NCBI RefSeq assembly: GCF_902859745.1 | Contig: NZ_CADIJW010000019.1 | Span: forward strand, 1-64,000 | Source of the DNA: Achromobacter dolens | GTDB taxonomy: Bacteria; Pseudomonadota; Gammaproteobacteria; Burkholderiales; Burkholderiaceae_B | Direction of reading: 5' to 3' | DNA length: 64,000 bases | Shown here: piece by piece, positions 1 to 64,000 of the stretch | Numbering within the stretch: the stretch's first letter is position 1 | Layout of the letters: every line of letters starts with the position of its first letter | The notes under the pieces: model-generated | What the model saw: the letters and a program-made list of their open reading frames with translations, nothing else | Databases searched by the model: none | What the model was told of the DNA's origin: nothing | Translations under genes and position numbers: made by a program

Positions 1-2247
1 CGACGGTTGCAGTTTCGCGGTGGCGGCGCGCACGGCCTTGCGCGCGCCCGGCGCCGGCTCATGCTTTTGCGCGCGGCGCGCGGCGGTTTCGAAGATATGC
101 TCCATCTCGGCCAGGCTGGCGCGCGCGGCGGGACTCAGCGGCTCGGCCGCTTCCAGCACGTGCTTCATCGCTGCCAGCGCCTCGCGGATGGCGGCCGGCG
201 ACGAGCCTTCCAGCAGCTTCGGCATCGTCTGCAGCACGGCGGTCGAGTCCAGCCGCATCATCATGGCCTGGTCGCGGGTGATGTCCTTGAATTCCTGCAG
301 CGTCATGGCGTTGCCCGCCTCGGCGCGCATCTTGCGGATCAGCGCGAAGCTGCGCTCGTCCAGGCCGCCCTCGGCGCCGGCCACGTACAGCAGCATGCGG
401 ATGGCGGCCACGCGCAGGCCGCCTTCCTGCAGCAGCGAGCGCAGTTCGGCGGCGCGCTCTTCCATGAAGCGGCGGTGTTCCGGCGACACGCCGGGGTGGC
501 GGCGCGGCTGGCCATCCTTGCCGCCCAGCCCGGCCAGGTCCTGCACCAGCGGCGAGCCGTAGACGCTCATGAAGGTGCGCTCGTCGGCCGAATCGCGCAG
601 TTCCTGGAAGATGTTCAGGCTGGTCTCGACCAGCTTCGAAAACATCTCCTGGGCCAGCAGGAACGGGTTGTCGGGCGATACGGGCTGCCGATGCTCCCGC
701 ACCTGCTCGGCCACCTGCGCGATCGGCGCGATCAGCGGATTGCGGTCGGACACCAGCTCATACGGCAGGCGCAGCGGGTGCAGGCGCTGGCTCCATTCGG
801 CCGATTGCGGCGTCACCAGGGCGCGCACCCACGGCTGCACGAAGCTGCGGTACATGCCCAGGTTGATGTCGGAGATGCGGGCCACGGCGGCAAAGCGCAG
901 GTCGTCGTCTTCCTTGCGCTCGACGATGGCGCGCACGTCGTCCATGCGGCGCTGCTCGAACGACAGCACGTAGTTGCCGTAGGCCAGGTCGGCGTTGGGC
1001 GTGTCCGGCGTCTTGTCGGTGATCTCGGCCTGGTAGATGCCGGGCGGCAGCACATCGATCATGTCGATGTTGGAGGTGAATTCCTGGTGTTCCTTGCGCG
1101 CCACGCTGCCGGACACGAAGATGCCCAGGTGGCCGATGCTCTCATGCACGGCATAGACGATGGTCTGGTCGTGCGCCAGCACCTCGGCGTCGTCCTGGTA
1201 CAGGTCCGGGATCCAGCCCAGCGCCTGCGGCGGCGGGGTGATGTTGTCGCCCTTGGAGCAGAACACCACGATCGGCGAGCGGATGTTGCGCAGGTCGATG
1301 CGGATGCCGTCGGACGTGACCAGCCCGGCGGTCGACAGGCGGTTGCCGACGAACAGGTTGTCGACGATGTACTGGATTTCCGGCCCGTTCAGGAACACGT
1401 GGCCGCCCCACCATTTCTCGAAGCTGAGGTAACGGCCGGCCTCGGTGTCGACCTTGGAGTACAGGTTGTACTGCTTGGACCAGAGCGTGTTGGCGGGGTT
1501 GAGGTTCTCGAAGTTCTGCACCAGCCAGGCGCCGTCGAACTTGCCGTCGCCCAGGTCGCTGGTCAGGGCGGTGAGCCAACTGCCGCCGAGCAGGCCGCCG
1601 GCGTAGCGCATCGGGTTCATGCCGCGCCAGCCGGCCCAGTAGGACAGCGGCGCGCCGGCGATGATGATGGGGCCGAACAGCTCGGGACGCACGGCGGCGG
1701 TCATCATGATCTGCCAGCCGGCCTGGCAGTTGGCCACCACCACCGGCTTGCCCTCGGCGTCGGGGTGACGCGCGATGATTTCTTCCAGGAAATGGGCCTC
1801 GGCCTTCATCACGTCTTCGACGGTCTGGGTGGGCACGGGCTGCGGCAGGAAGGTGGCGAAGTAGCAGGGATGGCCGGCGCGCACCGCCACGCCGATCTCG
1901 CTCTCGGGCTTGAAGCCGCCGATGCCGGGGCCGTGGCCGGCGCGTGGGTCGACCACCAGGAAGGGGCGCTTGATCGGATCGACCGCCACGCCCTCGGGCG
2001 GCTTGATGCGCAGCAGGCCGTAGTTGACCGGGCGCGGCAGTTCGCGGCCGTCCAGCACCAGTTCGTACTCCATGCTGAGCACGTTGGGGGCCCGCTTGGC
2101 CATATGCTCGTGGTACTGGTTGCCGCGCTGGCGCATGACGTCGGCGTACAGCACGCCGCGCTGCCAGGCGTCCACGGCGTATTCATAGGCGGCCGTCCAG
2201 GGGTTGAAGGACGGGGCGGGGACGCGATCGTTGCCGGATCCGGCCAT
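1..2247 (-). CDS. DUF3141 / PHA-synthase-like alpha/beta hydrolase (C-terminus cut by window edge)
   Basis: 749 codons are visible; the gene continues past the left edge. The ATG follows a good AGGAG ribosome site eight bases upstream. The protein looks like the DUF3141 family, annotated as poly(3-hydroxyalkanoate) synthetase-like. An alpha/beta hydrolase core can be seen: a nucleophile elbow ANCQAGW with Cys at about residue 174 (Cys instead of the usual Ser, as in PHA synthases), an Asp in SKGDNITPP at about 334, and a His in ESIGHLGIF at about 373. A long helical C-terminal part follows. No signal peptide is seen, so it is probably cytoplasmic. Its substrate is not known to me. No phaC, phaA or phasin gene lies nearby, so a direct role in polyester synthesis is only a family-based guess. 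A perfect stem-loop lies directly before its ribosome site. Confidence 0.85.
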   Translation of the reverse strand, partial: MAGSGNDRVPAPSFNPWTAAYEYAVDAWQRGVLYADVMRQRGNQYHEHMAKRAPNVLSMEYELVLDGRELPRPVNYGLLRIKPPEGVAVDPIKRPFLVVDPRAGHGPGIGGFKPESEIGVAVRAGHPCYFATFLPQPVPTQTVEDVMKAEAHFLEEIIARHPDAEGKPVVVANCQAGWQIMMTAAVRPELFGPIIIAGAPLSYWAGWRGMNPMRYAGGLLGGSWLTALTSDLGDGKFDGAWLVQNFENLNPANTLWSKQYNLYSKVDTEAGRYLSFEKWWGGHVFLNGPEIQYIVDNLFVGNRLSTAGLVTSDGIRIDLRNIRSPIVVFCSKGDNITPPPQALGWIPDLYQDDAEVLAHDQTIVYAVHESIGHLGIFVSGSVARKEHQEFTSNIDMIDVLPPGIYQAEITDKTPDTPNADLAYGNYVLSFEQRRMDDVRAIVERKEDDDLRFAAVARISDINLGMYRSFVQPWVRALVTPQSAEWSQRLHPLRLPYELVSDRNPLIAPIAQVAEQVREHRQPVSPDNPFLLAQEMFSKLVETSLNIFQELRDSADERTFMSVYGSPLVQDLAGLGGKDGQPRRHPGVSPEHRRFMEERAAELRSLLQEGGLRVAAIRMLLYVAGAEGGLDERSFALIRKMRAEAGNAMTLQEFKDITRDQAMMMRLDSTAVLQTMPKLLEGSSPAAIREALAAMKHVLEAAEPLSPAARASLAEMEHIFETAARRAQKHEPAPGARKAVRAATAKLQPS

Positions 2248-2261
2248 GGCGATCTCCTGTA

Positions 2262-2287
2262 GGTAGCACCCGGCAGCGGGTGCTACC
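2262..2287. promoter_or_regulatory. Leader stem-loop upstream of the DUF3141 gene
   Basis: Perfect 11-bp inverted repeat (GGTAGCACCCG and its complement) around a 4-base loop. It ends a few bases before the AGGAG of the DUF3141 gene, so it would fold in that mRNA's 5' leader. It has no T-run and is not a terminator. Role (mRNA stabiliser, protein or RNA-binding site, or DNA operator) is unknown. Confidence 0.55.
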
Positions 2288-2343
2288 GGACCGGTTCCTC
2301 GAGTGGAACCAGTTGACTTGACCCCCCCATTACACCCGAATGG

Positions 2344-2360
2344 ATGTTGCATCGCAACAT
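2344..2360. promoter_or_regulatory. Palindrome in the DUF3141 promoter region
   Basis: Perfect 7-bp inverted repeat ATGTTGC-ATC-GCAACAT about 100 bases upstream of the DUF3141 start. A TTGACT hexamer (minus strand) lies just upstream, so the palindrome would fall between or over promoter elements. Candidate repressor site; the protein is unknown. The 185-bp gap between the DUF3141 gene and the VOC gene holds only this and the stem-loop. Confidence 0.4.
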
Positions 2361-2432
2361 GGGGACGGTTGATGCAAGTCAAACGCCCGGAATTATCTGT
2401 CCCTTCTTGATTGTCCGGTCCCGTGCCACCCT

Positions 2433-2834
2433 TCAGGGCGCGTTGTGGCACACGGCTTCGATGCGGTTGCCCGACGGGTCGGACAGTAAGGCGGCGTAGT
2501 AATGCGGATGATAGTGCGGCCGTGTCCCCGGCGCGCCCGCGTCGCCTCCGCCATGGGCCAGGCCGGCGGCATGGAAGGCGTCCACCGCGGCGCGGCTGGA
2601 GGCCTTGAAGCACCAGTGGCGGCGCGCCGGCGGAGTCGGTGACGCCGCGGGATCGGCCTGGATGCTGACGTAAGTATGGCCGGCGTCGCCGGGGCGGCAG
2701 CGCTCGCCGTAGCCGAGGGCGTCGGCATGGTCGTAGACCTTGGCCGCGCCCAGGGCCGCCATGACGGCGTCATAGAACGGCCGGGCGCTATCGAGCCCGG
2801 CGACGCTGATGGAGACGTGATCCAGCAATTGCAT
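2433..2834 (-). CDS. VOC family (glyoxalase/bleomycin-resistance fold) protein
   Basis: 133 residues, the usual length of a single-domain VOC protein. It opens with the typical LDHVSISVAGLDSARPFYD strand-helix and has a later HYYAALLSDPSGNRIEAV strand ending in the metal-ligand Glu. The chosen ATG has GGAG in front; a longer in-frame version would overlap yfcF and starts with low-complexity sequence. It lies 19 bases downstream of yfcF in the same direction and is probably co-transcribed. VOC proteins bind a divalent metal and act as lyases, dioxygenases or drug-binding proteins; which applies here cannot be read from the sequence. Cytoplasmic. Confidence 0.85.
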   Translation of the reverse strand: MQLLDHVSISVAGLDSARPFYDAVMAALGAAKVYDHADALGYGERCRPGDAGHTYVSIQADPAASPTPPARRHWCFKASSRAAVDAFHAAGLAHGGGDAGAPGTRPHYHPHYYAALLSDPSGNRIEAVCHNAP

Positions 2835-2853
2835 GGCGGCTCCGGGGCGGGGG

Positions 2854-3495
2854 TCAGGCGCGCGCCGCCGCGTTGTGTTCCAGCCATTTGCGCACCGAGG
2901 GGCGCTGCCACTGGGCCTCGGCATAGTCGCGCAGCGGATCGGGCAGGCCGTCCAGCCACAGGCGGCGCAATGCCACCGCCAGGTCCAGGTCGGCCAGGCA
3001 CCATTGCTCGAACAGGGTCGACTGGCCCGCGCCGATCAGTGCGCCGGCCACGTGGATCAGTTTGGCCGCGGCCGAATGGCCGGCGTCCGACAGCGGTTCG
3101 CCGGCCCGGTCGTGGAAGACCGTTTCGGTGGGGCGTTCCTGGCGCAGGGCGCCCAGGTCACTGCGCAGCCAGGCCTGCAGTTGGCGGGCGCGGGCGCGCT
3201 CGCGCGGCTGGGCGGGGTACAGCGCGGTACAGGCGGGCGCCGGATACAGGTCTTCCAGGTACTCCGCGATCGCGGTGGATTCGGTCAGGTTGAAGTCGCC
3301 GTGGGTCAGGGCCGGCACGCGCGCGGTCAGGGCGCGGCATTGGTACGGCTGCATGCGCTGTTCGCCCGCGTCGAGGTCAATCATGCGGACCTCGAACGGC
3401 AACTGTTTCTCGGTCAGCGCCACATAGGCCGACATGGCGTAGGGGCTGAGGAACTGGGAATCGACGAACAGCGTAAACGGGGCGCCCAAGTGCAT
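2854..3495 (-). CDS. yfcF: Glutathione S-transferase, YfcF type
   Basis: 213 residues, close to E. coli YfcF (214). It matches that protein in nearly every block: the SPYAMSAYVAL active-site region, VPALTHGDFNLTESTAIAEYLEDLYP at the glutathione-binding strand-helix, ARQLQAWLRSDL, and a C-terminal AEAQWQRPSVRKWL. The N-terminal thioredoxin-like domain covers about residues 1-85 and the helical domain the rest. YfcF enzymes have glutathione transferase and peroxidase activity and help in oxidative stress. The ATG has GGAG five bases upstream. First gene of a likely two-gene unit with the VOC protein. Confidence 0.88.
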   Translation of the reverse strand: MHLGAPFTLFVDSQFLSPYAMSAYVALTEKQLPFEVRMIDLDAGEQRMQPYQCRALTARVPALTHGDFNLTESTAIAEYLEDLYPAPACTALYPAQPRERARARQLQAWLRSDLGALRQERPTETVFHDRAGEPLSDAGHSAAAKLIHVAGALIGAGQSTLFEQWCLADLDLAVALRRLWLDGLPDPLRDYAEAQWQRPSVRKWLEHNAAARA

Positions 3496-3574
3496 CTCCG
3501 GTCAGGCGGTGGATAAAAGGGGTCTATGACGCAAAGCGTAACGCAATTGAAATTTCGCGTGTCGCGCCGATGCG

Positions 3575-3904
3575 TCAGTCGACGATGAAGAGCTTGGCGC
3601 CGATGGCAGTGGACGAGCGGTGCGGCTCGGCCTGGTCGGCCACCTGGTAGCTCATGCCGGGGGTCAGCACGAAGGTGCGGCCGTCTTCCAGCTCGGTGTG
3701 CAGCTCGCCCTCCAGGCAGAACAGGATGTGGCCCTTGCTGCACCAGTGGTCGGCCAGGTAGCCGGGCGTGTACTCGACCATGCGCACGCGCAGATCGCCG
3801 AACTGGCGGGTGCGCCAGTAGGCCTTGCCGGTGTCGCCCGGATGCTCGGTGGGTTCGACCTCGGACCAGTCGGTGGTGCCGAAGGGGATGTCGCTCATCT
3901 TCAT
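3575..3904 (-). CDS. DHCW-motif cupin-fold protein
   Basis: 109 residues from the ATG that follows GGAAGAA; a further upstream in-frame start adds eleven poorly conserved residues. The sequence contains the DHWCSKGHILFCLEGEL strand, the mark of the small 'DHCW motif cupin fold' family, and a second cupin half in TFVLTPGMSYQVADQAEPH. Cupins of this type bind a metal in a small beta-barrel; no reaction has been assigned to the family as far as I know. It stands alone between yfcF and a GNAT gene on the same strand, with 53 bases to the latter. Cytoplasmic. Confidence 0.82.
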   Translation of the reverse strand: MKMSDIPFGTTDWSEVEPTEHPGDTGKAYWRTRQFGDLRVRMVEYTPGYLADHWCSKGHILFCLEGELHTELEDGRTFVLTPGMSYQVADQAEPHRSSTAIGAKLFIVD

Positions 3905-3957
3905 GTTGGTTCTTCCCTTGGGGGGTGCGTCCGCCACGCCGCGAAAAAGCGCTGTAT

Positions 3958-4443
3958 TCAGGCGGCCAGCTTCTTCTGCCAGAACATGGCGCGGCCGGTG
4001 TCCTCGTCCAGCGAGTAGCCTTCGTAGCCCAGCTTGCGGTACAGGCCCTGGGCCACGTCGTTGCCTTCCAGCACTTCCAGCGTGATCTTGCAGCAGCCGA
4101 GCTGGCGGGCGCGGTCTTCCAGCGCGGCCAGCAACTGCTTGCCCACGCCCTGGCCCTGGAAGCGCGGCGACACGGCCAGGTCGTGCAGGTTCACCAGCGG
4201 ACGGCAGGCAAAGGTCGAGAAGCCCTCGAGGTAGATGGCCACGCCGGCGGCCGCGCCGTCGATGCGCGCCAGCAGGGCGCGCGCCGTGGGCCGCTTGGCC
4301 AGTTCCGCGATCAGGTTGCGCTGCGCGTACTCGGGCAGGGGCGTGCTGCCGCCCATGGGGCCGCTGGCGTATTCGTTGAGCATGGCCAGCACCTGGCGGC
4401 CGTGTTCCGGGTTGTTGAAGTCGACGTCGATGATTTCCAGCAC
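3958..4443 (-). CDS. GNAT family N-acetyltransferase
   Basis: 161 residues. The acetyl-CoA-binding motif A is clear: LAVSPRFQGQGVGKQLLAALEDRA (R/Q-x-x-G-x-G/A), followed by the motif-B-like LEVLEGNDVAQGLYRKLGYEGY. I chose the GTG at 4443 because AGGAA lies seven bases upstream and homologues usually begin near LEIIDVDF; a longer TTG-started reading is possible. Such enzymes acetylate a small molecule or a protein amine; the substrate is unknown. Divergent to cbpA. Confidence 0.85.
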   Translation of the reverse strand: MLEIIDVDFNNPEHGRQVLAMLNEYASGPMGGSTPLPEYAQRNLIAELAKRPTARALLARIDGAAAGVAIYLEGFSTFACRPLVNLHDLAVSPRFQGQGVGKQLLAALEDRARQLGCCKITLEVLEGNDVAQGLYRKLGYEGYSLDEDTGRAMFWQKKLAA

Positions 4444-4632
4444 GATCGGTTCCTGTTCATGGGCGGCCCCGCCTTTGGCGGCGGGTGGCGCGACCGTCAA
4501 TTATGCGCGAAGCCGCGCAATGGGTCGAAGCGCATTGAAAAATCGCGCCATAGCCCCTATCTTCTTTCTGTTCAGGGCCGAATCCGGCGCGAGCCGCCGC
4601 CTTTGGCTGCAACCCTCACCATGGGCTGGAAA

Positions 4633-5580
4633 ATGGAGTTCAAGGACTACTACAGCATTCTTGGGGTGGAGCGCGGCGCCTCCGAAGACGAGATCCGGCG
4701 CTCCTACCGCAAACTCGCCCGCAAGTATCACCCCGACGTCAGCAAGGAAAGCGACGCCGAGGCCCGCATGCGCGACGTCAACGAAGCCTACGACGTGTTG
4801 CGCGACAAGGAAAAGCGCGAGGCCTACGACAACCTCGCCGCCGGCGTCTCGCCCGGGGGCGGCTTCCAGCCGCCGCCAGGCTGGGACGAAGGGTTCGAGT
4901 TCCATCGCGGCGCCGCCTCGGGCGAGGAGGCGCAATTCAGCGAGTTCTTCTCGTCGCTGTTCGGGGGCCGCGGCCGCCGCGCGCAGGGCGCGGGGCGCGA
5001 GCAGGAATTCCGCGCCCGCGGCGACGACCACCACGCGGCCATCGAGGTCGATCTCGAGGACGCGCTGCAAGGCGCCACCCGCGACATCAGCCTGCGCTCG
5101 ATGACGGTCGACGACCAGGGCCGCCCGCAGGTGCAGACGCGCACGCTGAGCGTGCGGATCCCGCCGGGCGTGCGCGAGGGCCAGTTCATCCGCCTGGCCG
5201 GGCAGGGCATGCCGGGCTATGGCGGCGGCGAGAACGGCGACCTGTACCTGGAGGTGCGCTTCAAACCCCACGCGCGCTATCGCGTCGAGGGGCGCGACCT
5301 GTATATGACGCTGCCGGTGGCGCCCTGGGAGGCGGCGTTGGGCGCCAAGGTCAATGCGCCGACCCCGGGCGGCACGGTGGAGGTCTCGATACCCGCCGGT
5401 TCGGGCAACGGCCGCAAGCTGCGGCTGCGCGGCCGCGGCATTCCGGGCGACCCGCCCGGCGACCTGTATCTGGTGCTGGAGCTGGCGCTGCCGCCGGCCG
5501 ACAGCGACGCGGCCAAGGCGGCCTACCGCAAGATGCAGCAAGACCTGCCGTTCAATCCGCGGCGCCACCTGGGGGTCTGA
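4633..5580 (+). CDS. cbpA: CbpA, curved-DNA-binding protein / DnaJ-class co-chaperone
   Basis: 315 residues. The N-terminal J domain (about 5-70) starts MEFKDYYSILGV like E. coli CbpA and has the HPD motif at about 33-35, needed to stimulate DnaK. A Gly/Phe-rich linker (about 75-125) and two C-terminal substrate-binding domains follow; there is no zinc-finger region, so it is CbpA and not DnaJ. A second in-frame ATG twelve bases upstream exists, but the inner one fits the family start and has GGCTGGA before it. cbpM follows two bases later, which settles the identity. CbpA acts with DnaK in protein folding and binds DNA in the nucleoid. Confidence 0.93.
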   Translation: MEFKDYYSILGVERGASEDEIRRSYRKLARKYHPDVSKESDAEARMRDVNEAYDVLRDKEKREAYDNLAAGVSPGGGFQPPPGWDEGFEFHRGAASGEEAQFSEFFSSLFGGRGRRAQGAGREQEFRARGDDHHAAIEVDLEDALQGATRDISLRSMTVDDQGRPQVQTRTLSVRIPPGVREGQFIRLAGQGMPGYGGGENGDLYLEVRFKPHARYRVEGRDLYMTLPVAPWEAALGAKVNAPTPGGTVEVSIPAGSGNGRKLRLRGRGIPGDPPGDLYLVLELALPPADSDAAKAAYRKMQQDLPFNPRRHLGV

Positions 5581-5582
5581 TC

Positions 5583-5900
5583 ATGAAAAAAGTCGTCATC
5601 AGCAGCGCCACTGTGGTGGGCAAATCGCAACCGCTCAGTGCCGACGATCTGGCGCGAGCCTGCGGCGCCGGGGTCGAATGGGTCGCGCAATTGGTCGAGG
5701 TCGGCATCGTCGACGCCAGCGGGTCGCGCCCGGCCGAATGGCGCTTCTACAGCATGGACCTGCAACGCGCGTTGCACGCGCGCCGGCTGGAGCGTGATTT
5801 CGGCGCCGGCCTCGATGCCGTGGCGCTGATCCTGGACCTGAGCCAGGAGGTGCGCCGCCTGAAGGCGCAATTGCGCGCGCTGGGCGCGACCGACGCGTAG
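5583..5900 (+). CDS. cbpM: CbpM, chaperone modulator of CbpA
   Basis: 105 residues, the normal size. A MerR-like small helical protein: LSADDLARACGAGVEWVAQLVEVGIVDASG, then a helix pair YSMDLQRALHARRLERDFGAGLDAVALILDL and a charged C-terminal helix. CbpM binds the J domain of CbpA and blocks its work with DnaK. It starts two bases after the cbpA stop, so the two are co-transcribed and probably translationally linked. Confidence 0.92.
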   Translation: MKKVVISSATVVGKSQPLSADDLARACGAGVEWVAQLVEVGIVDASGSRPAEWRFYSMDLQRALHARRLERDFGAGLDAVALILDLSQEVRRLKAQLRALGATDA

Positions 5901-6037
5901 CGCGGCGGCCCGCCCCGACCGGCTCGCGGGGCGTGGGCCGCATCAGCGACCGGGGCGGTCGGGGACGGTGCTGGCTCCGGCGGGGGCGCCTGCGGCACAA
6001 TGGCCGCAGGGTCCGCCCCGGATCCAGGAGACAGACC

Positions 6038-6652
6038 ATGTTGACCCTTTATCACGCGCCGCGCTCGCGTTCGTTCCGGATTCTCTGGTTACTGGAAGAG
6101 CTGGGCGTGCCCTATGACACCGAGATGGTGTCGATCCGCCGCCGCGACGGATCCGGCCATATCGCTCCCGACTACATCGACATCCACCCGCACGGCAAGG
6201 TGCCGGCACTGGTGCACGACGGCGTGCCGGTGTTCGAGACCCCGGCCATCGCGCTGTACCTGACCGACCTCTATCCCGAGGCTGGCCTGGGGCCCGTCGT
6301 GGGCGATCAGCAGCGCGGCCCCTACCTGACCTGGCTGGCGTATTCCACCGGCGTGTTCGAGCCGGCGATGACCGAGCGCGCCTTCAAGACGCCGCACCAG
6401 AGCGGCACGATGGGCTGGGGCTCGGCCGACGAGGTCGAGCAGGTCGTGACCCGCGTGCTGCAATCGCGCCCGTATTTCCTGGGCGAGCATTTCAGCGCGG
6501 TCGACATCGTGCTGGGCGGGACATTGCAGTTCATGATGCAGGTCAAGCTGATTCCCGAGAACCCGGTGTTCTCGGGCTATGCCGAGCGGTTGGCGGCGCG
6601 TCCGGCGATGCACCGCGCGCTGCAGCGCGACGGCGACATCGGCGAGCCCTGA
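6038..6652 (+). CDS. Glutathione S-transferase family protein
   Basis: 204 residues. N-terminal thioredoxin-fold domain with LTLYHAPRSRSFRILWLLEELGVPYD, HPHGKVPALVHDG (cis-Pro loop) and ETPAIALYLTDLYP (glutathione-binding Glu/Ser position); C-terminal helical domain with the FSAVDIVLGGTL N-capping motif. Start chosen by AGGAGACAGACC before the ATG; the open frame extends further upstream without a ribosome site. Substrate unknown. Its stop codon abuts the stop of the convergent DsbA-like gene with no gap. Confidence 0.87.
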   Translation: MLTLYHAPRSRSFRILWLLEELGVPYDTEMVSIRRRDGSGHIAPDYIDIHPHGKVPALVHDGVPVFETPAIALYLTDLYPEAGLGPVVGDQQRGPYLTWLAYSTGVFEPAMTERAFKTPHQSGTMGWGSADEVEQVVTRVLQSRPYFLGEHFSAVDIVLGGTLQFMMQVKLIPENPVFSGYAERLAARPAMHRALQRDGDIGEP

Positions 6653-7303
6653 TTACCCCAGGCGTGCGCGCAGGTCCGCTTGCCACTGTGACGGTCGGCC
6701 CAGGTAGCGGCCCGGGTCGAGCACGGTGAAGGCGCCGTCGCGCTCCAGCGCCAGCGTCGGGAAGCCCGAGCCTCGCAGGCGCTCCAGCAGCGCGCGGCTT
6801 TGCGCGATGTGGCGATCGGTGGCGTCGCCAACCGTGGCGTCATAGGCGGCCTGGAAGGCCGCGCCATCCAGGCCGATGTCCTCGGCCAGGCGGCGCAGTT
6901 CAGCCGGGTCGGCAATGCGGCGGCCTTGGATGTAGTGGGCGCGTTGCAGGCGCTGCAGCATGTCCAGGCCGCGTCGGTCCAGGGCCTGGGCGGCCAGGAT
7001 GGCGGTGGTGGGCGGGGCCGAGTCGAATACCGCGCCGCTGTCGCGCAGCAGGCCGTCGATGTAGTCCGGACCGAACACCTGGCCGGTCAGGCCCGCGATG
7101 CGTTCATCGTGCGGGATGACATAGCGCCGCAGCGCGTCGGTGACCGGCTGGCGGTTGCCGCCGGTCATCATGCCGCCGCCGTGCAGTGCGATGACCAGGC
7201 CATCGATGCCGCGGGCGGCCTGCAGCAGTGGCGCGGCGCCGTAGCACCAGCCGCACAGCGGGTCGTAGATGTAATGCAGGGAGGGAAGGGAAGAGGTAGC
7301 CAT
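6653..7303 (-). CDS. DsbA-family (FrnE-like) thiol-disulfide oxidoreductase
   Basis: 216 residues without a signal peptide, so a cytoplasmic member of the DsbA superfamily. The redox motif CGWC is at residues 17-20 in YIYDPLCGWCYGAAP, a typical FrnE/DSBA start, and an all-helical insert domain follows. The cis-Pro segment GSGFPTLALERDG is present near the C-terminus. FrnE-type proteins handle disulfides under oxidative stress. The ribosome site is weak. Convergent with the GST gene, stop codons directly adjacent. Confidence 0.85.
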   Translation of the reverse strand: MATSSLPSLHYIYDPLCGWCYGAAPLLQAARGIDGLVIALHGGGMMTGGNRQPVTDALRRYVIPHDERIAGLTGQVFGPDYIDGLLRDSGAVFDSAPPTTAILAAQALDRRGLDMLQRLQRAHYIQGRRIADPAELRRLAEDIGLDGAAFQAAYDATVGDATDRHIAQSRALLERLRGSGFPTLALERDGAFTVLDPGRYLGRPSQWQADLRARLG

Positions 7304-7404
7304 GGCGCCATGGTAGAGGCGCGCGCGCGCCGGACATAGCCCGGCGCGGTAGCCACAGTGTTGCGCCGCCCGTGCAGATGATCCGCGCGGCCGGCGCGCG
7401 GGCG

Positions 7405-8880
7405 TCAGCCGGCGATCTGCACGCCGATCCAGAACAGGCCGGCCGCCAGCAGCATGGAGGCGGGCAGGGTCAGGATCCAGGCCAGCAGGATGTTGCGCAC
7501 CGTGCCGCCCTGCAGGCCGCTTTTGTTGGCGATCATGGTGCCGGCCACGCCGGACGACAGCACGTGGGTGGTCGACACCGGCAGGCTGAAGACGTTGGCC
7601 AGGCCGATGGCGCCGACCGCCGTCAACTGCGCCGACATGCCCTGGGCGTAGGTCATGCCCTGCTTGCCGATCTTCTCGCCCACCGTCAGCACCACGCGGC
7701 GCCAGCCGACCATGGTGCCGGCGCCCAGCGCCAGCGCCACCGCCACGATCACCCAGAAGGGCGCGTATTCGGTGGTGGCGGTCAGGTCGGCGCGCAGGCG
7801 CTGCAGGTCGGTGCGCTCGCGCGCCGGCAGGCCTTCGATGCGGGCCACCTTCTTGGCGGTGTCGTCCAGGCACAGCAGGTAGCGGCGCACGTCGATGCGC
7901 TTGGCCGCCGACAGGTCGGCGTAGTTGCTGACGCCGTGCAGGTCGGCCTGCAGCGCGTCGATGGTGGGCAGGGTCAGTTCGGGATCGCAGCGGAAGGTGC
8001 GCGGCAGGTCCGAGGCCGAGCCGGCGCGCTTGAGCGCCAGGAAGTCGCCCAGCATGGCTTCGTTGCGCTGGTAGAACGCGCTCAGGTGGGTGGCCGCGTC
8101 GCGCGTGCGCTCGATCTGGTAAGTGGTGCTGTTGGTGTCCAGCACGAAGTTGGCCGGCACGATGCCGATCAGCACCAGCATGATCAGGCCGATGCCTTTC
8201 TGGCCATCGTTCGAGCCGTGCACGAAGCTCACGCCCATGGCCGACAGCACCAGCACCAGGCGGTTCCAGAACGGCGGGTGTTTCTTGTTGTCGATGGCGC
8301 GGCGCTGCTCGGGCGTCTTGTGCATCTTCGACAGCGGCAGCCAGCGCTTGAGCGCCAGCAGCAGGCCGCCCGCGACCAGGAAGCCGGCCACCGGCGACAC
8401 TACCAGCGAGGCGCCGATGTCGATCGCCTTGCCCCAGTTCACGCCCTCGGCCAGCGGCAGGTCGGTGATCAGCGCGTTGGCCAGGCCCACGCCCAGGATC
8501 GAGCCGATCAGCGTGTGCGAGCTGGAGGCCGGGATGCCGAAATACCAGGTGCCCAGGTTCCAGGCGATGGCCGCGGCCAGCATGGCGAACACCATGGCCA
8601 GCCCGCGTCCGGTATCGACGTTGATCAGCAGTTCCACCGGCAGCAGGTGGACGATGGCGTAGGCCACGCCGACGCCGCCCAGCAGCACGCCGAGGAAGTT
8701 GAAGATGCCGGAGAGCACCACCGCCAGGTGCGGCGGCATGGCCTTGGTGTAGATGACCGTCGCGACGGCGTTCGCCGTGTCGTGGAAGCCGTTGATGAAT
8801 TCGAAGGCCAGGACGAACGTCAGGGCCAGTGCAAGGCTGAGGCCAACCCAGAGGTCTAGGCCATGAAAGAGGGTGGGCAT
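7405..8880 (-). CDS. pit: PiT-family inorganic phosphate transporter
   Basis: 491 residues. It carries the two inverted PiT signature repeats: EFINGFHDTANAVATVI near the N-terminus and SFVHGSNDGQKGIG in the middle, plus the paired GIPASSSHTLIGS and SLPVSTTHVLSSG segments. About ten membrane helices with a large cytosolic loop in the centre. Start ATG at 8880 chosen because upstream codons are not conserved-looking. It imports metal-phosphate coupled to protons with low affinity. The 133-bp gap upstream, toward the DltX-like gene, shows no clear terminator. Confidence 0.92.
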   Translation of the reverse strand: MPTLFHGLDLWVGLSLALALTFVLAFEFINGFHDTANAVATVIYTKAMPPHLAVVLSGIFNFLGVLLGGVGVAYAIVHLLPVELLINVDTGRGLAMVFAMLAAAIAWNLGTWYFGIPASSSHTLIGSILGVGLANALITDLPLAEGVNWGKAIDIGASLVVSPVAGFLVAGGLLLALKRWLPLSKMHKTPEQRRAIDNKKHPPFWNRLVLVLSAMGVSFVHGSNDGQKGIGLIMLVLIGIVPANFVLDTNSTTYQIERTRDAATHLSAFYQRNEAMLGDFLALKRAGSASDLPRTFRCDPELTLPTIDALQADLHGVSNYADLSAAKRIDVRRYLLCLDDTAKKVARIEGLPARERTDLQRLRADLTATTEYAPFWVIVAVALALGAGTMVGWRRVVLTVGEKIGKQGMTYAQGMSAQLTAVGAIGLANVFSLPVSTTHVLSSGVAGTMIANKSGLQGGTVRNILLAWILTLPASMLLAAGLFWIGVQIAG

Positions 8881-9013
8881 GGGGGCGGGCGAGGTTCCGG
8901 CGGAGGCCCAGATTATTGCAGATTTGTGACCTGTCCCTGGTTGCTTCAGGCAACTCTCGCCGTTCCCCGGGTCCGGCAAACCGCTCGCGCGCCGTCGCCG
9001 TCGGCGCGGCCCG

Positions 9014-9139
9014 CTAGAACTTCTGGTACTGGAACTCGATCTCCAGGGGCTTGCCCAGGTTGGCCGAGGTGTCGGCCTGGATCATCATGACCGCCAGCAG
9101 GCCCAGGTAGAGCAGGCACAGCCACAGGGTTTTTCTCAT
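9014..9139 (-). CDS. DltX-like membrane microprotein (41 aa)
   Basis: 41 residues: MRKT, one hydrophobic helix (about 5-20, LWLCLLYLGLLAVMMI), a short polar stretch, and the C-terminus EFQYQKF. This layout, one membrane helix then an aromatic Y-x-x-F end, is the mark of DltX in Gram-positive dlt operons. DltX's C-terminal Tyr is reported to carry the D-alanyl group from the MBOAT protein DltB to DltD. The ATG has AAGGA at correct distance and overlaps the stop of a 16-codon ORF that itself overlaps the dltD stop. Seen: topology, motif and coupling to a dltD-like gene. Inferred: acyl-carrier role. No MBOAT (dltB), dltA or dltC gene is in the window. Confidence 0.75.
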   Translation of the reverse strand: MRKTLWLCLLYLGLLAVMMIQADTSANLGKPLEIEFQYQKF

Positions 9140-9186
9140 CGCGCGGTGTCCTTGACGGCGTTCGGCGGGGGGGAGGGCGATTTCAT
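9136..9186 (-). CDS. 16-codon ORF linking dltD-like gene and DltX-like gene
   Basis: Reads MKSPSPPPNAVKDTAR. Its ATG overlaps the TGA of the dltD-like gene and its TGA overlaps the ATG of the microprotein, both as ATGA. It contains the AAGGA ribosome site of the microprotein. Most likely it lets ribosomes pass from dltD to the microprotein (translational coupling) and is not a functional peptide. It could also be chance. Confidence 0.4.
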   Translation of the reverse strand: MKSPSPPPNAVKDTAR

Positions 9187-10307
9187 GGGCGGAAGACCTC
9201 GGCGATGCGCTGGTTGACCCGCAGCCAGCCCAGTTCGCCCAGGTGCTGCACGTCGCGCAGGGTGCCGATCTCGTAGGGCGCATCGTACATGTCCATGCAG
9301 GCCATGGCGTAGCGCGCGCACAGCGCGTCGACCTGACGTTGCACGGGCGTGAAGCGGTCCAGGTCCCTGAAGACCATCGGGTGCAGCGGCTGCATCACGA
9401 ACAGGGCATTGACGCCGTGGTTGCGCAGCAGCCGCATCAGCGCTTCCAGCTCGCGCAGTTCGTCCTTGCCGGTCAGCGGCTGGGGCTGGAAGGCGGTCTT
9501 GCCGCCGGCCGCGACCGTTTGCAGGTATTTGTCGAAGAAATCGTCGCGCACGGCGTAGCGGTTGCGCGTCATCTGCGCCTGTTCGGCTTCCTGGGCCTCG
9601 CGCGCCAGGGCGTCCCAGTCCACCACCCGGGCCGCCGCCGTCGGGCCGGCGGCTTCCTGCTCGGGCGCGGGGGCGGCGTGCGCGGGCGTCCACAGTCCGA
9701 TCAGCCGCTGGCGGAAGACGTAGGCCTGCTCGGCCGCCATCGACCACGCCACCCGGGCGTCGCCCTTGTCGCGCAGCCAGCGCGCCACCTGTTCGCGGCC
9801 CTCGGGCTGGCGCAGCAGGCGCGGCAGCAGGGGATTGGCATGCTCGCGGAATTCATCCGGGCCCAGCCCGCCGTCGCCGTCGAACCAACCCGGCGACACC
9901 ATGATGACGACGCGCGAGGCGGACGACAGGTCGTCGGCCAGCGCCGCCAGCACCAGTTGCATGCCCAGCGACTGGAAGCCGGAATGGCCGTAGGCCATGA
10001 CCGGCATGCGCAGCTCGTCGGCCAGGAAGCGGTAGGGCACGAAGCGCAGGTCGGTGCTGGTCAACTCGGACGACCCCAGCACCACCAGCCGGTCGCCGGT
10101 GCGCAGCGCCTGGCTCAGCCGCGACAGGTTGCGGGTCTGGTCTTCCAGGGTGTTGCCGAGGTTATGGATGTAGACCCCGGTCGCCGCTTCGGCGCACGGG
10201 CCGGTGCGCAGGGCCAGCCAGTGCCAGGCGCCCCAGCCCGCGGCCAGCGCCACCGACAAGGCCAGCGCCGCCGCCAGCGCATGCTGCCCGAGGGTGCGTG
10301 TGAACAT
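9183..10307 (-). CDS. DltD-like periplasmic O-acyl (D-alanyl) transfer protein
   Basis: 374 residues. An N-terminal membrane anchor (about 8-32) precedes an SGNH-like domain: RLVVLGSSELTSTDLRF near residue 73-89 (GSSE block with the catalytic Ser), GHSGFQSLGMQL, VVIMVSPGWFDGDGG, and the C-terminal RDVQHLGELGW block with the Asp/His of the triad at about 352 and 355. These are the DltD blocks. DltD moves D-alanine onto cell-envelope polymers outside the membrane; a D-alanylation locus (dra) is known in Bordetella. Upstream is the divergent mogA; downstream is the coupled microprotein, then pit. The rest of the dlt set is absent here. The ribosome site is poor. Confidence 0.85.
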   Translation of the reverse strand: MFTRTLGQHALAAALALSVALAAGWGAWHWLALRTGPCAEAATGVYIHNLGNTLEDQTRNLSRLSQALRTGDRLVVLGSSELTSTDLRFVPYRFLADELRMPVMAYGHSGFQSLGMQLVLAALADDLSSASRVVIMVSPGWFDGDGGLGPDEFREHANPLLPRLLRQPEGREQVARWLRDKGDARVAWSMAAEQAYVFRQRLIGLWTPAHAAPAPEQEAAGPTAAARVVDWDALAREAQEAEQAQMTRNRYAVRDDFFDKYLQTVAAGGKTAFQPQPLTGKDELRELEALMRLLRNHGVNALFVMQPLHPMVFRDLDRFTPVQRQVDALCARYAMACMDMYDAPYEIGTLRDVQHLGELGWLRVNQRIAEVFRP

Positions 10308-10586
10308 GAGGAACCAGGAAGGCGCGGCGCGCGGATCGGGGTGAAAGAGAGGATTGTGAGCGGATGTTATCCAGCCCCCATGACCGAGACAAGGGCGCAA
10401 ACCCGCGGGTGCCCGCGGATTCCCCTTTTTGCCACAGGGGGACCGGCGCCCCCGGCCGGCCGCCGGGCGGAGAATGCGATAGCATCCCTGTCTGGCGGGG
10501 TCCTGGATTTCCAGGATTGACCGCGCCCCGGCCCGCCGGCGGCGCCCGTGCCCCGCGCCTTCCGTCCACCCCACGCCCGATCGCCC

Positions 10587-11234
10587 ATGACCGCCCCTAC
10601 CCGTATCGCCCGCCGCCATCCCGACGAACTGATCATCGGCCTGGTGTCGATTTCCGACCGCGCGTCGGCCGGCGCCTACCAGGACGAGGGCCTGCCGTCC
10701 CTGCGCGCCTGGCTGGGCGGCGCGCTGGCCTCGCCGTGGCAGGCGGTGGACCGGCTGATCCCCGACGAGGCGGCCCGCATCTCCGAGACGCTGATCGAGC
10801 TGGTCGACACCTGCGGCTGCGATCTGGTCCTGACCACCGGCGGCACCGGTCCGGCGCGGCGCGACGTCACGCCCGAGGCCACGCTGGCGGTCGGCACCAA
10901 GGAAATGCCGGGCTTCGGCGAGCAGATGCGCCAGATCAGCCTGCGCTTTGTGCCCACCGCGATCCTGTCGCGGCAGGTCGCCGTGGTCCGTGAACGGCCG
11001 GCGCATGCCGCCCTGATCGTGAACCTGCCGGGCCAGCCCAAGGCGATCCGCGAGACGCTCGAGGGCCTGAAGGCCGACGATGGCTCGACGCTGGTGCCGG
11101 GCATCTTCGCCGCCATTCCCTATTGCATCGACCTGATCGGCGGGCCCTATGCCGAGACCCGTCCCGAGGTCATCGCCGCATTCCGCCCCAAGTCGGCGCG
11201 CCGCCCGCAGCCGTCGCCGGACGCTGCGGTATAG
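10587..11234 (+). CDS. mogA: Molybdopterin adenylyltransferase MogA
   Basis: 215 residues. The MPT-binding motifs are plain: IIGLVSISDRASAGAYQDEGLPSL near the start, the GGTG loop in LVLTTGGTGPARRDVTPEAT, and NLPGQPKAIRE. MogA activates molybdopterin by adenylylation before MoeA inserts molybdate. Start ATG follows a GC-rich region; the upstream in-frame ATG at 10548 adds an unconserved tail. The 279-bp gap between dltD and mogA holds both divergent promoters; I see no further gene there. Confidence 0.92.
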   Translation: MTAPTRIARRHPDELIIGLVSISDRASAGAYQDEGLPSLRAWLGGALASPWQAVDRLIPDEAARISETLIELVDTCGCDLVLTTGGTGPARRDVTPEATLAVGTKEMPGFGEQMRQISLRFVPTAILSRQVAVVRERPAHAALIVNLPGQPKAIRETLEGLKADDGSTLVPGIFAAIPYCIDLIGGPYAETRPEVIAAFRPKSARRPQPSPDAAV

Positions 11235-11273
11235 TTCGCCGCCTCTTTCCATTCCTTGCCAGAGAGTCCCGAT

Positions 11274-11621
11274 ATGAAGGTCCGTACCGCCTTGTCCCTC
11301 ACCGCCGTCGTGCTCGCCGTGTCCGCCTGCGCCAACGTCAAAGACGTCCGCGACCGCGATCCGGTGTTCTACGGCTCGACCCCGCGCACGGCCGAGGACT
11401 ACACCAACTGCGTTGCCGCGGCCTGGAAGGACCAGGGCGTGCGCTTCGAGCGCAAGGCGGTGCGCAACGGCTTCGAGCTGATCCAGTCGGACAGCCTGGG
11501 CGTCGAGGCGGTGCTGACCACCACCACCTGGAAGGGCAAGACCGAGGCGCGCCTGTCGACCCGCATCGCGCGGCGCGACCAGACCCTGATCGAACCCGCC
11601 AACCTGTGCCTGCAACAGTGA
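11274..11621 (+). CDS. Small outer-envelope lipoprotein
   Basis: 115 residues. The signal peptide MKVRTALSLTAVVLAVSAC ends in a lipobox (LAVSAC), so Cys19 would be lipidated. The rest is a small domain with two further Cys residues (NC at the AEDYTNC helix and one near the end, NLCLQQ) that could pair. I do not recognise a family; similar lipoproteins are common in Bordetella/Achromobacter. The ATG of the next gene overlaps its TGA, so it is co-translated with an M23 peptidase and may help in cell-wall work (inference). Confidence 0.75.
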   Translation: MKVRTALSLTAVVLAVSACANVKDVRDRDPVFYGSTPRTAEDYTNCVAAAWKDQGVRFERKAVRNGFELIQSDSLGVEAVLTTTTWKGKTEARLSTRIARRDQTLIEPANLCLQQ

Positions 11622-12505
11622 TGCCGCGACGCCGAGACATGCTGCGGCTGGGCCTGGCCGCGGCCGCGGTGGGCCTGGCCCTGCCGGTGCGCGCCAAGCA
11701 AGCGCCGGCCGCGCAGCAGGGCGGTTTCATCAGCCGCAAGCTCAATGCGCCGGTGCCGGGCGGCGTCGCCGTGCTGGCGCTGGGCGACGCGGCGACGGCG
11801 CCCGAGGTCACCTACCGCGACCGCCGCGTGCTGGTGGTGCGCGAAGATGGCAAGCAGTGGATCGCCGTGGTCGGCATCCCGCTGGCGGTCAAGCCGGGCC
11901 CACAGGAAATCTCCGTGCGCGACGGCGCCGGCACGCGCCAACTGCCGTTCACCGTGCGCGCCAAGGAATACGTGGCGCAGCACATCACGCTGAAGAATCC
12001 GCGCCAGGTCAATCCCGATCCTGAAGACATGAAGCGCATCGAGCGCGAGATGACCGAGCAGAGCGCCGCCAATCGCGCCTATCGCGCCGGCGTCACGCCC
12101 AGCAACCTGCTGCTGGACCGTCCGGTCAGCGGCGGCCGCCTGTCCAGTCCGTTCGGCCTGCGCCGCTTCTTCAACGGCGAGGAACGCAATCCGCACTCCG
12201 GCCTGGATTTCGCCGTGCCGGCTGGCACGCCGATCAAGGCGCCGGCCGCCGGCGTGGTGTCGTTGGTGGGGGATTATTTCTTCAACGGCAAGACCGTCTT
12301 CCTGGACCATGGCCAGGGCTTGGTCAGCATGTTCTGCCACATGTCGGCCATTGACGTGAAGGTCGGCGATGTCGTGCCGCGCGGCGGGGTGGTCGGCAAG
12401 GTCGGCGCGACCGGCCGGGCGACGGGCCCCCACTTGCATTGGAACGTCAGCCTGAACGATGCGCGGGTCGACCCCGCGATCTTCATCGGCGCCTTCAAGC
12501 CCTGA
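11621..12505 (+). CDS. M23 family metallopeptidase (LytM/peptidoglycan endopeptidase type)
   Basis: 294 residues. The N-terminus has a twin-Arg-like signal (PRRRDMLRLGLAAAAVGLAL), so export, perhaps by Tat, is likely. The C-terminal half is the LytM domain with zinc ligands His192 and Asp196 in HSGLDF and the HLH motif at 271-273. All expected ligands are present, so it should be an active endopeptidase and not a degenerate activator. Its ATG overlaps the lipoprotein stop (TGATG). The 88-bp gap after it toward the convergent hypothetical gene shows no strong terminator. Confidence 0.9.
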   Translation: MPRRRDMLRLGLAAAAVGLALPVRAKQAPAAQQGGFISRKLNAPVPGGVAVLALGDAATAPEVTYRDRRVLVVREDGKQWIAVVGIPLAVKPGPQEISVRDGAGTRQLPFTVRAKEYVAQHITLKNPRQVNPDPEDMKRIEREMTEQSAANRAYRAGVTPSNLLLDRPVSGGRLSSPFGLRRFFNGEERNPHSGLDFAVPAGTPIKAPAAGVVSLVGDYFFNGKTVFLDHGQGLVSMFCHMSAIDVKVGDVVPRGGVVGKVGATGRATGPHLHWNVSLNDARVDPAIFIGAFKP

Positions 12506-12593
12506 CCCGGCTCGGATCCGTCGGCGCGGCAAGGCCGCGCCGGGCGCGGGCGCCGCTTGAAACCCGGAAGGCCTGGGAAAGGGCCGGCCGCCC

Positions 12594-12908
12594 TCAGGCG
12601 GTGGCCGCCTGCGGCGCGGCCGCGTCCTGCGCTTGTTGCAGGGAGATGCGGTGCAGGATGTACTGATGCATGCGCTCGGCGTACATCATCTTGTCCAGCA
12701 TGCCGTGCAACTGCACTTCCTGTTCATCCAGGCAGTTGTCGTATTTGGTCTTGGCCTCGGCATAGGTCAGGCCGGTGTTGCGCAGGCTGTTGATGAACGA
12801 TTCCCGCGATTGATGCAGCAGGCGCAGGCCTTCTTCCCCCTTGGCGAATCGTCTTCGCGCCAGGGAGAGCTGGTCGGCCGCTTCTTTCAATTCCTGTGTC
12901 AGATCCAT
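12594..12908 (-). CDS. Hypothetical helical protein
   Basis: 104 residues, not recognised. Almost all helical and rich in charged residues with heptad-like leucines (ELKEAADQLSLARRRFAKGEEGLRLLHQSRE), so a coiled coil is likely. One Cys (DNCLDEQEV). No signal peptide or membrane helix. Codon use is like its neighbours and the frame is clean, which supports a real gene; the ribosome site is weak. Convergent with the M23 gene. Confidence 0.6.
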   Translation of the reverse strand: MDLTQELKEAADQLSLARRRFAKGEEGLRLLHQSRESFINSLRNTGLTYAEAKTKYDNCLDEQEVQLHGMLDKMMYAERMHQYILHRISLQQAQDAAAPQAATA

Positions 12909-13082
12909 CTTGCTGCTTCATGCGTGTTCCGCCGGGCCTGGCGCCGGGGGAGCGCCATTCTTTCACGAACCGGGGTCTTGCGCATTACTACGGCAGGGCG
13001 TGCGCGAGTTTAAGGTCACGGGGCAACCCGCGGGGGCGCGCCCGCCGTGGCGGCAGGCCGGCGCGAACGCCGGCCCCGCGGC

Positions 13083-13349
13083 TCAGCGGCGGTGGTGCTG
13101 GGGGCGGCTCGCCGGGGCCGGGCCGCGCTCATCCTTGTGACGGAAGTTGATGCGGCCCTTGGTCAGATCGTACGGCGACATTTCCAGCGTGACGCGGTCG
13201 CCGGCCAGGATGCGGATGCGGTGCTTGCGGATGCGGCCGGAGGCGTAGGCGCCCACTTCGATGCCGTTGTCCAGGGTGACGCGGTAGCGGCTATCGGGCA
13301 GCACTTCGTCGACGATGCCGTCCAGTTCGATGAGTTCTTCTTTAGCCAT
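13083..13349 (-). CDS. infA: Translation initiation factor IF-1
   Basis: 88 residues. An OB-fold like E. coli IF-1: [52 protein letters not shown]. It carries an extra Pro/His/Arg-rich tail of about 16 residues beyond the E. coli end. The ATG has AAGGAG at ideal distance. Betaproteobacteria often have two infA genes, one in the ribosomal-protein operon and one standing alone; this looks like the stand-alone copy, since no ribosomal genes are near. IF-1 binds the 30S A-site during initiation. Confidence 0.95.
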
Positions 13350-13374
13350 TCTCTACTCCTTGATCAATACGCGC

Positions 13375-13395
13375 CGCCATGCCGTCGGCATGGCG
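13375..13395. promoter_or_regulatory. Leader palindrome upstream of infA
   Basis: Perfect 10-bp arms (CGCCATGCCG / CGGCATGGCG) around a single T, ending about 25 bases before the infA start codon. In the mRNA it gives a tight hairpin just above the ribosome site. No T-run follows, so it is not a terminator. It may affect infA translation; the mechanism is unknown. Confidence 0.45.
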
Positions 13396-13961
13396 CGCCA
13401 CCCGGGGATGGCGAGCGCGTCGGACTCTGTTGGCCAGGTCCAGCGGTTGAACGTAAAACGTCCGGGCAAGCGCGGGTATGGGCCACGGCATCCCAAGCGG
13501 ATGTCTGAAATGACGGATACTCGCGCCGCGAGGGCAGGGTGCGCGTGATGCGCAGCTTGGTCGCGGGTCGGCGCTTGTGGCGCGTCGCCGGAAGAAGCGG
13601 GTTGGAGTGTCTGCTGCGATGCCGGGCGACGCGGGTCGCGCCACGGGGCAAGGGCAGGTTTCACCCAAGAAAACCGGTTGCAGCGTTGCGGGAATGCCGG
13701 GCGTAAGTCCGGCCAGACCCGCCACTGCGGGTAGGTACTCAGACTGCCACCGTGGGTTGGCACTCAAAGTTGTGAACGAAGCCCGGTTTTTGCGGAAAAA
13801 TCACGGACTTATGTTACTGCAAAGCGCAATGATTAGCCAGTTTTTATCCGGCCTGGCGGCGTGATAGTTGCTATTGAACGACTGCGTCGCGCCCGATCCG
13901 GGCATTGGAAAGGCGGGCGGCGCTCGCCCCGCGCCGCCGGAGGCGGGGCGGAGGGCGTCCC
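13396..13961. other. 566-bp stretch without a convincing gene
   Basis: Between infA and the SRPBCC gene (both minus strand). Frames open here on either strand are short, biased in composition and have no ribosome site. Around 13,790-13,860 the sequence turns AT-richer (TTTTTGCGGAAAAATC, TTATGTTACTGC), as in a promoter region for infA. A long infA leader or a small RNA could lie here, but I see no structure that proves one. Confidence 0.4.
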
Positions 13962-14501
13962 TCATTGCGCCGCGATGCGCGCCTGGTAGTCCGTTTCCCA
14001 GCGCTGCAGCGCCGACCAGAACGGGCCTGGCGCGCGGCCGGCCTGGCGCGCCGCCAGCACGCCCAGGTGCGCATGCCAGCCGGCGGCCACGTCGATCATG
14101 TCGGCACGCGAGGCCAGCTTGCGGTGTGTCAGCACCAGGCGGGTGCCTTCGCCTTGCGGCGACAGCTCGAACGTGACTTCAGACGGCTGGCCCTGCGAGC
14201 CGCCCCAGGTGAACGCAAGCAGCCTGGGCGGTTCGCAGCGGGTGATGATGCCGTGGGTGGTGACGCCGTTCTCATAGGGCTTGTAGGGCGCCGGCGTGGG
14301 CTCGGCCACGGATGACAGATCGGCGTGCACGAAGCGCAGCGTGACGCCGCCGCCTTCGCGCAGCTCCATGTCGCCGCTCGCCAGCCACAGCCCGCGCTTG
14401 TCGGATTCGGTCAGGAAGGCCCAGACCTGTTCCACGCTGCCGGGCAGGACGCGGGTGAAGCAAAGGGAGGTGGGGCTGGTGACGACAGCGTAATCACTCA
14501 T
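13962..14501 (-). CDS. SRPBCC (AHSA1-type) domain protein
   Basis: 179 residues. Typical AHSA1/START-like cavity protein: FTRVLPGSVEQVWAFLTESDKRGLWLASGDMELREGG, CEPPRLLAFTWG, EVTFELSPQGEGTRLVLTH and a final GWHAHLGVLAAR helix. Function unknown. It overlaps the ArsR gene upstream by eight bases; ArsR-SRPBCC pairs of this kind are widespread, the regulator controlling the pair. Start ATG follows directly inside the end of arsR, so translation is probably coupled. Confidence 0.88.
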   Translation of the reverse strand: MSDYAVVTSPTSLCFTRVLPGSVEQVWAFLTESDKRGLWLASGDMELREGGGVTLRFVHADLSSVAEPTPAPYKPYENGVTTHGIITRCEPPRLLAFTWGGSQGQPSEVTFELSPQGEGTRLVLTHRKLASRADMIDVAAGWHAHLGVLAARQAGRAPGPFWSALQRWETDYQARIAAQ

Positions 14502-14859
14502 GTTGGCTCTCCGAAGATGCGGTCGGGGGCGCATGGGCGGCCAGCGCGGCTTCGAGCGCGTCCAGCCTGCCCGACCAGAAGTGTTCATAAAAGCGCAGCC
14601 ATTGCATGGCTTCGGCCATCGGGGCCGGATTCAGGCTGCATACATGGCTGCGGCCGTTGACGGTCCGCCGCAGCAGGCCGGCCCGTTCCAGCGCCTGCAC
14701 GTGTTTGGAGGCGCCGGCAAAACTCATGCGCAGGGGCGCGGCCAGTTCACCGATGGTCCTGTCTCCGCCGGCCAGGCGCCGCAGCATGTCGCGGCGCGTG
14801 GGATCGGCCAGCGCGCGAAAGACGGCATCGAGGGATGGAGGAGGCAGTGGTTCAACCAT
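14494..14859 (-). CDS. ArsR-family winged-helix regulator
   Basis: 121 residues. Winged helix typical of ArsR: VFRALADPTRRDMLRRLAGGDRTIGELAAPLRMSFAGASKHVQALERAGLLRRTVNGRSHVCSLN. No metal-binding Cys box, so it belongs to the group paired with SRPBCC proteins and not to metal sensors. No ribosome site precedes the ATG. A good -10 ends about eight bases upstream of the ATG, so the mRNA may be leaderless. An inverted repeat covers the start codon. Confidence 0.88.
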   Translation of the reverse strand: MVEPLPPPSLDAVFRALADPTRRDMLRRLAGGDRTIGELAAPLRMSFAGASKHVQALERAGLLRRTVNGRSHVCSLNPAPMAEAMQWLRFYEHFWSGRLDALEAALAAHAPPTASSESQHE

Positions 14860-14896
14860 GAGGTTGAATATAGCCGTGCTTCTCGTCCAAGCTCAA
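14851..14896 (-). promoter_or_regulatory. arsR promoter and overlapping operator
   Basis: Read on the minus strand: -35 TTGAGC (14891-14896), 18-base spacer, -10 TATATT (14867-14872). A perfect inverted repeat TTCAACC-ATGA-GGTTGAA (14851-14868) covers the -10 end and the start codon; a second TTCAAC copy lies at 14904-14909. The transcript would begin at about the ATG. This fits ArsR autorepression. Confidence 0.55.
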
Positions 14897-14912
14897 CTGT
14901 ATGGTTGAATTT

Positions 14913-15344
14913 TTATGTAACGGCGTGGGGCAACGCCGTTTCCGCGTCCTCGTAGGCCTCGGAATACTGCGGCAAGGTATCGGTGATGTCGAACCAGGGC
15001 GCCTTGCTGGCGACGTGGCAATGCGCGCCGGGCTTGACGCCGGGGTCGTCGTCCAGCGCGCCCAGGGGCAGGCCGTAGATGTCGGGCGTTTGGTCGAAGC
15101 GGCTGAGCAGCGGCGTGCCGCAGGCTTCGCAGAAGCCGCGGTAGTTGCCCGGCGACGAGCAGTACCAGGTGACGTGGTTTTCCCCTTTGGTCCAGGCGAA
15201 GTCCTTGGCCTGCACGGTGGCTCGGCTGCGGAAGGCGGCGCCGTGCGACTTGCGACACATGGCGCAATGGCAGTTCAGGGCGTCGGTGAGCGGCCCGGTG
15301 ATCTGGTAGGTAACGCGGCCGCAGAGGCAGGAACCGTTGAGCAT
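14913..15344 (-). CDS. GFA-family (CENP-V fold) zinc protein
   Basis: 143 residues. Zinc-binding Cys pattern of the GFA family: GSCLCGRVTYQI, then NCHCAMCRKSHGAAF, then FCEACGTPLLSRF. Family members were first described as glutathione-dependent formaldehyde-activating, but most have unknown roles. The ATG is chosen where the conserved LNGSCLCG block begins; the longer reading is not conserved-looking. A second GFA gene lies at 36.6 kb. Only 53 bases separate it from the arsR start. Confidence 0.85.
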   Translation of the reverse strand: MLNGSCLCGRVTYQITGPLTDALNCHCAMCRKSHGAAFRSRATVQAKDFAWTKGENHVTWYCSSPGNYRGFCEACGTPLLSRFDQTPDIYGLPLGALDDDPGVKPGAHCHVASKAPWFDITDTLPQYSEAYEDAETALPHAVT

Positions 15345-15478
15345 GATGACCGCCTGTCGGAAGGGGGGGCGAGACTTTGAATATACCCGCCGCCCGCGAC
15401 CGTGGCGCGGGCCTATATGACGGATGTCTTTCAGTCGGTTGCCGTGACCCCTATTTTCAGCCAAATGATTCGATCGCC

Positions 15479-15512
15479 AGGTCATCGCGCTGTCATGCCG
15501 CGAAAACAGAAT
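15479..15512 (+). promoter_or_regulatory. Pho box and -10 upstream of phnC
   Basis: AGGTCAT-CGCG-CTGTCAT (15479-15496) is two 7-bp PhoB half-sites at the standard 11-bp period. A -10-like CAGAAT (15507-15512) starts ten bases after the box, the spacing seen in Pho promoters, and there is no -35. This implies induction of phnCDE by phosphate starvation through PhoB. Confidence 0.65.
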
Positions 15513-15544
15513 GCGCGAATGAACCAATCCAAGGGGATTCAACG

Positions 15545-16387
15545 ATGACCTACGCCATCGAAGTACAGGGGCTGAGCAAGTCCTTCCATCCCGGCGCCCG
15601 TGCGCTGGACAACGTCGACCTGCGCGTGGCGGACGGCGAGATGGTGGCGCTGCTGGGCGCCTCGGGCTCGGGCAAGTCGACGCTGCTGCGCCATCTGGCA
15701 GGCTTTGTGGTCGGCGACGCGGGGCAGGGCAGCGTCACGGTCAACGGCCAACTGATCCAGCGACATGGCCGCCTGTCGCGCCAGGTGCGCGGCGCGCGCG
15801 CCAGCATCGGCTTCGTGTTCCAGCAATTCAACCTGGTGGGCCGCCTGCCGGTCATCACCAATGTGCTGACCGGCCTGTTGCCGCGGGTGCCGCTGTGGCG
15901 CAGCCTGACGCGCGTGTTCCTGCGCGACGAAGTGCGCCAGGGGCTCGACGCGCTTGCCCAGGTTGGTATAGACGACTACGCATTTCAGCGCGCTTCGACG
16001 CTGTCCGGCGGCCAGCAGCAGCGCGCCGCCATCGCCCGCACGCTGGTGCAGAACGCCCGCGTGATTCTGGCCGACGAGCCGATCGCCTCGCTCGACCCCG
16101 AATCCTCGCGCCGCGTGATGGACACGCTGGCGCACATCAACCGCAGCCGCAAGGTGGCCGTGGTGGTCTCGCTGCACCAGGTTGATGTGGCGTTGCGCTA
16201 CTGCCCGCGCGTGGTGGCGCTGCGCCACGGCAAGGTGGTCTACGACGGCCCCTCGGCCGACCTGACGCCGGCCATGCTGCGCGACCTGTACGGCTCGGAA
16301 CTGAGCGAGCTGCTTCCCGAATACACGCCGCAAGCCCAGCCCCTGCCGGGCCTTGCGTCGCTTTCCCGACAGGCCTGCGCGGCCTGA
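15545..16387 (+). CDS. phnC: Phosphonate ABC transporter ATP-binding protein PhnC
   Basis: 280 residues. ABC ATPase with Walker [11 protein letters not shown]-loop [12 protein letters not shown], signature [15 protein letters not shown], Walker [14 protein letters not shown] and the H-loop SLHQVD. The text around the Q-loop ([27 protein letters not shown]) is characteristic of PhnC. ATG at 15545 sits after AAGGGG and behind a Pho box. First gene of phnCDE, which takes up phosphonates; PhnD is the binding protein and PhnE the membrane part. Separated from the C-P lyase operon by about 10 kb. Confidence 0.93.
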
Positions 16388-16416
16388 CCCCGCCCGTTTC
16401 CTACCCGGAGCTTTCC

Positions 16417-17397
16417 ATGCTACGCAGAACCTTTGTTGCCCTGATCGCCGCTGCCGCCTTGTCCACGCAAGTCCATGCGCAAGAGGCCAAGCCGTTGAAC
16501 TTCGGCATCATTTCGACGGAGTCGTCGACCAACCTGAAGTCGGTGTGGCAGCCCGTCATCGACGACCTGAGCCGCGCCATCGGCGTGCCGGTCAAGCCGT
16601 TCTTCGCTTCCGACTACGCCGGCATCATCGAAGGCATGCGCTTCAACAAGGTGCAGATGGCCTGGTACGGCAACAAGGCGGCCATCGAGGCGGTGGACCG
16701 CGCCAACGGCGAAGTGTTCGCGTCCGTCATCGACAAGGATGGCAACCCGGGCTACTGGTCGCTGCTGATCGTCAACAAGGACAGCGACATCAAGAGCCTG
16801 GATGACCTGCTCAAGCGCCGCGGCCAGTTGACCTATGGCGCCGGCGACCCCAACTCGACCTCGGGCACCGCCGTGCCGGGCTACTACCTGTGGGCCGCCA
16901 ACAAGATCGAGCCCAAGACCTTCTTCAAGGCCGTGCGCGTCAGCAACCACGAAACCAATCTGCTGTCGGTCATCAACAAGCAGGTCGACGTGGCCGTCAA
17001 CAACACCGAGGCGCTGGAGCGCTACCGCCTGAGCACCGGCAAGGACGCCAACGACAGCGTGCGCATCCTGTGGAAGTCGCCGCTGATCCCGGCCGACCCG
17101 CTGGTCATGCGCACCGACCTGCCGGCCGACATAAAGGCCAGGATCCGCGATTTCTTCGTCAACTACGGCAAGGGCAAGGATGCCGCGCGCGAAATGGCCA
17201 ACCTGAAGGCGCTGACCTACCAGGGCTTCCGCGCCTCGGACAACCAGCAACTGTTGCCGATCCGCCAGATCGAACTGGCACGCGAGAAGGCCAAGATCGA
17301 AGCCGACGCCACCATCGGCCAGGCCGAGAAGCAGAAGCAACTGGCCGACCTGGACGCCAAGCTGGCCAGCCTGGGCCAGCCCACCGCCAAGCAGTAA
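16417..17397 (+). CDS. phnD: Phosphonate ABC transporter substrate-binding protein PhnD
   Basis: 326 residues. Signal peptide [21 protein letters not shown], then the PhnD fold: [75 protein letters not shown], and [23 protein letters not shown]. Periplasmic. A basic/coiled C-terminal tail ([30 protein letters not shown]) extends it beyond the shortest homologues. 29 bases after phnC. Confidence 0.92.
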
Positions 17398-17409
17398 CGA
17401 TGCCGCGCC

Positions 17410-17440
17410 GCGCCGGCGCCTTTCCGTCAAGCGCCGGCGC
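17410..17440. other. Stem-loop between phnD and phnE
   Basis: Perfect 10-bp arms (GCGCCGGCGC) with an 11-base loop. It lies just after phnD. There is no T-run, so it is more likely a 3' mRNA stabiliser giving more PhnD than PhnE, as seen in other ABC operons, than a terminator. Confidence 0.4.
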
Positions 17441-17473
17441 GCGTCCATCCGATTTCCCTACTCCGGAATTCTC

Positions 17474-18268
17474 ATGACCCTGGCCGTGCCTTCTTCCCGT
17501 TCCCCCGCCGCCCCGCGCTCGTCGTTGCCGGTCCTGCTCGTATGGGCCTTTGTGCTGGCGCTGCTGGTCATGTCTTGGCGTGGCGCCGACATGCGGCCGC
17601 TGGACCTGTTGCGGGACTCGGGCAACATGGCCCAGTTCGCGGCCGACTTCTTCCCGCCCAATTTCCGCGACTGGCGCATGTACCTGGACGAGATGATCGT
17701 GACGGTGCAGATCGCGGTGTGGGGCACGTTCCTGGCGATCGTGGTGGCCGTGCCGCTGGGGCTGCTGTGTTCGTCGAACATGGTGCCGGCCTGGGTCTAC
17801 CAGCCGATGCGGCGCCTGATGGACGCCTGCCGCGCCATCAATGAAATGGTGTTCGCGATGCTGTTCATCGTGGCGGTGGGCCTGGGGCCCTTCGCCGGCG
17901 TGCTGGCGCTGTGGGTGCACACCACCGGCGTGCTGGCCAAGCTGTTCTCCGAGGCGGTCGAGGCCATCGACCCGCGTCCGGTGGAAGGCGTGCGCGCCAC
18001 CGGCGCCAACGCGCTCGAAGAGATCGTCTACGGCGTGATCCCGCAGGTGCTGCCGCTGTGGATCTCGTACTCGCTGTACCGCTTCGAGTCGAACGTGCGC
18101 TCGGCCTCGGTGGTGGGCATCGTCGGCGCCGGCGGCATCGGCACCGTGCTGTGGGAAATCATCCGCAGCTTCCGCTACGCCGAGACCTGCGCGGTGATGA
18201 TCATCATCGTCGGCTTCGTGGTCGTGATCGACATGGCCTCGGCCCGCATCCGCCGCGCGCTGATCTGA
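17474..18268 (+). CDS. phnE: Phosphonate ABC transporter permease PhnE
   Basis: 264 residues. About six membrane helices. The EAA-type loop for contact with PhnC is present ([37 protein letters not shown]), followed by [32 protein letters not shown], typical of PhnE. It ends the phnCDE unit; a hairpin follows six bases later. Confidence 0.92.
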
Positions 18269-18273
18269 GCCAC

Positions 18274-18295
18274 GGGGCGCGCCGAGGCGCGCCCC
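18274..18295. terminator. Hairpin between convergent phnE and GAF gene
   Basis: Perfect 9-bp GC stem (GGGGCGCGC / GCGCGCCCC) with loop CGAG, followed by GCATTT. The T-tract is weak. Position between two converging stop codons suggests a shared terminator. Confidence 0.5.
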
Positions 18296-18300
18296 GCATT

Positions 18301-18792
18301 TCAACCGGCCGGCGTCAGCGCCAGGAAGGCCGGCAGGGCCAGCAGGCCCGCCAGCCGGGCGGCGGCGATGTCGGCCGGCGTCAGCGCCGCGCGCGGCATC
18401 AGGAAGTTGACGGTGCCCAGGCAGGCGCCGTCGAACACCACCGGCACGTTGATCACCGATTGCAGGCCGAGCGCCTGGATCGCGTCATGGTCGTCGAAGA
18501 ATTCGCGGATCGCGTCGACGCCCTCGCCGATGAAGACCTGGCGTTCGAGCAGCACGTGGCGGCCCCAGGCCGTGCCGCGCTTGTCCTTGCTGCCGCCGGG
18601 CGGATAGGCGGCGGGGTTCGAACTGTACAGCCGCACCACCCGCATGCGTTCGGCGTCATGGCGGTTGATGGTGCACAGCGTGTGCCCCAGCGTGGCGTGG
18701 GCATGCGCGTCGAGCGCGGCGAAGGCGGCCGGGGCCGAGGCCCCGTCATAGGCCAGCGCCAGGCGTTCGAGGGTGTCGGACGTGAGGCTCAT
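18301..18792 (-). CDS. GAF-domain protein
   Basis: 163 residues, essentially one GAF domain: INRHDAERMRVVRLYSSNPAAYPPGGSKDKRGTAWGRHVLLERQVFIGEG, LGLQSVINVPVVFDGACLGTVNFL. GAF domains bind small ligands. No output domain is attached. Its ATG overlaps the TGA of the Bug protein gene, so it is the last gene of the GGT-Bug-GAF unit and may sense or bind the compound that the unit handles (inference). Confidence 0.82.
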   Translation of the reverse strand: MSLTSDTLERLALAYDGASAPAAFAALDAHAHATLGHTLCTINRHDAERMRVVRLYSSNPAAYPPGGSKDKRGTAWGRHVLLERQVFIGEGVDAIREFFDDHDAIQALGLQSVINVPVVFDGACLGTVNFLMPRAALTPADIAAARLAGLLALPAFLALTPAG

Positions 18793-19760
18793 TCGGCGGT
18801 GATTCCCAGTTCCTTGATCAGCTTGCCGTACTTGTCGGCGTCGCGCGCCAGCACCTGGCCGAACTGCTCCGGCGTGGTGTCCAGCAGCAGCACGCCCATG
18901 TCGCCCATCTTCTTGACGACGTCGGGGCGCTTGAGGATCTTGTTGATCTCCTGGTTCAGGCGCGTGGTCAGTTCGGGCGGCATGCCGGCCGGGCCGAAGG
19001 CGCCGTACCAGACCGACAGTTCATAGCCAGGCAGGGTCTCGGCCACGGTCGGCACCTCGGGCAGCAGCGGCGAACGCTGTTCCTCGGTGACGGCCAGCAG
19101 CTTGAGCTTGCCGGTCTGCACGTGCGGCAGGGTCTGGGTGCCGGCGCTGAACAGCACCTGGGTGCGGCCGGCCACCGTGTCCAGCACCGCGGGCGCGCCG
19201 CCGCGGTAGGGGATGTGCATCATCTTCACGCCGGCGGCCTTCTCGAACAGCGCGGCGCTCAGGTGGTTGGTCGAGCCCTGGCCGGCCGAGGCGTAGGCCA
19301 CCTTGTCGGGGTTGGCCTTGACGTAGTCGATGAACTCCTTGACGTTGCTGGCCGGCACCGAGGGATGCACCACCATCGTATTGGTGACCAGCGCCAGTTC
19401 GGCGATGGGCGTGAAGTCCTTGACGCCGTCGAACGGCATGTTGCCGTAGAGCGCCTGGTTCATGGTGTGGGTGCTCATCGAGCCGACCAGCAGCGTATAG
19501 CCGTCGGGCTTGGCGCGCGCCACGAAGGTGCTGCCGATGTTGCCCGAGGCGCCCGAGCGGTTCTCGACGATGACGGGCTGGCCCAGCGACTGCGTCAGGC
19601 CTTCGGACAGCACGCGCGCCAGGATGTCGGTGGAGCCGCCGGCGGCCCATGGCACGATCAGCGTGATCGGCTTTTCGGGCCAGGCCGCGTGCGCCAGCGC
19701 GGGCGCGGCGCAGGCCAGGGTCAGGGCGCAGGCGCGCAACAGTCGTCGGATGGTCTTCAT
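18789..19760 (-). CDS. Bug/TctC-family periplasmic binding protein
   Basis: 323 residues. Signal peptide MKTIRRLLRACALTLACAAPALAHA, then the family pattern WPEKPITLIVPWAAGGSTDILARVL, IVENRSGASGNIGS, KPDGYTLLVGSMSTH and HIPYRGGAPAVLDTVAGRTQVLF. AAGGGG precedes the ATG. Bug proteins are very numerous in Bordetella/Achromobacter and usually lack membrane partners nearby, as here. Ligand unknown; the neighbouring gamma-glutamyltransferase suggests a carboxylate or amino-acid-like ligand (inference). Confidence 0.88.
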   Translation of the reverse strand: MKTIRRLLRACALTLACAAPALAHAAWPEKPITLIVPWAAGGSTDILARVLSEGLTQSLGQPVIVENRSGASGNIGSTFVARAKPDGYTLLVGSMSTHTMNQALYGNMPFDGVKDFTPIAELALVTNTMVVHPSVPASNVKEFIDYVKANPDKVAYASAGQGSTNHLSAALFEKAAGVKMMHIPYRGGAPAVLDTVAGRTQVLFSAGTQTLPHVQTGKLKLLAVTEEQRSPLLPEVPTVAETLPGYELSVWYGAFGPAGMPPELTTRLNQEINKILKRPDVVKKMGDMGVLLLDTTPEQFGQVLARDADKYGKLIKELGITAE

Positions 19761-19816
19761 GGTGTTTACCCCTTGTGATGTGGCCGGTCTGTGCGCCGGC
19801 TGGATGGAAAAATGGT

Positions 19817-21649
19817 TCATCGGCCGACCGCGTAACCCTGCATGCCGCGCGGATTGGCGGCGGCGCGCAGCAGCAGGCCGCCGCCGGCCGCCGGTTCGCG
19901 GGTGCAGGCGCTGATGCGGCCTTCGGACCAGTCGGGGCCGACGCGCAGGTCATGGCCGGCCTCGCGCAGCGCTTGTTGCGTGGCTTCGGGCAGGCGGCCC
20001 TCGACGGTCAGGCGGTTCAGCGTCAGCGAACGCGGCCAGAACGAGCCCGGGAAATGGTCGATGTGCCAGGACGGCGCGTCGATCGCCTGCTGCAGGTTCA
20101 GGCCCATGGCGTGGCGCAGGAAGAAGGACACGGTCCACTGGTCCTGCTGGTCGCCGCCGGGCGTGCCGAAGGCCATGTAGGGCAGGCCGTCGCGCAGCGC
20201 CAGGCCGGGCGACAGTGTGGTGCAGGGCCGCTTGCCAGGTTGCAACTGGCCGGGCACGCCCTCGTCCAGCCAGGTCATCTGCAATCGCGTGGTGAGCGGA
20301 AAGCCCAGCGCCGGCACCACCGGGCTGGACGACAGCCAGCCGCCGGACGGCGTGGCCGCGACCATGTTGCCGTCGCGGTCGATGACGTCGATCTGGCAGG
20401 TGTCGCCGACGAAGATCTCGCGCGCGGCCCATTCCGCCACCGGCGGCAGCGCCGCGAAGGTTGGCTCGCCCACGCCGAAGCGGGTGTCGGACGCGGCCAG
20501 GGTGCGGGCGGCGGCTTCCAGGTCGGGCAGGCGCGGCGCGCGGCCCTCGGGGGAGCCGGGCTGCAGCGTGGTGGCGGCGCGCGGGCCGATGGCGGCGGCG
20601 CGCGCGCGGGCGTAGTCGTCGCTCAACAGCGCGGCCAACGGCACGTCGACGAAATCGGGATCGCCGTACCAGGCGGCGCGGTCGGCGAAGGCCAGCTTGG
20701 CGGCCTCGGCGATGCGGTGCACGAATCGCGGCGAGGCCGGGTCCAGTCCGTCCATTTGCAGGTGGCGCAGCAGCGCGAGCTGCTGCAGGTGCACCGGGCC
20801 TTGCGACCAGACGCCGCATTTGGCAACCGTGTAGCGGCCGTATTGCAGCGTGACCGGATCGTCGTAGCGGGCGCGCCAGTCGGCCAGGTCGGTCTTGCGC
20901 AGCAGGCCGCGATTGCGCTGGCCGGTGGTGTCGCGCACGGCTTCATGGGTGTAGTAGGCGTCGATCGCGTCGGCCACGAAACCGCGGTACCAGACGGCCA
21001 GCGCGGCGTCGATGCGGCCATTGCGGTCGGTCGCCGCCGCGTGCGCCTCGTCCAGGATGCGGGTGTAGGTGGCGGCGATGGCCGGCGTGCGCAGCAGCGC
21101 GCCGGGCGCGGGCACCTTGCCGTCGGGCAGCCAGACGGCGGCCGAGCTGGTCCATTCGTCGCGGAACAGGGCCTGCACCGCCAGGATGGCTTGCGAGATG
21201 CGCGGCACCAGCGGGAAGCCGTTGCGGGCGTAGTCGATGGCCGGGCGCAGCACGTCGGCCAGTTCCCAGGTGCCGTAGTCGCGCAGCATCGTCAGCCAGG
21301 CGCCGAAGGCGCCGGGCACGGTGGCGGGCAGCAGGCCGATGCCTGGCACCAGGTCCACGCCGAGTCCGCGGAAGTAGGCCGGCGTTGCCAGCGCCGGCGC
21401 GGGCCCCTGGCCGCACAGCGCGCGCATGCGGCCTTCGCGTTCGCTCCACAGCAGGATCGGCACTTCGCCGCCGGGGCCGTTCAGGTGCGGCTCGACGATC
21501 TGCAGCGTGAAGCCGCCGGCCACCGCGGCGTCGAAGGCGTTGCCGCCGCGCTCCAGCACGCCCATGGCGACCTGCGACGCCAGCCAGTGGGTGGACGAGG
21601 CGACGCCGAAGGTGCCGCGGATTTCGGGGCGGGTGGTGAAGTCGGACAT
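19817..21649 (-). CDS. Gamma-glutamyltransferase family protein
   Basis: 610 residues, one precursor chain. N-terminal half: GTFGVASSTHWLASQVAMGVLERGGNAFDAAVAGGFTLQIVEPHLNGPGGE, the GGT start. The autocleavage site with the catalytic Thr is in FVGDTCQIDVIDRDGNMVAATPSGG, and GFPLTTRLQMTW and RPCTTLSPGLALRDG follow. No signal peptide, which fits the cytoplasmic or acylase-like GGT group and not glutathione-degrading periplasmic GGT. It would cleave or transfer gamma-glutamyl or related amides; the real substrate is unknown. First gene of GGT-Bug-GAF; divergent from a LysR gene. Confidence 0.87.
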   Translation of the reverse strand: MSDFTTRPEIRGTFGVASSTHWLASQVAMGVLERGGNAFDAAVAGGFTLQIVEPHLNGPGGEVPILLWSEREGRMRALCGQGPAPALATPAYFRGLGVDLVPGIGLLPATVPGAFGAWLTMLRDYGTWELADVLRPAIDYARNGFPLVPRISQAILAVQALFRDEWTSSAAVWLPDGKVPAPGALLRTPAIAATYTRILDEAHAAATDRNGRIDAALAVWYRGFVADAIDAYYTHEAVRDTTGQRNRGLLRKTDLADWRARYDDPVTLQYGRYTVAKCGVWSQGPVHLQQLALLRHLQMDGLDPASPRFVHRIAEAAKLAFADRAAWYGDPDFVDVPLAALLSDDYARARAAAIGPRAATTLQPGSPEGRAPRLPDLEAAARTLAASDTRFGVGEPTFAALPPVAEWAAREIFVGDTCQIDVIDRDGNMVAATPSGGWLSSSPVVPALGFPLTTRLQMTWLDEGVPGQLQPGKRPCTTLSPGLALRDGLPYMAFGTPGGDQQDQWTVSFFLRHAMGLNLQQAIDAPSWHIDHFPGSFWPRSLTLNRLTVEGRLPEATQQALREAGHDLRVGPDWSEGRISACTREPAAGGGLLLRAAANPRGMQGYAVGR

Positions 21650-21697
21650 GGGCGGGGTCGGGCGAGGTGGGGATACGGCGCAGTATAGGATCGTGAA

Positions 21698-21745
21698 ATA
21701 ACTGATGTGTCCGTTGTTGGCATAATTGAATAACCAATCAGTTAT
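21698..21745. promoter_or_regulatory. LysR-type operator between GGT and lysR genes
   Basis: A 9-bp perfect inverted repeat ATAACTGAT ... ATCAGTTAT with 30 bases between the arms. Within the right part is a shorter ATAAC-N6-GTTAT repeat (21730-21745), the form of a LysR box. The 108-bp space between the divergent genes holds it, as expected for the neighbouring regulator. Confidence 0.55.
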
Positions 21746-21757
21746 GAGTAGACCGCC

Positions 21758-22717
21758 TTGACCTGGGACGCCGCCCGACTCGCCAACCGCCTGCGCCACC
21801 GCCACCTGGTGCTGCTGGCGAATATCGCCAAGCACGGCACGCTGACCCGCGTGGCGGCCGCCACCGGCATCAGCCAGCCCGCCGCCACCAAGGCGCTGGC
21901 CGAGCTCGAAGACATCTTCGGCGCGCCGCTGTTCCTGCGCACCGGGCACGGCATGCAGCCCACGCCGCTGGGCGAGCTGGCGCTGGTGCGGGCCCGCCGT
22001 ATGCAGGGCGACCTGGACCTGTGGGCGCGCGAGGTCGAGGCGCTCCACGACGGCCGCGCGGCGCATCTGCATGTCGGCGTGGTGCCCTACGTGTCGAGCG
22101 CGCTGCTGACCGCCGCCATCGGCCGGCTGCACCAGCGCCACGGCGTGACCCTGACGCTGCACCGCGCCACCACCGACCACCTGGTGCCGATGCTGCGGCG
22201 GCACGAGCTCGATTGCATCATCAGCCGGGCGACCTCGACCCTGGCGCAGGACGACCTGACCCATCGCGTGCTGTACCGCCAGCGGCCGCGCCTGATCGCG
22301 CACAGCCGATTGGCGCAGCGCCTGGCGCGGCGCGAGGCGGACTGGGCGGCGGTGGCGCGGATGGATTGGGTGCTGCCGGCGGTCAACACGCCGACGCGCC
22401 AACTGATCGTCGAACACTTCATCCGCGCCGGCCTGCGTTCGCCGGCGCCGGTGCTGGAAGCCTATTCCACCGATGTGATCGAGGGCATGCTGAGCGCCAA
22501 CCCCGCGCTGATGTCGGTGGTGCCCGAGGACATCGCGCGCGAACTGTGCCAGCGCGGCAAGCTGGGCATGGTGCCGTGGGACTTCGGCTGGGAGTTGCCG
22601 CCGATCAACCTGATCCGCCGCCGGCGCGAGCAGGCGCTGGCGGCCGAGGAGTGTTTTTCCGACATCCTGCTGGAGCTGTGCGCCGACCTGGGGCCGGACG
22701 CTCGACCGCGGGAGTGA
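21758..22717 (+). CDS. LysR-family transcriptional regulator
   Basis: 319 residues. The winged-helix domain is at 10-75: LANRLRHRHLVLLANIAKHGTLTRVAAATGISQPAATKALAELEDIFGAPLFLR. A two-lobe ligand domain follows (LHVGVVPYVSSALLTAAIGRLHQRHGVTLTL and on). The start is TTG; the only nearby ATG (21744) is closed at once by a stop in its frame. Divergent from the GGT-Bug-GAF unit, which it probably controls in response to the transported or cleaved compound. Confidence 0.87.
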   Translation: MTWDAARLANRLRHRHLVLLANIAKHGTLTRVAAATGISQPAATKALAELEDIFGAPLFLRTGHGMQPTPLGELALVRARRMQGDLDLWAREVEALHDGRAAHLHVGVVPYVSSALLTAAIGRLHQRHGVTLTLHRATTDHLVPMLRRHELDCIISRATSTLAQDDLTHRVLYRQRPRLIAHSRLAQRLARREADWAAVARMDWVLPAVNTPTRQLIVEHFIRAGLRSPAPVLEAYSTDVIEGMLSANPALMSVVPEDIARELCQRGKLGMVPWDFGWELPPINLIRRRREQALAAEECFSDILLELCADLGPDARPRE

Positions 22718-22778
22718 GGCGCCCGGCCGGCGCGGCCGTGGCTCCGCGGCGGCCGTTTCGCGGTGATGCCGGCGCGGG

Positions 22779-23357
22779 CTACGCGATCAGCCGGCCGCGG
22801 GCGATATCCAGCAGTTCGGCGGTGGCGGCTTCCGGCGCGCCGTTGTTGCCGACGCGCAGCAGGCGGCATCCCTCGGGGACAGGGAAGTCCTGCGCGGCGC
22901 GTTGCAGGCGCAGCGCGATCTGTTCGGACGTTTCGCGGCCGCGCGCCGCCAGCCGCCGCGCCAGTTGCGCGGGGTCGACCGTGACCTCGACAGCCGTCAG
23001 CGCCGGATAGCGCCGGTGCGCCTCGGCCAGGTGCGCGCGCGAGCCGTTGATGATGACGGCCGCGCCGCCGTCCAGCCAGGCGTCGACCTCGATGCCAATG
23101 CCGTACTGCAGGCCGTGGCTGGTCCAGCGCAAGGCGAAACAGCCCAGGGCGGCGCGGCGCGCGAATTCTTCGGCGCTCAGGCACAGTGCGTCTTCGGTGG
23201 CGCCGCTATCGCGCGTGATGTAGCGGTGCGCCACCAGCACCGGTTCGTTGTCGCGCAGCCCGGCGCGCAGCAGCCGCAGCAGGGTGTCCTTGCCGCTGCC
23301 GGAGGCGCCCATCAGGTAGACCAGGCGTTCGCCGCTGGCGGGAACGGGCGGGTTCAT
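22779..23357 (-). CDS. phnN: Ribose 1,5-bisphosphate phosphokinase PhnN
   Basis: 192 residues. Guanylate-kinase-like fold: P-loop LMGASGSGKDTLLRLLR, YITRDSGATEDALCLSAEEFARRAALGCFALRWTSHGLQYGIG, NGSRAHLAEA and RGRETSEQIALRL. It phosphorylates ribose 1,5-bisphosphate to PRPP, the exit of the C-P lyase route. Its ATG overlaps the DUF1045 stop (ATGA). Last gene of the minus-strand phnM2-DUF1045-phnN operon. Confidence 0.92.
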   Translation of the reverse strand: MNPPVPASGERLVYLMGASGSGKDTLLRLLRAGLRDNEPVLVAHRYITRDSGATEDALCLSAEEFARRAALGCFALRWTSHGLQYGIGIEVDAWLDGGAAVIINGSRAHLAEAHRRYPALTAVEVTVDPAQLARRLAARGRETSEQIALRLQRAAQDFPVPEGCRLLRVGNNGAPEAATAELLDIARGRLIA

Positions 23358-24097
23358 GCCGTCGCCGATCCTTGCAGGTAGGCCGCACCCGCCGCGTCGA
23401 TGTGGCCGCCATCGAAGGGGTAGTGGCGCGCGACGATGAAGTCGGCCCCCGCTTGCGGCTGGACGTAGACGCTGACGCCGGGCACCGCCATGGGCTGGCC
23501 GCGCAGCGGATCGGCGAACGCCGCGATGCCGGCCCGCGCCTGCTCCAGCGCGGCGCCGTCGAGCTTGCCGGTCAGCGTGATGTGGAAGGTGAAGGTGTCG
23601 AACACATAGGGGTAGCCCCAGCGCGCCAGCATGGCCTGCTGTTCGGGCGACAGCGCGTGCGCCTGGCGCCGGGCCAGTTCGGCGGCGGTGGCGGGCGCGC
23701 GCAGGTCGTCCAGGCCGCGCACGGCGGCGGCGGCCAGGGCGTTGATGCGGGCCTGACCGTCGGTGTCGGCGGCGGCGATGCGCCACGCCAGGAAGCCGCG
23801 CAGCGGCTCGCATTCAAGCTGGATGGCAAAGGCGCTTTCGCCGGCGGCGAGTCGGCGCGCGGCGGCGTCCACGTCCTGCGGCGCGGCGCCGGGGCGCAGC
23901 CGGAACGGCGGCTTCAGCGTGGCGTGCAGGCCGTAATGGCGTGGCGCCTCGGTCCAGTCGCGCGCGGCCTCGGGCTGGCCGGGCAGCGGCGGCAGGGCCT
24001 GGCCGGTATCGGCGCAACGGCCCAGCCAGCGGCTGCCCAGTTCGCGCCAGGGGCCGGCGGGGGCGAGATACAACGCATAGCGGTGGGCCGACGGCAT
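23354..24097 (-). CDS. DUF1045 phosphonate-operon protein, 2H phosphoesterase fold
   Basis: 247 residues. It has two His-x-Thr motifs, HYGLHATLKPPF near residue 54 and FTFHITLTG near 166, which mark the 2H phosphoesterase superfamily. The DUF1045 family is known almost only from phn operons. No phnP (the cyclic ribose-phosphate diesterase) is in this window, so this protein may open the 5-phosphoribosyl 1,2-cyclic phosphate made by PhnJ (inference from fold and context). Two bases after phnM2, and overlapping phnN. Confidence 0.88.
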   Translation of the reverse strand: MPSAHRYALYLAPAGPWRELGSRWLGRCADTGQALPPLPGQPEAARDWTEAPRHYGLHATLKPPFRLRPGAAPQDVDAAARRLAAGESAFAIQLECEPLRGFLAWRIAAADTDGQARINALAAAAVRGLDDLRAPATAAELARRQAHALSPEQQAMLARWGYPYVFDTFTFHITLTGKLDGAALEQARAGIAAFADPLRGQPMAVPGVSVYVQPQAGADFIVARHYPFDGGHIDAAGAAYLQGSATA

Positions 24098-24099
24098 GA

Positions 24100-25296
24100 T
24101 CAGGCCGCCATGCGCTGATTGTGGTCGTCGCCGAAGGCACGGGTGGCGTAGCGCAGCTCGCCGCCGACGATGGCGGCGCAGACGCGCGGCAGGCCGGGCA
24201 CGTGATCGTCGACCACGATGGCGTCGGCGATCAGTCCGGGCGCCAGCGCGCCGCGATCCTGAAGGCCCGCGGCGCGTGCCGGGTTCAGCGACACCAGGTT
24301 CCAGGCCTGCTCCAGCGGCAGCACGCCGTCGTTCACCAGGCGCAGCGCCGCCGCCAGCGGCGCGGGGTAGTAGTAGTCGGAGGTCAGGACGTCGCACAGG
24401 CCGGCGCGCACCATTTCGGTGGCGCTGGGGGCGTTGGTGTGGCTGCCGCCGCGCACGACATTGGGAGCGCCGAACACCACCGAGTTGCCCAGGTCGCGGG
24501 CCACGCTGGCCGCCTCGCGCGTCAGCGGGAATTCCGCCACGCCGCAGCCCAGTTGGTGGTAGTAGCGGCGGGTGGCGGCGTCGGGATCGTCGTGCGAGGC
24601 GACCCGCAGTCCGGCCGCCTGGGCGCTGGCGGTCAGCTCGCGCATGGCGTCGGCCACGGAGTCGGCCGCGCCCATGGCGCGGCGGATGCGTTCCTGGAAG
24701 GTGTCCAGGTCGCATTCGGCGCGGTCGGCGTACTGCAGCAGCTTGCGGTCGTCGCCCAGGCGGCGGGCCATGCTGGGCAGGTGGTCATTGAGCGCGACGA
24801 AGCGCACGCGGCCGTCGCGGATCCATTGCTGCGCGGTCTCGACCCCGCCGACGTGGTGGGTCTCGAAGCGCAGGTGCACATAGTGGCGCGCGCCCATGAT
24901 GTGTCCCATGCGTTCCAGCGCGGCGAACATGCGCTCGGCGTAGGCCTCGCCGCGCAGGCCGCCTTCCCACGACAGCGTGACGCCGTGGAATTCGGTGGTG
25001 ATGCCGTTGGCCAGCAGTTGGCGGTCGACGTCGAACAGGGCGCCGTCGTAGGGGAAAGTGACGCTGGGGCGCGGCATGATGGCGCGTTCGAAGGCGTCGC
25101 CATGCAGGTCGACGATGCCGGGCAGCACCAGCAGGTTGCCGGCGTCGAACCAGGCCGCGCCGTGCGCGGCCGCGTTGCTGGCGTCGTCGATCAGTCCTCC
25201 ATGGAATCGCAGGCTGGCGTGCTCGATGCCGCGCGGGGTCAGGATACGTTGGCCTGTGACACCGGCCAGGGGCGAGGGGGCGTGTGCTTGGTTCAT
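24100..25296 (-). CDS. phnM: PhnM-family amidohydrolase, paralogue at the divergent arm
   Basis: 398 residues. Amidohydrolase with metal site LVLPGIVDLHGDAFERAIMPRP, HDHLPSM-type segment ALNDHLPSMAR, VASHDDPDA, FGAPNVVRGGSH and LCDVLTSDYYYPA. PhnM removes pyrophosphate from ribose 1-methylphosphonate 5-triphosphate. A second, clearly different PhnM lies at the end of phnGHIJKLM. This one keeps the xxxMPRP segment found in E. coli PhnM. First gene of its operon, behind a promoter with a PhnF-like operator. Confidence 0.88.
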   Translation of the reverse strand: MNQAHAPSPLAGVTGQRILTPRGIEHASLRFHGGLIDDASNAAAHGAAWFDAGNLLVLPGIVDLHGDAFERAIMPRPSVTFPYDGALFDVDRQLLANGITTEFHGVTLSWEGGLRGEAYAERMFAALERMGHIMGARHYVHLRFETHHVGGVETAQQWIRDGRVRFVALNDHLPSMARRLGDDRKLLQYADRAECDLDTFQERIRRAMGAADSVADAMRELTASAQAAGLRVASHDDPDAATRRYYHQLGCGVAEFPLTREAASVARDLGNSVVFGAPNVVRGGSHTNAPSATEMVRAGLCDVLTSDYYYPAPLAAALRLVNDGVLPLEQAWNLVSLNPARAAGLQDRGALAPGLIADAIVVDDHVPGLPRVCAAIVGGELRYATRAFGDDHNQRMAA

Positions 25297-25319
25297 GAAT
25301 GGAAAGTTAGCGGTGTAGC

Positions 25320-25348
25320 ATTACAACCAGATGTCTAGATGAGTGAAA
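25320..25348 (-). promoter_or_regulatory. Promoter and PhnF-type operator of the phnM2-DUF1045-phnN operon
   Basis: On the minus strand: -35 TTTCAC (25343-25348), 17-base spacer, -10 TGTAAT (25320-25325). The element GTCTAGAT (plus strand 25333-25340) lies between them. It fits the HutC-subfamily consensus GT-N-TA-N-AC at 7 of 8 positions and recurs at the phnG promoter, so repression by PhnF is likely. Confidence 0.6.
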
Positions 25349-25394
25349 TCTCAGGGCGGCGCAAGCGGCCGCGCGCGGCCGCCGCGCACCGGCC

Positions 25395-26138
25395 TCAACT
25401 GTCGTCGGCCACCATGAGCTGGACCAGGTCGCCGACGAAGCGGGTGATGCTGTATTGCAACGGCGCGCCGGCCTGGTCCACGTTCAGCGCCTCGACCTGC
25501 AGGATCGGGCGCGTCTTGGGCTGGCCGAGGATGCGCGCCACTTCCGGAGACGGCAGCGTGGCGGTGATGCGCGACCATTTGCGCGTGTAGTCGCCGATGC
25601 CGTAGTGGGCGTAGACCTTCGAGACCGAGCGCAGCGCGCTCATGCGCTCGATGAAGTCGGGGAAGCGCTTTTCGTCGAAGTAGTGTTCGGAGGTGCTGAT
25701 GGGGCGGTTCTCAGCCTTGCCCACCATCTGCACCCGCAGCAGCGGGGCGTTGCGCGCCAGGCCCAGGTGCTTGGCGATGTCGGCGGCGCGCAGCGTCTGG
25801 CTGCCCAGGGCTTCGAGGTGGCCCAGCATGCCCTGGCTGCGCAGGTTCTCGGAAAAGCGCGTGCGCTTGCCGATGGCGTAGTCGATGGCGTGTTCCTGCA
25901 CGAAGGTGCCGCGCCCCTGCTCGATGCGCACCAGCCCGCTCTGTTCCAGCTCGCCCATGGCGCGCCGGATGGTGTGGCGGTTGACGGAGAACTTGGCGGC
26001 CAGCTCCGGTTCGGAGGGCAGTTGCTCGCCCGCCATGTACAACTTGTTGCGGATGTCGTCCGCCAGCGACTCGCCGATCTGTCGCCACACGGCGATACCG
26101 GAACCTCTTTCGACCATAGGATGTGCTCGTGCTGTCAT
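25395..26138 (-). CDS. phnF: GntR/HutC-family repressor PhnF
   Basis: 247 residues. N-terminal GntR winged helix: IAVWRQIGESLADDIRNKLYMAGEQLPSEPELAAKFSVNRHTIRRAMGELEQSGLVRIEQGRGTFVQ. The C-terminal UTRA ligand domain has a typical HYFDEKRFPDF and the final LQYSITRFVGDLVQLMV. Start at 26138 is chosen over a later ATG at 26117; neither has a strong ribosome site. It lies between the two phn operons, both of which carry a matching operator. The inducer in this family is a phosphonate or phosphate-pathway intermediate. Confidence 0.92.
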   Translation of the reverse strand: MTARAHPMVERGSGIAVWRQIGESLADDIRNKLYMAGEQLPSEPELAAKFSVNRHTIRRAMGELEQSGLVRIEQGRGTFVQEHAIDYAIGKRTRFSENLRSQGMLGHLEALGSQTLRAADIAKHLGLARNAPLLRVQMVGKAENRPISTSEHYFDEKRFPDFIERMSALRSVSKVYAHYGIGDYTRKWSRITATLPSPEVARILGQPKTRPILQVEALNVDQAGAPLQYSITRFVGDLVQLMVADDS

Positions 26139-26214
26139 ATCAGCTTCATCAAGAATGGCTGTGATTGTGCACCAAGCGGCGGGCGCGGGATAGGCAATGC
26201 GTCCCCGCCGCAAC

Positions 26215-26232
26215 TGTCATCAAAAATTCACG
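26215..26232 (+). promoter_or_regulatory. Possible Pho box upstream of phnG
   Basis: CTGTCAT-CAAA-AATTCAC: one perfect half-site and one weak half at the right period, nine bases upstream of the -35 of the phnG promoter. Less good than the box before phnC. Confidence 0.35.
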
Positions 26233-26240
26233 CCGGGCTG

Positions 26241-26295
26241 TTGAACTTCCACTTGAACGCGATCATACTCCATCCGGTCGTCTAGATGTTTAGAG
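26241..26295 (+). promoter_or_regulatory. phnG promoter with tandem PhnF-type operators
   Basis: -35 TTGAAC (26241-26246), 17 bases, -10 CATACT (26264-26269). Just downstream lie GTCTAGAT (26280-26287), identical to the site in the other phn promoter, and directly after it GTTTAGAG (26288-26295), a weaker copy that runs into the ribosome site of phnG. Bound PhnF would block early transcription. Confidence 0.6.
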
Positions 26296-26301
26296 GAAAT
26301 A

Positions 26302-26772
26302 ATGGACCATCCACAAACCGCGCAGGGTGAAATCCAGGCGCAACGGGCCGCCTGGATGCGGGTGTTGGCGCTGGCCGATCCGGCCATGCTGGAAGGGGCG
26401 TTCGGCGCGCTTGGCGGCGTGCCGCCGTATCAGATGCTGCGCCCGGCGCAGACCGGCATGGCCATGGCGCGGGCCCGCAGCGGCGGCACCGGGGCGCGTT
26501 TCAACCTGGGCGAAATGACGGTGACACGTTGCGCCGTCAGCCTGGACAACGGCGTGGTCGGCATCGCCTACGTGCAGGGCCGTTCGCTGCGCCATGCCGA
26601 GCAGGCCGCGGTGGCCGACGCGCTGCTGCAACTGCCCGACTGGCACGACACGGTGCAGGCGCAGTTGATCCAGCCGCTGGCGCGCGAACGCGCCGAGCGC
26701 GTCGAGCGCCAGGCGCGCGTCGCCGCGCAGACCAAGGTCGAATTCTTCACGATGGTGCGAGGCGAGGACTGA
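26302..26772 (+). CDS. phnG: C-P lyase subunit PhnG
   Basis: 156 residues, near the usual 150. AQRAAWMRVLALADPAMLE at the start, then GTGARFNLGEMTVTRCAVSLDNGVVGIAYVQGRSLRHAEQAAVADALLQ, the conserved PhnG core. AGAGGAAATA precedes the ATG. PhnG is part of the PhnGHIJ core complex and is needed with PhnI, PhnH and PhnL to form the ribose 1-phosphonate triphosphate. First gene of phnGHIJKLM; phnH follows after one base. Confidence 0.95.
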   Translation: MDHPQTAQGEIQAQRAAWMRVLALADPAMLEGAFGALGGVPPYQMLRPAQTGMAMARARSGGTGARFNLGEMTVTRCAVSLDNGVVGIAYVQGRSLRHAEQAAVADALLQLPDWHDTVQAQLIQPLARERAERVERQARVAAQTKVEFFTMVRGED

Positions 26773-26773
26773 C

Positions 26774-27391
26774 ATGCATCAAGAACTTCTTGGCGCGGCC
26801 GCCGCGAGCCGCAAGCTGCTGCCGGGCTTCGCGGACCCGGTGAACGACGCCCAGGCCACCTTCCGCACCGCGCTCGACGCCATGGCGCATCCGGGCCGCG
26901 TGTATGAAGTGGCCGCCGCCAGCGGCGTGCCGGCCGGCCTGTCGCCGGCGCTGACTGCGCTGCTGCTGACGCTGGTGGACGTGGACACGCCGCTTTGGCT
27001 GCCGCAGGGCCTGGACGCCGGCGTGCTCGATTTCCTGCGCTTCCATTGCGCCTGCCCGATGGTGCCGTCGGCCTCTCTGGCGCGCTTCGCGGCAGTGCCG
27101 GCTGGCGGCAGCGCGCCCGCGCTGGCGTCGTGCCATCCCGGCGACCCGGCCTATCCGGATCTGTCCACGACGCTGCTCATCGAGGTCGCGTCGCTGGACG
27201 CAGGCGCCGAGGTCACGCTGACCGGCCCCGGCATCCAGAGCCGCCAGGCGCTGCGCGCCGCCGGCCTGCCGGACGGTTTCTGGCGCGACTGGCGCATCAA
27301 CCATCAACGTTTTCCGCTGGGCGTCGACGTGTTCCTGACGCACGGGCGGCAACTGTGCGCGCTGCCTCGCGGCACGCGCGTGGAGAGCTGA
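26774..27391 (+). CDS. phnH: C-P lyase subunit PhnH
   Basis: 205 residues. LLPGFADPVNDAQATFRTALDAMAHPGRV at the N-terminus and TLTGPGIQSRQALRAAGLPDGFWRDWRINHQRFPLGVDVFLTHGRQLCALPRGTRV at the C-terminus are standard PhnH. It is a PLP-transferase-like fold without catalytic residues and sits at the edge of the PhnGHIJ complex. One-base spacing to both neighbours shows tight operon structure. Confidence 0.95.
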   Translation: MHQELLGAAAASRKLLPGFADPVNDAQATFRTALDAMAHPGRVYEVAAASGVPAGLSPALTALLLTLVDVDTPLWLPQGLDAGVLDFLRFHCACPMVPSASLARFAAVPAGGSAPALASCHPGDPAYPDLSTTLLIEVASLDAGAEVTLTGPGIQSRQALRAAGLPDGFWRDWRINHQRFPLGVDVFLTHGRQLCALPRGTRVES

Positions 27392-27392
27392 C

Positions 27393-28508
27393 ATGTATGT
27401 GGCCGTCAAAGGGGGCGAACGCGCCATCCTCAATTCCTACAGAATGCTGGACGACTATCGGCGCGGCGACCGGGTCCTGCCCGAACTGAGCCTGGACCAG
27501 ATCCGCGAACAGATGCCGCTGGCGGTGTCGCGCGTGATGGCCGAAGGCTCGCTCTACGATCCGCAACTGGCGGCGCTGGCGCTCAAGCAGGCCGCCGGCG
27601 ACGTGATCGAAGCGGTGTTCCTGCTGCGCGCCTACCGCACCACGCTGTCGCGCTACGGCTACACCCAGCCGATCGACACCGGCGCCATGCGCCTGCAGCG
27701 CCGCATCTCGTCGACTTTCAAGGACGTGCCCGGCGGCCAGATCCTCGGGCCGACCTACGACTACACCCAGCGCCTGCTGGACTTCTCGCTGGAAGCCGAG
27801 CGCGAGGCCGACGCCCTGCCGGCGGGCGGCGAGCCGCTGGACAGCGCCATGCCGCGCGTCACCGACCTGCTGGCGCACGACGACCTGATCGACGCCGAGG
27901 CGGTGCCCGAGGGCGATCCCGAGCCGTTCGACCTGACGCGCCAGCCGCTGGACTTTCCTGCCTCGCGCGCCGCTCGCCTGCAGAATCTGGCGCGCGCCGA
28001 CGAGGGCTTCCTCTTGTCGATGGGCTATTCCACGCAGCGCGGCTACGGCAACACGCACCCGTTCGCCGCCGAGATCCGCTACGGTTTCGTGGAAGTCGAG
28101 ATGCACATCGAGGAACTGGGTTTCGCCGTCACGGTGGGCGAGATCGAGATCACCGAATGCCAGATGGTGAGCCAGTTCGCCGGCAACGCCGAGGAAGGCC
28201 CCAAGTTCACCCGCGGCTATGGCCTGACCTTTGGCTACGGCGAGCGCAAGGCCATGTCGATGGCGCTGGTGGACCGCGCCCTGAAGGCGCAGGAACTCGG
28301 CGAACGCGCCGACTCGCCTGCCAATGACCACGAGTTCGTGCTGTACCACAGCGACAACGTCGAGGCCTCCGGCTTCGTGCAGCACTTGAAGCTGCCGCAC
28401 TACGTGGACTTCCAGGCCAACCTGGAACTGCTGCGCCGCCTGCGCGCCGAGCGCGCCGCGCCGGCCCCCGAGAACACCCGCCAGCTCGACGAGGCCATTT
28501 CCTCATGA
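27393..28508 (+). CDS. phnI: C-P lyase subunit PhnI
   Basis: 371 residues. MYVAVKGGERAILNSYRML, ESLYDP-type segment EGSLYDPQLAALALKQAAGDVIEAVFLLRAYRTTL, GGQILGPTYDYTQRLLDFSLE, and the C-terminal ECQMVSQFAGNAEEGPKFTRGYGLTFGYGERKAMSMALVDRAL with VLYHSDNVEASGFVQHLKLPHYVDFQ are diagnostic. PhnI is the nucleosidase that, with G, H and L, swaps adenine of ATP for phosphonate. Overlaps phnJ by four bases. Confidence 0.96.
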   Translation: MYVAVKGGERAILNSYRMLDDYRRGDRVLPELSLDQIREQMPLAVSRVMAEGSLYDPQLAALALKQAAGDVIEAVFLLRAYRTTLSRYGYTQPIDTGAMRLQRRISSTFKDVPGGQILGPTYDYTQRLLDFSLEAEREADALPAGGEPLDSAMPRVTDLLAHDDLIDAEAVPEGDPEPFDLTRQPLDFPASRAARLQNLARADEGFLLSMGYSTQRGYGNTHPFAAEIRYGFVEVEMHIEELGFAVTVGEIEITECQMVSQFAGNAEEGPKFTRGYGLTFGYGERKAMSMALVDRALKAQELGERADSPANDHEFVLYHSDNVEASGFVQHLKLPHYVDFQANLELLRRLRAERAAPAPENTRQLDEAISS

Positions 28509-29395
28509 CGACTTCCCCCACTCCCGGCGCCGCGGTCGAACGCGACGAGCACTACAACTTCGCCTACCTGGACGAGTCCACCAAGCGCATGCTGCGCCGC
28601 GCGCTGCTCAAGGCGGTGGCGATTCCCGGCTACCAGGTACCGTTCGGCAGCCGCGAGATGCCGCTGCCCTATGGCTGGGGCACGGGCGGCATCCAGGTGA
28701 CCGCGTCGATCATCGGCCCGGGCGACGTGCTCAAGGTGATCGACCAGGGCTCGGACGACACCACCAACGCCATTAACATTCGCCGCTTCTTCGGCCGCGT
28801 GACCGGTGTGGCCACGACCGAATCGACCCGCGACGCCAGCATCGTGCAGACGCGCCACCGCATTCCGGAAACGCCGCTGCGGGCCGACCAGATCATGGTG
28901 TTCCAGGTGCCGATCCCCGAGCCGCTGCGCTGGCTCGAGCCGAGCGAGACCGAGACCCGCACCATGCACGCGCTGGCCGAATATGGCGGCATGCACGTCA
29001 AGCTGTACGAGGACATCGCCCAGCATGGCCACATCGCCACCACCTACGACTATCCCGTGATCGTCAATGACCGCTACATGATGCGGCCGTCGCCGATCCC
29101 GAAGTTCGACAACCCCAAGCTGGACAACAGCCCGGCGCTGATGCTGTTCGGCGCCGGCCGCGAGAAGCGGGTCTATGCGGTGCCGCCTTACACCCGGGTC
29201 AAGAGCCTGGACTTCGAGGACCATCCCTTCACCGTGGAGAAGTGGTCGGAATGCTGCGACGTGTGCGGCTCGCGCGACAGCTTCCTCGACGAGATCATCC
29301 TGGACGATGCCGGCACCCGCCGCTTCGTCTGCTCCGATACCGAATACTGCAACGACCGCCAGGCCGCGCAGGCCGCAAAGGAAGCCACCGCATGA
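28505..29395 (+). CDS. phnJ: Carbon-phosphorus lyase PhnJ (radical SAM)
   Basis: 296 residues. Core YNFAYLDESTKRMLRRALLKAVAIPGYQVPFGSREMPLPYGWGTGGIQ. The cluster cysteines are in the C-terminal part with the spacing known from E. coli PhnJ: Cys251, Cys254 and Cys276 for the 4Fe-4S cluster and Cys282 for the thiyl radical. All are present, so the enzyme should be active. It cuts the C-P bond of ribose 1-phosphonate 5-phosphate, giving the alkane and the 1,2-cyclic phosphate. ATGA-type overlaps with both phnI and phnK. Confidence 0.97.
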   Translation: MTTSPTPGAAVERDEHYNFAYLDESTKRMLRRALLKAVAIPGYQVPFGSREMPLPYGWGTGGIQVTASIIGPGDVLKVIDQGSDDTTNAINIRRFFGRVTGVATTESTRDASIVQTRHRIPETPLRADQIMVFQVPIPEPLRWLEPSETETRTMHALAEYGGMHVKLYEDIAQHGHIATTYDYPVIVNDRYMMRPSPIPKFDNPKLDNSPALMLFGAGREKRVYAVPPYTRVKSLDFEDHPFTVEKWSECCDVCGSRDSFLDEIILDDAGTRRFVCSDTEYCNDRQAAQAAKEATA

Positions 29396-30168
29396 ACGCC
29401 CAACCCTTGCTTTCCGTGCGCGGCATGACGCGCACCTGGGACGGCGTGCACGGTTGCCGCAACGTCAGTTTCGACCTGTTCCCCGGCGAGGTGCTGTGCG
29501 TGGTGGGCGAGTCCGGTTCCGGCAAGAGCACACTGCTGTCGGCCGTGTCGTACCAGACCGCGCCCGACGCCGGCAGTGTCTGGTACGACACCCGCGACCA
29601 GGGTTTCACCGACCTGGCCGCGCTGTCCGGCGCGCGCCTGCGGCTGCTGGCCCGCACCGACTGGGGCTTCGTGCGCCAGAACGCCCGCGATGGCCTGCGC
29701 ATGCAGGTCAGCGCCGGCGCCAACATCGCCGAACGCCTGATGGCGGTGGGCGACCGCCACTACGGCGAACTGCGCCAGGCCGCGAGCGGCTGGCTGCGGA
29801 AGATGGAGATCGACGCGGGACGCCTGGACGACGCGCCGGCTTCTTTCTCCGGCGGCATGCAGCAACGCCTGCAGATTGCCCGCAACCTGGTGACCCATCC
29901 GCGCCTGGTGTTCATGGACGAGCCGACCGCGTCGCTGGACGTGTCGGTGCAGGCCCGCCTGCTGGACCTGCTGCGCCAACTGGTGACCGACCTGGGCCTG
30001 GCCGCGATCGTGGTCACCCACGATCTGGCGGTGGCGCGCCTGCTGGCGCACCGCACCCTGGTGATGCGCGGCGGCGAGGTGGTCGAAAGCGGCCTGACCG
30101 ACCAGATCCTCGACGATCCGCAGCATCCCTACACCCAGTTGCTGGTGTCTTCCATTTTGCAGAGCTGA
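29392..30168 (+). CDS. phnK: C-P lyase ABC-type ATPase PhnK
   Basis: 258 residues. ABC ATPase: Walker [14 protein letters not shown]-loop DWGFVRQNARDGLRMQVSAGANIAERLM, signature FSGGMQQRLQIARNL, Walker B LVFMDEPTASLD, H-loop VTHD. PhnK has the look of a peptide-transporter ATPase but docks on the PhnJ face of the core complex. Starts inside the phnJ stop. Confidence 0.95.
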   Translation: MNAQPLLSVRGMTRTWDGVHGCRNVSFDLFPGEVLCVVGESGSGKSTLLSAVSYQTAPDAGSVWYDTRDQGFTDLAALSGARLRLLARTDWGFVRQNARDGLRMQVSAGANIAERLMAVGDRHYGELRQAASGWLRKMEIDAGRLDDAPASFSGGMQQRLQIARNLVTHPRLVFMDEPTASLDVSVQARLLDLLRQLVTDLGLAAIVVTHDLAVARLLAHRTLVMRGGEVVESGLTDQILDDPQHPYTQLLVSSILQS

Positions 30169-30170
30169 CC

Positions 30171-30887
30171 ATGACTGTCGCGAAACCCATGATCGAGGTG
30201 CGGGGCCTCGGAAAGATGTTCACCCTGCATAACCAGGGCGGCATCCGCCTGCCGGTGCTGGAAGCGGTCGATTTCGACGCCGCCGCCGGCGACTGCCTGG
30301 TGCTGGCGGGCCCCTCGGGCACCGGCAAGAGCACCTTGCTGCGCTGCCTGTACGGCAACTACCTGGCCACCGAAGGCAGCATCCGCGTGCGCGCCGGCGA
30401 TGACTGGGTGGAACTGGTCGGCGCGCCCGAGCAGCGCATCCTGGCGTTGCGGCGCGACGTCCTCGGCTACGTCAGCCAGTTCCTGCGGGTGATTCCGCGC
30501 GTGTCGGCGCTGGACGTGGTGGCCGAGCCGCTGCGCATGGCCGGCGTCGAGCCGGACGAGGCCCGCGAGCGCGCCGGCGCCATGCTGCGGCGCCTGAACG
30601 TGCCGCAGCGCCTGTGGGGACTGGCGCCCGCCACCTTCTCGGGCGGCGAGCAGCAGCGCGTCAACATCGCCCGCGGTTTCATCGCCCAGCATCCCATCCT
30701 GCTGCTGGACGAGCCGACCGCCTCGCTGGACCCGGACAACCGCGCCGTGGTGGTGGAGCTGATCCGCGAAGCACGCGCCGCCGGCCGCTGCCTGCTGGGC
30801 ATCTTCCACGATGAAGAAGTGCGCGACGCGGTGGCGTCGCGCGTCCTGGCGCTACGCCCCGCGCAAGCCGCCGTCGAACTGGAGTAA
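30171..30887 (+). CDS. phnL: C-P lyase ABC-type ATPase PhnL
   Basis: 238 residues. ABC ATPase with PhnL marks: KMFTLHNQGGIRLPVLEAVDFDAAAGDCLVLAGPSGTGKSTLLRCLYGNYLATEGSI, VSQFLRVIPRVSALDVVAEPL, FSGGEQQRVNIARGF, LLLDEPTASLDPDNR. It works with PhnG, H and I in phosphonate ribosylation. Two bases after phnK and two before phnM. Confidence 0.95.
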   Translation: MTVAKPMIEVRGLGKMFTLHNQGGIRLPVLEAVDFDAAAGDCLVLAGPSGTGKSTLLRCLYGNYLATEGSIRVRAGDDWVELVGAPEQRILALRRDVLGYVSQFLRVIPRVSALDVVAEPLRMAGVEPDEARERAGAMLRRLNVPQRLWGLAPATFSGGEQQRVNIARGFIAQHPILLLDEPTASLDPDNRAVVVELIREARAAGRCLLGIFHDEEVRDAVASRVLALRPAQAAVELE

Positions 30888-30889
30888 GC

Positions 30890-32089
30890 ATGACCCGTAC
30901 CTACTTGACCCACGCCCGCGTCGTGCTGCCGGACCGCGTGCTGCAAGACGGCGCCGTCATGATCGAGGACGGCGTCATCGCCGCCATCGCGCCTGACGGC
31001 GCCCGTGGCGCGCACGAGATCGACCTGCGTGGCCTGACGCTGGTGCCGGGCCTGGTCGACCTGCATTGCGATGCCATCGAAAAGGAAGCCGAGCCGCGCT
31101 CGAAGGTGCTATTCCCGCTGGACTTCGCGGTGGCCCAGGTGGACCGACGCAATGCCGCGGCCGGCATCACCACGCCCTACCACGCGCTGTCGTTCGCCAA
31201 CAGCGACCTGGGCGTGCGCAACAACGAGACCGCCGCCCAGGTGGTGCGCGGCGTGCGCGCCTTCCGCCAGCACAGCCTGGTCGACAACCGCGTGCACTGC
31301 CGCTACGAAATCACCGACGCGACCTCGGTGCCGGTGCTGCGGCAGTTGATGGACGAGGGCGCGGTGGACCTGCTGTCGGTGATGGACCACTCGCCCGGCC
31401 AGGGCCAGTTCAAGACGCTGGAGTCGTACCTGCAGTACATGATCGGCAACCATTCCATGAGCCGCGAGCAGGCCGAAGCGGCCGCGCACGCCAAGACCCG
31501 CGCCCAGGACGGCGCGGTGCAGCGGGTCGAGACCCTGCTGGCGCATGCGCGCGGCCTGGGCATCCCGACCGCCAGCCATGACGACGATTCGATCCATCGC
31601 ATCGCCACCATGCGCAACCTGGGCGTGGCGATGAGCGAATTCCCGATCACCCTGGACACCGCCCGCGCCGCCGTCTCCTGCGGCCTGCCCACCATCCTGG
31701 GCGCGCCCAACGTGCTGCGCGGCAAGAGCCAGAGCGGGTCGATGCGCGCCATCGACGCGATCCGCGCCGGCGTGGCGAGCTGCCTGTGCTCGGACTACCA
31801 GCCCTCGACCCTGATCGCCGCGGCCTTCGCGGTCGCGGCGCAGACCGAGCTGACGCTGTCGCAGGCGATCGCGCTGGTGACGGCCAATCCGGCCGACGCC
31901 TGCGGCCTGCGCGATCGGGGCCGTATCGCGGTCGGCCAGCGCGCCGACCTGGTGGCGGTGGCGCAGGTCGGCGCGCTGCCGCTGATCAGCCATACCTGGA
32001 GCGCCGGCCGCCTGGTGTTCTCGACGCACTACGCGCCGGCTCGCGTGCCGGCGCCGGTGGCCGAGGCCAACGGCCTGGTGGCTGCCTGA
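30890..32089 (+). CDS. phnM: PhnM, ribose 1-methylphosphonate 5-triphosphate diphosphatase
   Basis: 399 residues. Amidohydrolase: LVPGLVDLHCDAIEKEAEPRSKVLFPLDFAVAQVDRRNAAAGITTPYHALSFAN, SVMDHSPGQGQFK, TASHDDDSIHR, LGAPNVLRGKSQSG, ASCLCSDYQPSTLIAAAF, ANPADACGLRDRG. Last gene of phnGHIJKLM, so it is the main PhnM of the pathway. It differs clearly from the other copy on the minus strand, for instance HCDAIEKEAEPR against HGDAFERAIMPR. Confidence 0.95.
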   Translation: MTRTYLTHARVVLPDRVLQDGAVMIEDGVIAAIAPDGARGAHEIDLRGLTLVPGLVDLHCDAIEKEAEPRSKVLFPLDFAVAQVDRRNAAAGITTPYHALSFANSDLGVRNNETAAQVVRGVRAFRQHSLVDNRVHCRYEITDATSVPVLRQLMDEGAVDLLSVMDHSPGQGQFKTLESYLQYMIGNHSMSREQAEAAAHAKTRAQDGAVQRVETLLAHARGLGIPTASHDDDSIHRIATMRNLGVAMSEFPITLDTARAAVSCGLPTILGAPNVLRGKSQSGSMRAIDAIRAGVASCLCSDYQPSTLIAAAFAVAAQTELTLSQAIALVTANPADACGLRDRGRIAVGQRADLVAVAQVGALPLISHTWSAGRLVFSTHYAPARVPAPVAEANGLVAA

Positions 32090-32207
32090 GCAAACCGCCG
32101 AAGCTTGTCGATGGACAAGCGGCGGACACGCGCATCTGGTTAAATGGGTGGACGAGGACGCCGCCAACGAGCGGGCGGCCTGTCTGCCTTATTTTCCGGA
32201 GCACGCA

Positions 32208-32642
32208 ATGGCACGATTCAACTTCACCCAGGACCCCGAAGAACCCGATCTCTGGGCCGCGGAAAACGTGCCCGTGGGCGAGGGCCGCCCGCCGATCCAC
32301 GTCATGGTCCAGACCGACGGCGAAGAGCCGGATGGCGCGGCTTCCAAGGTGGTCAAGGCCATCATCGGCAATCTCGACGAGCAGATTCTGGCCGCGGCGG
32401 ACTTTCTGCTGGACAACTACTCGTACGAGCACTACAAGAAGCTCGGCATCGAGGACGACCAACTGCTGCGCGAGGAAACCGCCGAGGCGATGGCCGAGAA
32501 GGCCGTGCTGCGCGCGCTGTGGCTGTTCGACGAGGACGGCGATGGTTACGAGCTGTGGTTCACGCTGCCGTGGGACCCGGTCCATACCTACGACGTCGAA
32601 TTCGAGGACGGCGCGCCGGTGTCGTGCTCGGTCAACGATTGA
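32208..32642 (+). CDS. Hypothetical acidic protein
   Basis: 144 residues, not recognised. Strongly acidic; begins MARFNFTQDPEEPDLWAAENVP and ends with strand-like WLFDEDGDGYELWFTLPWDPVHTYDVEFEDGAPVSCSVND. The middle is helical (AASKVVKAIIGNLDEQILAAADFLLDNYSYEHYKKLGIEDD). No signal peptide. CCGGAGCACGCA before the ATG supports the start. 118 bases after phnM and ended by a strong terminator, so it could be read through from the phn operon or have its own promoter. Confidence 0.65.
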   Translation: MARFNFTQDPEEPDLWAAENVPVGEGRPPIHVMVQTDGEEPDGAASKVVKAIIGNLDEQILAAADFLLDNYSYEHYKKLGIEDDQLLREETAEAMAEKAVLRALWLFDEDGDGYELWFTLPWDPVHTYDVEFEDGAPVSCSVND

Positions 32643-32685
32643 GTTGGCGCGGCGGTCCCTGGCGGGCTGCCGGCCGATCCATGAG

Positions 32686-32722
32686 AAACGGGCCCCGCGG
32701 TGGATGCGCGGGGCCCGTTTTT
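32686..32722. terminator. Strong intrinsic terminator, probably bidirectional
   Basis: A 12-bp perfect GC stem (ACGGGCCCCGCG with its complement), loop GTGGATG, lengthened by A-T pairs and followed by TTTTTC on the plus strand; the minus strand also gives a T-run. It lies between the converging hypothetical gene and the symporter gene. Confidence 0.9.
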
Positions 32723-32753
32723 CATGGGGCGTGAAGGTATTGGCGCGTTCCGT

Positions 32754-34061
32754 TCAGGCCTCGCGCGAGGCCGTCCGCACCGGCGTCGAGTCCGTGTCCG
32801 TGGCAGGGCTGGACGGGGCGCCGGCCGCCAGGTCCTCTTCCTTGCCTTCCATCTTGGCGATGACGGCGGTGGCCAGGCTGTTGCCGACCACGTTGGTGGC
32901 GGTGCGGCCCATGTCGAAGAACTGGTCGATGCCCATGATCAGCAGCAGGCCGGCCTCGGGCAGGTGGAACATCGGCAGCGTCGCCGCCACCACCACCAGC
33001 GAGGCGCGCGCCACGCCGGCCATGCCCTTGCTGGTGACCATCAGCACCAGCAGCAGCGTCAACTGCTGCGAGAAGCTCATCTCGATGTTGTAGGCCTGCG
33101 CGATGAACAGCACCGCGAACGACTGGTACATCATCGAGCCGTCCAGGTTGAACGAGTAGCCCAGCGGCAGCACGAAGCCCGAGATGCGCTTGGACACGCC
33201 GAAACGCTCCAGCGCCTCGATGGTCTTGGGGTAGGCCGATTCGCTGCTGGCGGTCGAGAAGGCCAGCAGGGTCGGTTCCTTGATCAGGCCGCCCAGGCGG
33301 AAGGTGGACTTGCCCAGGAACAGGTAGCCGACGCCGAACAGGATGGCCCACAGCAGCGCCAGGCCCAGGTAGAACTCGCCGATCAGCTTGCCGTAGCTGA
33401 CCAGCACGCCCAGGCCCTCGGTGGTGATGGCGGCGGCCATGGCGGCGAACACGCCCAGCGGCGCAAAGCGCATCACGTAGTCGGTGACGCGGAACATGAT
33501 CTTGGCCAGCTCGTCGATCATGGTGTAGATGGTGTTGTGGCCCTTGCCGCGGATGAACGACAGCGCCGCGCCGAAGAACAGCGAGAACACCAGGATCTGC
33601 AGGATCTCGTTGTTGGCCATGGCTTCGGCGATGCTCTTGGGGAACACGTGCGCGATGAAGGCCTTGAGGGTGAAGTCGCCGGTCTTCAGGCCCGCCGTGG
33701 CGGCCGCGTCGGGCAGCGCCAGGTTAAGGTGCGCGCCGGGCTGGAAGATGTTGACCAGCGCCAGGCCCAGCAGCAGCGAGATGGCCGAGGCCGCGATGAA
33801 CCAGAACATGGCGCGCAGGCCGATGCGGCCGACGGCGCTGGCGTCGCTCATGCTGGCCAGGCCGGACACCAGGGTGGCGAATACCAGGGGCGCGATGATC
33901 ATCTTGATCATGCGCAGGAAGATGTCGGTGATGAGGCTGAAGTACGAGGCGATGTCCTTGGCCTCTTGCGCGTTCTGCGCGTACTTGTTGCAGAAATAGC
34001 CCACCACGACGCCCAGCACCATGGCAATGCCGATGTAACGCGTCAGCTTCTTAGTATTCAT
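32754..34061 (-). CDS. gltP: Dicarboxylate/amino acid:cation symporter, GltP type
   Basis: 435 residues. DAACS family. Eight membrane helices and two re-entrant hairpins are expected, with hairpin 1 FSTASSESAYPKTIEAL, the NLDGSMMYQSFAVLFIAQAYNI helix, MVTSKGMAGVARASLVVVAATL, and the ligand helix GIDQFFDMGRTATNVVGNSLA. The NLDGSxxYQS form resembles E. coli GltP (proton-glutamate/aspartate) more than DctA. The ATG is at the KKLTRYIGIAMVLG helix. Inner membrane. The long acidic tail (EDLAAGAPSSPATDTDS) is unusual but harmless. Confidence 0.88.
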   Translation of the reverse strand: MNTKKLTRYIGIAMVLGVVVGYFCNKYAQNAQEAKDIASYFSLITDIFLRMIKMIIAPLVFATLVSGLASMSDASAVGRIGLRAMFWFIAASAISLLLGLALVNIFQPGAHLNLALPDAAATAGLKTGDFTLKAFIAHVFPKSIAEAMANNEILQILVFSLFFGAALSFIRGKGHNTIYTMIDELAKIMFRVTDYVMRFAPLGVFAAMAAAITTEGLGVLVSYGKLIGEFYLGLALLWAILFGVGYLFLGKSTFRLGGLIKEPTLLAFSTASSESAYPKTIEALERFGVSKRISGFVLPLGYSFNLDGSMMYQSFAVLFIAQAYNIEMSFSQQLTLLLVLMVTSKGMAGVARASLVVVAATLPMFHLPEAGLLLIMGIDQFFDMGRTATNVVGNSLATAVIAKMEGKEEDLAAGAPSSPATDTDSTPVRTASREA

Positions 34062-34210
34062 CTTCAAAAACGGAAAACAGGGACCCGGTCGGTTGGCCGG
34101 ATAGGCCTTACCCGCCGGCATGGGGCGGGGCGAAACGGTCCAATGAAGGATATGCCGGAGGGGACCCGGAGCGGCGCGGGTTAACCCTTGGGGCGCGATG
34201 TTAACGCCGC

Positions 34211-34236
34211 CAACCTGACAGTTAGTTGTCAGGTTG
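34211..34236. promoter_or_regulatory. Palindromic operator candidate between gltP and the SMP-30 gene
   Basis: Perfect 10-bp inverted repeat CAACCTGACA-GTTAGT-TGTCAGGTTG; a further half-like ACCTGAC follows at about 34249. It lies in the 302-bp space between the two divergent genes, which otherwise holds no gene. Too AT-poor downstream to be a terminator. Likely a repressor site; no regulator gene is adjacent. Confidence 0.5.
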
Positions 34237-34363
34237 GGGACGGGTCATACCTGACTGCCAGGGCGGCCGGAGCATGACAAAATGGTCCGGCCTGGCCGCC
34301 TGTGCGCCGCCGGGCGACACAAAAAAGGGTCACACAGGCCCCCCCCTTATAGGAGACAGAGCT

Positions 34364-35263
34364 ATGCCGAAACGCGAATTGTCCGTGCTGGTGTCGGGGT
34401 ATACGTTCCTGGAGGGCCTGCGCTGGCACGACGGGCGCCTGTGGGCCTCCGATTTCTATACGGGCAAGGTGATCGCCGTCGACCTGCTGGGGCGGGCGGA
34501 GGTGATCTGCCGGGTGCTGGAGCAGCCCTCCGGCCTGGGCTGGCTGCCCGACGGGCGGCTGCTGATCTCCTCCATGAAGGACCGCAGGCTGCTGCGGCGC
34601 GAGCGGGATGGCCGACTGGTGCCGCACGCGGACCTGTCGGCATTGACCGGCGGCCCCATCAACGACCTGGTGGTCGACGCCCAGGGCCGCGCCTATGTGG
34701 GTAACTTCGGTTTCGACCTGATGGGCGGCGAGCCCTTTGCCACCACCACCCTGGTGCGGGTGGACCCGGACGGGGTGGCCCAGGTGGTGGCGGATGGGCT
34801 GTGGTTTCCCAATGGTTCGTTCATCACCCCCGACGGCAAGACCCTGATCGTCAACGAGACCTTCGGCAACCGGATCTCGGAATTCGACATCCTGCCTGAC
34901 GGCGCCCTGGGGCCTCGGCGCGACTGGGCCCATTTCGGCGCGCTGCCGGATTCCGATGACCTGTCGGTGCTGATCGCGGCCTCGGCCATCGGCCCGGACG
35001 GCGGCGCGCTGGACGCCGAGGGCGCGCTGTGGGTGGCCGACGCCATCGGCAAGCGCATCGTGCGGATGGCCCGCGGCGGCCGGATCCTGGAACAGATCGA
35101 TACTGGCGACCTGGGCATCTTCGCCGCGGCCCTGGGCGGGCCGGACGGCAAGACGCTGTTCATGGCGGCGGCGCCCGATTTCATCGAGGCCAACCGCCGC
35201 GCCAAACCAGAGGGGCGGATTCTGGTGGCCGAGGTGGACGTGCCGCACGCGGGACGGCCCTGA
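34364..35263 (+). CDS. SMP-30/gluconolactonase-like beta-propeller hydrolase
   Basis: 299 residues. Six-bladed propeller of the SMP-30 family with the metal residues in place: Glu17 in FLEGLRW, Asn in GGPINDLVVD, Asn in LWFPNGSF, and Asp in GALDAEGALWVAD. A sugar-acid or similar lactonase is the usual activity. No signal peptide. AGGAGACAGAGCT precedes the ATG. It stands alone; the aldolase gene follows after 200 bases with its own leader. Confidence 0.85.
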   Translation: MPKRELSVLVSGYTFLEGLRWHDGRLWASDFYTGKVIAVDLLGRAEVICRVLEQPSGLGWLPDGRLLISSMKDRRLLRRERDGRLVPHADLSALTGGPINDLVVDAQGRAYVGNFGFDLMGGEPFATTTLVRVDPDGVAQVVADGLWFPNGSFITPDGKTLIVNETFGNRISEFDILPDGALGPRRDWAHFGALPDSDDLSVLIAASAIGPDGGALDAEGALWVADAIGKRIVRMARGGRILEQIDTGDLGIFAAALGGPDGKTLFMAAAPDFIEANRRAKPEGRILVAEVDVPHAGRP

Positions 35264-35463
35264 GCGGGGCTGCCCGGCCGCGTCCCGGGCCGATCCTGGC
35301 CGGACGGCGGACGCGGTTCGCGCGCGGCTCCGGCGGCCGGTTTAGTCCTGGTGGATAGGGATACCGGCCGTTTCAAGACCTTTCTTCGAATCCCCCGTAA
35401 AATCCCACCATCCCGCTCGATTTCAACCATCTTTCAATCGACAGTACCTAAGGAGGACCACAC

Positions 35464-36528
35464 ATGGCCCTAGTCTCCATGCGCCAGTTGCTCGACCACG
35501 CCGCCGAGCACGGCTACGGCATTCCGGCATTCAACGTCAATAACCTGGAACAGGTCCAGGCCATCATGGAAGCCGCGGCGGAGACCGACAGCCCGGTGAT
35601 CATGCAGGCCTCGGCCGGCGCCCGCAAGTACGCCGGCGAAGGCTTCCTGAAGCACCTGATCCAGGCCGCCGTGGAGTCCTACCCGCACATCCCCGTGGTC
35701 ATGCACCAGGACCACGGCCAGTCGCCGAAGGTCTGCCAGGGCGCCATCGACCTGGGCTTCTCCAGCGTCATGATGGACGGCTCGCTCAAGGAAGACGGCA
35801 AGACCATCGCCGACTACGACTACAACGTCGAAGTCACCAAGAAGGTGGTGGACGTGGCCCACAAGCTGGGCGTGACGGTCGAAGGCGAACTGGGCTGCCT
35901 GGGCTCGCTCGAAACCATGGAAGGCGACAAGGAAGACGGCCACGGCGCCGACGGCAAGCTGACCATGGACCAACTGCTGACCGATCCGGAGCAGGCCGCC
36001 GACTTCGTGCGCCGCACCCAGCTCGACGCCCTGGCCATCGCCATCGGCACCAGCCACGGCGCCTACAAGTTCACGCGCAAGCCCACCGGCGACATCCTGT
36101 CGATCGCCCGCATCAAGGAAATCCACGCCCGCCTGCCCAACACCCACCTGGTGATGCACGGCAGCTCCAGCGTGCCGCAGGAACTGCTGGCCGAGATCCG
36201 TGAATTCGGCGGCAACATGAAGGAAACCTACGGCGTGCCGGTCGAGGAAATCCAGGAAGCCATCAAGTACGGCGTGCGCAAGATCAATATCGACACCGAT
36301 ATCCGTCTGGCCATGACCGGCGCCATCCGCCGCTTCTTCGCCGAGAATCCCGAGAAGTTCGACCCGCGCGAATACCTGAAGCCGGCCCGCGCCGCCGCCA
36401 AGGCGATCTGTGTGGCTCGCTACACCGAGTTCGGCACCGCCGGCAACGCCAGCAAGATCAAGGCCCTGCCGCTGACCGAGATCGCCGCCCAGTACGCCTC
36501 GGGCAAGCTGGCCCAGGTGGTGCAGTAA
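35464..36528 (+). CDS. fba: Fructose-bisphosphate aldolase, class II (Calvin-cycle subtype)
   Basis: 354 residues. Zinc aldolase: [38 protein letters not shown], Zn-binding His in [64 protein letters not shown] and [19 protein letters not shown]. The long C-terminal part is typical of the CbbA-type group. Used in glycolysis and gluconeogenesis. AAGGAGG nine bases before the ATG gives strong translation. A strong terminator follows. Confidence 0.96.
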
Positions 36529-36565
36529 GCCGCCGGCCGCCTTCCCTGCATGGAAGGCGGGCAGC

Positions 36566-36599
36566 AAAAAGGCGGGCCCGCGAGGGCCCGCCTTTTTTT
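36566..36599 (+). terminator. Intrinsic terminator after fba
   Basis: Stem AAAAAGGCGGGCCC / GGGCCCGCCTTTTT with loop GCGA and seven Ts. A second perfect hairpin without T-run (arms CCGCCTTCC / GGAAGGCGG, 36537-36560) stands directly before it. The A-run gives a T-run on the minus strand, so it can also stop the convergent GFA gene. Confidence 0.92.
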
Positions 36600-36618
36600 C
36601 GTGCCTGTCGCGCGCGCC

Positions 36619-37074
36619 TCAGGCGGGCGGGGCGTTGCGGGGGAAGTTCGGCACGGTCCGGTCCACATGGTGCCAGGACGGCGCCGAATCGGTCCACATG
36701 CTGACGCGGGTGTGGAAGGCCTCGGGATCGTCCAGGGATCCGGCCCGCACCACTTCGTAGCCCATGCCTTCCGAGCCGCCGAACAGCGGCGTGCCACAGT
36801 CCGCACAGAAGCTGCGCATCACGGTATGGCCGGAATCGCCCTGGTAACGGTGTTCGCGCGCCTGGCCGCGCAGCAGGGTGACCGAGCCGGCCGGCAGGAT
36901 CAGCGCGTGGGCCGGCGCGCCGCCGCTGGAATACTGGCAATCGCGGCAATGACAGGTGGCCGCCATGATGGGTTCGTCGGTTACCGCGTAGCGCACCGCC
37001 CCGCATTGGCAGCCGCCGGTCAGGTGGACCTGCGCGTCGGCGTGGGGCGGGCGTTTCTGGGTTGCATCCTGCAT
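36619..37074 (-). CDS. GFA-family (CENP-V fold) zinc protein, second copy
   Basis: 151 residues. Cys pattern [45 protein letters not shown] precedes the ATG, so expression should be good. About as far from the 15-kb GFA gene as two family members can be (different lengths between Cys pairs), so not a recent duplicate. Function unknown. Convergent with fba, sharing its terminator; divergent from purC. Confidence 0.85.
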
Positions 37075-37246
37075 ACGACTGTGTCTCCTCCAGGTGAAAA
37101 GGGGGCGCCGTGACGCGGTGCGCGGCCGGCGCATTTTTTGGCATCCGGCCAGACTAACCCGCGGCCCGACGCGCGGCAAGACGGGGCTATTTGCAGTAAC
37201 CTATGCGCTTTGCGCGACCCCCATTTTTGCCATAGGCCATTTTTCC

Positions 37247-38128
37247 GTGACTTCTGCTTTGCATCAATCCAGCATCAAGTCCTTGCCGCTGCTGGGCCGC
37301 GGTAAGGTCCGCGACATGTACGCGGTGGGCGACGACAAGTTGCTGATCGTCGCATCGGACCGCATTTCGGCGTTCGACGTCATCCTCGACGATCCCATCC
37401 CCGGCAAGGGGCAGGTGCTGACTGAACTGACCGAGTTCTGGCTGCAGAAGCTGGCCCACATCCTGCCGAACCACTCCACCGGCATCAAGCCCGAAGACGT
37501 GGTGGCGCCCGATGAAGTCGACCAGGTGCGCGGCCGCGCCGTGGTGGTCAAGCGCCTCAAGCCGATCCTGGTGGAAGCGGTGGCCCGCGGCTACCTGATC
37601 GGTTCCGGCTGGAAGGACTACCAGGCCACCGGCGCCGTCTGCGGCATCAAGCTGCCCGCCGGCCTGCAGCAGGCCAGCCAACTGCCCGAGCCGATCTTCA
37701 CGCCGGCCGCCAAGGCCGAGTTCGGCATGCACGACGAAAACGTCGATTTTGCCCACGTGGTCAAGGAAGTCGGCCAGGAAATGGCCGAGCGCATCCGCGA
37801 CGTCACGCTCAAGCTGTATGCCGAGGCGGCCAAATTCGCCGCCACCAAGGGCATCATCATCGCCGACACCAAGTTCGAGTTCGGCCTGGACGACGACGGC
37901 ACGCTGTACCTGATGGACGAAGTGCTGACGCCGGATTCCTCGCGCTTCTGGCCGGCCGACGGTTACCGCGTGGGCATCAGCCCGCCTTCCTTCGACAAGC
38001 AGTTCGTGCGCGACTGGCTCGAGACCCAGACCTGGGACAAGACCCCGCCCGCGCCGCGCCTGCCGCAGGACGTGCTGGAAAAGACCGCCGCCAAGTACCG
38101 CGAAGCGCTCGACCGCCTGGTCGCCTGA
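37247..38128 (+). CDS. purC: Phosphoribosylaminoimidazole-succinocarboxamide synthase PurC
   Basis: 293 residues, the longer SAICAR synthetase form. [103 protein letters not shown] are the substrate-binding blocks. Start is GTG at 37247; no in-frame ATG lies near it. Step 7 of purine synthesis. purE and purK follow after dsbB. A terminator separates it from the next operon. Confidence 0.95.
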
Positions 38129-38150
38129 CGCGCGCGCCGCGCCCCAAGAG

Positions 38151-38178
38151 CCGCCCGTGAACCGGGCGGTTTTTTTTG
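38151..38178 (+). terminator. Intrinsic terminator after purC
   Basis: Stem CCGCCCG / CGGGCGG, loop TGAAC, followed by eight or nine Ts. Text-book form. Confidence 0.93.
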
Positions 38179-38375
38179 TCCGCGTCGACCGGACGGTCAG
38201 GGAAATCCCTGCTTTTCCGTAAAAATTATTGCGTATTGTTACGCTATACTCGCCGGCAACCTGCATCCGGAGGCCGGCGGCGTGCCCGCGCGGCCTCCTT
38301 TCCGCCAACTTGCCGGACGCGGCCCGCAGCCGCCGCCTGGGCGCATCGCCCACCGGACGAAGAAAGGAGCTGCGC

Positions 38376-38534
38376 ATGATCATGATGTTGCCTTTCCTGA
38401 CCGGATTGGTCGCCGTGTGGTTCGGTCTGCTGGGCAAGCGCCGTCCCTGCGTCGCCTTCTGGCTGATCACCCTGGGCGTGTTCGCCGCCTGGTGCCAGTT
38501 CCACATGACCAGCCCGCTGGCGCTGTCGCTGTAG
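38376..38534 (+). CDS. DUF5993 family membrane microprotein
   Basis: 52 residues with two hydrophobic helices (MMLPFLTGLVAVWFGLLG and CVAFWLITLGVFAAWCQFH) joined by KRRP. AAAGGAG stands before the ATG. This matches the DUF5993 family. dsbB starts ten bases downstream, and the two form one operon; a helper role for DsbB is a guess from this pairing. The ~200-bp region before it holds a -10-like TATACT (38245-38250) as a probable promoter. Confidence 0.8.
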   Translation: MIMMLPFLTGLVAVWFGLLGKRRPCVAFWLITLGVFAAWCQFHMTSPLALSL

Positions 38535-38544
38535 GCCCGCCGAC

Positions 38545-39117
38545 ATGATCTTTTCCCGCAATCCCGCGCGCGGCTCGCGCGTGCTCAATGCCCTGGCCCT
38601 GCTGGGCGTGACGACGATCCTGGGACTGGCCTTCGCCTGGCAATTCGCCTACGACGAGCCGCCTTGCCCGCTCTGCCTGCTGCAACGCGTGGCCTTCATG
38701 CTGGCCGGGGTGGGGTTGCTGCTGAACCTGCGGCTGGGCCCGTCACCCATGCACTACGCCATGACGATTGCCGCCTCGCTCGGCGGCATGGTGGCGGCGG
38801 GCCGCCAGGTGCTGCTGCACATCGCGCCGGGCGACCCGGGCTATGGCACGCCGTTCCTGGGCCTGCACTTCTACACCTGGGCTTTTATCGCCTTCAGCGT
38901 CCTGATCGTGTTCTGCGTGCTGATGCTGTCGGTGGATCGCAAATGGGGCGACAACATGCTCAAGCGGCCGGTGTCGGCGCTGGGCGTAATCATCATGGCC
39001 CTGTTTTTCATCATGGTGCTCGCCAACCTGGGCAGCACCACGCTGCAATGCGGTTTCGGGCCCTGCCCGGACAATCCCACCGGCTATCTCTGGCTGGGTT
39101 CGGGCAATACGCCCTAG
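38545..39117 (+). CDS. dsbB: Disulfide bond formation protein DsbB
   Basis: 190 residues, four membrane helices. The quinone-linked pair CPLC is in [14 protein letters not shown] at about 41-44. The usual second periplasmic Cys pair is missing from loop 2 ([22 protein letters not shown]). Instead two Cys occur near the C-terminus ([12 protein letters not shown]). It should reoxidise DsbA-type partners, but by a route that differs from E. coli DsbB. Inner membrane. Operon with DUF5993. Confidence 0.88.
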
Positions 39118-39191
39118 GGGTGGCGCCGGCGCCGGGTAAAATACCGGGTTTCGCGGCACGGCCGCGGCCTTTCAACGACTCGACACCGGTT

Positions 39192-39713
39192 ATGACAGCC
39201 AAGACTTCCGCAGCGGCGCAGGCCACCCCCGTGGTGGGCGTGATTATGGGTTCCTCCAGCGATTGGGAGGTCATGAAGCACGCCGTCACCATGCTCGAAG
39301 ACTTCGGCGTGCCGTACGAGGCGCGCGTGATTTCCGCGCACCGCATGCCGCAGGACATGGCCGAGTACGGCGCCGCCGCGTTTGATCGCGGCCTGCGCGG
39401 CATCATCGCCGGCGCCGGCGGCGCGGCCCACCTGCCGGGCATGATGGCGGCCCTGACCGAAGTGCCGGTGTTCGGCGTGCCGGTGCCGTCCAAGTACCTG
39501 CGCGGCGAGGATTCGCTGCTGTCCATCGTGCAGATGCCCAAGGGCGTGCCGGTGGCCACCTTCGCCATCGGCGAGGCCGGCGCCGCCAACGCCGCGCTGC
39601 ACCTGATCGCCACGCTGGCGGGCACCGACGCCGGCCTGCACAAGAAGCTGGTGGCATTCCGCGCGCGCCAGACGCAGGCCGCGCGCGACATGAAGGTTCC
39701 GCCCGAGGCCTGA
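39192..39713 (+). CDS. purE: N5-carboxyaminoimidazole ribonucleotide mutase PurE
   Basis: 173 residues, class I Pur[44 protein letters not shown] (SSSDW and SAHR motifs), [15 protein letters not shown] and [42 protein letters not shown]. Moves the carboxyl group of N5-CAIR to C4 in purine synthesis. purK starts five bases later. Confidence 0.96.
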
Positions 39714-39718
39714 TCCCC

Positions 39719-40909
39719 ATGACGCAATCGACTGCTTTCACCATTGCCCCGGGCGGCTGGCTCGGCCTGCTGGGCGGCGGCCAACTGGGCCGCATGTTCT
39801 GCCATGCGGCGCAAAGCCTGGGCTACAAGGTCGCGGTGCTGGACCCGGCCGCCGAATGCCCGGCGGGCATGGTGGCGGACCTGCACATCCAGGCCGCCTA
39901 TGACGACGAAGACGGCCTCGCGCGCCTGGCGCAGACCTGTCAGGCCGTCACCACCGAATTCGAGAACGTGCCGGCCGACAGCCTGCGCGCGCTGGCGACC
40001 CGCTGTCGCGTCAGCCCGGCCGCCGACGCGGTCGCCATCGTGCAGGACCGCATCGCCGAGAAGGCCTTCATCGCCAGCCAGGGCATCCCGGTCGCGCCGC
40101 ACGCCGCCATCCGCAGCGAGGCCGACCTGCGCGCCGCGCCCGACAGCCTGTTCCCCGGCATCCTCAAGGTCGCGCGCCTGGGTTACGACGGCAAGGGCCA
40201 GGCCCGCATCGATTCGCGCGAGGCCGCGCTGGCCGCGTTTGCCGAGTTCGGCGGCGTGGCCTGCGTGCTGGAAGCGCTGATGCCGCTGGACTACGAAATC
40301 TCGGTCGTGCTCGCGCGCGGTTTCGACGGTTCCAGCGTGGTGTTCCCGGTGGCGCGCAATGTGCACCGCGACGGCATCCTGGCCGTGTCGACGGCGGCGC
40401 CGGTCAAGCTCGACGCCGCCCACGCCGAACGCCAGGCGCAGGCCACCGCGGCCGCGCAGGCCATCGCGCAGGGCCTGGGCTACCACGGCGTGCTGTGCGT
40501 GGAATTCTTCGTGCTCCGGGACGGCAGCCTGATCGTCAACGAGATCGCGCCGCGTCCGCACAACAGCGGCCACTACACCATGGACGCCTGCCTCACCAGC
40601 CAGTTCGAGCAGCAGGCGCGCGCCATGGCCGGCCTGCCTCTGGGCGGCACCGACCTGCTGGCGCCCGCCGTGATGCTGAACCTGCTGGGCGACATCTGGT
40701 ATCCGTCAGCCTCCGGCGACGCGCAGCGCGAGCCCGACTGGGCCGCCGCGCTGGCGGTGCCCACGGCCAAGCTGCACCTGTACGGCAAGCGCGAGGCGCG
40801 CCGCGGGCGCAAGATGGGCCACGTCACCATCGTCGCGCCGACGCTGCAGCAGGCCCAGGCCGACGCGGCGCGTGTCGCCGCCGCGCTGGGCATGCAGGCG
40901 CCCGAGTAA
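39719..40909 (+). CDS. purK: N5-carboxyaminoimidazole ribonucleotide synthase PurK
   Basis: 396 residues. ATP-grasp enzyme: GWLGLLGGGQLGRMFCHAAQSLGYKVAVLDP, VTTEFENVPADSL, KVARLGYDGKGQARI, VLEALMPLDYEISVVLARGFDG, EFFVLRDGSLIVNEIAPRPHNSGHYTMDAC, HLYGKREARRGRKMGHVT. Uses ATP and bicarbonate on AIR. Middle gene of purE-purK-Sua5. Confidence 0.96.
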   Translation: MTQSTAFTIAPGGWLGLLGGGQLGRMFCHAAQSLGYKVAVLDPAAECPAGMVADLHIQAAYDDEDGLARLAQTCQAVTTEFENVPADSLRALATRCRVSPAADAVAIVQDRIAEKAFIASQGIPVAPHAAIRSEADLRAAPDSLFPGILKVARLGYDGKGQARIDSREAALAAFAEFGGVACVLEALMPLDYEISVVLARGFDGSSVVFPVARNVHRDGILAVSTAAPVKLDAAHAERQAQATAAAQAIAQGLGYHGVLCVEFFVLRDGSLIVNEIAPRPHNSGHYTMDACLTSQFEQQARAMAGLPLGGTDLLAPAVMLNLLGDIWYPSASGDAQREPDWAAALAVPTAKLHLYGKREARRGRKMGHVTIVAPTLQQAQADAARVAAALGMQAPE

Positions 40910-40913
40910 CGCC

Positions 40914-41960
40914 ATGTCCGCTTCGCCCGACTCCGCCAGCGCCGCGGACATCGCCGACGCCGCCCGGCGCCTGCTGGCTGGCGAGCTGGTCGCGTTCCCG
41001 ACCGAGACCGTCTACGGCCTGGGCGCGGACGCCGAGAACCCGCAGGCCGTGGGCAGGATCTACGCCGCCAAGGGCCGGCCGTCGAACCACCCGGTGATCG
41101 TGCACATCGCGCCGCAGGGCGACCTGTCGTACTGGGCGGCCGAGGTGCCGCCCGAGGCGCGTCTGCTGATCGACGCCTTCTGGCCCGGTCCGCTGACGCT
41201 GATCCTCAAGCGCGCGCCGCACATCGCCGACACCGTCAGCGGCGGCCAGGACAGCATCGGCATCCGCTGCCCCTCGCATCCGGTGGCGCAGGCGCTGCTG
41301 GCGGCGTTCGCGGCCGGCAAGCCGAACGGGCAGGGCGGCGTGGCCGCGCCGTCGGCCAACAAGTTCGGCCAGGTATCTCCCACCCGCGCCGACCACGTGC
41401 GCCACGAATTTCCCGACGAGGTCGCGGCCGGCATGCCGGTGCTGGAAGGCGGCGCCGCCGAGGTCGGCATCGAATCGACCATCCTGGACCTGTCGCGGCT
41501 GGACCGCGGCGCCGGCCCGGTGCTGCTGCGCCCCGGCCATATCAGCGCCGCGCAGATCGAGGCCGTGCTGGGTGTGCAGGTGTTCGCGCCCGACGCCGCC
41601 GCGCCGCGCGCCTCGGGCACGCTCAAGGCGCACTATGCGCCGCGCACGGCGCTGGAACTGGCGTCCGACGCGCGCCTGCAAGCCGCGCTGCAAGGCCGCG
41701 GCCTGCCGCCGGGCAAGGTCGTGGTGGTGGCGTACACGCCGCCGCCGGCGGCCGTCGATGCGCGCATCCAGTGGCAACAGGTGCCGGCCGATCCGGCGCG
41801 CTACGCCCAGGCGTTGTACGCGTTGTTGCGCGACCTGGACGGCCAGGGCTTCGCGCGCATCATCGTGCAGGCGCCGCCGGACAGCGAGGCGTGGCACGCG
41901 GTCAACGACCGCATCGGCCGTGCCGCCGCCGCGTTCACGCTCGACACCACCGACCTGTAG
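40914..41960 (+). CDS. L-threonylcarbamoyladenylate synthase, Sua5 type
   Basis: 348 residues with two domains. YrdC-like catalytic part (about 1-210): LLAGELVAFPTETVYGLGADA, KGRPSNHPVIVHI, FWPGPLTLILKR, IRCPSHPVAQALL, SANKFGQVSPT and GIESTILDL. The C-terminal Sua5 domain follows (GTLKAHYAPRTALEL onward). It makes TC-AMP for the t6A tRNA modification. The longer Sua5 form is used here, not the short TsaC. Four bases after purK. Confidence 0.93.
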   Translation: MSASPDSASAADIADAARRLLAGELVAFPTETVYGLGADAENPQAVGRIYAAKGRPSNHPVIVHIAPQGDLSYWAAEVPPEARLLIDAFWPGPLTLILKRAPHIADTVSGGQDSIGIRCPSHPVAQALLAAFAAGKPNGQGGVAAPSANKFGQVSPTRADHVRHEFPDEVAAGMPVLEGGAAEVGIESTILDLSRLDRGAGPVLLRPGHISAAQIEAVLGVQVFAPDAAAPRASGTLKAHYAPRTALELASDARLQAALQGRGLPPGKVVVVAYTPPPAAVDARIQWQQVPADPARYAQALYALLRDLDGQGFARIIVQAPPDSEAWHAVNDRIGRAAAAFTLDTTDL

Positions 41961-41972
41961 GGGGGCGGCCGT

Positions 41973-42800
41973 TCAGGCCGCCAGGAATTCCCCGATCCTG
42001 GCCACCGCCTGGCGCATCGGCGCCAGGAATTCTCCCGTCAATCGCTCCAGCGGCACCCGCGCCGCCTTGACGCTGACGTTGACGGCGCCGCAGGCCTTGC
42101 CGCTGGCCGAGCGCACCGGCACCGAGATGGCGCGCACATTCAATTCGAGTTCCTGGTCGACCACCGCGTAGTCCTGCTCGCGGATGCGCGCCAGCTCGGC
42201 CCGCAGCCGCGCTTCGGTGGTGATGGTGAACTCGGTGTAGGGTTGCAGTTCGATGGCGGCGAAGTAGCGCGCCAGCGCCGGCTCGGACAACTGCGCCAGC
42301 AGCACGCGGCCGATCGAGGTGCAATAGGCCGGCAGCCGGCTGCCCAGCCCCATCGAGGTGGCCAGCAGCCGGTTCACTTCCGAGCGCGCCAGGTAGAGCA
42401 TTTCGTGCCCTTCCATGATGGCCAGCGCGCAGGTCTCGTTGACGCTGGCGCTCAGTTCTTCCAGCACCGGTTGCGCCAGCGAGACGAACGGCGTGGACGA
42501 GAAGTAGGCGTAGCCCAGCCCCAGGATGCGTGGCGTCAGGATGTACTGGCGGCCATGCTGTTCGGCGATGCCCAGCAGGATCAGCGTGTGCAGGCAGCGC
42601 TGCACCACCGCGCGCGGCAGGCCGGCGCGGCGCGCCAGTTCGGCCGCGGTCTGCGGATGGCGGCGGGTGCCGAAGGCGCGGATCACGTGCAGGCCGCGCG
42701 CCAGCGTCAGCATGTAGTCGGGATCCCCGCGCAACTGATCGGGGTGATCCTCGGGAGCGAGAGGCGCGGCGTAGCCGGGCGGGGGAAGGTTGGGCAGCAT
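41973..42800 (-). CDS. IclR-family regulator, PcaR-like
   Basis: 275 residues. Winged helix LTLARGLHVIRAFGTRRHPQTAAELARRAGLPRAVVQRCLHTLILLGIAEQHGRQYILTPRILGLGYAYFSSTPF, then the IclR effector domain with SVNETCALAIMEGHEMLYLARSE and LPAYCTSIGRVLLAQL, and AISVPVRSASGKACGAVNVSV. The phrase pattern matches PcaR/PobR-type members. Its ATG overlaps the pcaJ stop, so it is the last gene of the Bug-pcaI-pcaJ-iclR operon and would control it with 3-oxoadipate as likely effector. Confidence 0.88.
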   Translation of the reverse strand: MLPNLPPPGYAAPLAPEDHPDQLRGDPDYMLTLARGLHVIRAFGTRRHPQTAAELARRAGLPRAVVQRCLHTLILLGIAEQHGRQYILTPRILGLGYAYFSSTPFVSLAQPVLEELSASVNETCALAIMEGHEMLYLARSEVNRLLATSMGLGSRLPAYCTSIGRVLLAQLSEPALARYFAAIELQPYTEFTITTEARLRAELARIREQDYAVVDQELELNVRAISVPVRSASGKACGAVNVSVKAARVPLERLTGEFLAPMRQAVARIGEFLAA

Positions 42801-43441
42801 CAGCCTGCGCGCAGCGGCGCGCCGGTGCGTGCCTGTAGCGCTGTCAATGTCATGCCGTCGATCATATCCCGGACCCACAAGCCGTCGGGCGTGACGTCGA
42901 TCACGGCCAGGTCGGTGTAGATGCGGTCGACCACGCCGGCGCCGGTCAGCGGATAGGCGCAGCGCTCGACGATCTTGGGCGAGCCGTCCTTGCTGTTGTG
43001 CTCCATCAGGATGTAGACGCGGCGCGCGCCCACCGCCAGGTCCATGGCGCCGCCCACGGCCGGCGCCTCGCCGGGCTTGTTGAGCGACCAGTTGGCCAGG
43101 TCGCCGTTGGCCGCGACCTGCATGCCGCCCATGACGCAGATGTCCAGGTGGCCGCCGCGCATCATGGCGAAGGAGTCGGCGTGGTGGAAATAGGCGCCGC
43201 CTTCGAGCAGCGTCACCGGCTGCTTGCCGGCGTTGATCAGGTCCAGGTCGATGTCGTCCTCGGCCGGCGGCGGGCCCATGCCGAGAATGCCGTTTTCACT
43301 GTGCAGCACGATCTCGCGGCCGGCGGGCAGGTGCGCGGCCACCAGCACCGGCATGCCGATGCCCAGGTTGACGTAGCTGCCGTCGGGAATGTCCTGGGCC
43401 AGGCGCCGCGCCATGGCTTCGCGGGTCAGGGGAGTGGGCAT
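42800..43441 (-). CDS. pcaJ: 3-oxoadipate CoA-transferase subunit B
   Basis: 213 residues. Family I CoA-transferase beta chain: AQDIPDGSYVNLGIGMPVLVAAHLPAG, the catalytic Glu49 in LHSENGILGMGP, and LEGGAYFHHADSFAMMRGGHLDICVMGGMQV. With PcaI it moves CoA from succinyl-CoA to 3-oxoadipate. Succinyl-CoA:3-ketoacid transferases look similar, but the PcaR-like regulator and its operator support pcaIJ. Ten bases after pcaI. Confidence 0.9.
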   Translation of the reverse strand: MPTPLTREAMARRLAQDIPDGSYVNLGIGMPVLVAAHLPAGREIVLHSENGILGMGPPPAEDDIDLDLINAGKQPVTLLEGGAYFHHADSFAMMRGGHLDICVMGGMQVAANGDLANWSLNKPGEAPAVGGAMDLAVGARRVYILMEHNSKDGSPKIVERCAYPLTGAGVVDRIYTDLAVIDVTPDGLWVRDMIDGMTLTALQARTGAPLRAG

Positions 43442-43451
43442 GGGGAATCCT

Positions 43452-44132
43452 TCAACTGGAGAACGCGGAGTGCGCCACCTGGGTGACGCGCTTGACGAAG
43501 ATGCCTGGCGTCACCACGGCCTCGGGCGACAGCTCGCCCAACGCCACCTTGGCGCGCACCTGCACGATGGTGGTTTTCGCGGCCATGCACATGATGGGGC
43601 CGAAGTTGCGGGCGCTCTTGCGGTAGGTGAGATTGCCCCAGCGGTCGGCCAGGTCGGCCTTGACCAGCGCGAAGTCGCCGTGCAGCGGCCTCTCGAATAC
43701 ATGGCCGCGGCCGTCGATGATGCGGGTCTCCTTGCCGGCGGCCAGTTCGGTGCCATAGGCCGTGGGGGTGAAGAAGCCGCCCAGGCCGGCGCCGGCGGCG
43801 CGCAGCCGTTCGGCGATGGTGCCCTGCGGCACGCATTCCAGCTCGATGGCGCCGCGCCGGTACAGGTCGTCGAAGACCCACGAATGCGAGGCCTTGGGAA
43901 ACGAGCAGATCACCTTGCGCACGCGGCCGGCCTTGATCAGCGCGGCCAGGCCGGTCTCGTGGTTGCCGGCGTTGTTGCTGACCACGGTGAGCTCGCGCGC
44001 GCCCTGCTCGATCAGGGCGTGCAGCAGTTCGGTGGGCATGCCGGCGCCGCCGAAGCCGCTGACCAGCACGGTGGCGCCGTCGTGGATGTCGGCCACGGCG
44101 GCGGCGGGGGTGTCGATGAACTTGTCGATCAT
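43452..44132 (-). CDS. pcaI: 3-oxoadipate CoA-transferase subunit A
   Basis: 226 residues. CoA-transferase alpha chain: DGATVLVSGFGGAGMPTELLHALIEQGARELTVVSNNAGN, KVICSFPK, ELECVPQGTIAERLRAAGAGLGGFFTPTAYGTELA, and HGDFALVKADLADRWGNLTYRKSARNF. Partner of PcaJ directly downstream. A Bug protein gene precedes it by 51 bases. Confidence 0.9.
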   Translation of the reverse strand: MIDKFIDTPAAAVADIHDGATVLVSGFGGAGMPTELLHALIEQGARELTVVSNNAGNHETGLAALIKAGRVRKVICSFPKASHSWVFDDLYRRGAIELECVPQGTIAERLRAAGAGLGGFFTPTAYGTELAAGKETRIIDGRGHVFERPLHGDFALVKADLADRWGNLTYRKSARNFGPIMCMAAKTTIVQVRAKVALGELSPEAVVTPGIFVKRVTQVAHSAFSS

Positions 44133-44183
44133 GGTTGCCTTCGTATCAGGCGGGGCGCGGGTTGCCGGCGCGCCCCGCGGCCA

Positions 44184-45200
44184 TCAGTCCACGGTGATGC
44201 GGGCCTGCTCGATGATCCCGGCATAGCGCGCCGAATCCTGCTTCATCAGTTCGGCGAACTGCGCCGAGGTGCCGCTGGCCGGCAGGAAGCCCGCGTCCAG
44301 AAATTTCTGGCGCACGTCCGGTTCCTGCACGATCTCGCTGATCTCGCGCGCCATGCGTTCGATGATCGGCCTGGGCGTGTTGGCTGGCGCCATCAGGCCG
44401 GCCCAGGAGCCGGTGACGAAGCCCGGCATGCCGGCCTCTTCCATGGTGGGAATCGACGGCTCTGTGGGCCAGCGCTGCTTGCCGGTGAAGCCGAGCGCCT
44501 TCAGGCGGTTCTGCTTGACGTACTGCATCGGCACCAGGATGGGATCGAACACCATCGACACCCGGCCGCCCAGCAGGTCGGTGAGGATCGGCGCGCTGCC
44601 CTTGTAGGCGACGTGCGTCATGGTGATCTTGTTGCGCAGCGCGAAATCGGCGCCGGTCAGGTGCGCGCTGGAGCCGTTGCCGCTGGAGGCATAGGTGAGC
44701 TTGTCGGGGTGCTTGCGGGCGTATTCCACCAGCTCTGCCACGCTGTTCACGGGCAGGTCCTGCGCCACGAACAGGAACAGCGGCAGGTCGGCCATCTGTG
44801 CCACGGGAACCAGGTCGTCCGGCTTGTAGCCCAGTTTGTAGAGATGGAAGTTGATGATGTAGGCCGGCAGGATCGACAGGAAGGTGTAGCCGTCCGGGTC
44901 GGCCTTGGCCGCGATCGCCGAGCCCACGCTGCTGTTGGCGCCGGGGCGGTTCTCGACAATGATGGTCTGCTTCAGGCGCGGCCCGAGCTTTTCGACCACG
45001 ATGCGCGTGACGATGTCGGTGGAGCCGCCCGGCGTGTAGGGCACGATGATCTTGATGGGTTTGCTGGGCCAGTCGTCCGCGTGCGCGGGGCCGGCGACCA
45101 GCCCGCCCGCGGCGAGCGCGGCGTACAACAGGGTCTTGATGACATGGCGGCGGTGTTCCGCCGCGAAGCTGGGGGGCTGCGGTTTCCTTGCGGGTGCCAT
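44184..45200 (-). CDS. Bug/TctC-family periplasmic binding protein
   Basis: 338 residues. The signal region is RRHVIKTLLYAALAAGGLVAGPAHA, after a longer than usual N-terminal stretch. Family blocks follow: WPSKPIKIIVPYTPGGSTDIVTRIVVEKLG, IIVENRPGANSSVGS, DPDGYTFL, HVAYKGSAPILTDLLGGRVSMVF. GGAGGAGAC before the ATG. First gene of the pcaIJ operon, so it may bind an aromatic acid or dicarboxylate that feeds the pathway (inference). Confidence 0.87.
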   Translation of the reverse strand: MAPARKPQPPSFAAEHRRHVIKTLLYAALAAGGLVAGPAHADDWPSKPIKIIVPYTPGGSTDIVTRIVVEKLGPRLKQTIIVENRPGANSSVGSAIAAKADPDGYTFLSILPAYIINFHLYKLGYKPDDLVPVAQMADLPLFLFVAQDLPVNSVAELVEYARKHPDKLTYASSGNGSSAHLTGADFALRNKITMTHVAYKGSAPILTDLLGGRVSMVFDPILVPMQYVKQNRLKALGFTGKQRWPTEPSIPTMEEAGMPGFVTGSWAGLMAPANTPRPIIERMAREISEIVQEPDVRQKFLDAGFLPASGTSAQFAELMKQDSARYAGIIEQARITVD

Positions 45201-45369
45201 GGATTTGTCTCCTCCATGATTCGGCCGAATGCTGGCGCGCGTCCCGGGTTTTTATAGTGGCGCGGCCGGCTTTTTCTGAGGGATGGTGATCGCGTTGCCT
45301 GTCAGCCAGGACGCGAAAAAAGTATGGCACGCAGGGTCCAGCGATCCGCCCCGCGGGCCCGTCAATAAA

Positions 45370-45384
45370 GTTCGATCACCGGAC
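45370..45384. promoter_or_regulatory. PcaR-like operator upstream of the Bug-pcaIJ operon
   Basis: GTTCGATCACCGGAC agrees with the PcaR/PcaU-type element GTTCGATAATCGCAC at 12 of 15 positions and is itself an imperfect inverted repeat (GTTCG / CGGAC). It lies about 170 bases upstream of the Bug gene, in the 356-bp gap to aapJ. The rest of the gap toward the Bug gene shows nothing clear. Confidence 0.45.
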
Positions 45385-45440
45385 TTGGAGGGCATTTCGC
45401 CAACGACTTGCTACTCGGGTTTCCACTAGGCCTCCGCGCG

Positions 45441-45469
45441 TTGTTCACGCCGTGGACATCGCGTAATCT
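45441..45469 (+). promoter_or_regulatory. Probable sigma-70 promoter of the AapJ gene
   Basis: -35 TTGTTC, 17-base spacer, -10 TAATCT, giving a leader of about 80 bases with AGGAGAAGC before the ATG at 45557. Confidence 0.5.
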
Positions 45470-45556
45470 GGCGGCCGGCCCGCAAAGCATGGGCTTGGTT
45501 TCAGCCGCGACGGGCCTACAGGACGGCGCGGGGCATCTAATTCAGGAGAAGCAATA

Positions 45557-46579
45557 ATGAAGCGGTTGATTTCGTTTGCTGCCGGCGCGCTTGCCCTGGC
45601 GTGCGCATCCCAGGCGGCGGTGGCCGGCCCCACGCTGGATGCGGTCAAGAAGAAGGGGTACGTGCAGTGCGGCCTGACCGACGGCGTCTCGGGCTTCTCG
45701 GCCACCAACAGCAAGGGCGAATGGGAAGGCATGGACGTGGACATCTGCCGCGCCGTCGCCGCCGCCGTGTTCGGCGACCCGACCAAATTCAAGGGCACCG
45801 CGCTGTCGACCCAGCAACGCTTTACCGCGCTGCAATCGGGCGAAGTCGACGTGCTGCTGCGCACCGTCACGCTGACGCAGACCCGCGACACCTCGCTGGG
45901 CCTGTCGGCCGTGGCCGCCAGCTTCTATGACGGCCAGGGCATCCTGGTGAACAAGAAGCTGGGCGTGAAAAGCGCCAAGGAACTGAACGGCGCCACCGTC
46001 TGCGTGCAGCCGGGCACCACCACCGAACTGAACCTGGCCGACTGGTTCCGCGCCAACAACATCGAATTCAAGCCGGTCGTGATCGACAAGGTCACCGAAG
46101 TCGTGCGCGCCTTCGAGTCGGGCCGTTGCGATGCCTTCACCGACGATGCCTCGCAGTTGGCCGCCGTGCGCGCCACGCAGGTCGCCAAGCCGGACGACTA
46201 CGAGATCCTGCCGGAACGCTTCTCCAAGGAGCCGCTCGGCCCCATGGTGCGCCAGGGCGACGAGAACTGGCTGGGCATTGTCCGGTGGACGCTGTTCGCG
46301 CTGCTGGAAGCCGAGGAATACGGCATCACGCAGAAGAACGTGGACGAGATGCTTAAGAGCAACAACCCCAACATCTCGCGCATCCTGGGCGTGACGCCGG
46401 GCGCCGGCAAGAACATGGGCCTGGATGAAAAGTGGGCCTACAACGCCATCAAGGCCGTGGGCAACTACAGCGAAGTGTTCGAGCGCAACGTCGGCAAGGA
46501 CAGCAAGCTGGGCCTGCAACGCGGCACCAACGCGCTGTGGAGCAAGGGCGGCGCGATGTACCCGTGGCCGATCCGCTGA
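45557..46579 (+). CDS. General L-amino-acid ABC transporter binding protein, AapJ/BztA type
   Basis: 340 residues. Signal peptide MKRLISFAAGALALACASQAAVA, then TLDAVKKKGYVQCGLTDGVSGFSATNSKGEWEGMDVDICRAVAAAVFGDPTKF, LRTVTLTQTRDTSLGL, VCVQPGTTTELNLADWFRANN, FESGRCDAFTDDASQLAA and RQGDENWLGIVRWTLFALLEAEEYGI, all standard for AapJ/BztA. It stands alone with its own promoter and terminator; the membrane and ATPase genes (aapQMP) are not next to it. Periplasmic. Confidence 0.9.
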   Translation: MKRLISFAAGALALACASQAAVAGPTLDAVKKKGYVQCGLTDGVSGFSATNSKGEWEGMDVDICRAVAAAVFGDPTKFKGTALSTQQRFTALQSGEVDVLLRTVTLTQTRDTSLGLSAVAASFYDGQGILVNKKLGVKSAKELNGATVCVQPGTTTELNLADWFRANNIEFKPVVIDKVTEVVRAFESGRCDAFTDDASQLAAVRATQVAKPDDYEILPERFSKEPLGPMVRQGDENWLGIVRWTLFALLEAEEYGITQKNVDEMLKSNNPNISRILGVTPGAGKNMGLDEKWAYNAIKAVGNYSEVFERNVGKDSKLGLQRGTNALWSKGGAMYPWPIR

Positions 46580-46598
46580 TTGCGGTGACCTGAGCACG

Positions 46599-46628
46599 AA
46601 CGGCCCGCCTTGCGCGGGCCGTTTTGTT
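46599..46628 (+). terminator. Intrinsic terminator after the AapJ gene
   Basis: Stem AACGGCCCGC / GCGGGCCGTT with a five-base loop and a TTTTGTTT tail, twenty bases after the stop codon. Confidence 0.88.
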
Positions 46629-46682
46629 TCCGGCATGCCGCATGCCCCGCGGCGCTGGGCATCGGATCGTTGAGCGATATGG

Positions 46683-46703
46683 GCGAACCGTTATGCGGTA
46701 CGC
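46683..46703. promoter_or_regulatory. Operator candidate before the IclR gene at 46.7 kb
   Basis: Inverted repeat GCGAACCG-TTATG-CGGTACGC (7 of 8 pairs), ending 32 bases before the ATG. Fits autoregulation by the IclR protein; no other evidence. Confidence 0.35.
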
Positions 46704-46735
46704 TATGCGCTTTTCCACCGGACGCATCCCGCGCC

Positions 46736-47596
46736 ATGACGCAGACCCGACCCGAGGATTCCCCCTTGTTCATCGCCGCGCTGGCGCGTGGCGTTTCCGT
46801 GCTGCGGGCCTTCAGCGAAGGCCGGCCGGCGATGACGCTGCCGGAGCTGGCCGAGGCCACCGGCCTGAGCAAGAGCTCGGTGCAGCGGTTCACCCATACG
46901 CTGTGGACGTTGGGCTACCTTCGCAAGGATCCGGCCAGCAAGAAGTTCTCGCTGGGGCCGTGGTCGCTCGAACTGGGCATGAAGTACGTGCAGACCAGCC
47001 CGCTGGTGCTGGGCGGCAACCCGTTCCTGCACACGCTCAATCGCAACTGCCAGGAAACGTGCAGCTTGGCCGAGCCCGATGGGTTGGACATGGTCTACGT
47101 GGCGCGCTTTGCGACCCATAAGGAAATGTTCGTCAACATGCCGGTGGGCATGCGCCTGCCGCTGTATTGCACGGCTGCCGGCCGCGCGGTGCTGGCGCGG
47201 CTGGATCCGGCGGTGGCGCGCGGCCTGCTGGAACGCTGCGACCGCAAGGCGTACACCGCGGCCACCCTCACCGAGCTGGATGCGCTGCTGGCCGAACTGG
47301 AGTTCGCGCGCCGCCATGGCTACGCGCGTTCCAACGGTGAGTTCTATCCAGGCGACATCACCGTCAGCGCGGCGGTGCTGGATGCCGGCGGCACGCCGCT
47401 GGGCGCGGTCAATGTCTCGGTGCCGTCGAGCCGCTGGTCGTTCGAGCAGGCGCAGGCCGTGTTCGGGCCGCAGGTGGTGGAGACGGCGCACGCCATCAGC
47501 GCCTCGCGCACCTTGGGGCGCTCGCATCCGTTTTATGAGCTCGAACCGCCGGGCGGCGCGTTGCGGGGCGCGCCCTTGGGCGACGACGAGGCCTGA
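46736..47596 (+). CDS. IclR-family transcriptional regulator
   Basis: 286 residues. Winged helix: FIAALARGVSVLRAFSEGRPAMTLPELAEATGLSKSSVQRFTHTLWTLGYLRKDPASKKFSLGPWSLELGMKYVQTSP. The IclR effector domain has ETCSLAEPDGLDMVYVARFATHKEMFVNMPVGMRLPLYCTAAGRAVLARL and ITVSAAVLDAGGTPLGAVNVSVPSSR. The target is probably the ureohydrolase/ABC operon just downstream on the same strand (inference from position). ATG chosen because the pattern of homologues starts near DSPLFIAALARG. Confidence 0.88.
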   Translation: MTQTRPEDSPLFIAALARGVSVLRAFSEGRPAMTLPELAEATGLSKSSVQRFTHTLWTLGYLRKDPASKKFSLGPWSLELGMKYVQTSPLVLGGNPFLHTLNRNCQETCSLAEPDGLDMVYVARFATHKEMFVNMPVGMRLPLYCTAAGRAVLARLDPAVARGLLERCDRKAYTAATLTELDALLAELEFARRHGYARSNGEFYPGDITVSAAVLDAGGTPLGAVNVSVPSSRWSFEQAQAVFGPQVVETAHAISASRTLGRSHPFYELEPPGGALRGAPLGDDEA

Positions 47597-47910
47597 TCGG
47601 GGCCAGGCCCCACCGCGAACGCGGATGTTCGGGGCGATGAAGACGCGGCGACATGAGAGGCCGGTTCGGAGTGCTGGCGCGACGCGTCAAATTGAAGCAT
47701 CGGTGACGCACCGCCGCAGGGCGTCGTCACGTCAATTCCGTACTATTTCAATCGGATATTAATTCACCAATCAAGGGAAACTCCCTAATTGGCGGGGTGA
47801 TGGCACGCGCGTTAATCTATTTATGACACGATCGTATCGTATAGCGATTTGATCGAATCTAAATATTCACTCTGCCACAAGCTTGCCGCCTGTCGCCAAG
47901 GAGCCGCGCC
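47597..47910. other. 314-bp promoter region before the ureohydrolase operon
   Basis: No gene. The second half is AT-rich for this genome (47740-47870) and includes a small hairpin AGGGA-AAC-TCCCT (47774-47786) and the near-repeat ATCGTATCGTAT. It probably holds the operon promoter and regulator sites; I could not fix a clear -35/-10 pair. I looked for guanidine riboswitch motifs and found no convincing one. Confidence 0.45.
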
Positions 47911-48864
47911 GTGCCGTCGTCCGCCGAAGTCCGCTTTCATCCCGTGTCGGGATTCATGGGCCTGCCGCCGGCCCGCGCCGCCGGGAGCGGCGCCGCGCGC
48001 GCCTGTGTCGTGGGCATCCCGTTCGACTGCGGCACGCATCCGTTCCGGGTCGGTTCGCGGCAGGGGCCGGACGCGATCCGCGAACAGTCGCGCCTGCTGC
48101 GGCCGGTGGACATCTTCCGCCGCCACGGCATCGACAATCCGCCCGAGTTCCTGCGCGCCATCGACGTCGGCAACGTGGCCTGCCATCCCGGCGATCCCGA
48201 CGCCTCGTATCCGCTGATCGAGGCGGGCATCGGCGCCATCCTCGATGCGGGCGCCATCCCGATCTCGATGGGAGGCGACGGCGCCGTGACGCTGCCGCAG
48301 TTGCGCGCCGTGGCCCAACGTCATCCTGACTTCGTGGTGCTGCATTTCGATTCGCACACCGACACCTACCCGATCCCCGGCTACAACACGGCCACCACCT
48401 TCACCCGCGCCGCCGAGGAAGGCCTGCTGGACGTGCGCCGCAGCTTCCACGTGGGCACGCGCGGCAGTTCGTTCATGCCGGGCGTCATCGAGTTCGGCCG
48501 CGAGGTCGGCTACACCATCGTGCCCTTCGACGAGTTCGACCAGGACCAGAAGGGCGCGCTCGACGCCATCAAGCGGCAGATCGGCGAGCGGCCGGTGTAC
48601 CTGTGCTTCGACATGGACATCTTCGACCCGTCCTGCGCGCCCGGCGTCTGCACGCCGGAGTGGGGCGGCCTGTCGCCCAAGGAAGGGCTGGGCCTGTTGC
48701 GCCAACTGGCGGGCCTGAATTTCGTGGCGTTCGACGTGAACACCGTTTCGCCGCCGCAGGACGTGCAGGGCGCCACGGCGTTCCTGGCCGCCACCGTCAT
48801 GCAGGAGTTCTGCGCGCTGGCGGCGGTGGCGGTACGGCAGTACCCGCAAGGACGCCCGGACTGA
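47911..48864 (+). CDS. Ureohydrolase (arginase/agmatinase) family protein with altered metal site
   Basis: 317 residues, GTG start with AAGGAG before it. Ureohydrolase fold: VVGIPFDCGTHPFRVGSRQGPDAIREQSRLLRP, then the metal motifs. The DAHxD motif reads DSHTD (147-151) and the DxDxxDP motif reads DMDIFDP (234-240), both intact. The first motif, GGDH in agmatinase and arginase, reads GGDG (121-124), so the His ligand of one Mn is gone. It may use a different metal set or substrate, such as another guanidino or amide compound. It starts an operon with an ABC transporter. Confidence 0.85.
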   Translation: MPSSAEVRFHPVSGFMGLPPARAAGSGAARACVVGIPFDCGTHPFRVGSRQGPDAIREQSRLLRPVDIFRRHGIDNPPEFLRAIDVGNVACHPGDPDASYPLIEAGIGAILDAGAIPISMGGDGAVTLPQLRAVAQRHPDFVVLHFDSHTDTYPIPGYNTATTFTRAAEEGLLDVRRSFHVGTRGSSFMPGVIEFGREVGYTIVPFDEFDQDQKGALDAIKRQIGERPVYLCFDMDIFDPSCAPGVCTPEWGGLSPKEGLGLLRQLAGLNFVAFDVNTVSPPQDVQGATAFLAATVMQEFCALAAVAVRQYPQGRPD

Positions 48865-48905
48865 ACCGGCGCATTGCGGCATCCATTTCATACAAGGGGA
48901 ATTGC

Positions 48906-49697
48906 ATGAAACTCAAATCCATCCTGCTCGGCCTGGCTTCGGCCGCGCTGCTGGCCCAGGCCGGCGCCAGCGTGGCGCGCACGCTCGACGAGGTGCGCGC
49001 CGACAAGACCTTGAACGTGGTCACCACCGCGTCCGCGCCGCCGCACGGTTTCAAGAACCCGAAGTCGAACCGGCTCGAAGGCATCATGGTGGACGTGGCC
49101 GCCGCGGTCGGCAAGCATCTGGGCGTGGCCGACAAGCTCACCGACGTGCCGTTCTCGGGCCTGATCCCGACGCTGACCTCGGGGCGCGCCGATCTGATGT
49201 CGGCGCCGTTGTTCATCACCGAGGAGCGGGCCCGCGCCATCGACTTCTCGGCGCCCGTGTACGAATGGGGCGAGGGCATCGTGGTCAGCGACAAGGCCAC
49301 CCGCCGCTACGCCAGATTCGAGGACATGCAGGGCCAGAAGGTCGGCGTGCTGGTGGACTCGGTGCAGTTCAACATGATCAAGGACATGCCGGGCACCAAG
49401 GTATCGACCTACCAGGACTATTCCACGCTGCTGGCCGATGTGCGCGCCGGCCGCGTCGATCTGGGCATCGTCGATCCGCCCAGCATCATCTACCAGATCA
49501 AGACCAAGAACATCCCCGGCGTGAAGCTGGACACGGGCTACCAGCCGCAGCGCAAGTGGCAGGTGGGCATGGCGGTGCAGAAGGGCAATACGGCGCTGCT
49601 GGAGGCCGTCAACGCCGCGCTGGCCGAGATGAAGCGCAACGGCGAACTGGCCGCGATCGGGCAGAAGTGGGGCGTATCCGACCTGCTCAGCAAGTAA
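48906..49697 (+). CDS. Polar amino-acid-type ABC transporter binding protein
   Basis: 263 residues. Signal peptide MKLKSILLGLASAALLAQAGASVA, then TLDEVRADKTLNVVTTASAPPHGFKNPKSNRLEGIMVDVAAAVGKHLGV, PFSGLIPTLTSGRADLMSAPLFITEERARAIDFSAPVYEWGEGI and DVRAGRVDLGIVDPPSIIYQI: SBP family 3. The usual Arg/Asp pair that grips an amino acid is only partly recognisable. 41 bases after the ureohydrolase; the ligand is probably that enzyme's substrate (inference). Confidence 0.88.
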   Translation: MKLKSILLGLASAALLAQAGASVARTLDEVRADKTLNVVTTASAPPHGFKNPKSNRLEGIMVDVAAAVGKHLGVADKLTDVPFSGLIPTLTSGRADLMSAPLFITEERARAIDFSAPVYEWGEGIVVSDKATRRYARFEDMQGQKVGVLVDSVQFNMIKDMPGTKVSTYQDYSTLLADVRAGRVDLGIVDPPSIIYQIKTKNIPGVKLDTGYQPQRKWQVGMAVQKGNTALLEAVNAALAEMKRNGELAAIGQKWGVSDLLSK

Positions 49698-49741
49698 TGC
49701 CGCCGCCGCGCGGATAAGCAGCACGAGTTAAGGAGCAAGCA

Positions 49742-50434
49742 TTGGATCTCGCCACGTTGCGCATGTACCTGAGTCCCCTGGCCGAGGGCACGCTCTGGAC
49801 CCTGGCGCTGTTTTTCTGTTCGGCTTTCCTGGCGGTGGCGCTGGGCCTGGTGGTGTGCCTGTGCCGCCTGTCGCGGCGGCCGCTGGTCAGCCGCGCGGCC
49901 CGCGTCTACATCGACATCATCCGCGGCACGCCGCTGCTGCTGCAACTGTTCTACATCTACTACGGCCTGCCGGAGCTGGGCGTGGTGATCAACGGCTTCG
50001 TGGCCGGCGTGCTGGGGCTGACGCTGAACTTCGGCGCCTACCTGGCCGAGCTGTTCCGCAGCGGCATCCAGTCGGTGGACGCGGGCCAGTACGAAGCGGC
50101 GCGGGCGCTGGGGTTGCGGCGCACGCAGCGGCTGCAGCGCATCGTGCTGCCGCAGGCGCTGCGCACCATATTCCCCGCGCTGGGCAACTACGCGCTGGTG
50201 CTGGTCAAGGAGACCTCGCTGGTGGCGGTGATCAGCGTGTATGAGTTGATGCGCGCCGGCGAGATGCTGGCGGGCGCCACCTTCCAGGCGCTGACGGTCT
50301 ACACCATGGTGGGCGTCATTTATTTCGCCCTGTGCAGCGTGCTGGCCTACCTGTTCCGCCGCTCGGAAAAGCGCCTGACCGTGCCGGGCTACTGGAGCGG
50401 CGCCGGCGACAACCACGACATTTCCAAGGCCTGA
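49742..50434 (+). CDS. Polar amino-acid-type ABC transporter permease
   Basis: 230 residues. HisM/GlnP-type permease: [116 protein letters not shown] (EAA loop). The start is TTG at 49742, with AAGGAG at the right distance; no ATG competes. A single permease, so it would act as a homodimer. Confidence 0.9.
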
Positions 50435-50438
50435 CGCG

Positions 50439-51191
50439 ATGGATGGATTGAACGACTTGGCGCCGATCATCACGATGCGGGGCGTCTCCAAATGGTATGG
50501 CGACTTCAAGGTGCTGGACGGGCTGGACCTGGAGGTGCGGCCCGGTGAAAAGCTGATCCTGTGCGGCCCGTCCGGCTCAGGCAAGTCCACCACCATCCGG
50601 TTGCTGAACCGGCTGGAGGAACACCAGCAGGGCACGATCGTAGTCGACGGCATCGAGCTGAACGACGACGTCGGCAACATCGAACGCATCCGCGCCGAGG
50701 TGGGCATGGTGTTCCAGCACTTCAACCTGTTCCCGCACCTGACGGTGCTGGAAAACTGCACGCTGGCGCCGATGCTGGTCAAGGGCGTGGCGCCGGCGGA
50801 GGCGGAAAGCCGCGCCATGCAGTATCTGGAGCGCGTCAGGATCCCGCAGCACGCCGCCAAGTATCCGGGCCAACTGTCCGGCGGCCAGAAGCAGCGCGTG
50901 GCGATTGCCCGCGCGCTGTGCATGCAACCCAAGATCATGCTGTTCGACGAGCCGACCTCGGCGCTCGATCCGGAGATGGTCAAGGAAGTGCTGGACACCA
51001 TGGTGGCGCTGGCGCGCGACGGCATGACGATGGTCTGTGTGACCCACGAGATGGGCTTTGCGCGCGAGGTGGGCGACCGGGTGGTGTTCATGGACCAGGG
51101 CGCGATCGTCGAGACCGACACGCCGGACAACTTTTTCCGGGCGCCGCGTTCGGAGCGGGCGCAGGCTTTTCTGGGACAGATCCTGGCGTAG
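50439..51191 (+). CDS. Polar amino-acid-type ABC transporter ATP-binding protein
   Basis: 250 residues. GlnQ/HisP-type: [127 protein letters not shown]. Four bases after the permease. Completes the ureohydrolase-SBP-permease-ATPase operon. Confidence 0.93.
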
Positions 51192-51382
51192 GCGCGGCCT
51201 TCTCCTGGCGGGACAGCGTTGGGGGCGGCGGCCTGAATTCCGGTTGCCGGAACCTGGGGAATGGTTCCATGCCGAGCCGCGCAAATGGCTCTACCCGGTT
51301 TGCGCTACGCTACCTATCATGCCAAATCGGGCCGGCGCGCCGCCGCCGGCCCAAGCCTACGTAAAACAACCAGGGAAACACG

Positions 51383-52939
51383 ATGAACGGCGCTGATAGT
51401 CTTTGCGATACCCTTCTGGCCAATGATGTGGACGTCTGCTTTGCCAACCCGGGCACGTCCGAGATGCACTTCGTCGCGGCGCTGGATCGCAAACCGAAGA
51501 TGCGCTGCGTGCTGGGCCTGTTCGAAGGCGTGGTGACGGGCGCGGCCGATGGCTACGCGCGCATGGCCGACAAGCCGGCCGCCACGCTGCTGCACCTGGG
51601 GCCGGGCCTGGGCAACGGCCTGGCCAACCTGCACAACGCCAAGCGCGCGCGCACGCCGATGGTCAACATCGTCGGCGACCATGCCACCTATCATGTGCAA
51701 TACGACGCGCCGCTGACCAGCGACGTCGAAGGCGTGGCGCGTCCCATGTCGCACTGGGTCAAGCGCGGCATGTCGGCCGAATCGATGTCGGCCGACGCCG
51801 CCGAGGCCATTGCCGTGGCGCGCCGCCATCCGGGCAACATCGCCACCCTGATCCTGCCGGCCAACTCCGCCTGGACCGAGCTGCCGGCCGACACCGCCGT
51901 GGCCAAGGTGGTCGACGAGGCCGTGCCGCACACCACCATCGAGGCGGTGCGCGCCGCCGCCAAGGCGATCCGCTCCGGCGAAACCACCACGCTGCTGCTG
52001 GGCAGCACCGCGCTGCGCGAACGCGCGCTCAAGGCCGCCGGCCGCATCGCCCGCGCCACCGGCGTGCGGCTGATGTCCGAAACCTCCAACCGCCGCGTCG
52101 AGCGCGGCGGCGACCGCACGCCGGTCGACCGCCTGCCGTACCCGATCGACCTGGCGGTGGCCAAGCTCAAGGACGTGCGTCACCTGGTGCTGGTCGGCGC
52201 CAAGGCCCCGGTGGGCTTTTTCGCCTATCCCGGCAAGCCCAGCCTGCTGGCGCCCGAGGATTGCGAGAAGATCGTGCTGGCCACTGTCGAGCAGGACCTG
52301 GCGCACGCGCTGGAATGGCTGGCCGACGAACTCGGCATCGCCGCTGACGCGCCGCGCCTGGCGGCGCCCGCGCCGGCCTACGAGGTGCCGGCCAGCGGCA
52401 AGCTGACCGGCGCCGCCGTCAACATCCTGGTGGCGCACCACCTGCCCGACAACGCCATCGTCTGCGACGAGTCCATCACCCAGGGCCGCGAATTCCCGAT
52501 CTACAGCGCCAGCAGCGCGCCGCATGACTGGCTGATGCTGACAGGCGGCGCCATCGGCATCGGCCTGCCGCTGGCGGCCGGCGCGGCGGTGGCCTGCCCG
52601 GACCGCAAGGTCATCACCCTGCAGGCGGACGGCAGCGGCATGTACACCTTGCAGGCGCTGTGGACGCAGGCGCGCGAGAACCTGGACTGCCTGACGGTGA
52701 TCCTGGCCAACCGTTCCTACGCCACGCTGCATGGGGAGATGAAGAACGTGGGCGTGCAGGAGCCGGGCCGCAACGCGCGCCGCATGCTCGACCTGGAAGA
52801 GCCCTATCTGGACTGGACCCACCTGGCGCGCGGCATGGGCGTGGAGGCGGTCAGCGTCGATACCGTGGAAGGCTTCGCCCGCGCCTTGCAGGACGGCCTG
52901 AAGCGCCGCGGCCCGTTCCTGATCGAAGCGTTGATCTGA
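51383..52939 (+). CDS. ThDP-dependent enzyme, acetolactate synthase/benzoylformate decarboxylase-like
   Basis: 518 residues. Three-domain ThDP enzyme: the catalytic Glu48 in VLGLFEGVVTGAADGYARM, a central Rossmann-like domain (about 190-340), and the C-terminal cofactor site QADGSGMYTLQALWTQARENLDCLTVILANRSY. The core ADGSG...N replaces the usual GDG...NN. It lacks a small-subunit partner and FAD-specific parts are unclear, so true acetolactate synthase is unlikely; decarboxylation or carboligation of a 2-oxo acid is the best guess. It may extend the upstream ABC operon but has a 191-bp gap. Convergent with livF. Confidence 0.85.
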   Translation: MNGADSLCDTLLANDVDVCFANPGTSEMHFVAALDRKPKMRCVLGLFEGVVTGAADGYARMADKPAATLLHLGPGLGNGLANLHNAKRARTPMVNIVGDHATYHVQYDAPLTSDVEGVARPMSHWVKRGMSAESMSADAAEAIAVARRHPGNIATLILPANSAWTELPADTAVAKVVDEAVPHTTIEAVRAAAKAIRSGETTTLLLGSTALRERALKAAGRIARATGVRLMSETSNRRVERGGDRTPVDRLPYPIDLAVAKLKDVRHLVLVGAKAPVGFFAYPGKPSLLAPEDCEKIVLATVEQDLAHALEWLADELGIAADAPRLAAPAPAYEVPASGKLTGAAVNILVAHHLPDNAIVCDESITQGREFPIYSASSAPHDWLMLTGGAIGIGLPLAAGAAVACPDRKVITLQADGSGMYTLQALWTQARENLDCLTVILANRSYATLHGEMKNVGVQEPGRNARRMLDLEEPYLDWTHLARGMGVEAVSVDTVEGFARALQDGLKRRGPFLIEALI

Positions 52940-52978
52940 CGCTTTTGCCCCGCGCGGCAAGGAGCAGGCGCGGGGCGG

Positions 52979-53689
52979 TCAGACGCCCAGGTAGCGCGTC
53001 AATTGTTCCGGCGCGGCGGCCAGCGCCGCGCTGTCGCCGTCCTGCACGATCAAGCCCTTTTCCATCACCAGGCAGCGGTCGGTGTGCGCCAGCACCGCGC
53101 GGTAGTTGCGGTCGACGATCAGCGTCGACATGCCGGTGGCGCGAATCTGCCGGATGATCTTCCAGATCTCGGCCACGATCAGCGGCGCCAGGCCTTCGGT
53201 GGCCTCGTCCAGGATCAGCAGGTCGGGGTTGGTCATCAACGCCCGGCCGATCGCCAGCATCTGCTGTTCGCCGCCCGATAACTGCTGGCCGCCATGGCCC
53301 AGCCGTTCCGTCAGGCGCGGAAAGGTCTCCAGCACCCGCGCATAGGTCCAGTCGCGCCGCCCCTGTTCGCCGGCGCGCGCCGCCACCAGCAGGTTCTCGC
53401 GCACGCTCAGGTTGGGGAAGATGCCGCGGCCTTCGGGTACGTAGGCCACGCCCAGTTGCGCGATGGCGTGCGGCCGGGCGCGGGTGCAGTCGGCGCCGCG
53501 CACCGCCACGCGGCCCTGGGCGCTGCGCACCTGGCCCACCAGGCTGCGGATCAGCGTGGTCTTGCCCATGCCGTTGCGGCCCACCAGTCCCACGGACTCG
53601 CCCGCCCCGATGCGCAGGCCGACGCCGCGCAGCACGTGGCTGGCGCCGTAGTACACATGCAGGCCGTCGGCTTCGATCAGTGCGCGCAT
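52979..53689 (-). CDS. livF: Branched-chain-type ABC transporter ATP-binding protein LivF (benzoate module)
   Basis: 236 residues. LivF-type: LHVYYGASHVLRGVGLRIGAGESVGLVGRNGMGKTTLIRSLVGQV, GVAYVPEGRGIFPNLSVRENL, LSGGEQQMLAIGRALMTNPDLLILDEATEGLAP. Last gene of the minus-strand benzoate operon; overlaps livG by 13 bases. Such Liv-type systems next to box genes import benzoate. A GC hairpin (52947-52976) without T-run lies between its stop and that of the ThDP gene. Confidence 0.92.
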   Translation of the reverse strand: MRALIEADGLHVYYGASHVLRGVGLRIGAGESVGLVGRNGMGKTTLIRSLVGQVRSAQGRVAVRGADCTRARPHAIAQLGVAYVPEGRGIFPNLSVRENLLVAARAGEQGRRDWTYARVLETFPRLTERLGHGGQQLSGGEQQMLAIGRALMTNPDLLILDEATEGLAPLIVAEIWKIIRQIRATGMSTLIVDRNYRAVLAHTDRCLVMEKGLIVQDGDSAALAAAPEQLTRYLGV

Positions 53690-54450
53690 GTGAAGTCTCC
53701 GTCCAGGTCTTCGCCCAGGTAGGCGGTGCGCACCTCGGCATTGGCGCGGATCCGCGCCGGGTCGCCGCTGGCGATGCTGCTGCCGTTGACCATCACGGTG
53801 ATGGTGTCGGCGATGCGGAACACCGCGTCCATGTCGTGCTCCACCAGCAGGATGGCGTGGTTGGCCTTGAGCGTTCGCAGCAGCGCCAGGATGCGGTCGG
53901 TTTCCTCCGGGCCCATGCCGGCCAGCGGTTCGTCCAGCAGCAGCACCTGCGGTTCGCCGGCCAGGCACATGGCGATCTCGAGCTGCCGCTTGCGGCCATG
54001 CGGCAGCAGCCCCGCCGGTTGCATGGCGTCGGCCGCCAGGCCGGTGCGCTCCAGCGCCTGCGCGGCCAGGTCGGCGCTGACCGCGCAGGCCGAGGCGGGC
54101 CGCCACCAGTGCCAGAAGCGCTGGCGCCGCGCCTGCGCCGCCAGCCGGCAGTTCTCGAACACGCTCAGTTCCGGGAACAGGGTCGAGCGCTGGTAGCTGC
54201 GGCCCAGCCCGGCGCGCGCGCGTTCGGGCTGGCCCCAGGCGGTGATGTCGCGCCCGCCCAGCGACACCTGGCCGCTGCTGGGCGCCAGTTCGCCGGACAG
54301 GATGTTGATCAGGGTCGATTTGCCCGCGCCATTGGTGCCGATGACGGCATGCACTTCGCCGCGTCGCAGCGCCAGCGACACGCCGTTGACGGCGGTCAGG
54401 CCGCCGAAGCGCCGGGTGACCGCGTCGGCGGTCAGCAGGGGATCAGGCAT
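53677..54450 (-). CDS. livG: Branched-chain-type ABC transporter ATP-binding protein LivG (benzoate module)
   Basis: 257 residues. LLTADAVTRRFGGLTAVNGVSLALRRGEVHAVIGTNGAGKSTLINILSGELAPSSGQVSLGGRDITAWGQPERARAGLGRSYQRSTLFPELSVFEN; the signature is LLPHGRKRQLEIAMCLAGEPQVLLLDEPLAGM, where LPHGRKRQLE replaces LSGGxxR, common in LivG. Overlaps livM by eight bases. Confidence 0.92.
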   Translation of the reverse strand: MPDPLLTADAVTRRFGGLTAVNGVSLALRRGEVHAVIGTNGAGKSTLINILSGELAPSSGQVSLGGRDITAWGQPERARAGLGRSYQRSTLFPELSVFENCRLAAQARRQRFWHWWRPASACAVSADLAAQALERTGLAADAMQPAGLLPHGRKRQLEIAMCLAGEPQVLLLDEPLAGMGPEETDRILALLRTLKANHAILLVEHDMDAVFRIADTITVMVNGSSIASGDPARIRANAEVRTAYLGEDLDGDFTCAH

Positions 54451-55495
54451 GGGGCTCTCCTTGGATCGGCAGCGGGAGGGGCTTGGCGGCGCCGGCCGAC
54501 GCGGCCGAGGCGACCGCGGTGGCAGGGGCCCGGCGCGCCCGGCGCCGGCGCCATTGCGCCGGCAGGCCGGCCAGCCCGTCGGGCAGCAGCGCCACCAGCG
54601 CGATGATGGCCAGGCCCAGCGGCAGGTGCCAGTGGCGCGCGTAGTCGCCGAACAGCGCCTGCGACTGGAACAGTTCCTGCAACAGCACCAGCGTCGCCGT
54701 CCCAAGCACCGCGCCGCCCAGGCTGCCCATGCCGCCCAGGATCACCATCAGCAGCACCAGCCCCGATTGTTCCCAGGCCAGCAGCTCGGGCGTGACGAAG
54801 CCGTCCTTGAGCGCGAACAGGAAGCCGGCCAGCCCCGCCAGCGCGGCGCCGATCACATACGCCGCCAGCTTGTACGGATAGGTCGAATAGCCGGCCGCCC
54901 GCATGCGCTGTTCGTTGATGCGGATGCCGGCCAGCGCCGCGCCGAACGGCGAGCGCCGCAGCAGGGCGAGGAAGCCCCAGGTCAGCGCCAGGCAGGCCAG
55001 CACGAAGAAATAATAGGTATTGCCCTGGTCCAGGTCGAAGGGCACCCAGCCTGCGATATTGGCCTGCGGCCGGAAGTACAGGTAGATGCCGTCGCTGCCG
55101 CCGCCGACCTTGGTGTCATGGAACACGTAGTAGGCCATCTGCGCGAAGGCCAGCGTCACCATGATGAAGTACACGCCGCGCGTGCGCAGCGCCAGCGCGC
55201 CCGTCAGCGCGGCGTAGGCGGCGGCCGCCAGCAGCGCGGCCGGCAGCAGCCACCACAGGCTGGCCGCTTCCGAGGACGGCGACAGCAGCGCGGCGGCATA
55301 GGCGCCGATGCCGAAGAACGCCGCATGGCCCAGGCTGACCAGCCCGGCGCCGCCCACCAGCAATTGCAGGCTGAGCGCGAACACCGCGTAGATCATGATC
55401 TTCACGGCCAGGCCGGTGTAGTAGTCGCTGCCGCTCCAGGCGAAGGCGGCCAGCGCCAGCAGGGTCGCGACAGGCAGGAGTCGATTCACATTCAT
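54443..55495 (-). CDS. livM: Branched-chain-type ABC transporter permease LivM (benzoate module)
   Basis: 350 residues. About nine membrane helices: YTGLAVKIMIYAVFALSLQLLVGGAGLVSLGHAAFFGIGAYAAALL, RTRGVYFIMVTLAFAQMAYYVFHD, GIRINEQRMRAAGYSTYPYKLAAYVIGAALAGLAGFLFAL (EAA loop), GGMGSLGGAVLG. A basic, proline- and alanine-rich C-terminal tail (about 40 residues) is unusual. Two bases after livH. Confidence 0.92.
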   Translation of the reverse strand: MNVNRLLPVATLLALAAFAWSGSDYYTGLAVKIMIYAVFALSLQLLVGGAGLVSLGHAAFFGIGAYAAALLSPSSEAASLWWLLPAALLAAAAYAALTGALALRTRGVYFIMVTLAFAQMAYYVFHDTKVGGGSDGIYLYFRPQANIAGWVPFDLDQGNTYYFFVLACLALTWGFLALLRRSPFGAALAGIRINEQRMRAAGYSTYPYKLAAYVIGAALAGLAGFLFALKDGFVTPELLAWEQSGLVLLMVILGGMGSLGGAVLGTATLVLLQELFQSQALFGDYARHWHLPLGLAIIALVALLPDGLAGLPAQWRRRRARRAPATAVASAASAGAAKPLPLPIQGEPHA

Positions 55496-55497
55496 GG

Positions 55498-56379
55498 TCA
55501 GCCCTGTTTGAACAGCCCTTCGGGCTTGCACAGCAGAATCGCGGCCATCAGCACGTACACCAGCACGCCCGCGGCGGCGGGGAACAGCACCTGGCCGAAG
55601 GTCTCGACCACGCCCACCAGCATCGCCGCCAGGAACGCGCCGCGGATCGAACCGATGCCGCCGATCACCACCACCACGAAACAGATGATCAGCACGCCGT
55701 TGCCCATGCCGGGATATACGGATGACACCGGCGCGGCGATGCTGCCGGCCAGCGCCGCCAGCGCCACGCCGGCGGCGAACACCAGCCGGTACAGCTTGTT
55801 GACGTCGATGCCCAGCGACCCGGTCATCTCGCGGTTGCTGGCGCCGGCGCGCAGCATCATGCCGAGCCGCGTGCGCGCGATGACCCAGTACAGCAGCAGC
55901 GCCACCGCGATGCCCACCGCCGAGATGAACAGCCGGTACACCGGGTAGGTCATCACATCGCCCAGCGCGATGCTGCCCTGCAGCCAGGATGGCAGCGGCA
56001 CGCCGTGCACGTCGTTGCCCACCAGGATGCTGCGCAGTTCCTCGAACACCAGGATCAGGCCGTAGGTCATCAGCACCTGCTGCAGGTGGTTGCGGCGATA
56101 CAGGTAGCTGAAGAACGCCGCCTCCAGCAGATAGCCGAGCGCGGCCGCGGCCAGCACGCACACCGCCAGGGTGGCGACGAAGCCGCCGCCGAGCCAGCGA
56201 TCCACCGCCGGCCCCAGCGCGAACGCCATGTAGGCGCCGATCATGTAGAAGCTGCCGTGCGCCAGGTTGATGATCCCCATGATGCCGAAGATCAGCGTGA
56301 GGCCGCTGGCCACCAGGAACAGCAACAGGCCGTACTGGAAGGCGTTCAGGCTCTGGATGAGCAGGATGCCGAGGTCCAT
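55498..56379 (-). CDS. livH: Branched-chain-type ABC transporter permease LivH (benzoate module)
   Basis: 293 residues. IQSLNAFQYGLLLFLVASGLTLIFGIMGIINLAHGSFYMIGAYMAF, then MLRAGASNREMTGSLGIDVNKLYRLVFAAGVALAALAGSIAAPV (EAA loop) and VVVIGGIGSIRGAFLAAMLVGVVETFGQ: LivH. Fifteen bases after livK. Confidence 0.93.
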   Translation of the reverse strand: MDLGILLIQSLNAFQYGLLLFLVASGLTLIFGIMGIINLAHGSFYMIGAYMAFALGPAVDRWLGGGFVATLAVCVLAAAALGYLLEAAFFSYLYRRNHLQQVLMTYGLILVFEELRSILVGNDVHGVPLPSWLQGSIALGDVMTYPVYRLFISAVGIAVALLLYWVIARTRLGMMLRAGASNREMTGSLGIDVNKLYRLVFAAGVALAALAGSIAAPVSSVYPGMGNGVLIICFVVVVIGGIGSIRGAFLAAMLVGVVETFGQVLFPAAAGVLVYVLMAAILLCKPEGLFKQG

Positions 56380-56394
56380 GGGGACTCTCCGGTC

Positions 56395-57555
56395 CTAGAG
56401 CTTGCAGCCGCGGGCCGGGTCGGCCAGCTTGCGAACGGCCACGTCGACCACCTTGTTCTCCAGGCCGTCGACGCGGCGCAGGTAGATGTCCTGCACCGGG
56501 TTGCCGGCCTTGGACAGCGTGAACGCGCCGCGCGGGCTATCGACCGTGGCGCCGCGCATGGCTTCGCGGAATTCGGCCTTCTTGCCGAAGTCGCCCTTGA
56601 CCGCCGCCAGCCCCGACTGCATCAGTTGCGCGGCGTCGTAGCCTTGCACCGCGTAGACGTCGGGCTGCATGTTGTAGGCCTTGCCGTAGTCGGCGCGGAA
56701 GGCGTTGTCGCGCGGCGTGTTCAGGCCGTCGGCGTAGTGCAGCGTGGTCAGCAGCCCCTGCGCCGACGCGCCCTGCGCCTGCAGCGTGCCGTCGGTGAGA
56801 AAGCCCGAGCCGTACAGCGGGATGGTCTTGTCCAGGCCGGCCGCGTGATAGTCCTGCACGAACTTGACCGCGCCGCCGCCGGCGAAGAAGGTGAACACCA
56901 TGTCGGGCTTGAGCGCGGCGATCTCGGTCAGGAGCGACTGGAATTCGACGTTGGGGAAGGGCAGGCTCAGTTCCTTGACCACCTTGCCGCCGGCCTGCTC
57001 GAAGCCTTCCTTGAAACCGCCGATGGCCTCGTCGCCGGCCGCGTACTTCCAGGTGATGGTCACCGCCGTCTTGTGGCCGCGCGCCTTGGCCACCGGGCCC
57101 ATGGCGTAGGCCGGCTGCCAGTTGGTGAACGAGGTGCGGAAAATGCCGGGGCCGCACAGCGGGCCGGTAATGGCGTTGGCGCCGGCGTTCGTCACGATAA
57201 GGGTGGTGTCGGCGTCCTTGGCGGCCTTGGCCAGCGCCATCGCCACGCCCGAGTGCACGGTGCCGATCAGCACGTCGACCTGGTCGCGCTTGATCAGGCG
57301 GTTGGCGTTCTCGGCGGCCTTGGACGGATTGGATTCGTCGTCCACCTTGAAGTACTCGATCTCGCGCCCGCCGAGCTTGCCGCCCTGTTCCGCCACATAC
57401 AGCTTGAAGCCGTTCTCGATGGCGTTGCCGAGCGCGGCGTAGGTGCCGCTGTAGGGCAGCATGAAGCCGACTTTGAGCTTGTCGGCGGCCAGGGCGCCGC
57501 TTGCGGCCAGCATCAGTGCCGCGCTCAGCGCGGCCCGGGTCAGGGCGTGGGTCAT
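56395..57555 (-). CDS. livK: Branched-chain-type ABC transporter binding protein LivK (benzoate module)
   Basis: 386 residues. Signal peptide MTHALTRAALSAALMLAASGALA, then LKVGFMLPYSGTYAALGNAIENGFKLYVAEQGGKLGGREIEYFKVDDESNPSKAAENANRLIKRDQVDVLIGTVHSG: periplasmic binding protein of the Leu/Ile/Val type. Its position behind benzoate-CoA ligase makes benzoate or a related aromatic acid the likely ligand. GGAGACACCACC before the ATG. Confidence 0.92.
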   Translation of the reverse strand: MTHALTRAALSAALMLAASGALAADKLKVGFMLPYSGTYAALGNAIENGFKLYVAEQGGKLGGREIEYFKVDDESNPSKAAENANRLIKRDQVDVLIGTVHSGVAMALAKAAKDADTTLIVTNAGANAITGPLCGPGIFRTSFTNWQPAYAMGPVAKARGHKTAVTITWKYAAGDEAIGGFKEGFEQAGGKVVKELSLPFPNVEFQSLLTEIAALKPDMVFTFFAGGGAVKFVQDYHAAGLDKTIPLYGSGFLTDGTLQAQGASAQGLLTTLHYADGLNTPRDNAFRADYGKAYNMQPDVYAVQGYDAAQLMQSGLAAVKGDFGKKAEFREAMRGATVDSPRGAFTLSKAGNPVQDIYLRRVDGLENKVVDVAVRKLADPARGCKL

Positions 57556-57574
57556 GGTGGTGTCTCCGTGCTTG

Positions 57575-58420
57575 TCATGGGCTGCCGCTGGGGCGGCCGG
57601 GTTGGTCCAGCGCGCCGACGAAGCCGGCGATGGCCTGGATTACGGTGGCGGGCTGGTCCTTGTGCGGCGAGTGGCGGCAGTCGGGAATCTCCAGCAGCCG
57701 TGTCTGCGGCGCGGCGCGGCAGATGCCGCGTATCTGTTCGAGCGTGCCGTACTCATCGTCCACGCCCTGCATCGCCAGGATGGGGCAACCGATGGCGGGC
57801 AGGTGATCCTCGATGTTCCAACGGCGGAAGGCGGGGTCCAGCCAGACGTCGTTCCAGCCGCGAAAGGCCGAATCGACATCCTCGTGATGGCGCGCCAGCC
57901 GCGCGCGCAGGTCGGTGTCGCGGTAGGCCTGGCGCGCCTGTTCGATATGCGCCACGGTGCGGTCCTCGACGAAGATGTGCGGCGCGGCCACCGCGACGCC
58001 CGCGACTGCGTCGGGGTGCATGGCGGCGTAGAGCAGCGCGATGGAGCCGCCATCGCTGTGGCCGAACAGGATGGGCCGATCTCGCTTGGCATCGATGCCA
58101 AGCGCGGCGAGCAGCGCGGGCAGTACGTCGGCGGCCTCGCGGTGCATGAAGTCGACCGGGCGCTTTTCGCCCGCGGCCAGCGGCGTGGAGCGGCCGTAGC
58201 CATGGCGCGAATAGACCAGCCCGCGGCAGCCGGCGGCGGCGCAGGCCTGCCGCGGCCAGTCCTTCCACATCGACACGGACCCCAGCCCTTCGTGCAGGAA
58301 CACCAGCAGCGGCGCGTCCCGGCGCGCGGCCGCGATCCACTGGTATTCCAGGCGCAGGTCGCGTCCCGCCGCGCGCACGTCGGCCAGGGCGGTGGGCTCG
58401 GGGGCGGGCACGGCGCTCAT
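57575..58420 (-). CDS. Alpha/beta hydrolase of the box cluster
   Basis: 281 residues. Oxyanion segment LLVFLHEGLGSVSMW, nucleophile Ser122 in LFGHSDGGSIALL, acid Asp in GVDDEYGTLEQ and His in CRHSPHKDQP. No signal peptide. Its ATG overlaps the stop of the benzoate-CoA ligase and it lies 19 bases before livK, so it is inside the benzoate operon. A thioesterase for stalled benzoyl-CoA or a hydrolase for benzoate esters would fit; neither is shown. Confidence 0.85.
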   Translation of the reverse strand: MSAVPAPEPTALADVRAAGRDLRLEYQWIAAARRDAPLLVFLHEGLGSVSMWKDWPRQACAAAGCRGLVYSRHGYGRSTPLAAGEKRPVDFMHREAADVLPALLAALGIDAKRDRPILFGHSDGGSIALLYAAMHPDAVAGVAVAAPHIFVEDRTVAHIEQARQAYRDTDLRARLARHHEDVDSAFRGWNDVWLDPAFRRWNIEDHLPAIGCPILAMQGVDDEYGTLEQIRGICRAAPQTRLLEIPDCRHSPHKDQPATVIQAIAGFVGALDQPGRPSGSP

Positions 58421-59976
58421 GGCGTGACCTGTTCCAACTGCCGCAGGCGGAATCGCTGGATCTTGCCGGTGGCGGTCTTGGGCAGTTCGTCGGTGAAGTC
58501 GATCTGGCGCGGATACTTGAAGGGCGCCAGGTGCTGCTTGACGTAGCGCTGCAGGTCGGCGCCGGTGTTCGCGTCCGGCGCGTAGCCCGGCCGCAGCACC
58601 ACGTAGGCCTTGGTCTTGACCAGTCCGTCGTGGTCCGGCACGCCGATCACCGCCGCTTCCAGCACCGCCTCGTGCTGCACCAGCACGTTCTCCACTTCCA
58701 CCGGCGACACGTACTGGCCGCTGACCTTGATCATGTCGTCGCTGCGGCCGGCATAGGTGTAGTAGCCGTCGGCGTCGCAGATGTACTTGTCGCCGCTCTT
58801 GAGCCAGTCCCCCAGGAAGCACTGGCGCGTCTTGTCGCGGTTGTTCCAGTACATCAGCGCCGCGCTCGGGCCCTTGATGTACAGGTCGCCAATCGCGCCA
58901 GCGGCCACCGGCGCGCCGTTGTCGTCGCGCAGTTGCACCTCGTAGCCGGGCACCGGCTTGCCGGTGGTGCCGTAGCGCAACTGGCCGGCGCGGTTCGACA
59001 GGAAGATGTGCAGCATCTCGGTCGAGCCGATGCCGTCCAGGATGTCACAGCCGAAATGGCGCTGGAAACGTTCGCCAATATCTCGCGGCAGGGCTTCGCC
59101 GGCCGAGGTGCAGATGCGCATCGCCACCTGTTCGCGCGGCGGCAGGTCGGGCGCGGCCAGCATGCTGGCGTACAGCGTCGGCACGCCGTAGAACACGGTC
59201 GGACGGTGCCGCACCAGGCGCTGGAACACGGCCTGCGGCGTGGGCCGCTCGGCCATCAGCACGACGGTGGCGCCCACCGACAGCGGAAAGGTCAGGCCGT
59301 TGCCCAGCCCGTAGGCGAAGAACAGCTTGGCGGCCGAGAACGCAATATCGTCCTCGCGGATGCCCAGCACCGGCTTGGCGTAGAGCTCGGCGGTGTGCCA
59401 CAGGTTGCCGTGGGTGTGGACCACGCCCTTGGGCTTGCCGGTGGAGCCCGACGAATACAGCCAGAAGGCGATCTCATCGGACAGCGTGCGCGCGGCCGGC
59501 GCCAGCGGGGCGGCGGCCAGCAGCGCGTCGAGTTCGTGGGCGCCAGCCGGCGGCGCCGCGGCGGGGCGTGACACCACCAGGTGCTCGACCTCGCCGGGCG
59601 CCTGCGCCAGCGCGGCCTGCAAGGTCGGCAGCAGGCTCTCGGAGACGAAGGCGGCGCGCACGCGGCTGTGGTTGAGGATGTAGGCGTAATCGTCCGGCGT
59701 CAGCAGGGTGTTCACGGCCACGGGCACCACGCCGGCGTGCAGCGCGCCCAGGAACACCACCGGCCAGTCCGCCGTGTCCTGCATCAGCAGCAGGATGCGT
59801 TCCTCCCGCCGCAGCCCCAACTGGCGCAATGCGCCCGCCATGCGCGCCACGCGCTCGGCCAGTTCGCCATAGGTGAGCTGGCGGGTGTCGTCGATGTAGG
59901 CCAGCTTGGTGGCGCGCGGCGCGTTCAAGGCGGCCAGGTGGCTGGCGAAGTTCAGTTCGGCGGGGCAGGCATTCAC
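58417..59976 (-). CDS. bclA: Benzoate-CoA ligase
   Basis: 519 residues. AMP-forming acyl-CoA synthetase: P-loop FWLYSSGSTGKPKGVVHTHGN, KLFFAYGLGNGLTFPLSVGA (a pattern typical of benzoate-CoA ligases), CTSAGEALPRDIGERF, DGIGSTEMLHIFLSN, GDKYICDADGYYTYAGRSDDMIKVSGQYVSPVEVE, and the final catalytic Lys in LPKTATGKIQRFRL. GTG start at 59976 preceded by AGGAG; no ATG competes nearby. It activates benzoate for the box pathway. The 168-bp gap to the DUF4863 gene upstream holds nothing clear. Confidence 0.93.
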   Translation of the reverse strand: MNACPAELNFASHLAALNAPRATKLAYIDDTRQLTYGELAERVARMAGALRQLGLRREERILLLMQDTADWPVVFLGALHAGVVPVAVNTLLTPDDYAYILNHSRVRAAFVSESLLPTLQAALAQAPGEVEHLVVSRPAAAPPAGAHELDALLAAAPLAPAARTLSDEIAFWLYSSGSTGKPKGVVHTHGNLWHTAELYAKPVLGIREDDIAFSAAKLFFAYGLGNGLTFPLSVGATVVLMAERPTPQAVFQRLVRHRPTVFYGVPTLYASMLAAPDLPPREQVAMRICTSAGEALPRDIGERFQRHFGCDILDGIGSTEMLHIFLSNRAGQLRYGTTGKPVPGYEVQLRDDNGAPVAAGAIGDLYIKGPSAALMYWNNRDKTRQCFLGDWLKSGDKYICDADGYYTYAGRSDDMIKVSGQYVSPVEVENVLVQHEAVLEAAVIGVPDHDGLVKTKAYVVLRPGYAPDANTGADLQRYVKQHLAPFKYPRQIDFTDELPKTATGKIQRFRLRQLEQVTP

Positions 59977-60144
59977 GGTTGTCTCCTGGTGTCCTGGCGG
60001 GCGGGGCGGCCTGTCCGGCGGTCCGCAAGCGTCTGGCGGCTTGTCGTGACCGGGGACATGCATGAGGCGCGGGTCAGCCCGCGCCGGCAGCCGGCCGGCC
60101 ACGCGGGGCGCGGCCGGGGCGCTGTGGGGAAGCGGGGAGCGGAT

Positions 60145-60615
60145 TCATGCGCGGGTGAACTCGATGGCGCCGCCCGGCAGCAGGTACAGCACCAGCGCGC
60201 GTCCCTGCGTCACCGTGGGGCGGTGGGCGCTGCCGGGGCCATAGACCAGCCAGCCAGCGCCGTGGCCGTCGAAGCGCGCCGCGTCGGTCAGCGGCATGAT
60301 CATGTCGATCTCGCCGTTGGGATGGGCGTGGTGCGGGCCGGCCAGGTCGTCCATGTCGACCACGTCCACCGAACAGCCGCCCAGGTCCTCGGCCGGCTTG
60401 ATGACGCGGCCGTAGCGGATGCCGCCGCCTTCGCGGTTGCACATCCAGCCGTCGGCCACGCCCTGCCTACAGGCGGCGAAGATGTCGGCGTACAACGCGC
60501 TGTCGGGGCCGGCCTGCTGGTTCAGGCGCTGCTGCAAGGCGCCGTCGAGCGCCTGGCCGGCCATCAGGTCCGTCACCTGGCGCATCAGCGCGTGGAATCG
60601 TTCTGGCGTGCTCAC
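60145..60615 (-). CDS. DUF4863 (4-hydroxylaminobenzoate lyase-like) cupin-type protein
   Basis: 156 residues from a GTG start with GGAGGAGACC before it. NREGGGIRYGRVIKPAEDLGGCSVDVVDMDDLAGPHHAHPNGEIDMIMPL gives a His-rich metal site on a beta-barrel, then DGHGAGWLVYGPGSAHRPTVTQGRALVLYLLPGGAIEF. It matches the DUF4863 family, which includes the 4-hydroxylaminobenzoate lyase PnbB. In box clusters its role is not settled; it may act on side products of benzoyl-CoA oxidation. First gene of the minus-strand benzoate operon. Confidence 0.82.
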   Translation of the reverse strand: MSTPERFHALMRQVTDLMAGQALDGALQQRLNQQAGPDSALYADIFAACRQGVADGWMCNREGGGIRYGRVIKPAEDLGGCSVDVVDMDDLAGPHHAHPNGEIDMIMPLTDAARFDGHGAGWLVYGPGSAHRPTVTQGRALVLYLLPGGAIEFTRA

Positions 60616-60655
60616 CCGGTCTCCTCCTATACACTGTCGGCGCTTCAGCGGCGGA

Positions 60656-60669
60656 TGCAATCCAGTGCT
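60656..60669. promoter_or_regulatory. BoxR-type operator, imperfect
   Basis: TGCA-ATCCAG-TGCT, the BoxR/BzdR pattern TGCA-N6-TGCA with one mismatch, 41 bases upstream of the DUF4863 start. Would place the ligase/transporter operon under BoxR. Confidence 0.45.
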
Positions 60670-60737
60670 GTTTTGTCGCACCTGACACGCTGTTGAAGCT
60701 GTTTGAGGAAAAATAGTGCTTCCATTGATATGGGTCA

Positions 60738-60751
60738 AGCACTATAGTGCA
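60738..60751. promoter_or_regulatory. BoxR-type operator before boxR, imperfect
   Basis: AGCA-CTATAG-TGCA, one mismatch from TGCA-N6-TGCA, and containing the perfect palindrome GCACTATAGTGC (60739-60750). It is 42 bases before boxR, near a possible -35 TTGATA (60725-60730). Suggests autoregulation. Confidence 0.5.
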
Positions 60752-60793
60752 TAAATCGGGTGTTATCAGGGTTTTTGCGGAGTCAGCTACACC

Positions 60794-61705
60794 ATGAACC
60801 AAGCGCTAGAAGACGCGGCGCCAACCGAACCCAGGCGGGAAGCCTTCCTGGTGGCGCTGGGCGAGCGGGTGCGCCGCCTGCGGGCCATCCGCGGCATGAC
60901 GCGCAAGGGGTTGTCGCAGGTGACCGGCGTGTCCGAGCGGCATCTGGCCAATCTCGAGCACGGCGTGGGCAATGCCTCGATCCTTGTGCTGCTGCAGATC
61001 GCCAAGGCCTTCAACTGCGCGCTGGCCGAGCTGGTGGGGGATGTCACCACCGAATCGCCCGACTGGCTGCTGATCCGCGAGCTGCTCAGCGGCCGCACCG
61101 AGTCCGACCTGCAGCGCGCCCGCGAGGCGCTGACCCAGTTGTTCGGCGTGGGGGCCGGCGCGCAGCGCCCCAACCGCACCCAGCGCATCGCGCTGATCGG
61201 CCTGCGCGGCGCGGGCAAGTCCACGCTGGGCCAGATGCTGGCCGATGACCTGGGCTACCCGTTCGTCGAGCTGAACCGCGAGATCGAGCGCGTGGCCGGC
61301 TGCAGCATCCTGGAAATCCACAACCTGTACGGCCCCAACGCCTATCGCCGCTACGAGCGGCGCGCGCTGGAAGAGGCGGTGCAGATCTATCCGGAAATGG
61401 TGCTGGCCACGCCCGGCGGCCTGGTGTCCGAGCCGGCCACGCTCAACCTGCTGCTGGCGCACTGCTACACGGTCTGGTTGCGCGCCACGCCCGAGGAGCA
61501 CATGGGCCGGGTGATGGCGCAGGGCGATTTCCGGCCGATGTCCGGCAACAACGAAGCCATGGCCGACCTGAAGCGCATCCTGGCCGGGCGCGAGGCGTTC
61601 TACGCCAAGGCCGACCTGACCTGGGTCACCAGCCACCTGGACGTGCAGGAGAGCTTCGCCGGCCTGCGTACCCAGGTGCGCAAGGCCTGCGGCCTGCCGC
61701 TGTAG
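60794..61705 (+). CDS. boxR: BoxR, benzoyl-CoA-responsive regulator (HTH plus shikimate-kinase-like domain)
   Basis: 303 residues. N-terminal XRE helix-turn-helix (about 18-80): LGERVRRLRAIRGMTRKGLSQVTGVSERHLANLEHGVGNASI. After a linker, a shikimate-kinase-like domain with P-loop GLRGAGKST at 136-144 and LGYPFVELNREIERVAGCSILEIHNLYGPNAYRRYERRALEE. This fusion is known only from the BzdR/BoxR group, repressors released by benzoyl-CoA. A terminator follows, so boxC has its own promoter. Confidence 0.95.
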   Translation: MNQALEDAAPTEPRREAFLVALGERVRRLRAIRGMTRKGLSQVTGVSERHLANLEHGVGNASILVLLQIAKAFNCALAELVGDVTTESPDWLLIRELLSGRTESDLQRAREALTQLFGVGAGAQRPNRTQRIALIGLRGAGKSTLGQMLADDLGYPFVELNREIERVAGCSILEIHNLYGPNAYRRYERRALEEAVQIYPEMVLATPGGLVSEPATLNLLLAHCYTVWLRATPEEHMGRVMAQGDFRPMSGNNEAMADLKRILAGREAFYAKADLTWVTSHLDVQESFAGLRTQVRKACGLPL

Positions 61706-61731
61706 CGCCCGCGGCATTTGCCGATCGCCTG

Positions 61732-61756
61732 GGCCGCCCCTTTGGGCGGCCTTTTC
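61732..61756 (+). terminator. Intrinsic terminator after boxR
   Basis: Stem GGCCGCCC / GGGCGGCC, loop CTTT, then TTTTCTTT, 27 bases after the boxR stop. Confidence 0.9.
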
Positions 61757-61837
61757 TTTCGTGGTGCGCGGGCGTCGCCCTGTCCGTCCGGAGAGGGGGG
61801 CTTCATTGAGGGACGCTTTGACGAGCGTCTGATGACC

Positions 61838-61910
61838 TGCACTTTTGTGCATCTTTTGCTTGACGCTGATTTTTGCCTGCACTAATCTGCATAATAATTC
61901 ATGTCGTGCA
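61838..61910 (+). promoter_or_regulatory. boxC promoter with BoxR operators
   Basis: -35 TTGACG (61860-61865), 17 bases, -10 TAATCT (61883-61888). Two perfect TGCA-N6-TGCA elements: 61838-61851 (upstream of -35) and 61878-61891 (over the -10), exactly 40 bases apart. A third TGCA half lies at 61907-61910, just after the expected start. This is the arrangement known for BzdR-controlled promoters. Confidence 0.8.
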
Positions 61911-61949
61911 GTATTTTTCCTATCCGGCTAGGGCATCAGGAGACAAGCA

Positions 61950-63611
<1,662 letters not shown>

Positions 63612-63641
63612 CGCGGCCCACGCAGCAAGTCCCCCATACAC

Positions 63642-63671
63642 GGCGCCGGCCCGCGCAGCGCGGCCGGCGCC
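63642..63671. other. Stem-loop between boxC and boxB
   Basis: Perfect 10-bp arms GGCGCCGGCC / GGCCGGCGCC with a ten-base loop in the 110-bp gap. No T-run. Probably an mRNA processing or stabilising element. Confidence 0.4.
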
Positions 63672-63721
63672 CCAAGACCCGACGCCGCCCCGACGCGGCC
63701 GTCCATCCAGGAGCAGAGACA

Positions 63722-64000
63722 ATGTCAGGCGTCAACTACAGCGACAAGATCCCCAATAACGTCAACCTCTCCGGCGACCGCACGCTGCAACGCGCGCTGG
63801 AACACTGGCAGCCCAACTACCTGCAATGGTGGCAGGACATGGGTCCGGACGGCTCGCACGGCTTCGACGTCTACCTGCGCACCGCCGTCAGCGTCGAGCC
63901 CGACGGCTGGGCCCACTTCAACCACGTGCGCATGCCCGACTACCGCTGGGGCATCTTCCTGGCGCCGCAGGACGGCCAGCGCAAGATCCACTTCGGCGAG
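63722..64000 (+). CDS. boxB: Benzoyl-CoA 2,3-epoxidase subunit BoxB (N-terminal part; cut by window edge)
   Basis: 93 codons are visible. Starts MSGVNYSDKIPNNVNLSGDRTLQRALEHWQPNYLQWWQDMGPDGSHGFDVYLRTAVSVEPDGWAHFNHVRMPDYRWGIFL, the standard BoxB start; AGGAG lies before the ATG. BoxB is the di-iron oxygenase chain (about 475 residues when whole) that works with the reductase BoxA. Its iron ligands lie beyond the window. Confidence 0.95.
   Translation, partial: MSGVNYSDKIPNNVNLSGDRTLQRALEHWQPNYLQWWQDMGPDGSHGFDVYLRTAVSVEPDGWAHFNHVRMPDYRWGIFLAPQDGQRKIHFGE

Follow-up and report, generated by a model that had tools for sequence, protein, structure and literature searches.

A second DltX-like microprotein and DltD-type protein, a candidate additional acyl-transfer unit, beside a complete dlt-type locus in Achromobacter

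In addition to a complete dlt-type locus, the genome of Achromobacter dolens carries a stand-alone gene pair encoding a DltD family protein and a membrane microprotein of 41 residues, which ends in a sequence fitting the acyl-shuttle motif FxYxxF. The pair is located on contig C19 of the 6.29 Mb genome, within the stretch of 64,000 nucleotides that was analyzed as a whole and is called the window in the following. By analogy with characterized Dlt systems, we favor with moderate confidence a role of the pair as a second shuttle-transferase cartridge, which has no loading genes of its own and would be charged by the DltB protein of that locus, shared between both sets. The function class, i.e. 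an acyl-shuttle microprotein combined with DltD, is known. New, as far as we have seen, is a stand-alone second shuttle-transferase pair that has long been kept beside one complete locus.

The DltD-like gene (P0001; 10307-9183, minus strand) encodes 374 amino acids and is followed at a distance of 43 bases by the microprotein gene (P0002; 9139-9014, minus strand), whose product has the sequence MRKTLWLCLLYLGLLAVMMIQADTSANLGKPLEIEFQYQKF. The features of the pair and its surroundings are the following (window coordinates, with the supporting evidence in parentheses):

9183..10307, minus strand: second DltD-like, putative SGNH acyltransferase gene, 374 amino acids plus stop (Pfam DltD, structure-profile match, dN/dS)
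10071..10073, minus strand: codon of the putative nucleophile Ser79 in the GSSE block (position checked; invariant; aligned with 6o93)
9243..9254, minus strand: codons of Asp352-His355 (DVQH), putative catalytic Asp and His (invariant; aligned with 6o93)
9014..9139, minus strand: DltX-like membrane microprotein gene, 41 codons (conserved after DltD; dN/dS)
9077..9130, minus strand: predicted single membrane helix, microprotein residues ~4-21 (Kyte-Doolittle peak)
9017..9034, minus strand: C-terminal FQYQKF with Tyr38 as putative acyl carrier (fits FxYxxF; invariant residues)
10354..10393, minus strand: conserved block preceding the pair (consensus derived from 38 upstream sequences)
8911..8936, no strand: block on the side of the phosphate-transporter gene, recognizable at pair-less sites (read in empty-site sequences)
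10472..10488, no strand: block on the side of mog, recognizable at pair-less sites (read in empty-site sequences)

The pair is flanked by genes for a phosphate transporter (Pfam PHO4) and for Mog (Pfam MoCF_biosynth); further neighbors are, as we read them, presumably a thioredoxin-like protein, a lipoprotein and an M23 protein. None of these neighbors points to a function of the pair. No dltA, dltB or dltC lies beside the pair, so that a complete one-operon Dlt system is not present at this site. Judged by its conservation, the upstream block is probably the pair's own promoter or operator: its element TAACATCCGC was found in 35 of the 38 upstream regions, with CTTGT close by in 37 of 38. A strict scan for sigma-70 promoters and terminators gave no match, nor did Rfam over the window at gathering scores. 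When the upstream block was compared without gaps, over 15 bases, with the sequence preceding the dlt locus of the source genome, no match was obtained, and shared regulation of the pair with the locus was rejected on the basis of this one genome and ungapped comparison. The upstream comparison elsewhere gave one G+C-rich match of 12 of 15 bases.

According to its Pfam match, the larger protein is a member of the DltD family (PF04914; E 2.1e-46, 159.3 bits at a cut-off of 22.7). This confirms the sequence-only reading of the window from which we started, which had described a dltD-like gene with intact GSSE and DxxHLGxxGW blocks. Indeed, GSSE (Ser79) and DVQHLGELGW (Asp352, His355) are intact, and the three residues are invariant in an alignment of 30 sequences, i.e. 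at the sequence level the catalytic residues of the family are in place. A profile of the window DltD and seven relatives matched the solved DltD structures 6o93, 6pfx, 7dxm and 3bma, and in the 6o93 alignment GSSEL pairs with the GSSE block and ADTIHLGWRGW with the DVQH block. By hydropathy, the N-terminus contains a hydrophobic stretch at approximately residues 10-27. Against the NCBIfam DltD equivalog model TIGR04092 the protein reached 102.5 bits, below the cut-off of 150; a 305-residue fragment of the DltD encoded in the dlt-type locus reached 83.8 bits.

Hydropathy analysis of the microprotein predicts one membrane helix (Kyte-Doolittle peak 2.36, residues 4-20). Basic residues flanking a helix report its membrane topology according to the positive-inside rule, and the basic N-terminus of the microprotein suggests that its C-terminus faces the periplasm. 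The C-terminus, EFQYQKF, fits FxYxxF, which a passage of PMC12148441 gives as the definition of the acyl-shuttle motif. Hence, the same-strand gene of 41 codons was correctly described beforehand, and its product combines the two traits of an acyl-shuttle microprotein, one membrane helix and a C-terminal FxYxxF. The designation as DltX-like was upheld in these two respects, but not by a match to Pfam DltX (PF12459), which was absent from the matches up to E 10, a range in which few matches weaker than about 0.1 pass the filters of HMMER. The same model likewise matched neither the microproteins of the dlt locus, a Klebsiella plasmid and a Flavobacteriales contig, nor anything in the source genome searched up to E 10. 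No Pfam or NCBIfam model matched the window, locus and Klebsiella microproteins, and no solved structure matched the window microprotein by sequence. In the cited part of PMC3783018, the DltX gene is typically found directly upstream of dltA, with two exceptions; the window gene comes after dltD and has no adjacent dltA. We infer from sequence that the microprotein works like DltX but falls outside of Pfam DltX membership.

The genome search for dltA, dltB and dltC advised by the sequence-only reading was successful. The source genome encodes one other DltD, which is part of a complete dlt-type locus with the order C-D-X-B-A on contig C14 (coordinates of locus L003):

7400-7669: dltC (PP-binding, 2.4e-08)
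end at 8828: locus dltD (DltD gene)
8825-9031: locus microprotein gene, overlapping dltD by ATGA (product ends EFQYQQF)
8991-10166: dltB (MBOAT reading frame; best NCBIfam match DltB, 207.9 bits at a cut-off of 375)
10183-11631: dltA (AMP-binding; best NCBIfam matches DltA, 384.7 bits at a cut-off of 476)

DltA, DltB and DltC are therefore all encoded in the genome, by this locus. As the genome has one normal dlt-type set, the window pair constitutes a second set, which revises the earlier view of a two-part module: the pair and a partner elsewhere stand, but the pair is not the sole set. The substrate of DltA, DltB and DltC is assigned by resemblance, because all three score under the NCBIfam equivalog cut-offs, and the acyl group itself is assumed from the similarity to DltA. 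We call the locus dra-like, as it presumably comprises the same kind of genes as the dra locus of Bordetella, which reportedly (Taneja et al., 2013) contains D-alanylation-type genes. Unlike dra, the window pair forms an extra set of its own.

In Gram-positive bacteria, as stated in passages of PMC12148441, D-alanine carried by DltC is transferred by DltB to DltX, where it is attached to the Tyr of FxYxxF; from there it passes to the Ser of DltD and on to the polymer, and DltX, DltB and DltD form one complex. The DltX end FLYFGF is predicted to bind the active site of DltB, according to a part of PMC11035591. By analogy with this pathway, DltA and DltC of the C14 locus would activate D-alanine or another small amino acid, and DltB of the same locus would pass the acyl group across the inner membrane and load it onto its own locus microprotein and also onto Tyr38 of the window microprotein. 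The latter would hand the acyl group over to Ser79 of the window DltD, which would esterify an acceptor in the envelope, each DltD thus taking its acyl group from its own shuttle microprotein. We consider it very probable that microprotein shuttle and DltD transferase act together.

Did the second pair arise by recent duplication of the locus pair? When 100 DltD proteins were placed in one tree (midpoint root), 41 second-type rows split from 59 locus-type rows with a support of 100. The former comprise 38 Achromobacter and three Bordetella proteins, and each genus holds together (95 and 99). An outgroup tree, calculated from 37 of the 101 family loci and three outgroups, likewise placed the locus-type rows together (97/95) and the second-type rows together (93/85, just below the tool's star); its root is unsure owing to very long outgroup branches (lengths of 8 to 10). 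One outgroup row (L148) is represented by a reading frame that matches Pfam DltD, and none of the trees includes L101, the interrupted DltD copy from the Bordetella genus. As the second-type rows are separate from the locus-type rows, the second pair does not stem from a recent duplication of the locus pair. As judged from the trees, the window DltD is a separate lineage, common to four Bordetella genomes at another site. The microproteins differ correspondingly ahead of the motif: ANLGKP occurs in 38/38 second-pair microproteins of Achromobacter and ANLGRP (three) or ANLGQP (one) in those of Bordetella, while locus microproteins have TGSGGP in most cases and DLGGP in six.

From the long separate history of the two DltD lineages we guess that the acceptor of the window DltD differs from that of the locus DltD, and give this an even chance. 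The most far-reaching version, in which one DltB charges two exchangeable cartridges, each having its own acceptor, so that the cartridge and not the MBOAT protein sets the target, is put forward tentatively, as its odds appear somewhat short of even. The main rival to separate acceptors is that the pair represents a conditional isoform, which has both its DltB and its acceptor in common with the locus DltD and just works from another promoter or under another condition. Family, motif and the single DltB are indeed the same, and the pair possesses its own conserved upstream block that is unmatched upstream of the dlt locus in the source genome. However, a deep split divides the two DltD lineages, and 38/43 genomes have retained both, a retention that in our judgement is longer than plain redundancy usually lasts, and the microproteins have the lineage-specific parts just mentioned. 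An isoform with the same acceptor is accordingly regarded as rather unlikely. Nothing in the neighborhoods of the pair, neither at the Achromobacter nor at the Bordetella sites, names an acceptor.

The genomes of the genus bear out that the pair's smaller gene is real and conserved. The window-type pair is present in 38 of the 43 Achromobacter genomes searched, and the locus-type DltD in 43/43, one each; the pair is absent from G018, G023, G025, G033 and G038, among which G033 is only 57% complete. Conservation of the small reading frame next to dltD had been set beforehand as a test, and a homologous small reading frame comes after the second DltD gene in 38 of 38 genomes that have one. Measured from the DltD stop, its start ranges between 4 bases inside that gene and 67 bases past it, and an ATGA overlap is found in 8/38 cases. 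The start codon is supported, because similarity begins at its Met and the in-frame stretch before it is unalike. The window microprotein is a real gene under purifying selection. F36, Q37, Y38, K40 and F41 are invariant in 38/38 microproteins while their codons vary (Tyr: TAC in 15, TAT in 23), as foreseen for the C-terminal Tyr and Phe; residue 39 is Ser in 30/38 and Gln in 8/38. Mean pS is 0.44 as compared to a pN of 0.05, and the median dN/dS is 0.069 (703 pairs each). For the window-type DltD, the median dN/dS is 0.137 (666 pairs from 37 of the 38 genus copies, one copy of 375 amino acids having been left out). Over the last 36 residues, pN is 0.046 for the second-pair microprotein and 0.023 for the locus microprotein, in genome sets that are not identical; the faster change would be consistent with a variable acceptor as well as with weaker constraint.

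The motif also speaks to the nature of the reaction. SGNH proteins include esterases, and the catalytic blocks of the window DltD are those of its family, so that the protein, instead of being a transferase, could act as an esterase or editor of D-alanyl groups to which the microprotein contributes a docking subunit. However, 42/42 second-pair microproteins retain both Phe as well as the Tyr that would accept the acyl group (those of the genus plus four Bordetella-genus copies), and a mere docking helix would not need these residues, making an esterase role improbable as compared to the transferase role favored here.

Which MBOAT protein would load the window microprotein? The source genome encodes two, the locus DltB on contig C14 and another on contig C23 (L001 1126-2535, minus strand). 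The latter, which we take to be AlgI-like, has an own C-terminus FLYFQF and adjoins a protein with a sub-threshold match to AlgF (26.9 bits at a cut-off of 34.4); no FxYxxF motif is present at the C-terminus of the locus DltB. Both architectures, the motif fused to an MBOAT protein and the separate microprotein, are thus held by one genome. The locus DltB is present in 42/43 genus genomes, the incomplete G033 showing none, and it is the sole MBOAT found in 17/43, counted as MBOAT matches at E up to 0.001, so that a very distant MBOAT or an acyltransferase-3 protein may have escaped the count. Of these 17 genomes, 15 carry the pair (G001, 2, 4, 5, 8, 9, 16, 17, 19, 22, 35, 36, 39, 41 and 42) and two do not (G023 and G038). 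The co-occurrence is not independent of phylogeny, as nearly all cases belong to one genus.

A likely candidate for the MBOAT partner that the sequence-only reading had placed elsewhere in the genome can therefore be named: because the two microproteins share the end E-F-Q-Y and no other MBOAT was found in these 15 genomes, the DltB of the dlt locus likely accepts both and charges the window microprotein. The AlgI-like protein, present in part of the genomes including the source genome, is a very improbable partner. It was rejected since the 15 pair-bearing genomes have no second MBOAT at the threshold used; moreover, it carries its own C-terminal FLYFQF, a fused architecture that needs no microprotein according to passages of PMC12148441, and it adjoins the AlgF-like match.

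Wherever the contig reaches, the Achromobacter pair lies between mog and the phosphate-transporter gene. The four second pairs of the Bordetella genus (L144, L145, L146, L101) are near tRNA-Pro (GGG), i.e. at a different site. At the pair-less sites of four complete genus genomes and of Bordetella G081, which has its pair elsewhere (L114 to L118), mog is next to the transporter gene with 116-386 bases between the aligned parts. Neither DltD nor microprotein matches were detected up to E 1 at the four genus sites; L118 (G081) gave two chance-level matches (E 0.56 and 0.99). At the site of G038 (L116), a stretch is retained that in our reading resembles the upstream block of the pair and suggests a deletion. 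According to their locus DltD proteins in the tree, G018, G025 and G038 fall within groups of genomes that carry the pair, and because of this nesting and the remnant in G038, loss is the likelier course for these three. In G082 (L101, Bordetella genus), the second DltD is interrupted by an internal TAG, whereas the following microprotein is intact including the full motif. The pair is hence dispensable, being absent from four complete genus genomes, apparently lost in three of them, and broken in G082. As far as these sequences tell, it behaves as a two-gene unit that is gained, moved and lost. These absences and the broken DltD might also indicate a decaying duplicate devoid of function, which is hardly credible in view of the low dN/dS ratios of both genes, the intact microprotein in 38/38 genus copies and the lack of internal stops in any genus DltD match.

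How does the pair compare with known systems? It resembles the Gram-positive Dlt system described in passages of PMC12148441 in that a single-helix microprotein with FxYxxF adjoins a DltD family SGNH transferase, and the Achromobacter genome also has DltA, DltB and DltC. It differs by its Gram-negative host, the missing Pfam DltX match and its position apart from the single locus with DltA, DltB and DltC. In PatA/PatB and other MBOAT-SGNH systems an acyl-Tyr in a C-terminal hexapeptide similarly feeds an SGNH transferase, but in those systems the MBOAT itself carries the motif, whereas in the window it is on a separate protein of 41 residues; outside the Dlt pathway, MBOAT systems have no DltX-like microprotein (both according to passages of PMC12148441). 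Genes of dlt type have been described for the Gram-negative bacteria Dickeya and Pectobacterium (PMC3544676, PMC5541007); the parts of these papers considered here name dltD and dltBAC, but neither a microprotein nor a second pair, and a passage of PMC3544676 calls the modified substrate of Gram-negative dlt unidentified. In S. aureus, a second protein, FmtA, spreads D-alanine to a second polymer; unlike the proposed shuttle, which would be loaded directly by DltB, FmtA is considered to release D-alanine from lipoteichoic acid (passages of PMC12505958). In the titles and abstract openings among the literature matches listed, we recognized no Gram-negative DltX and no second DltX-DltD pair.

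How the target is chosen when a single MBOAT is confronted with two transferases is not addressed in the passages cited above on the acyl-shuttle mechanism, itself a recent finding. This choice becomes directly testable in a natural genome that combines one DltB with two microprotein-DltD pairs. If the proposed role of the second pair holds true, envelope acylation would be a branched pathway in which one DltB feeds two exchangeable transfer units. The defined hexapeptide and the gene pair moreover offer a handle for seeking the D-alanine acceptor in Gram-negative envelopes.

Finally, the distribution beyond the genus was determined. The 43 genus and 268 family genomes are all that were obtainable in the collection used, while 399 genomes of the order and 370 of the class were drawn evenly from larger groups. 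DltD is encoded in 59 of the 268 family genomes, the other 209 being devoid of any. In 59/59, a microprotein with the end YQQF comes after a locus-type DltD; both types occur together in 42 genomes, whereas 17 have just the locus type and none has just the pair type. The 42 genomes with the second type are the 38 of Achromobacter and four of the Bordetella genus, of which all eight genomes with DltD have the dlt-type locus including its microprotein. A loose motif scan recovered the true microprotein at 101/101 family loci, eight further loci having been set aside beforehand, six as duplicates and two as belonging to the C23 MBOAT; L092 and L097 gave one chance motif match each besides it. Strict F.Y..F is present in 95/101, the remaining six having Tyr at the first place. 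A DltD search of named genomes returned 29 loci: 25 from Achromobacter, with A. insuavis as closest named relative of the window DltD (100% as printed), three from Bordetella (hinzii, pseudohinzii and genomosp. 12) and one from a Flavobacteriales MAG at 25%. At the order level, DltD was found in 6/399 genomes at E 0.001, five over the cut-off and four of those in the same family; at the class level in 1/370, this one being the source genome itself.

Mobile carriage of the pair was considered and rejected: no DNA match was obtained in 72,556 plasmid records and none in the viral contigs searched, and at the protein level there were only three weak matches, to DltD encoded by plasmids of Klebsiella and Enterobacter, with a query coverage of 20%.

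Because the family loci, a Klebsiella plasmid, the Flavobacteriales contig and G464 (L148), from another family of the order, all show a microprotein with DltD, this combination is usual in the Gram-negative cases seen. A microprotein beside DltD is thus regular, and what is unusual in Achromobacter is the second pair. On the Flavobacteriales contig, a small reading frame ending NFIYQQF lies between DltD and MBOAT; in G464, one ending DFVYQQF is followed by MBOAT, an AMP-binding gene and DltD. The plasmid of Klebsiella electrica (L149 6089-10141, plus strand) encodes in a row DltD, a microprotein, an MBOAT, an AMP-binding protein and an acyl carrier protein; its microprotein has 40 residues, ends HFEYQKF and is annotated as hypothetical protein. 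Transposase genes are located on both sides of this dlt-type cluster.
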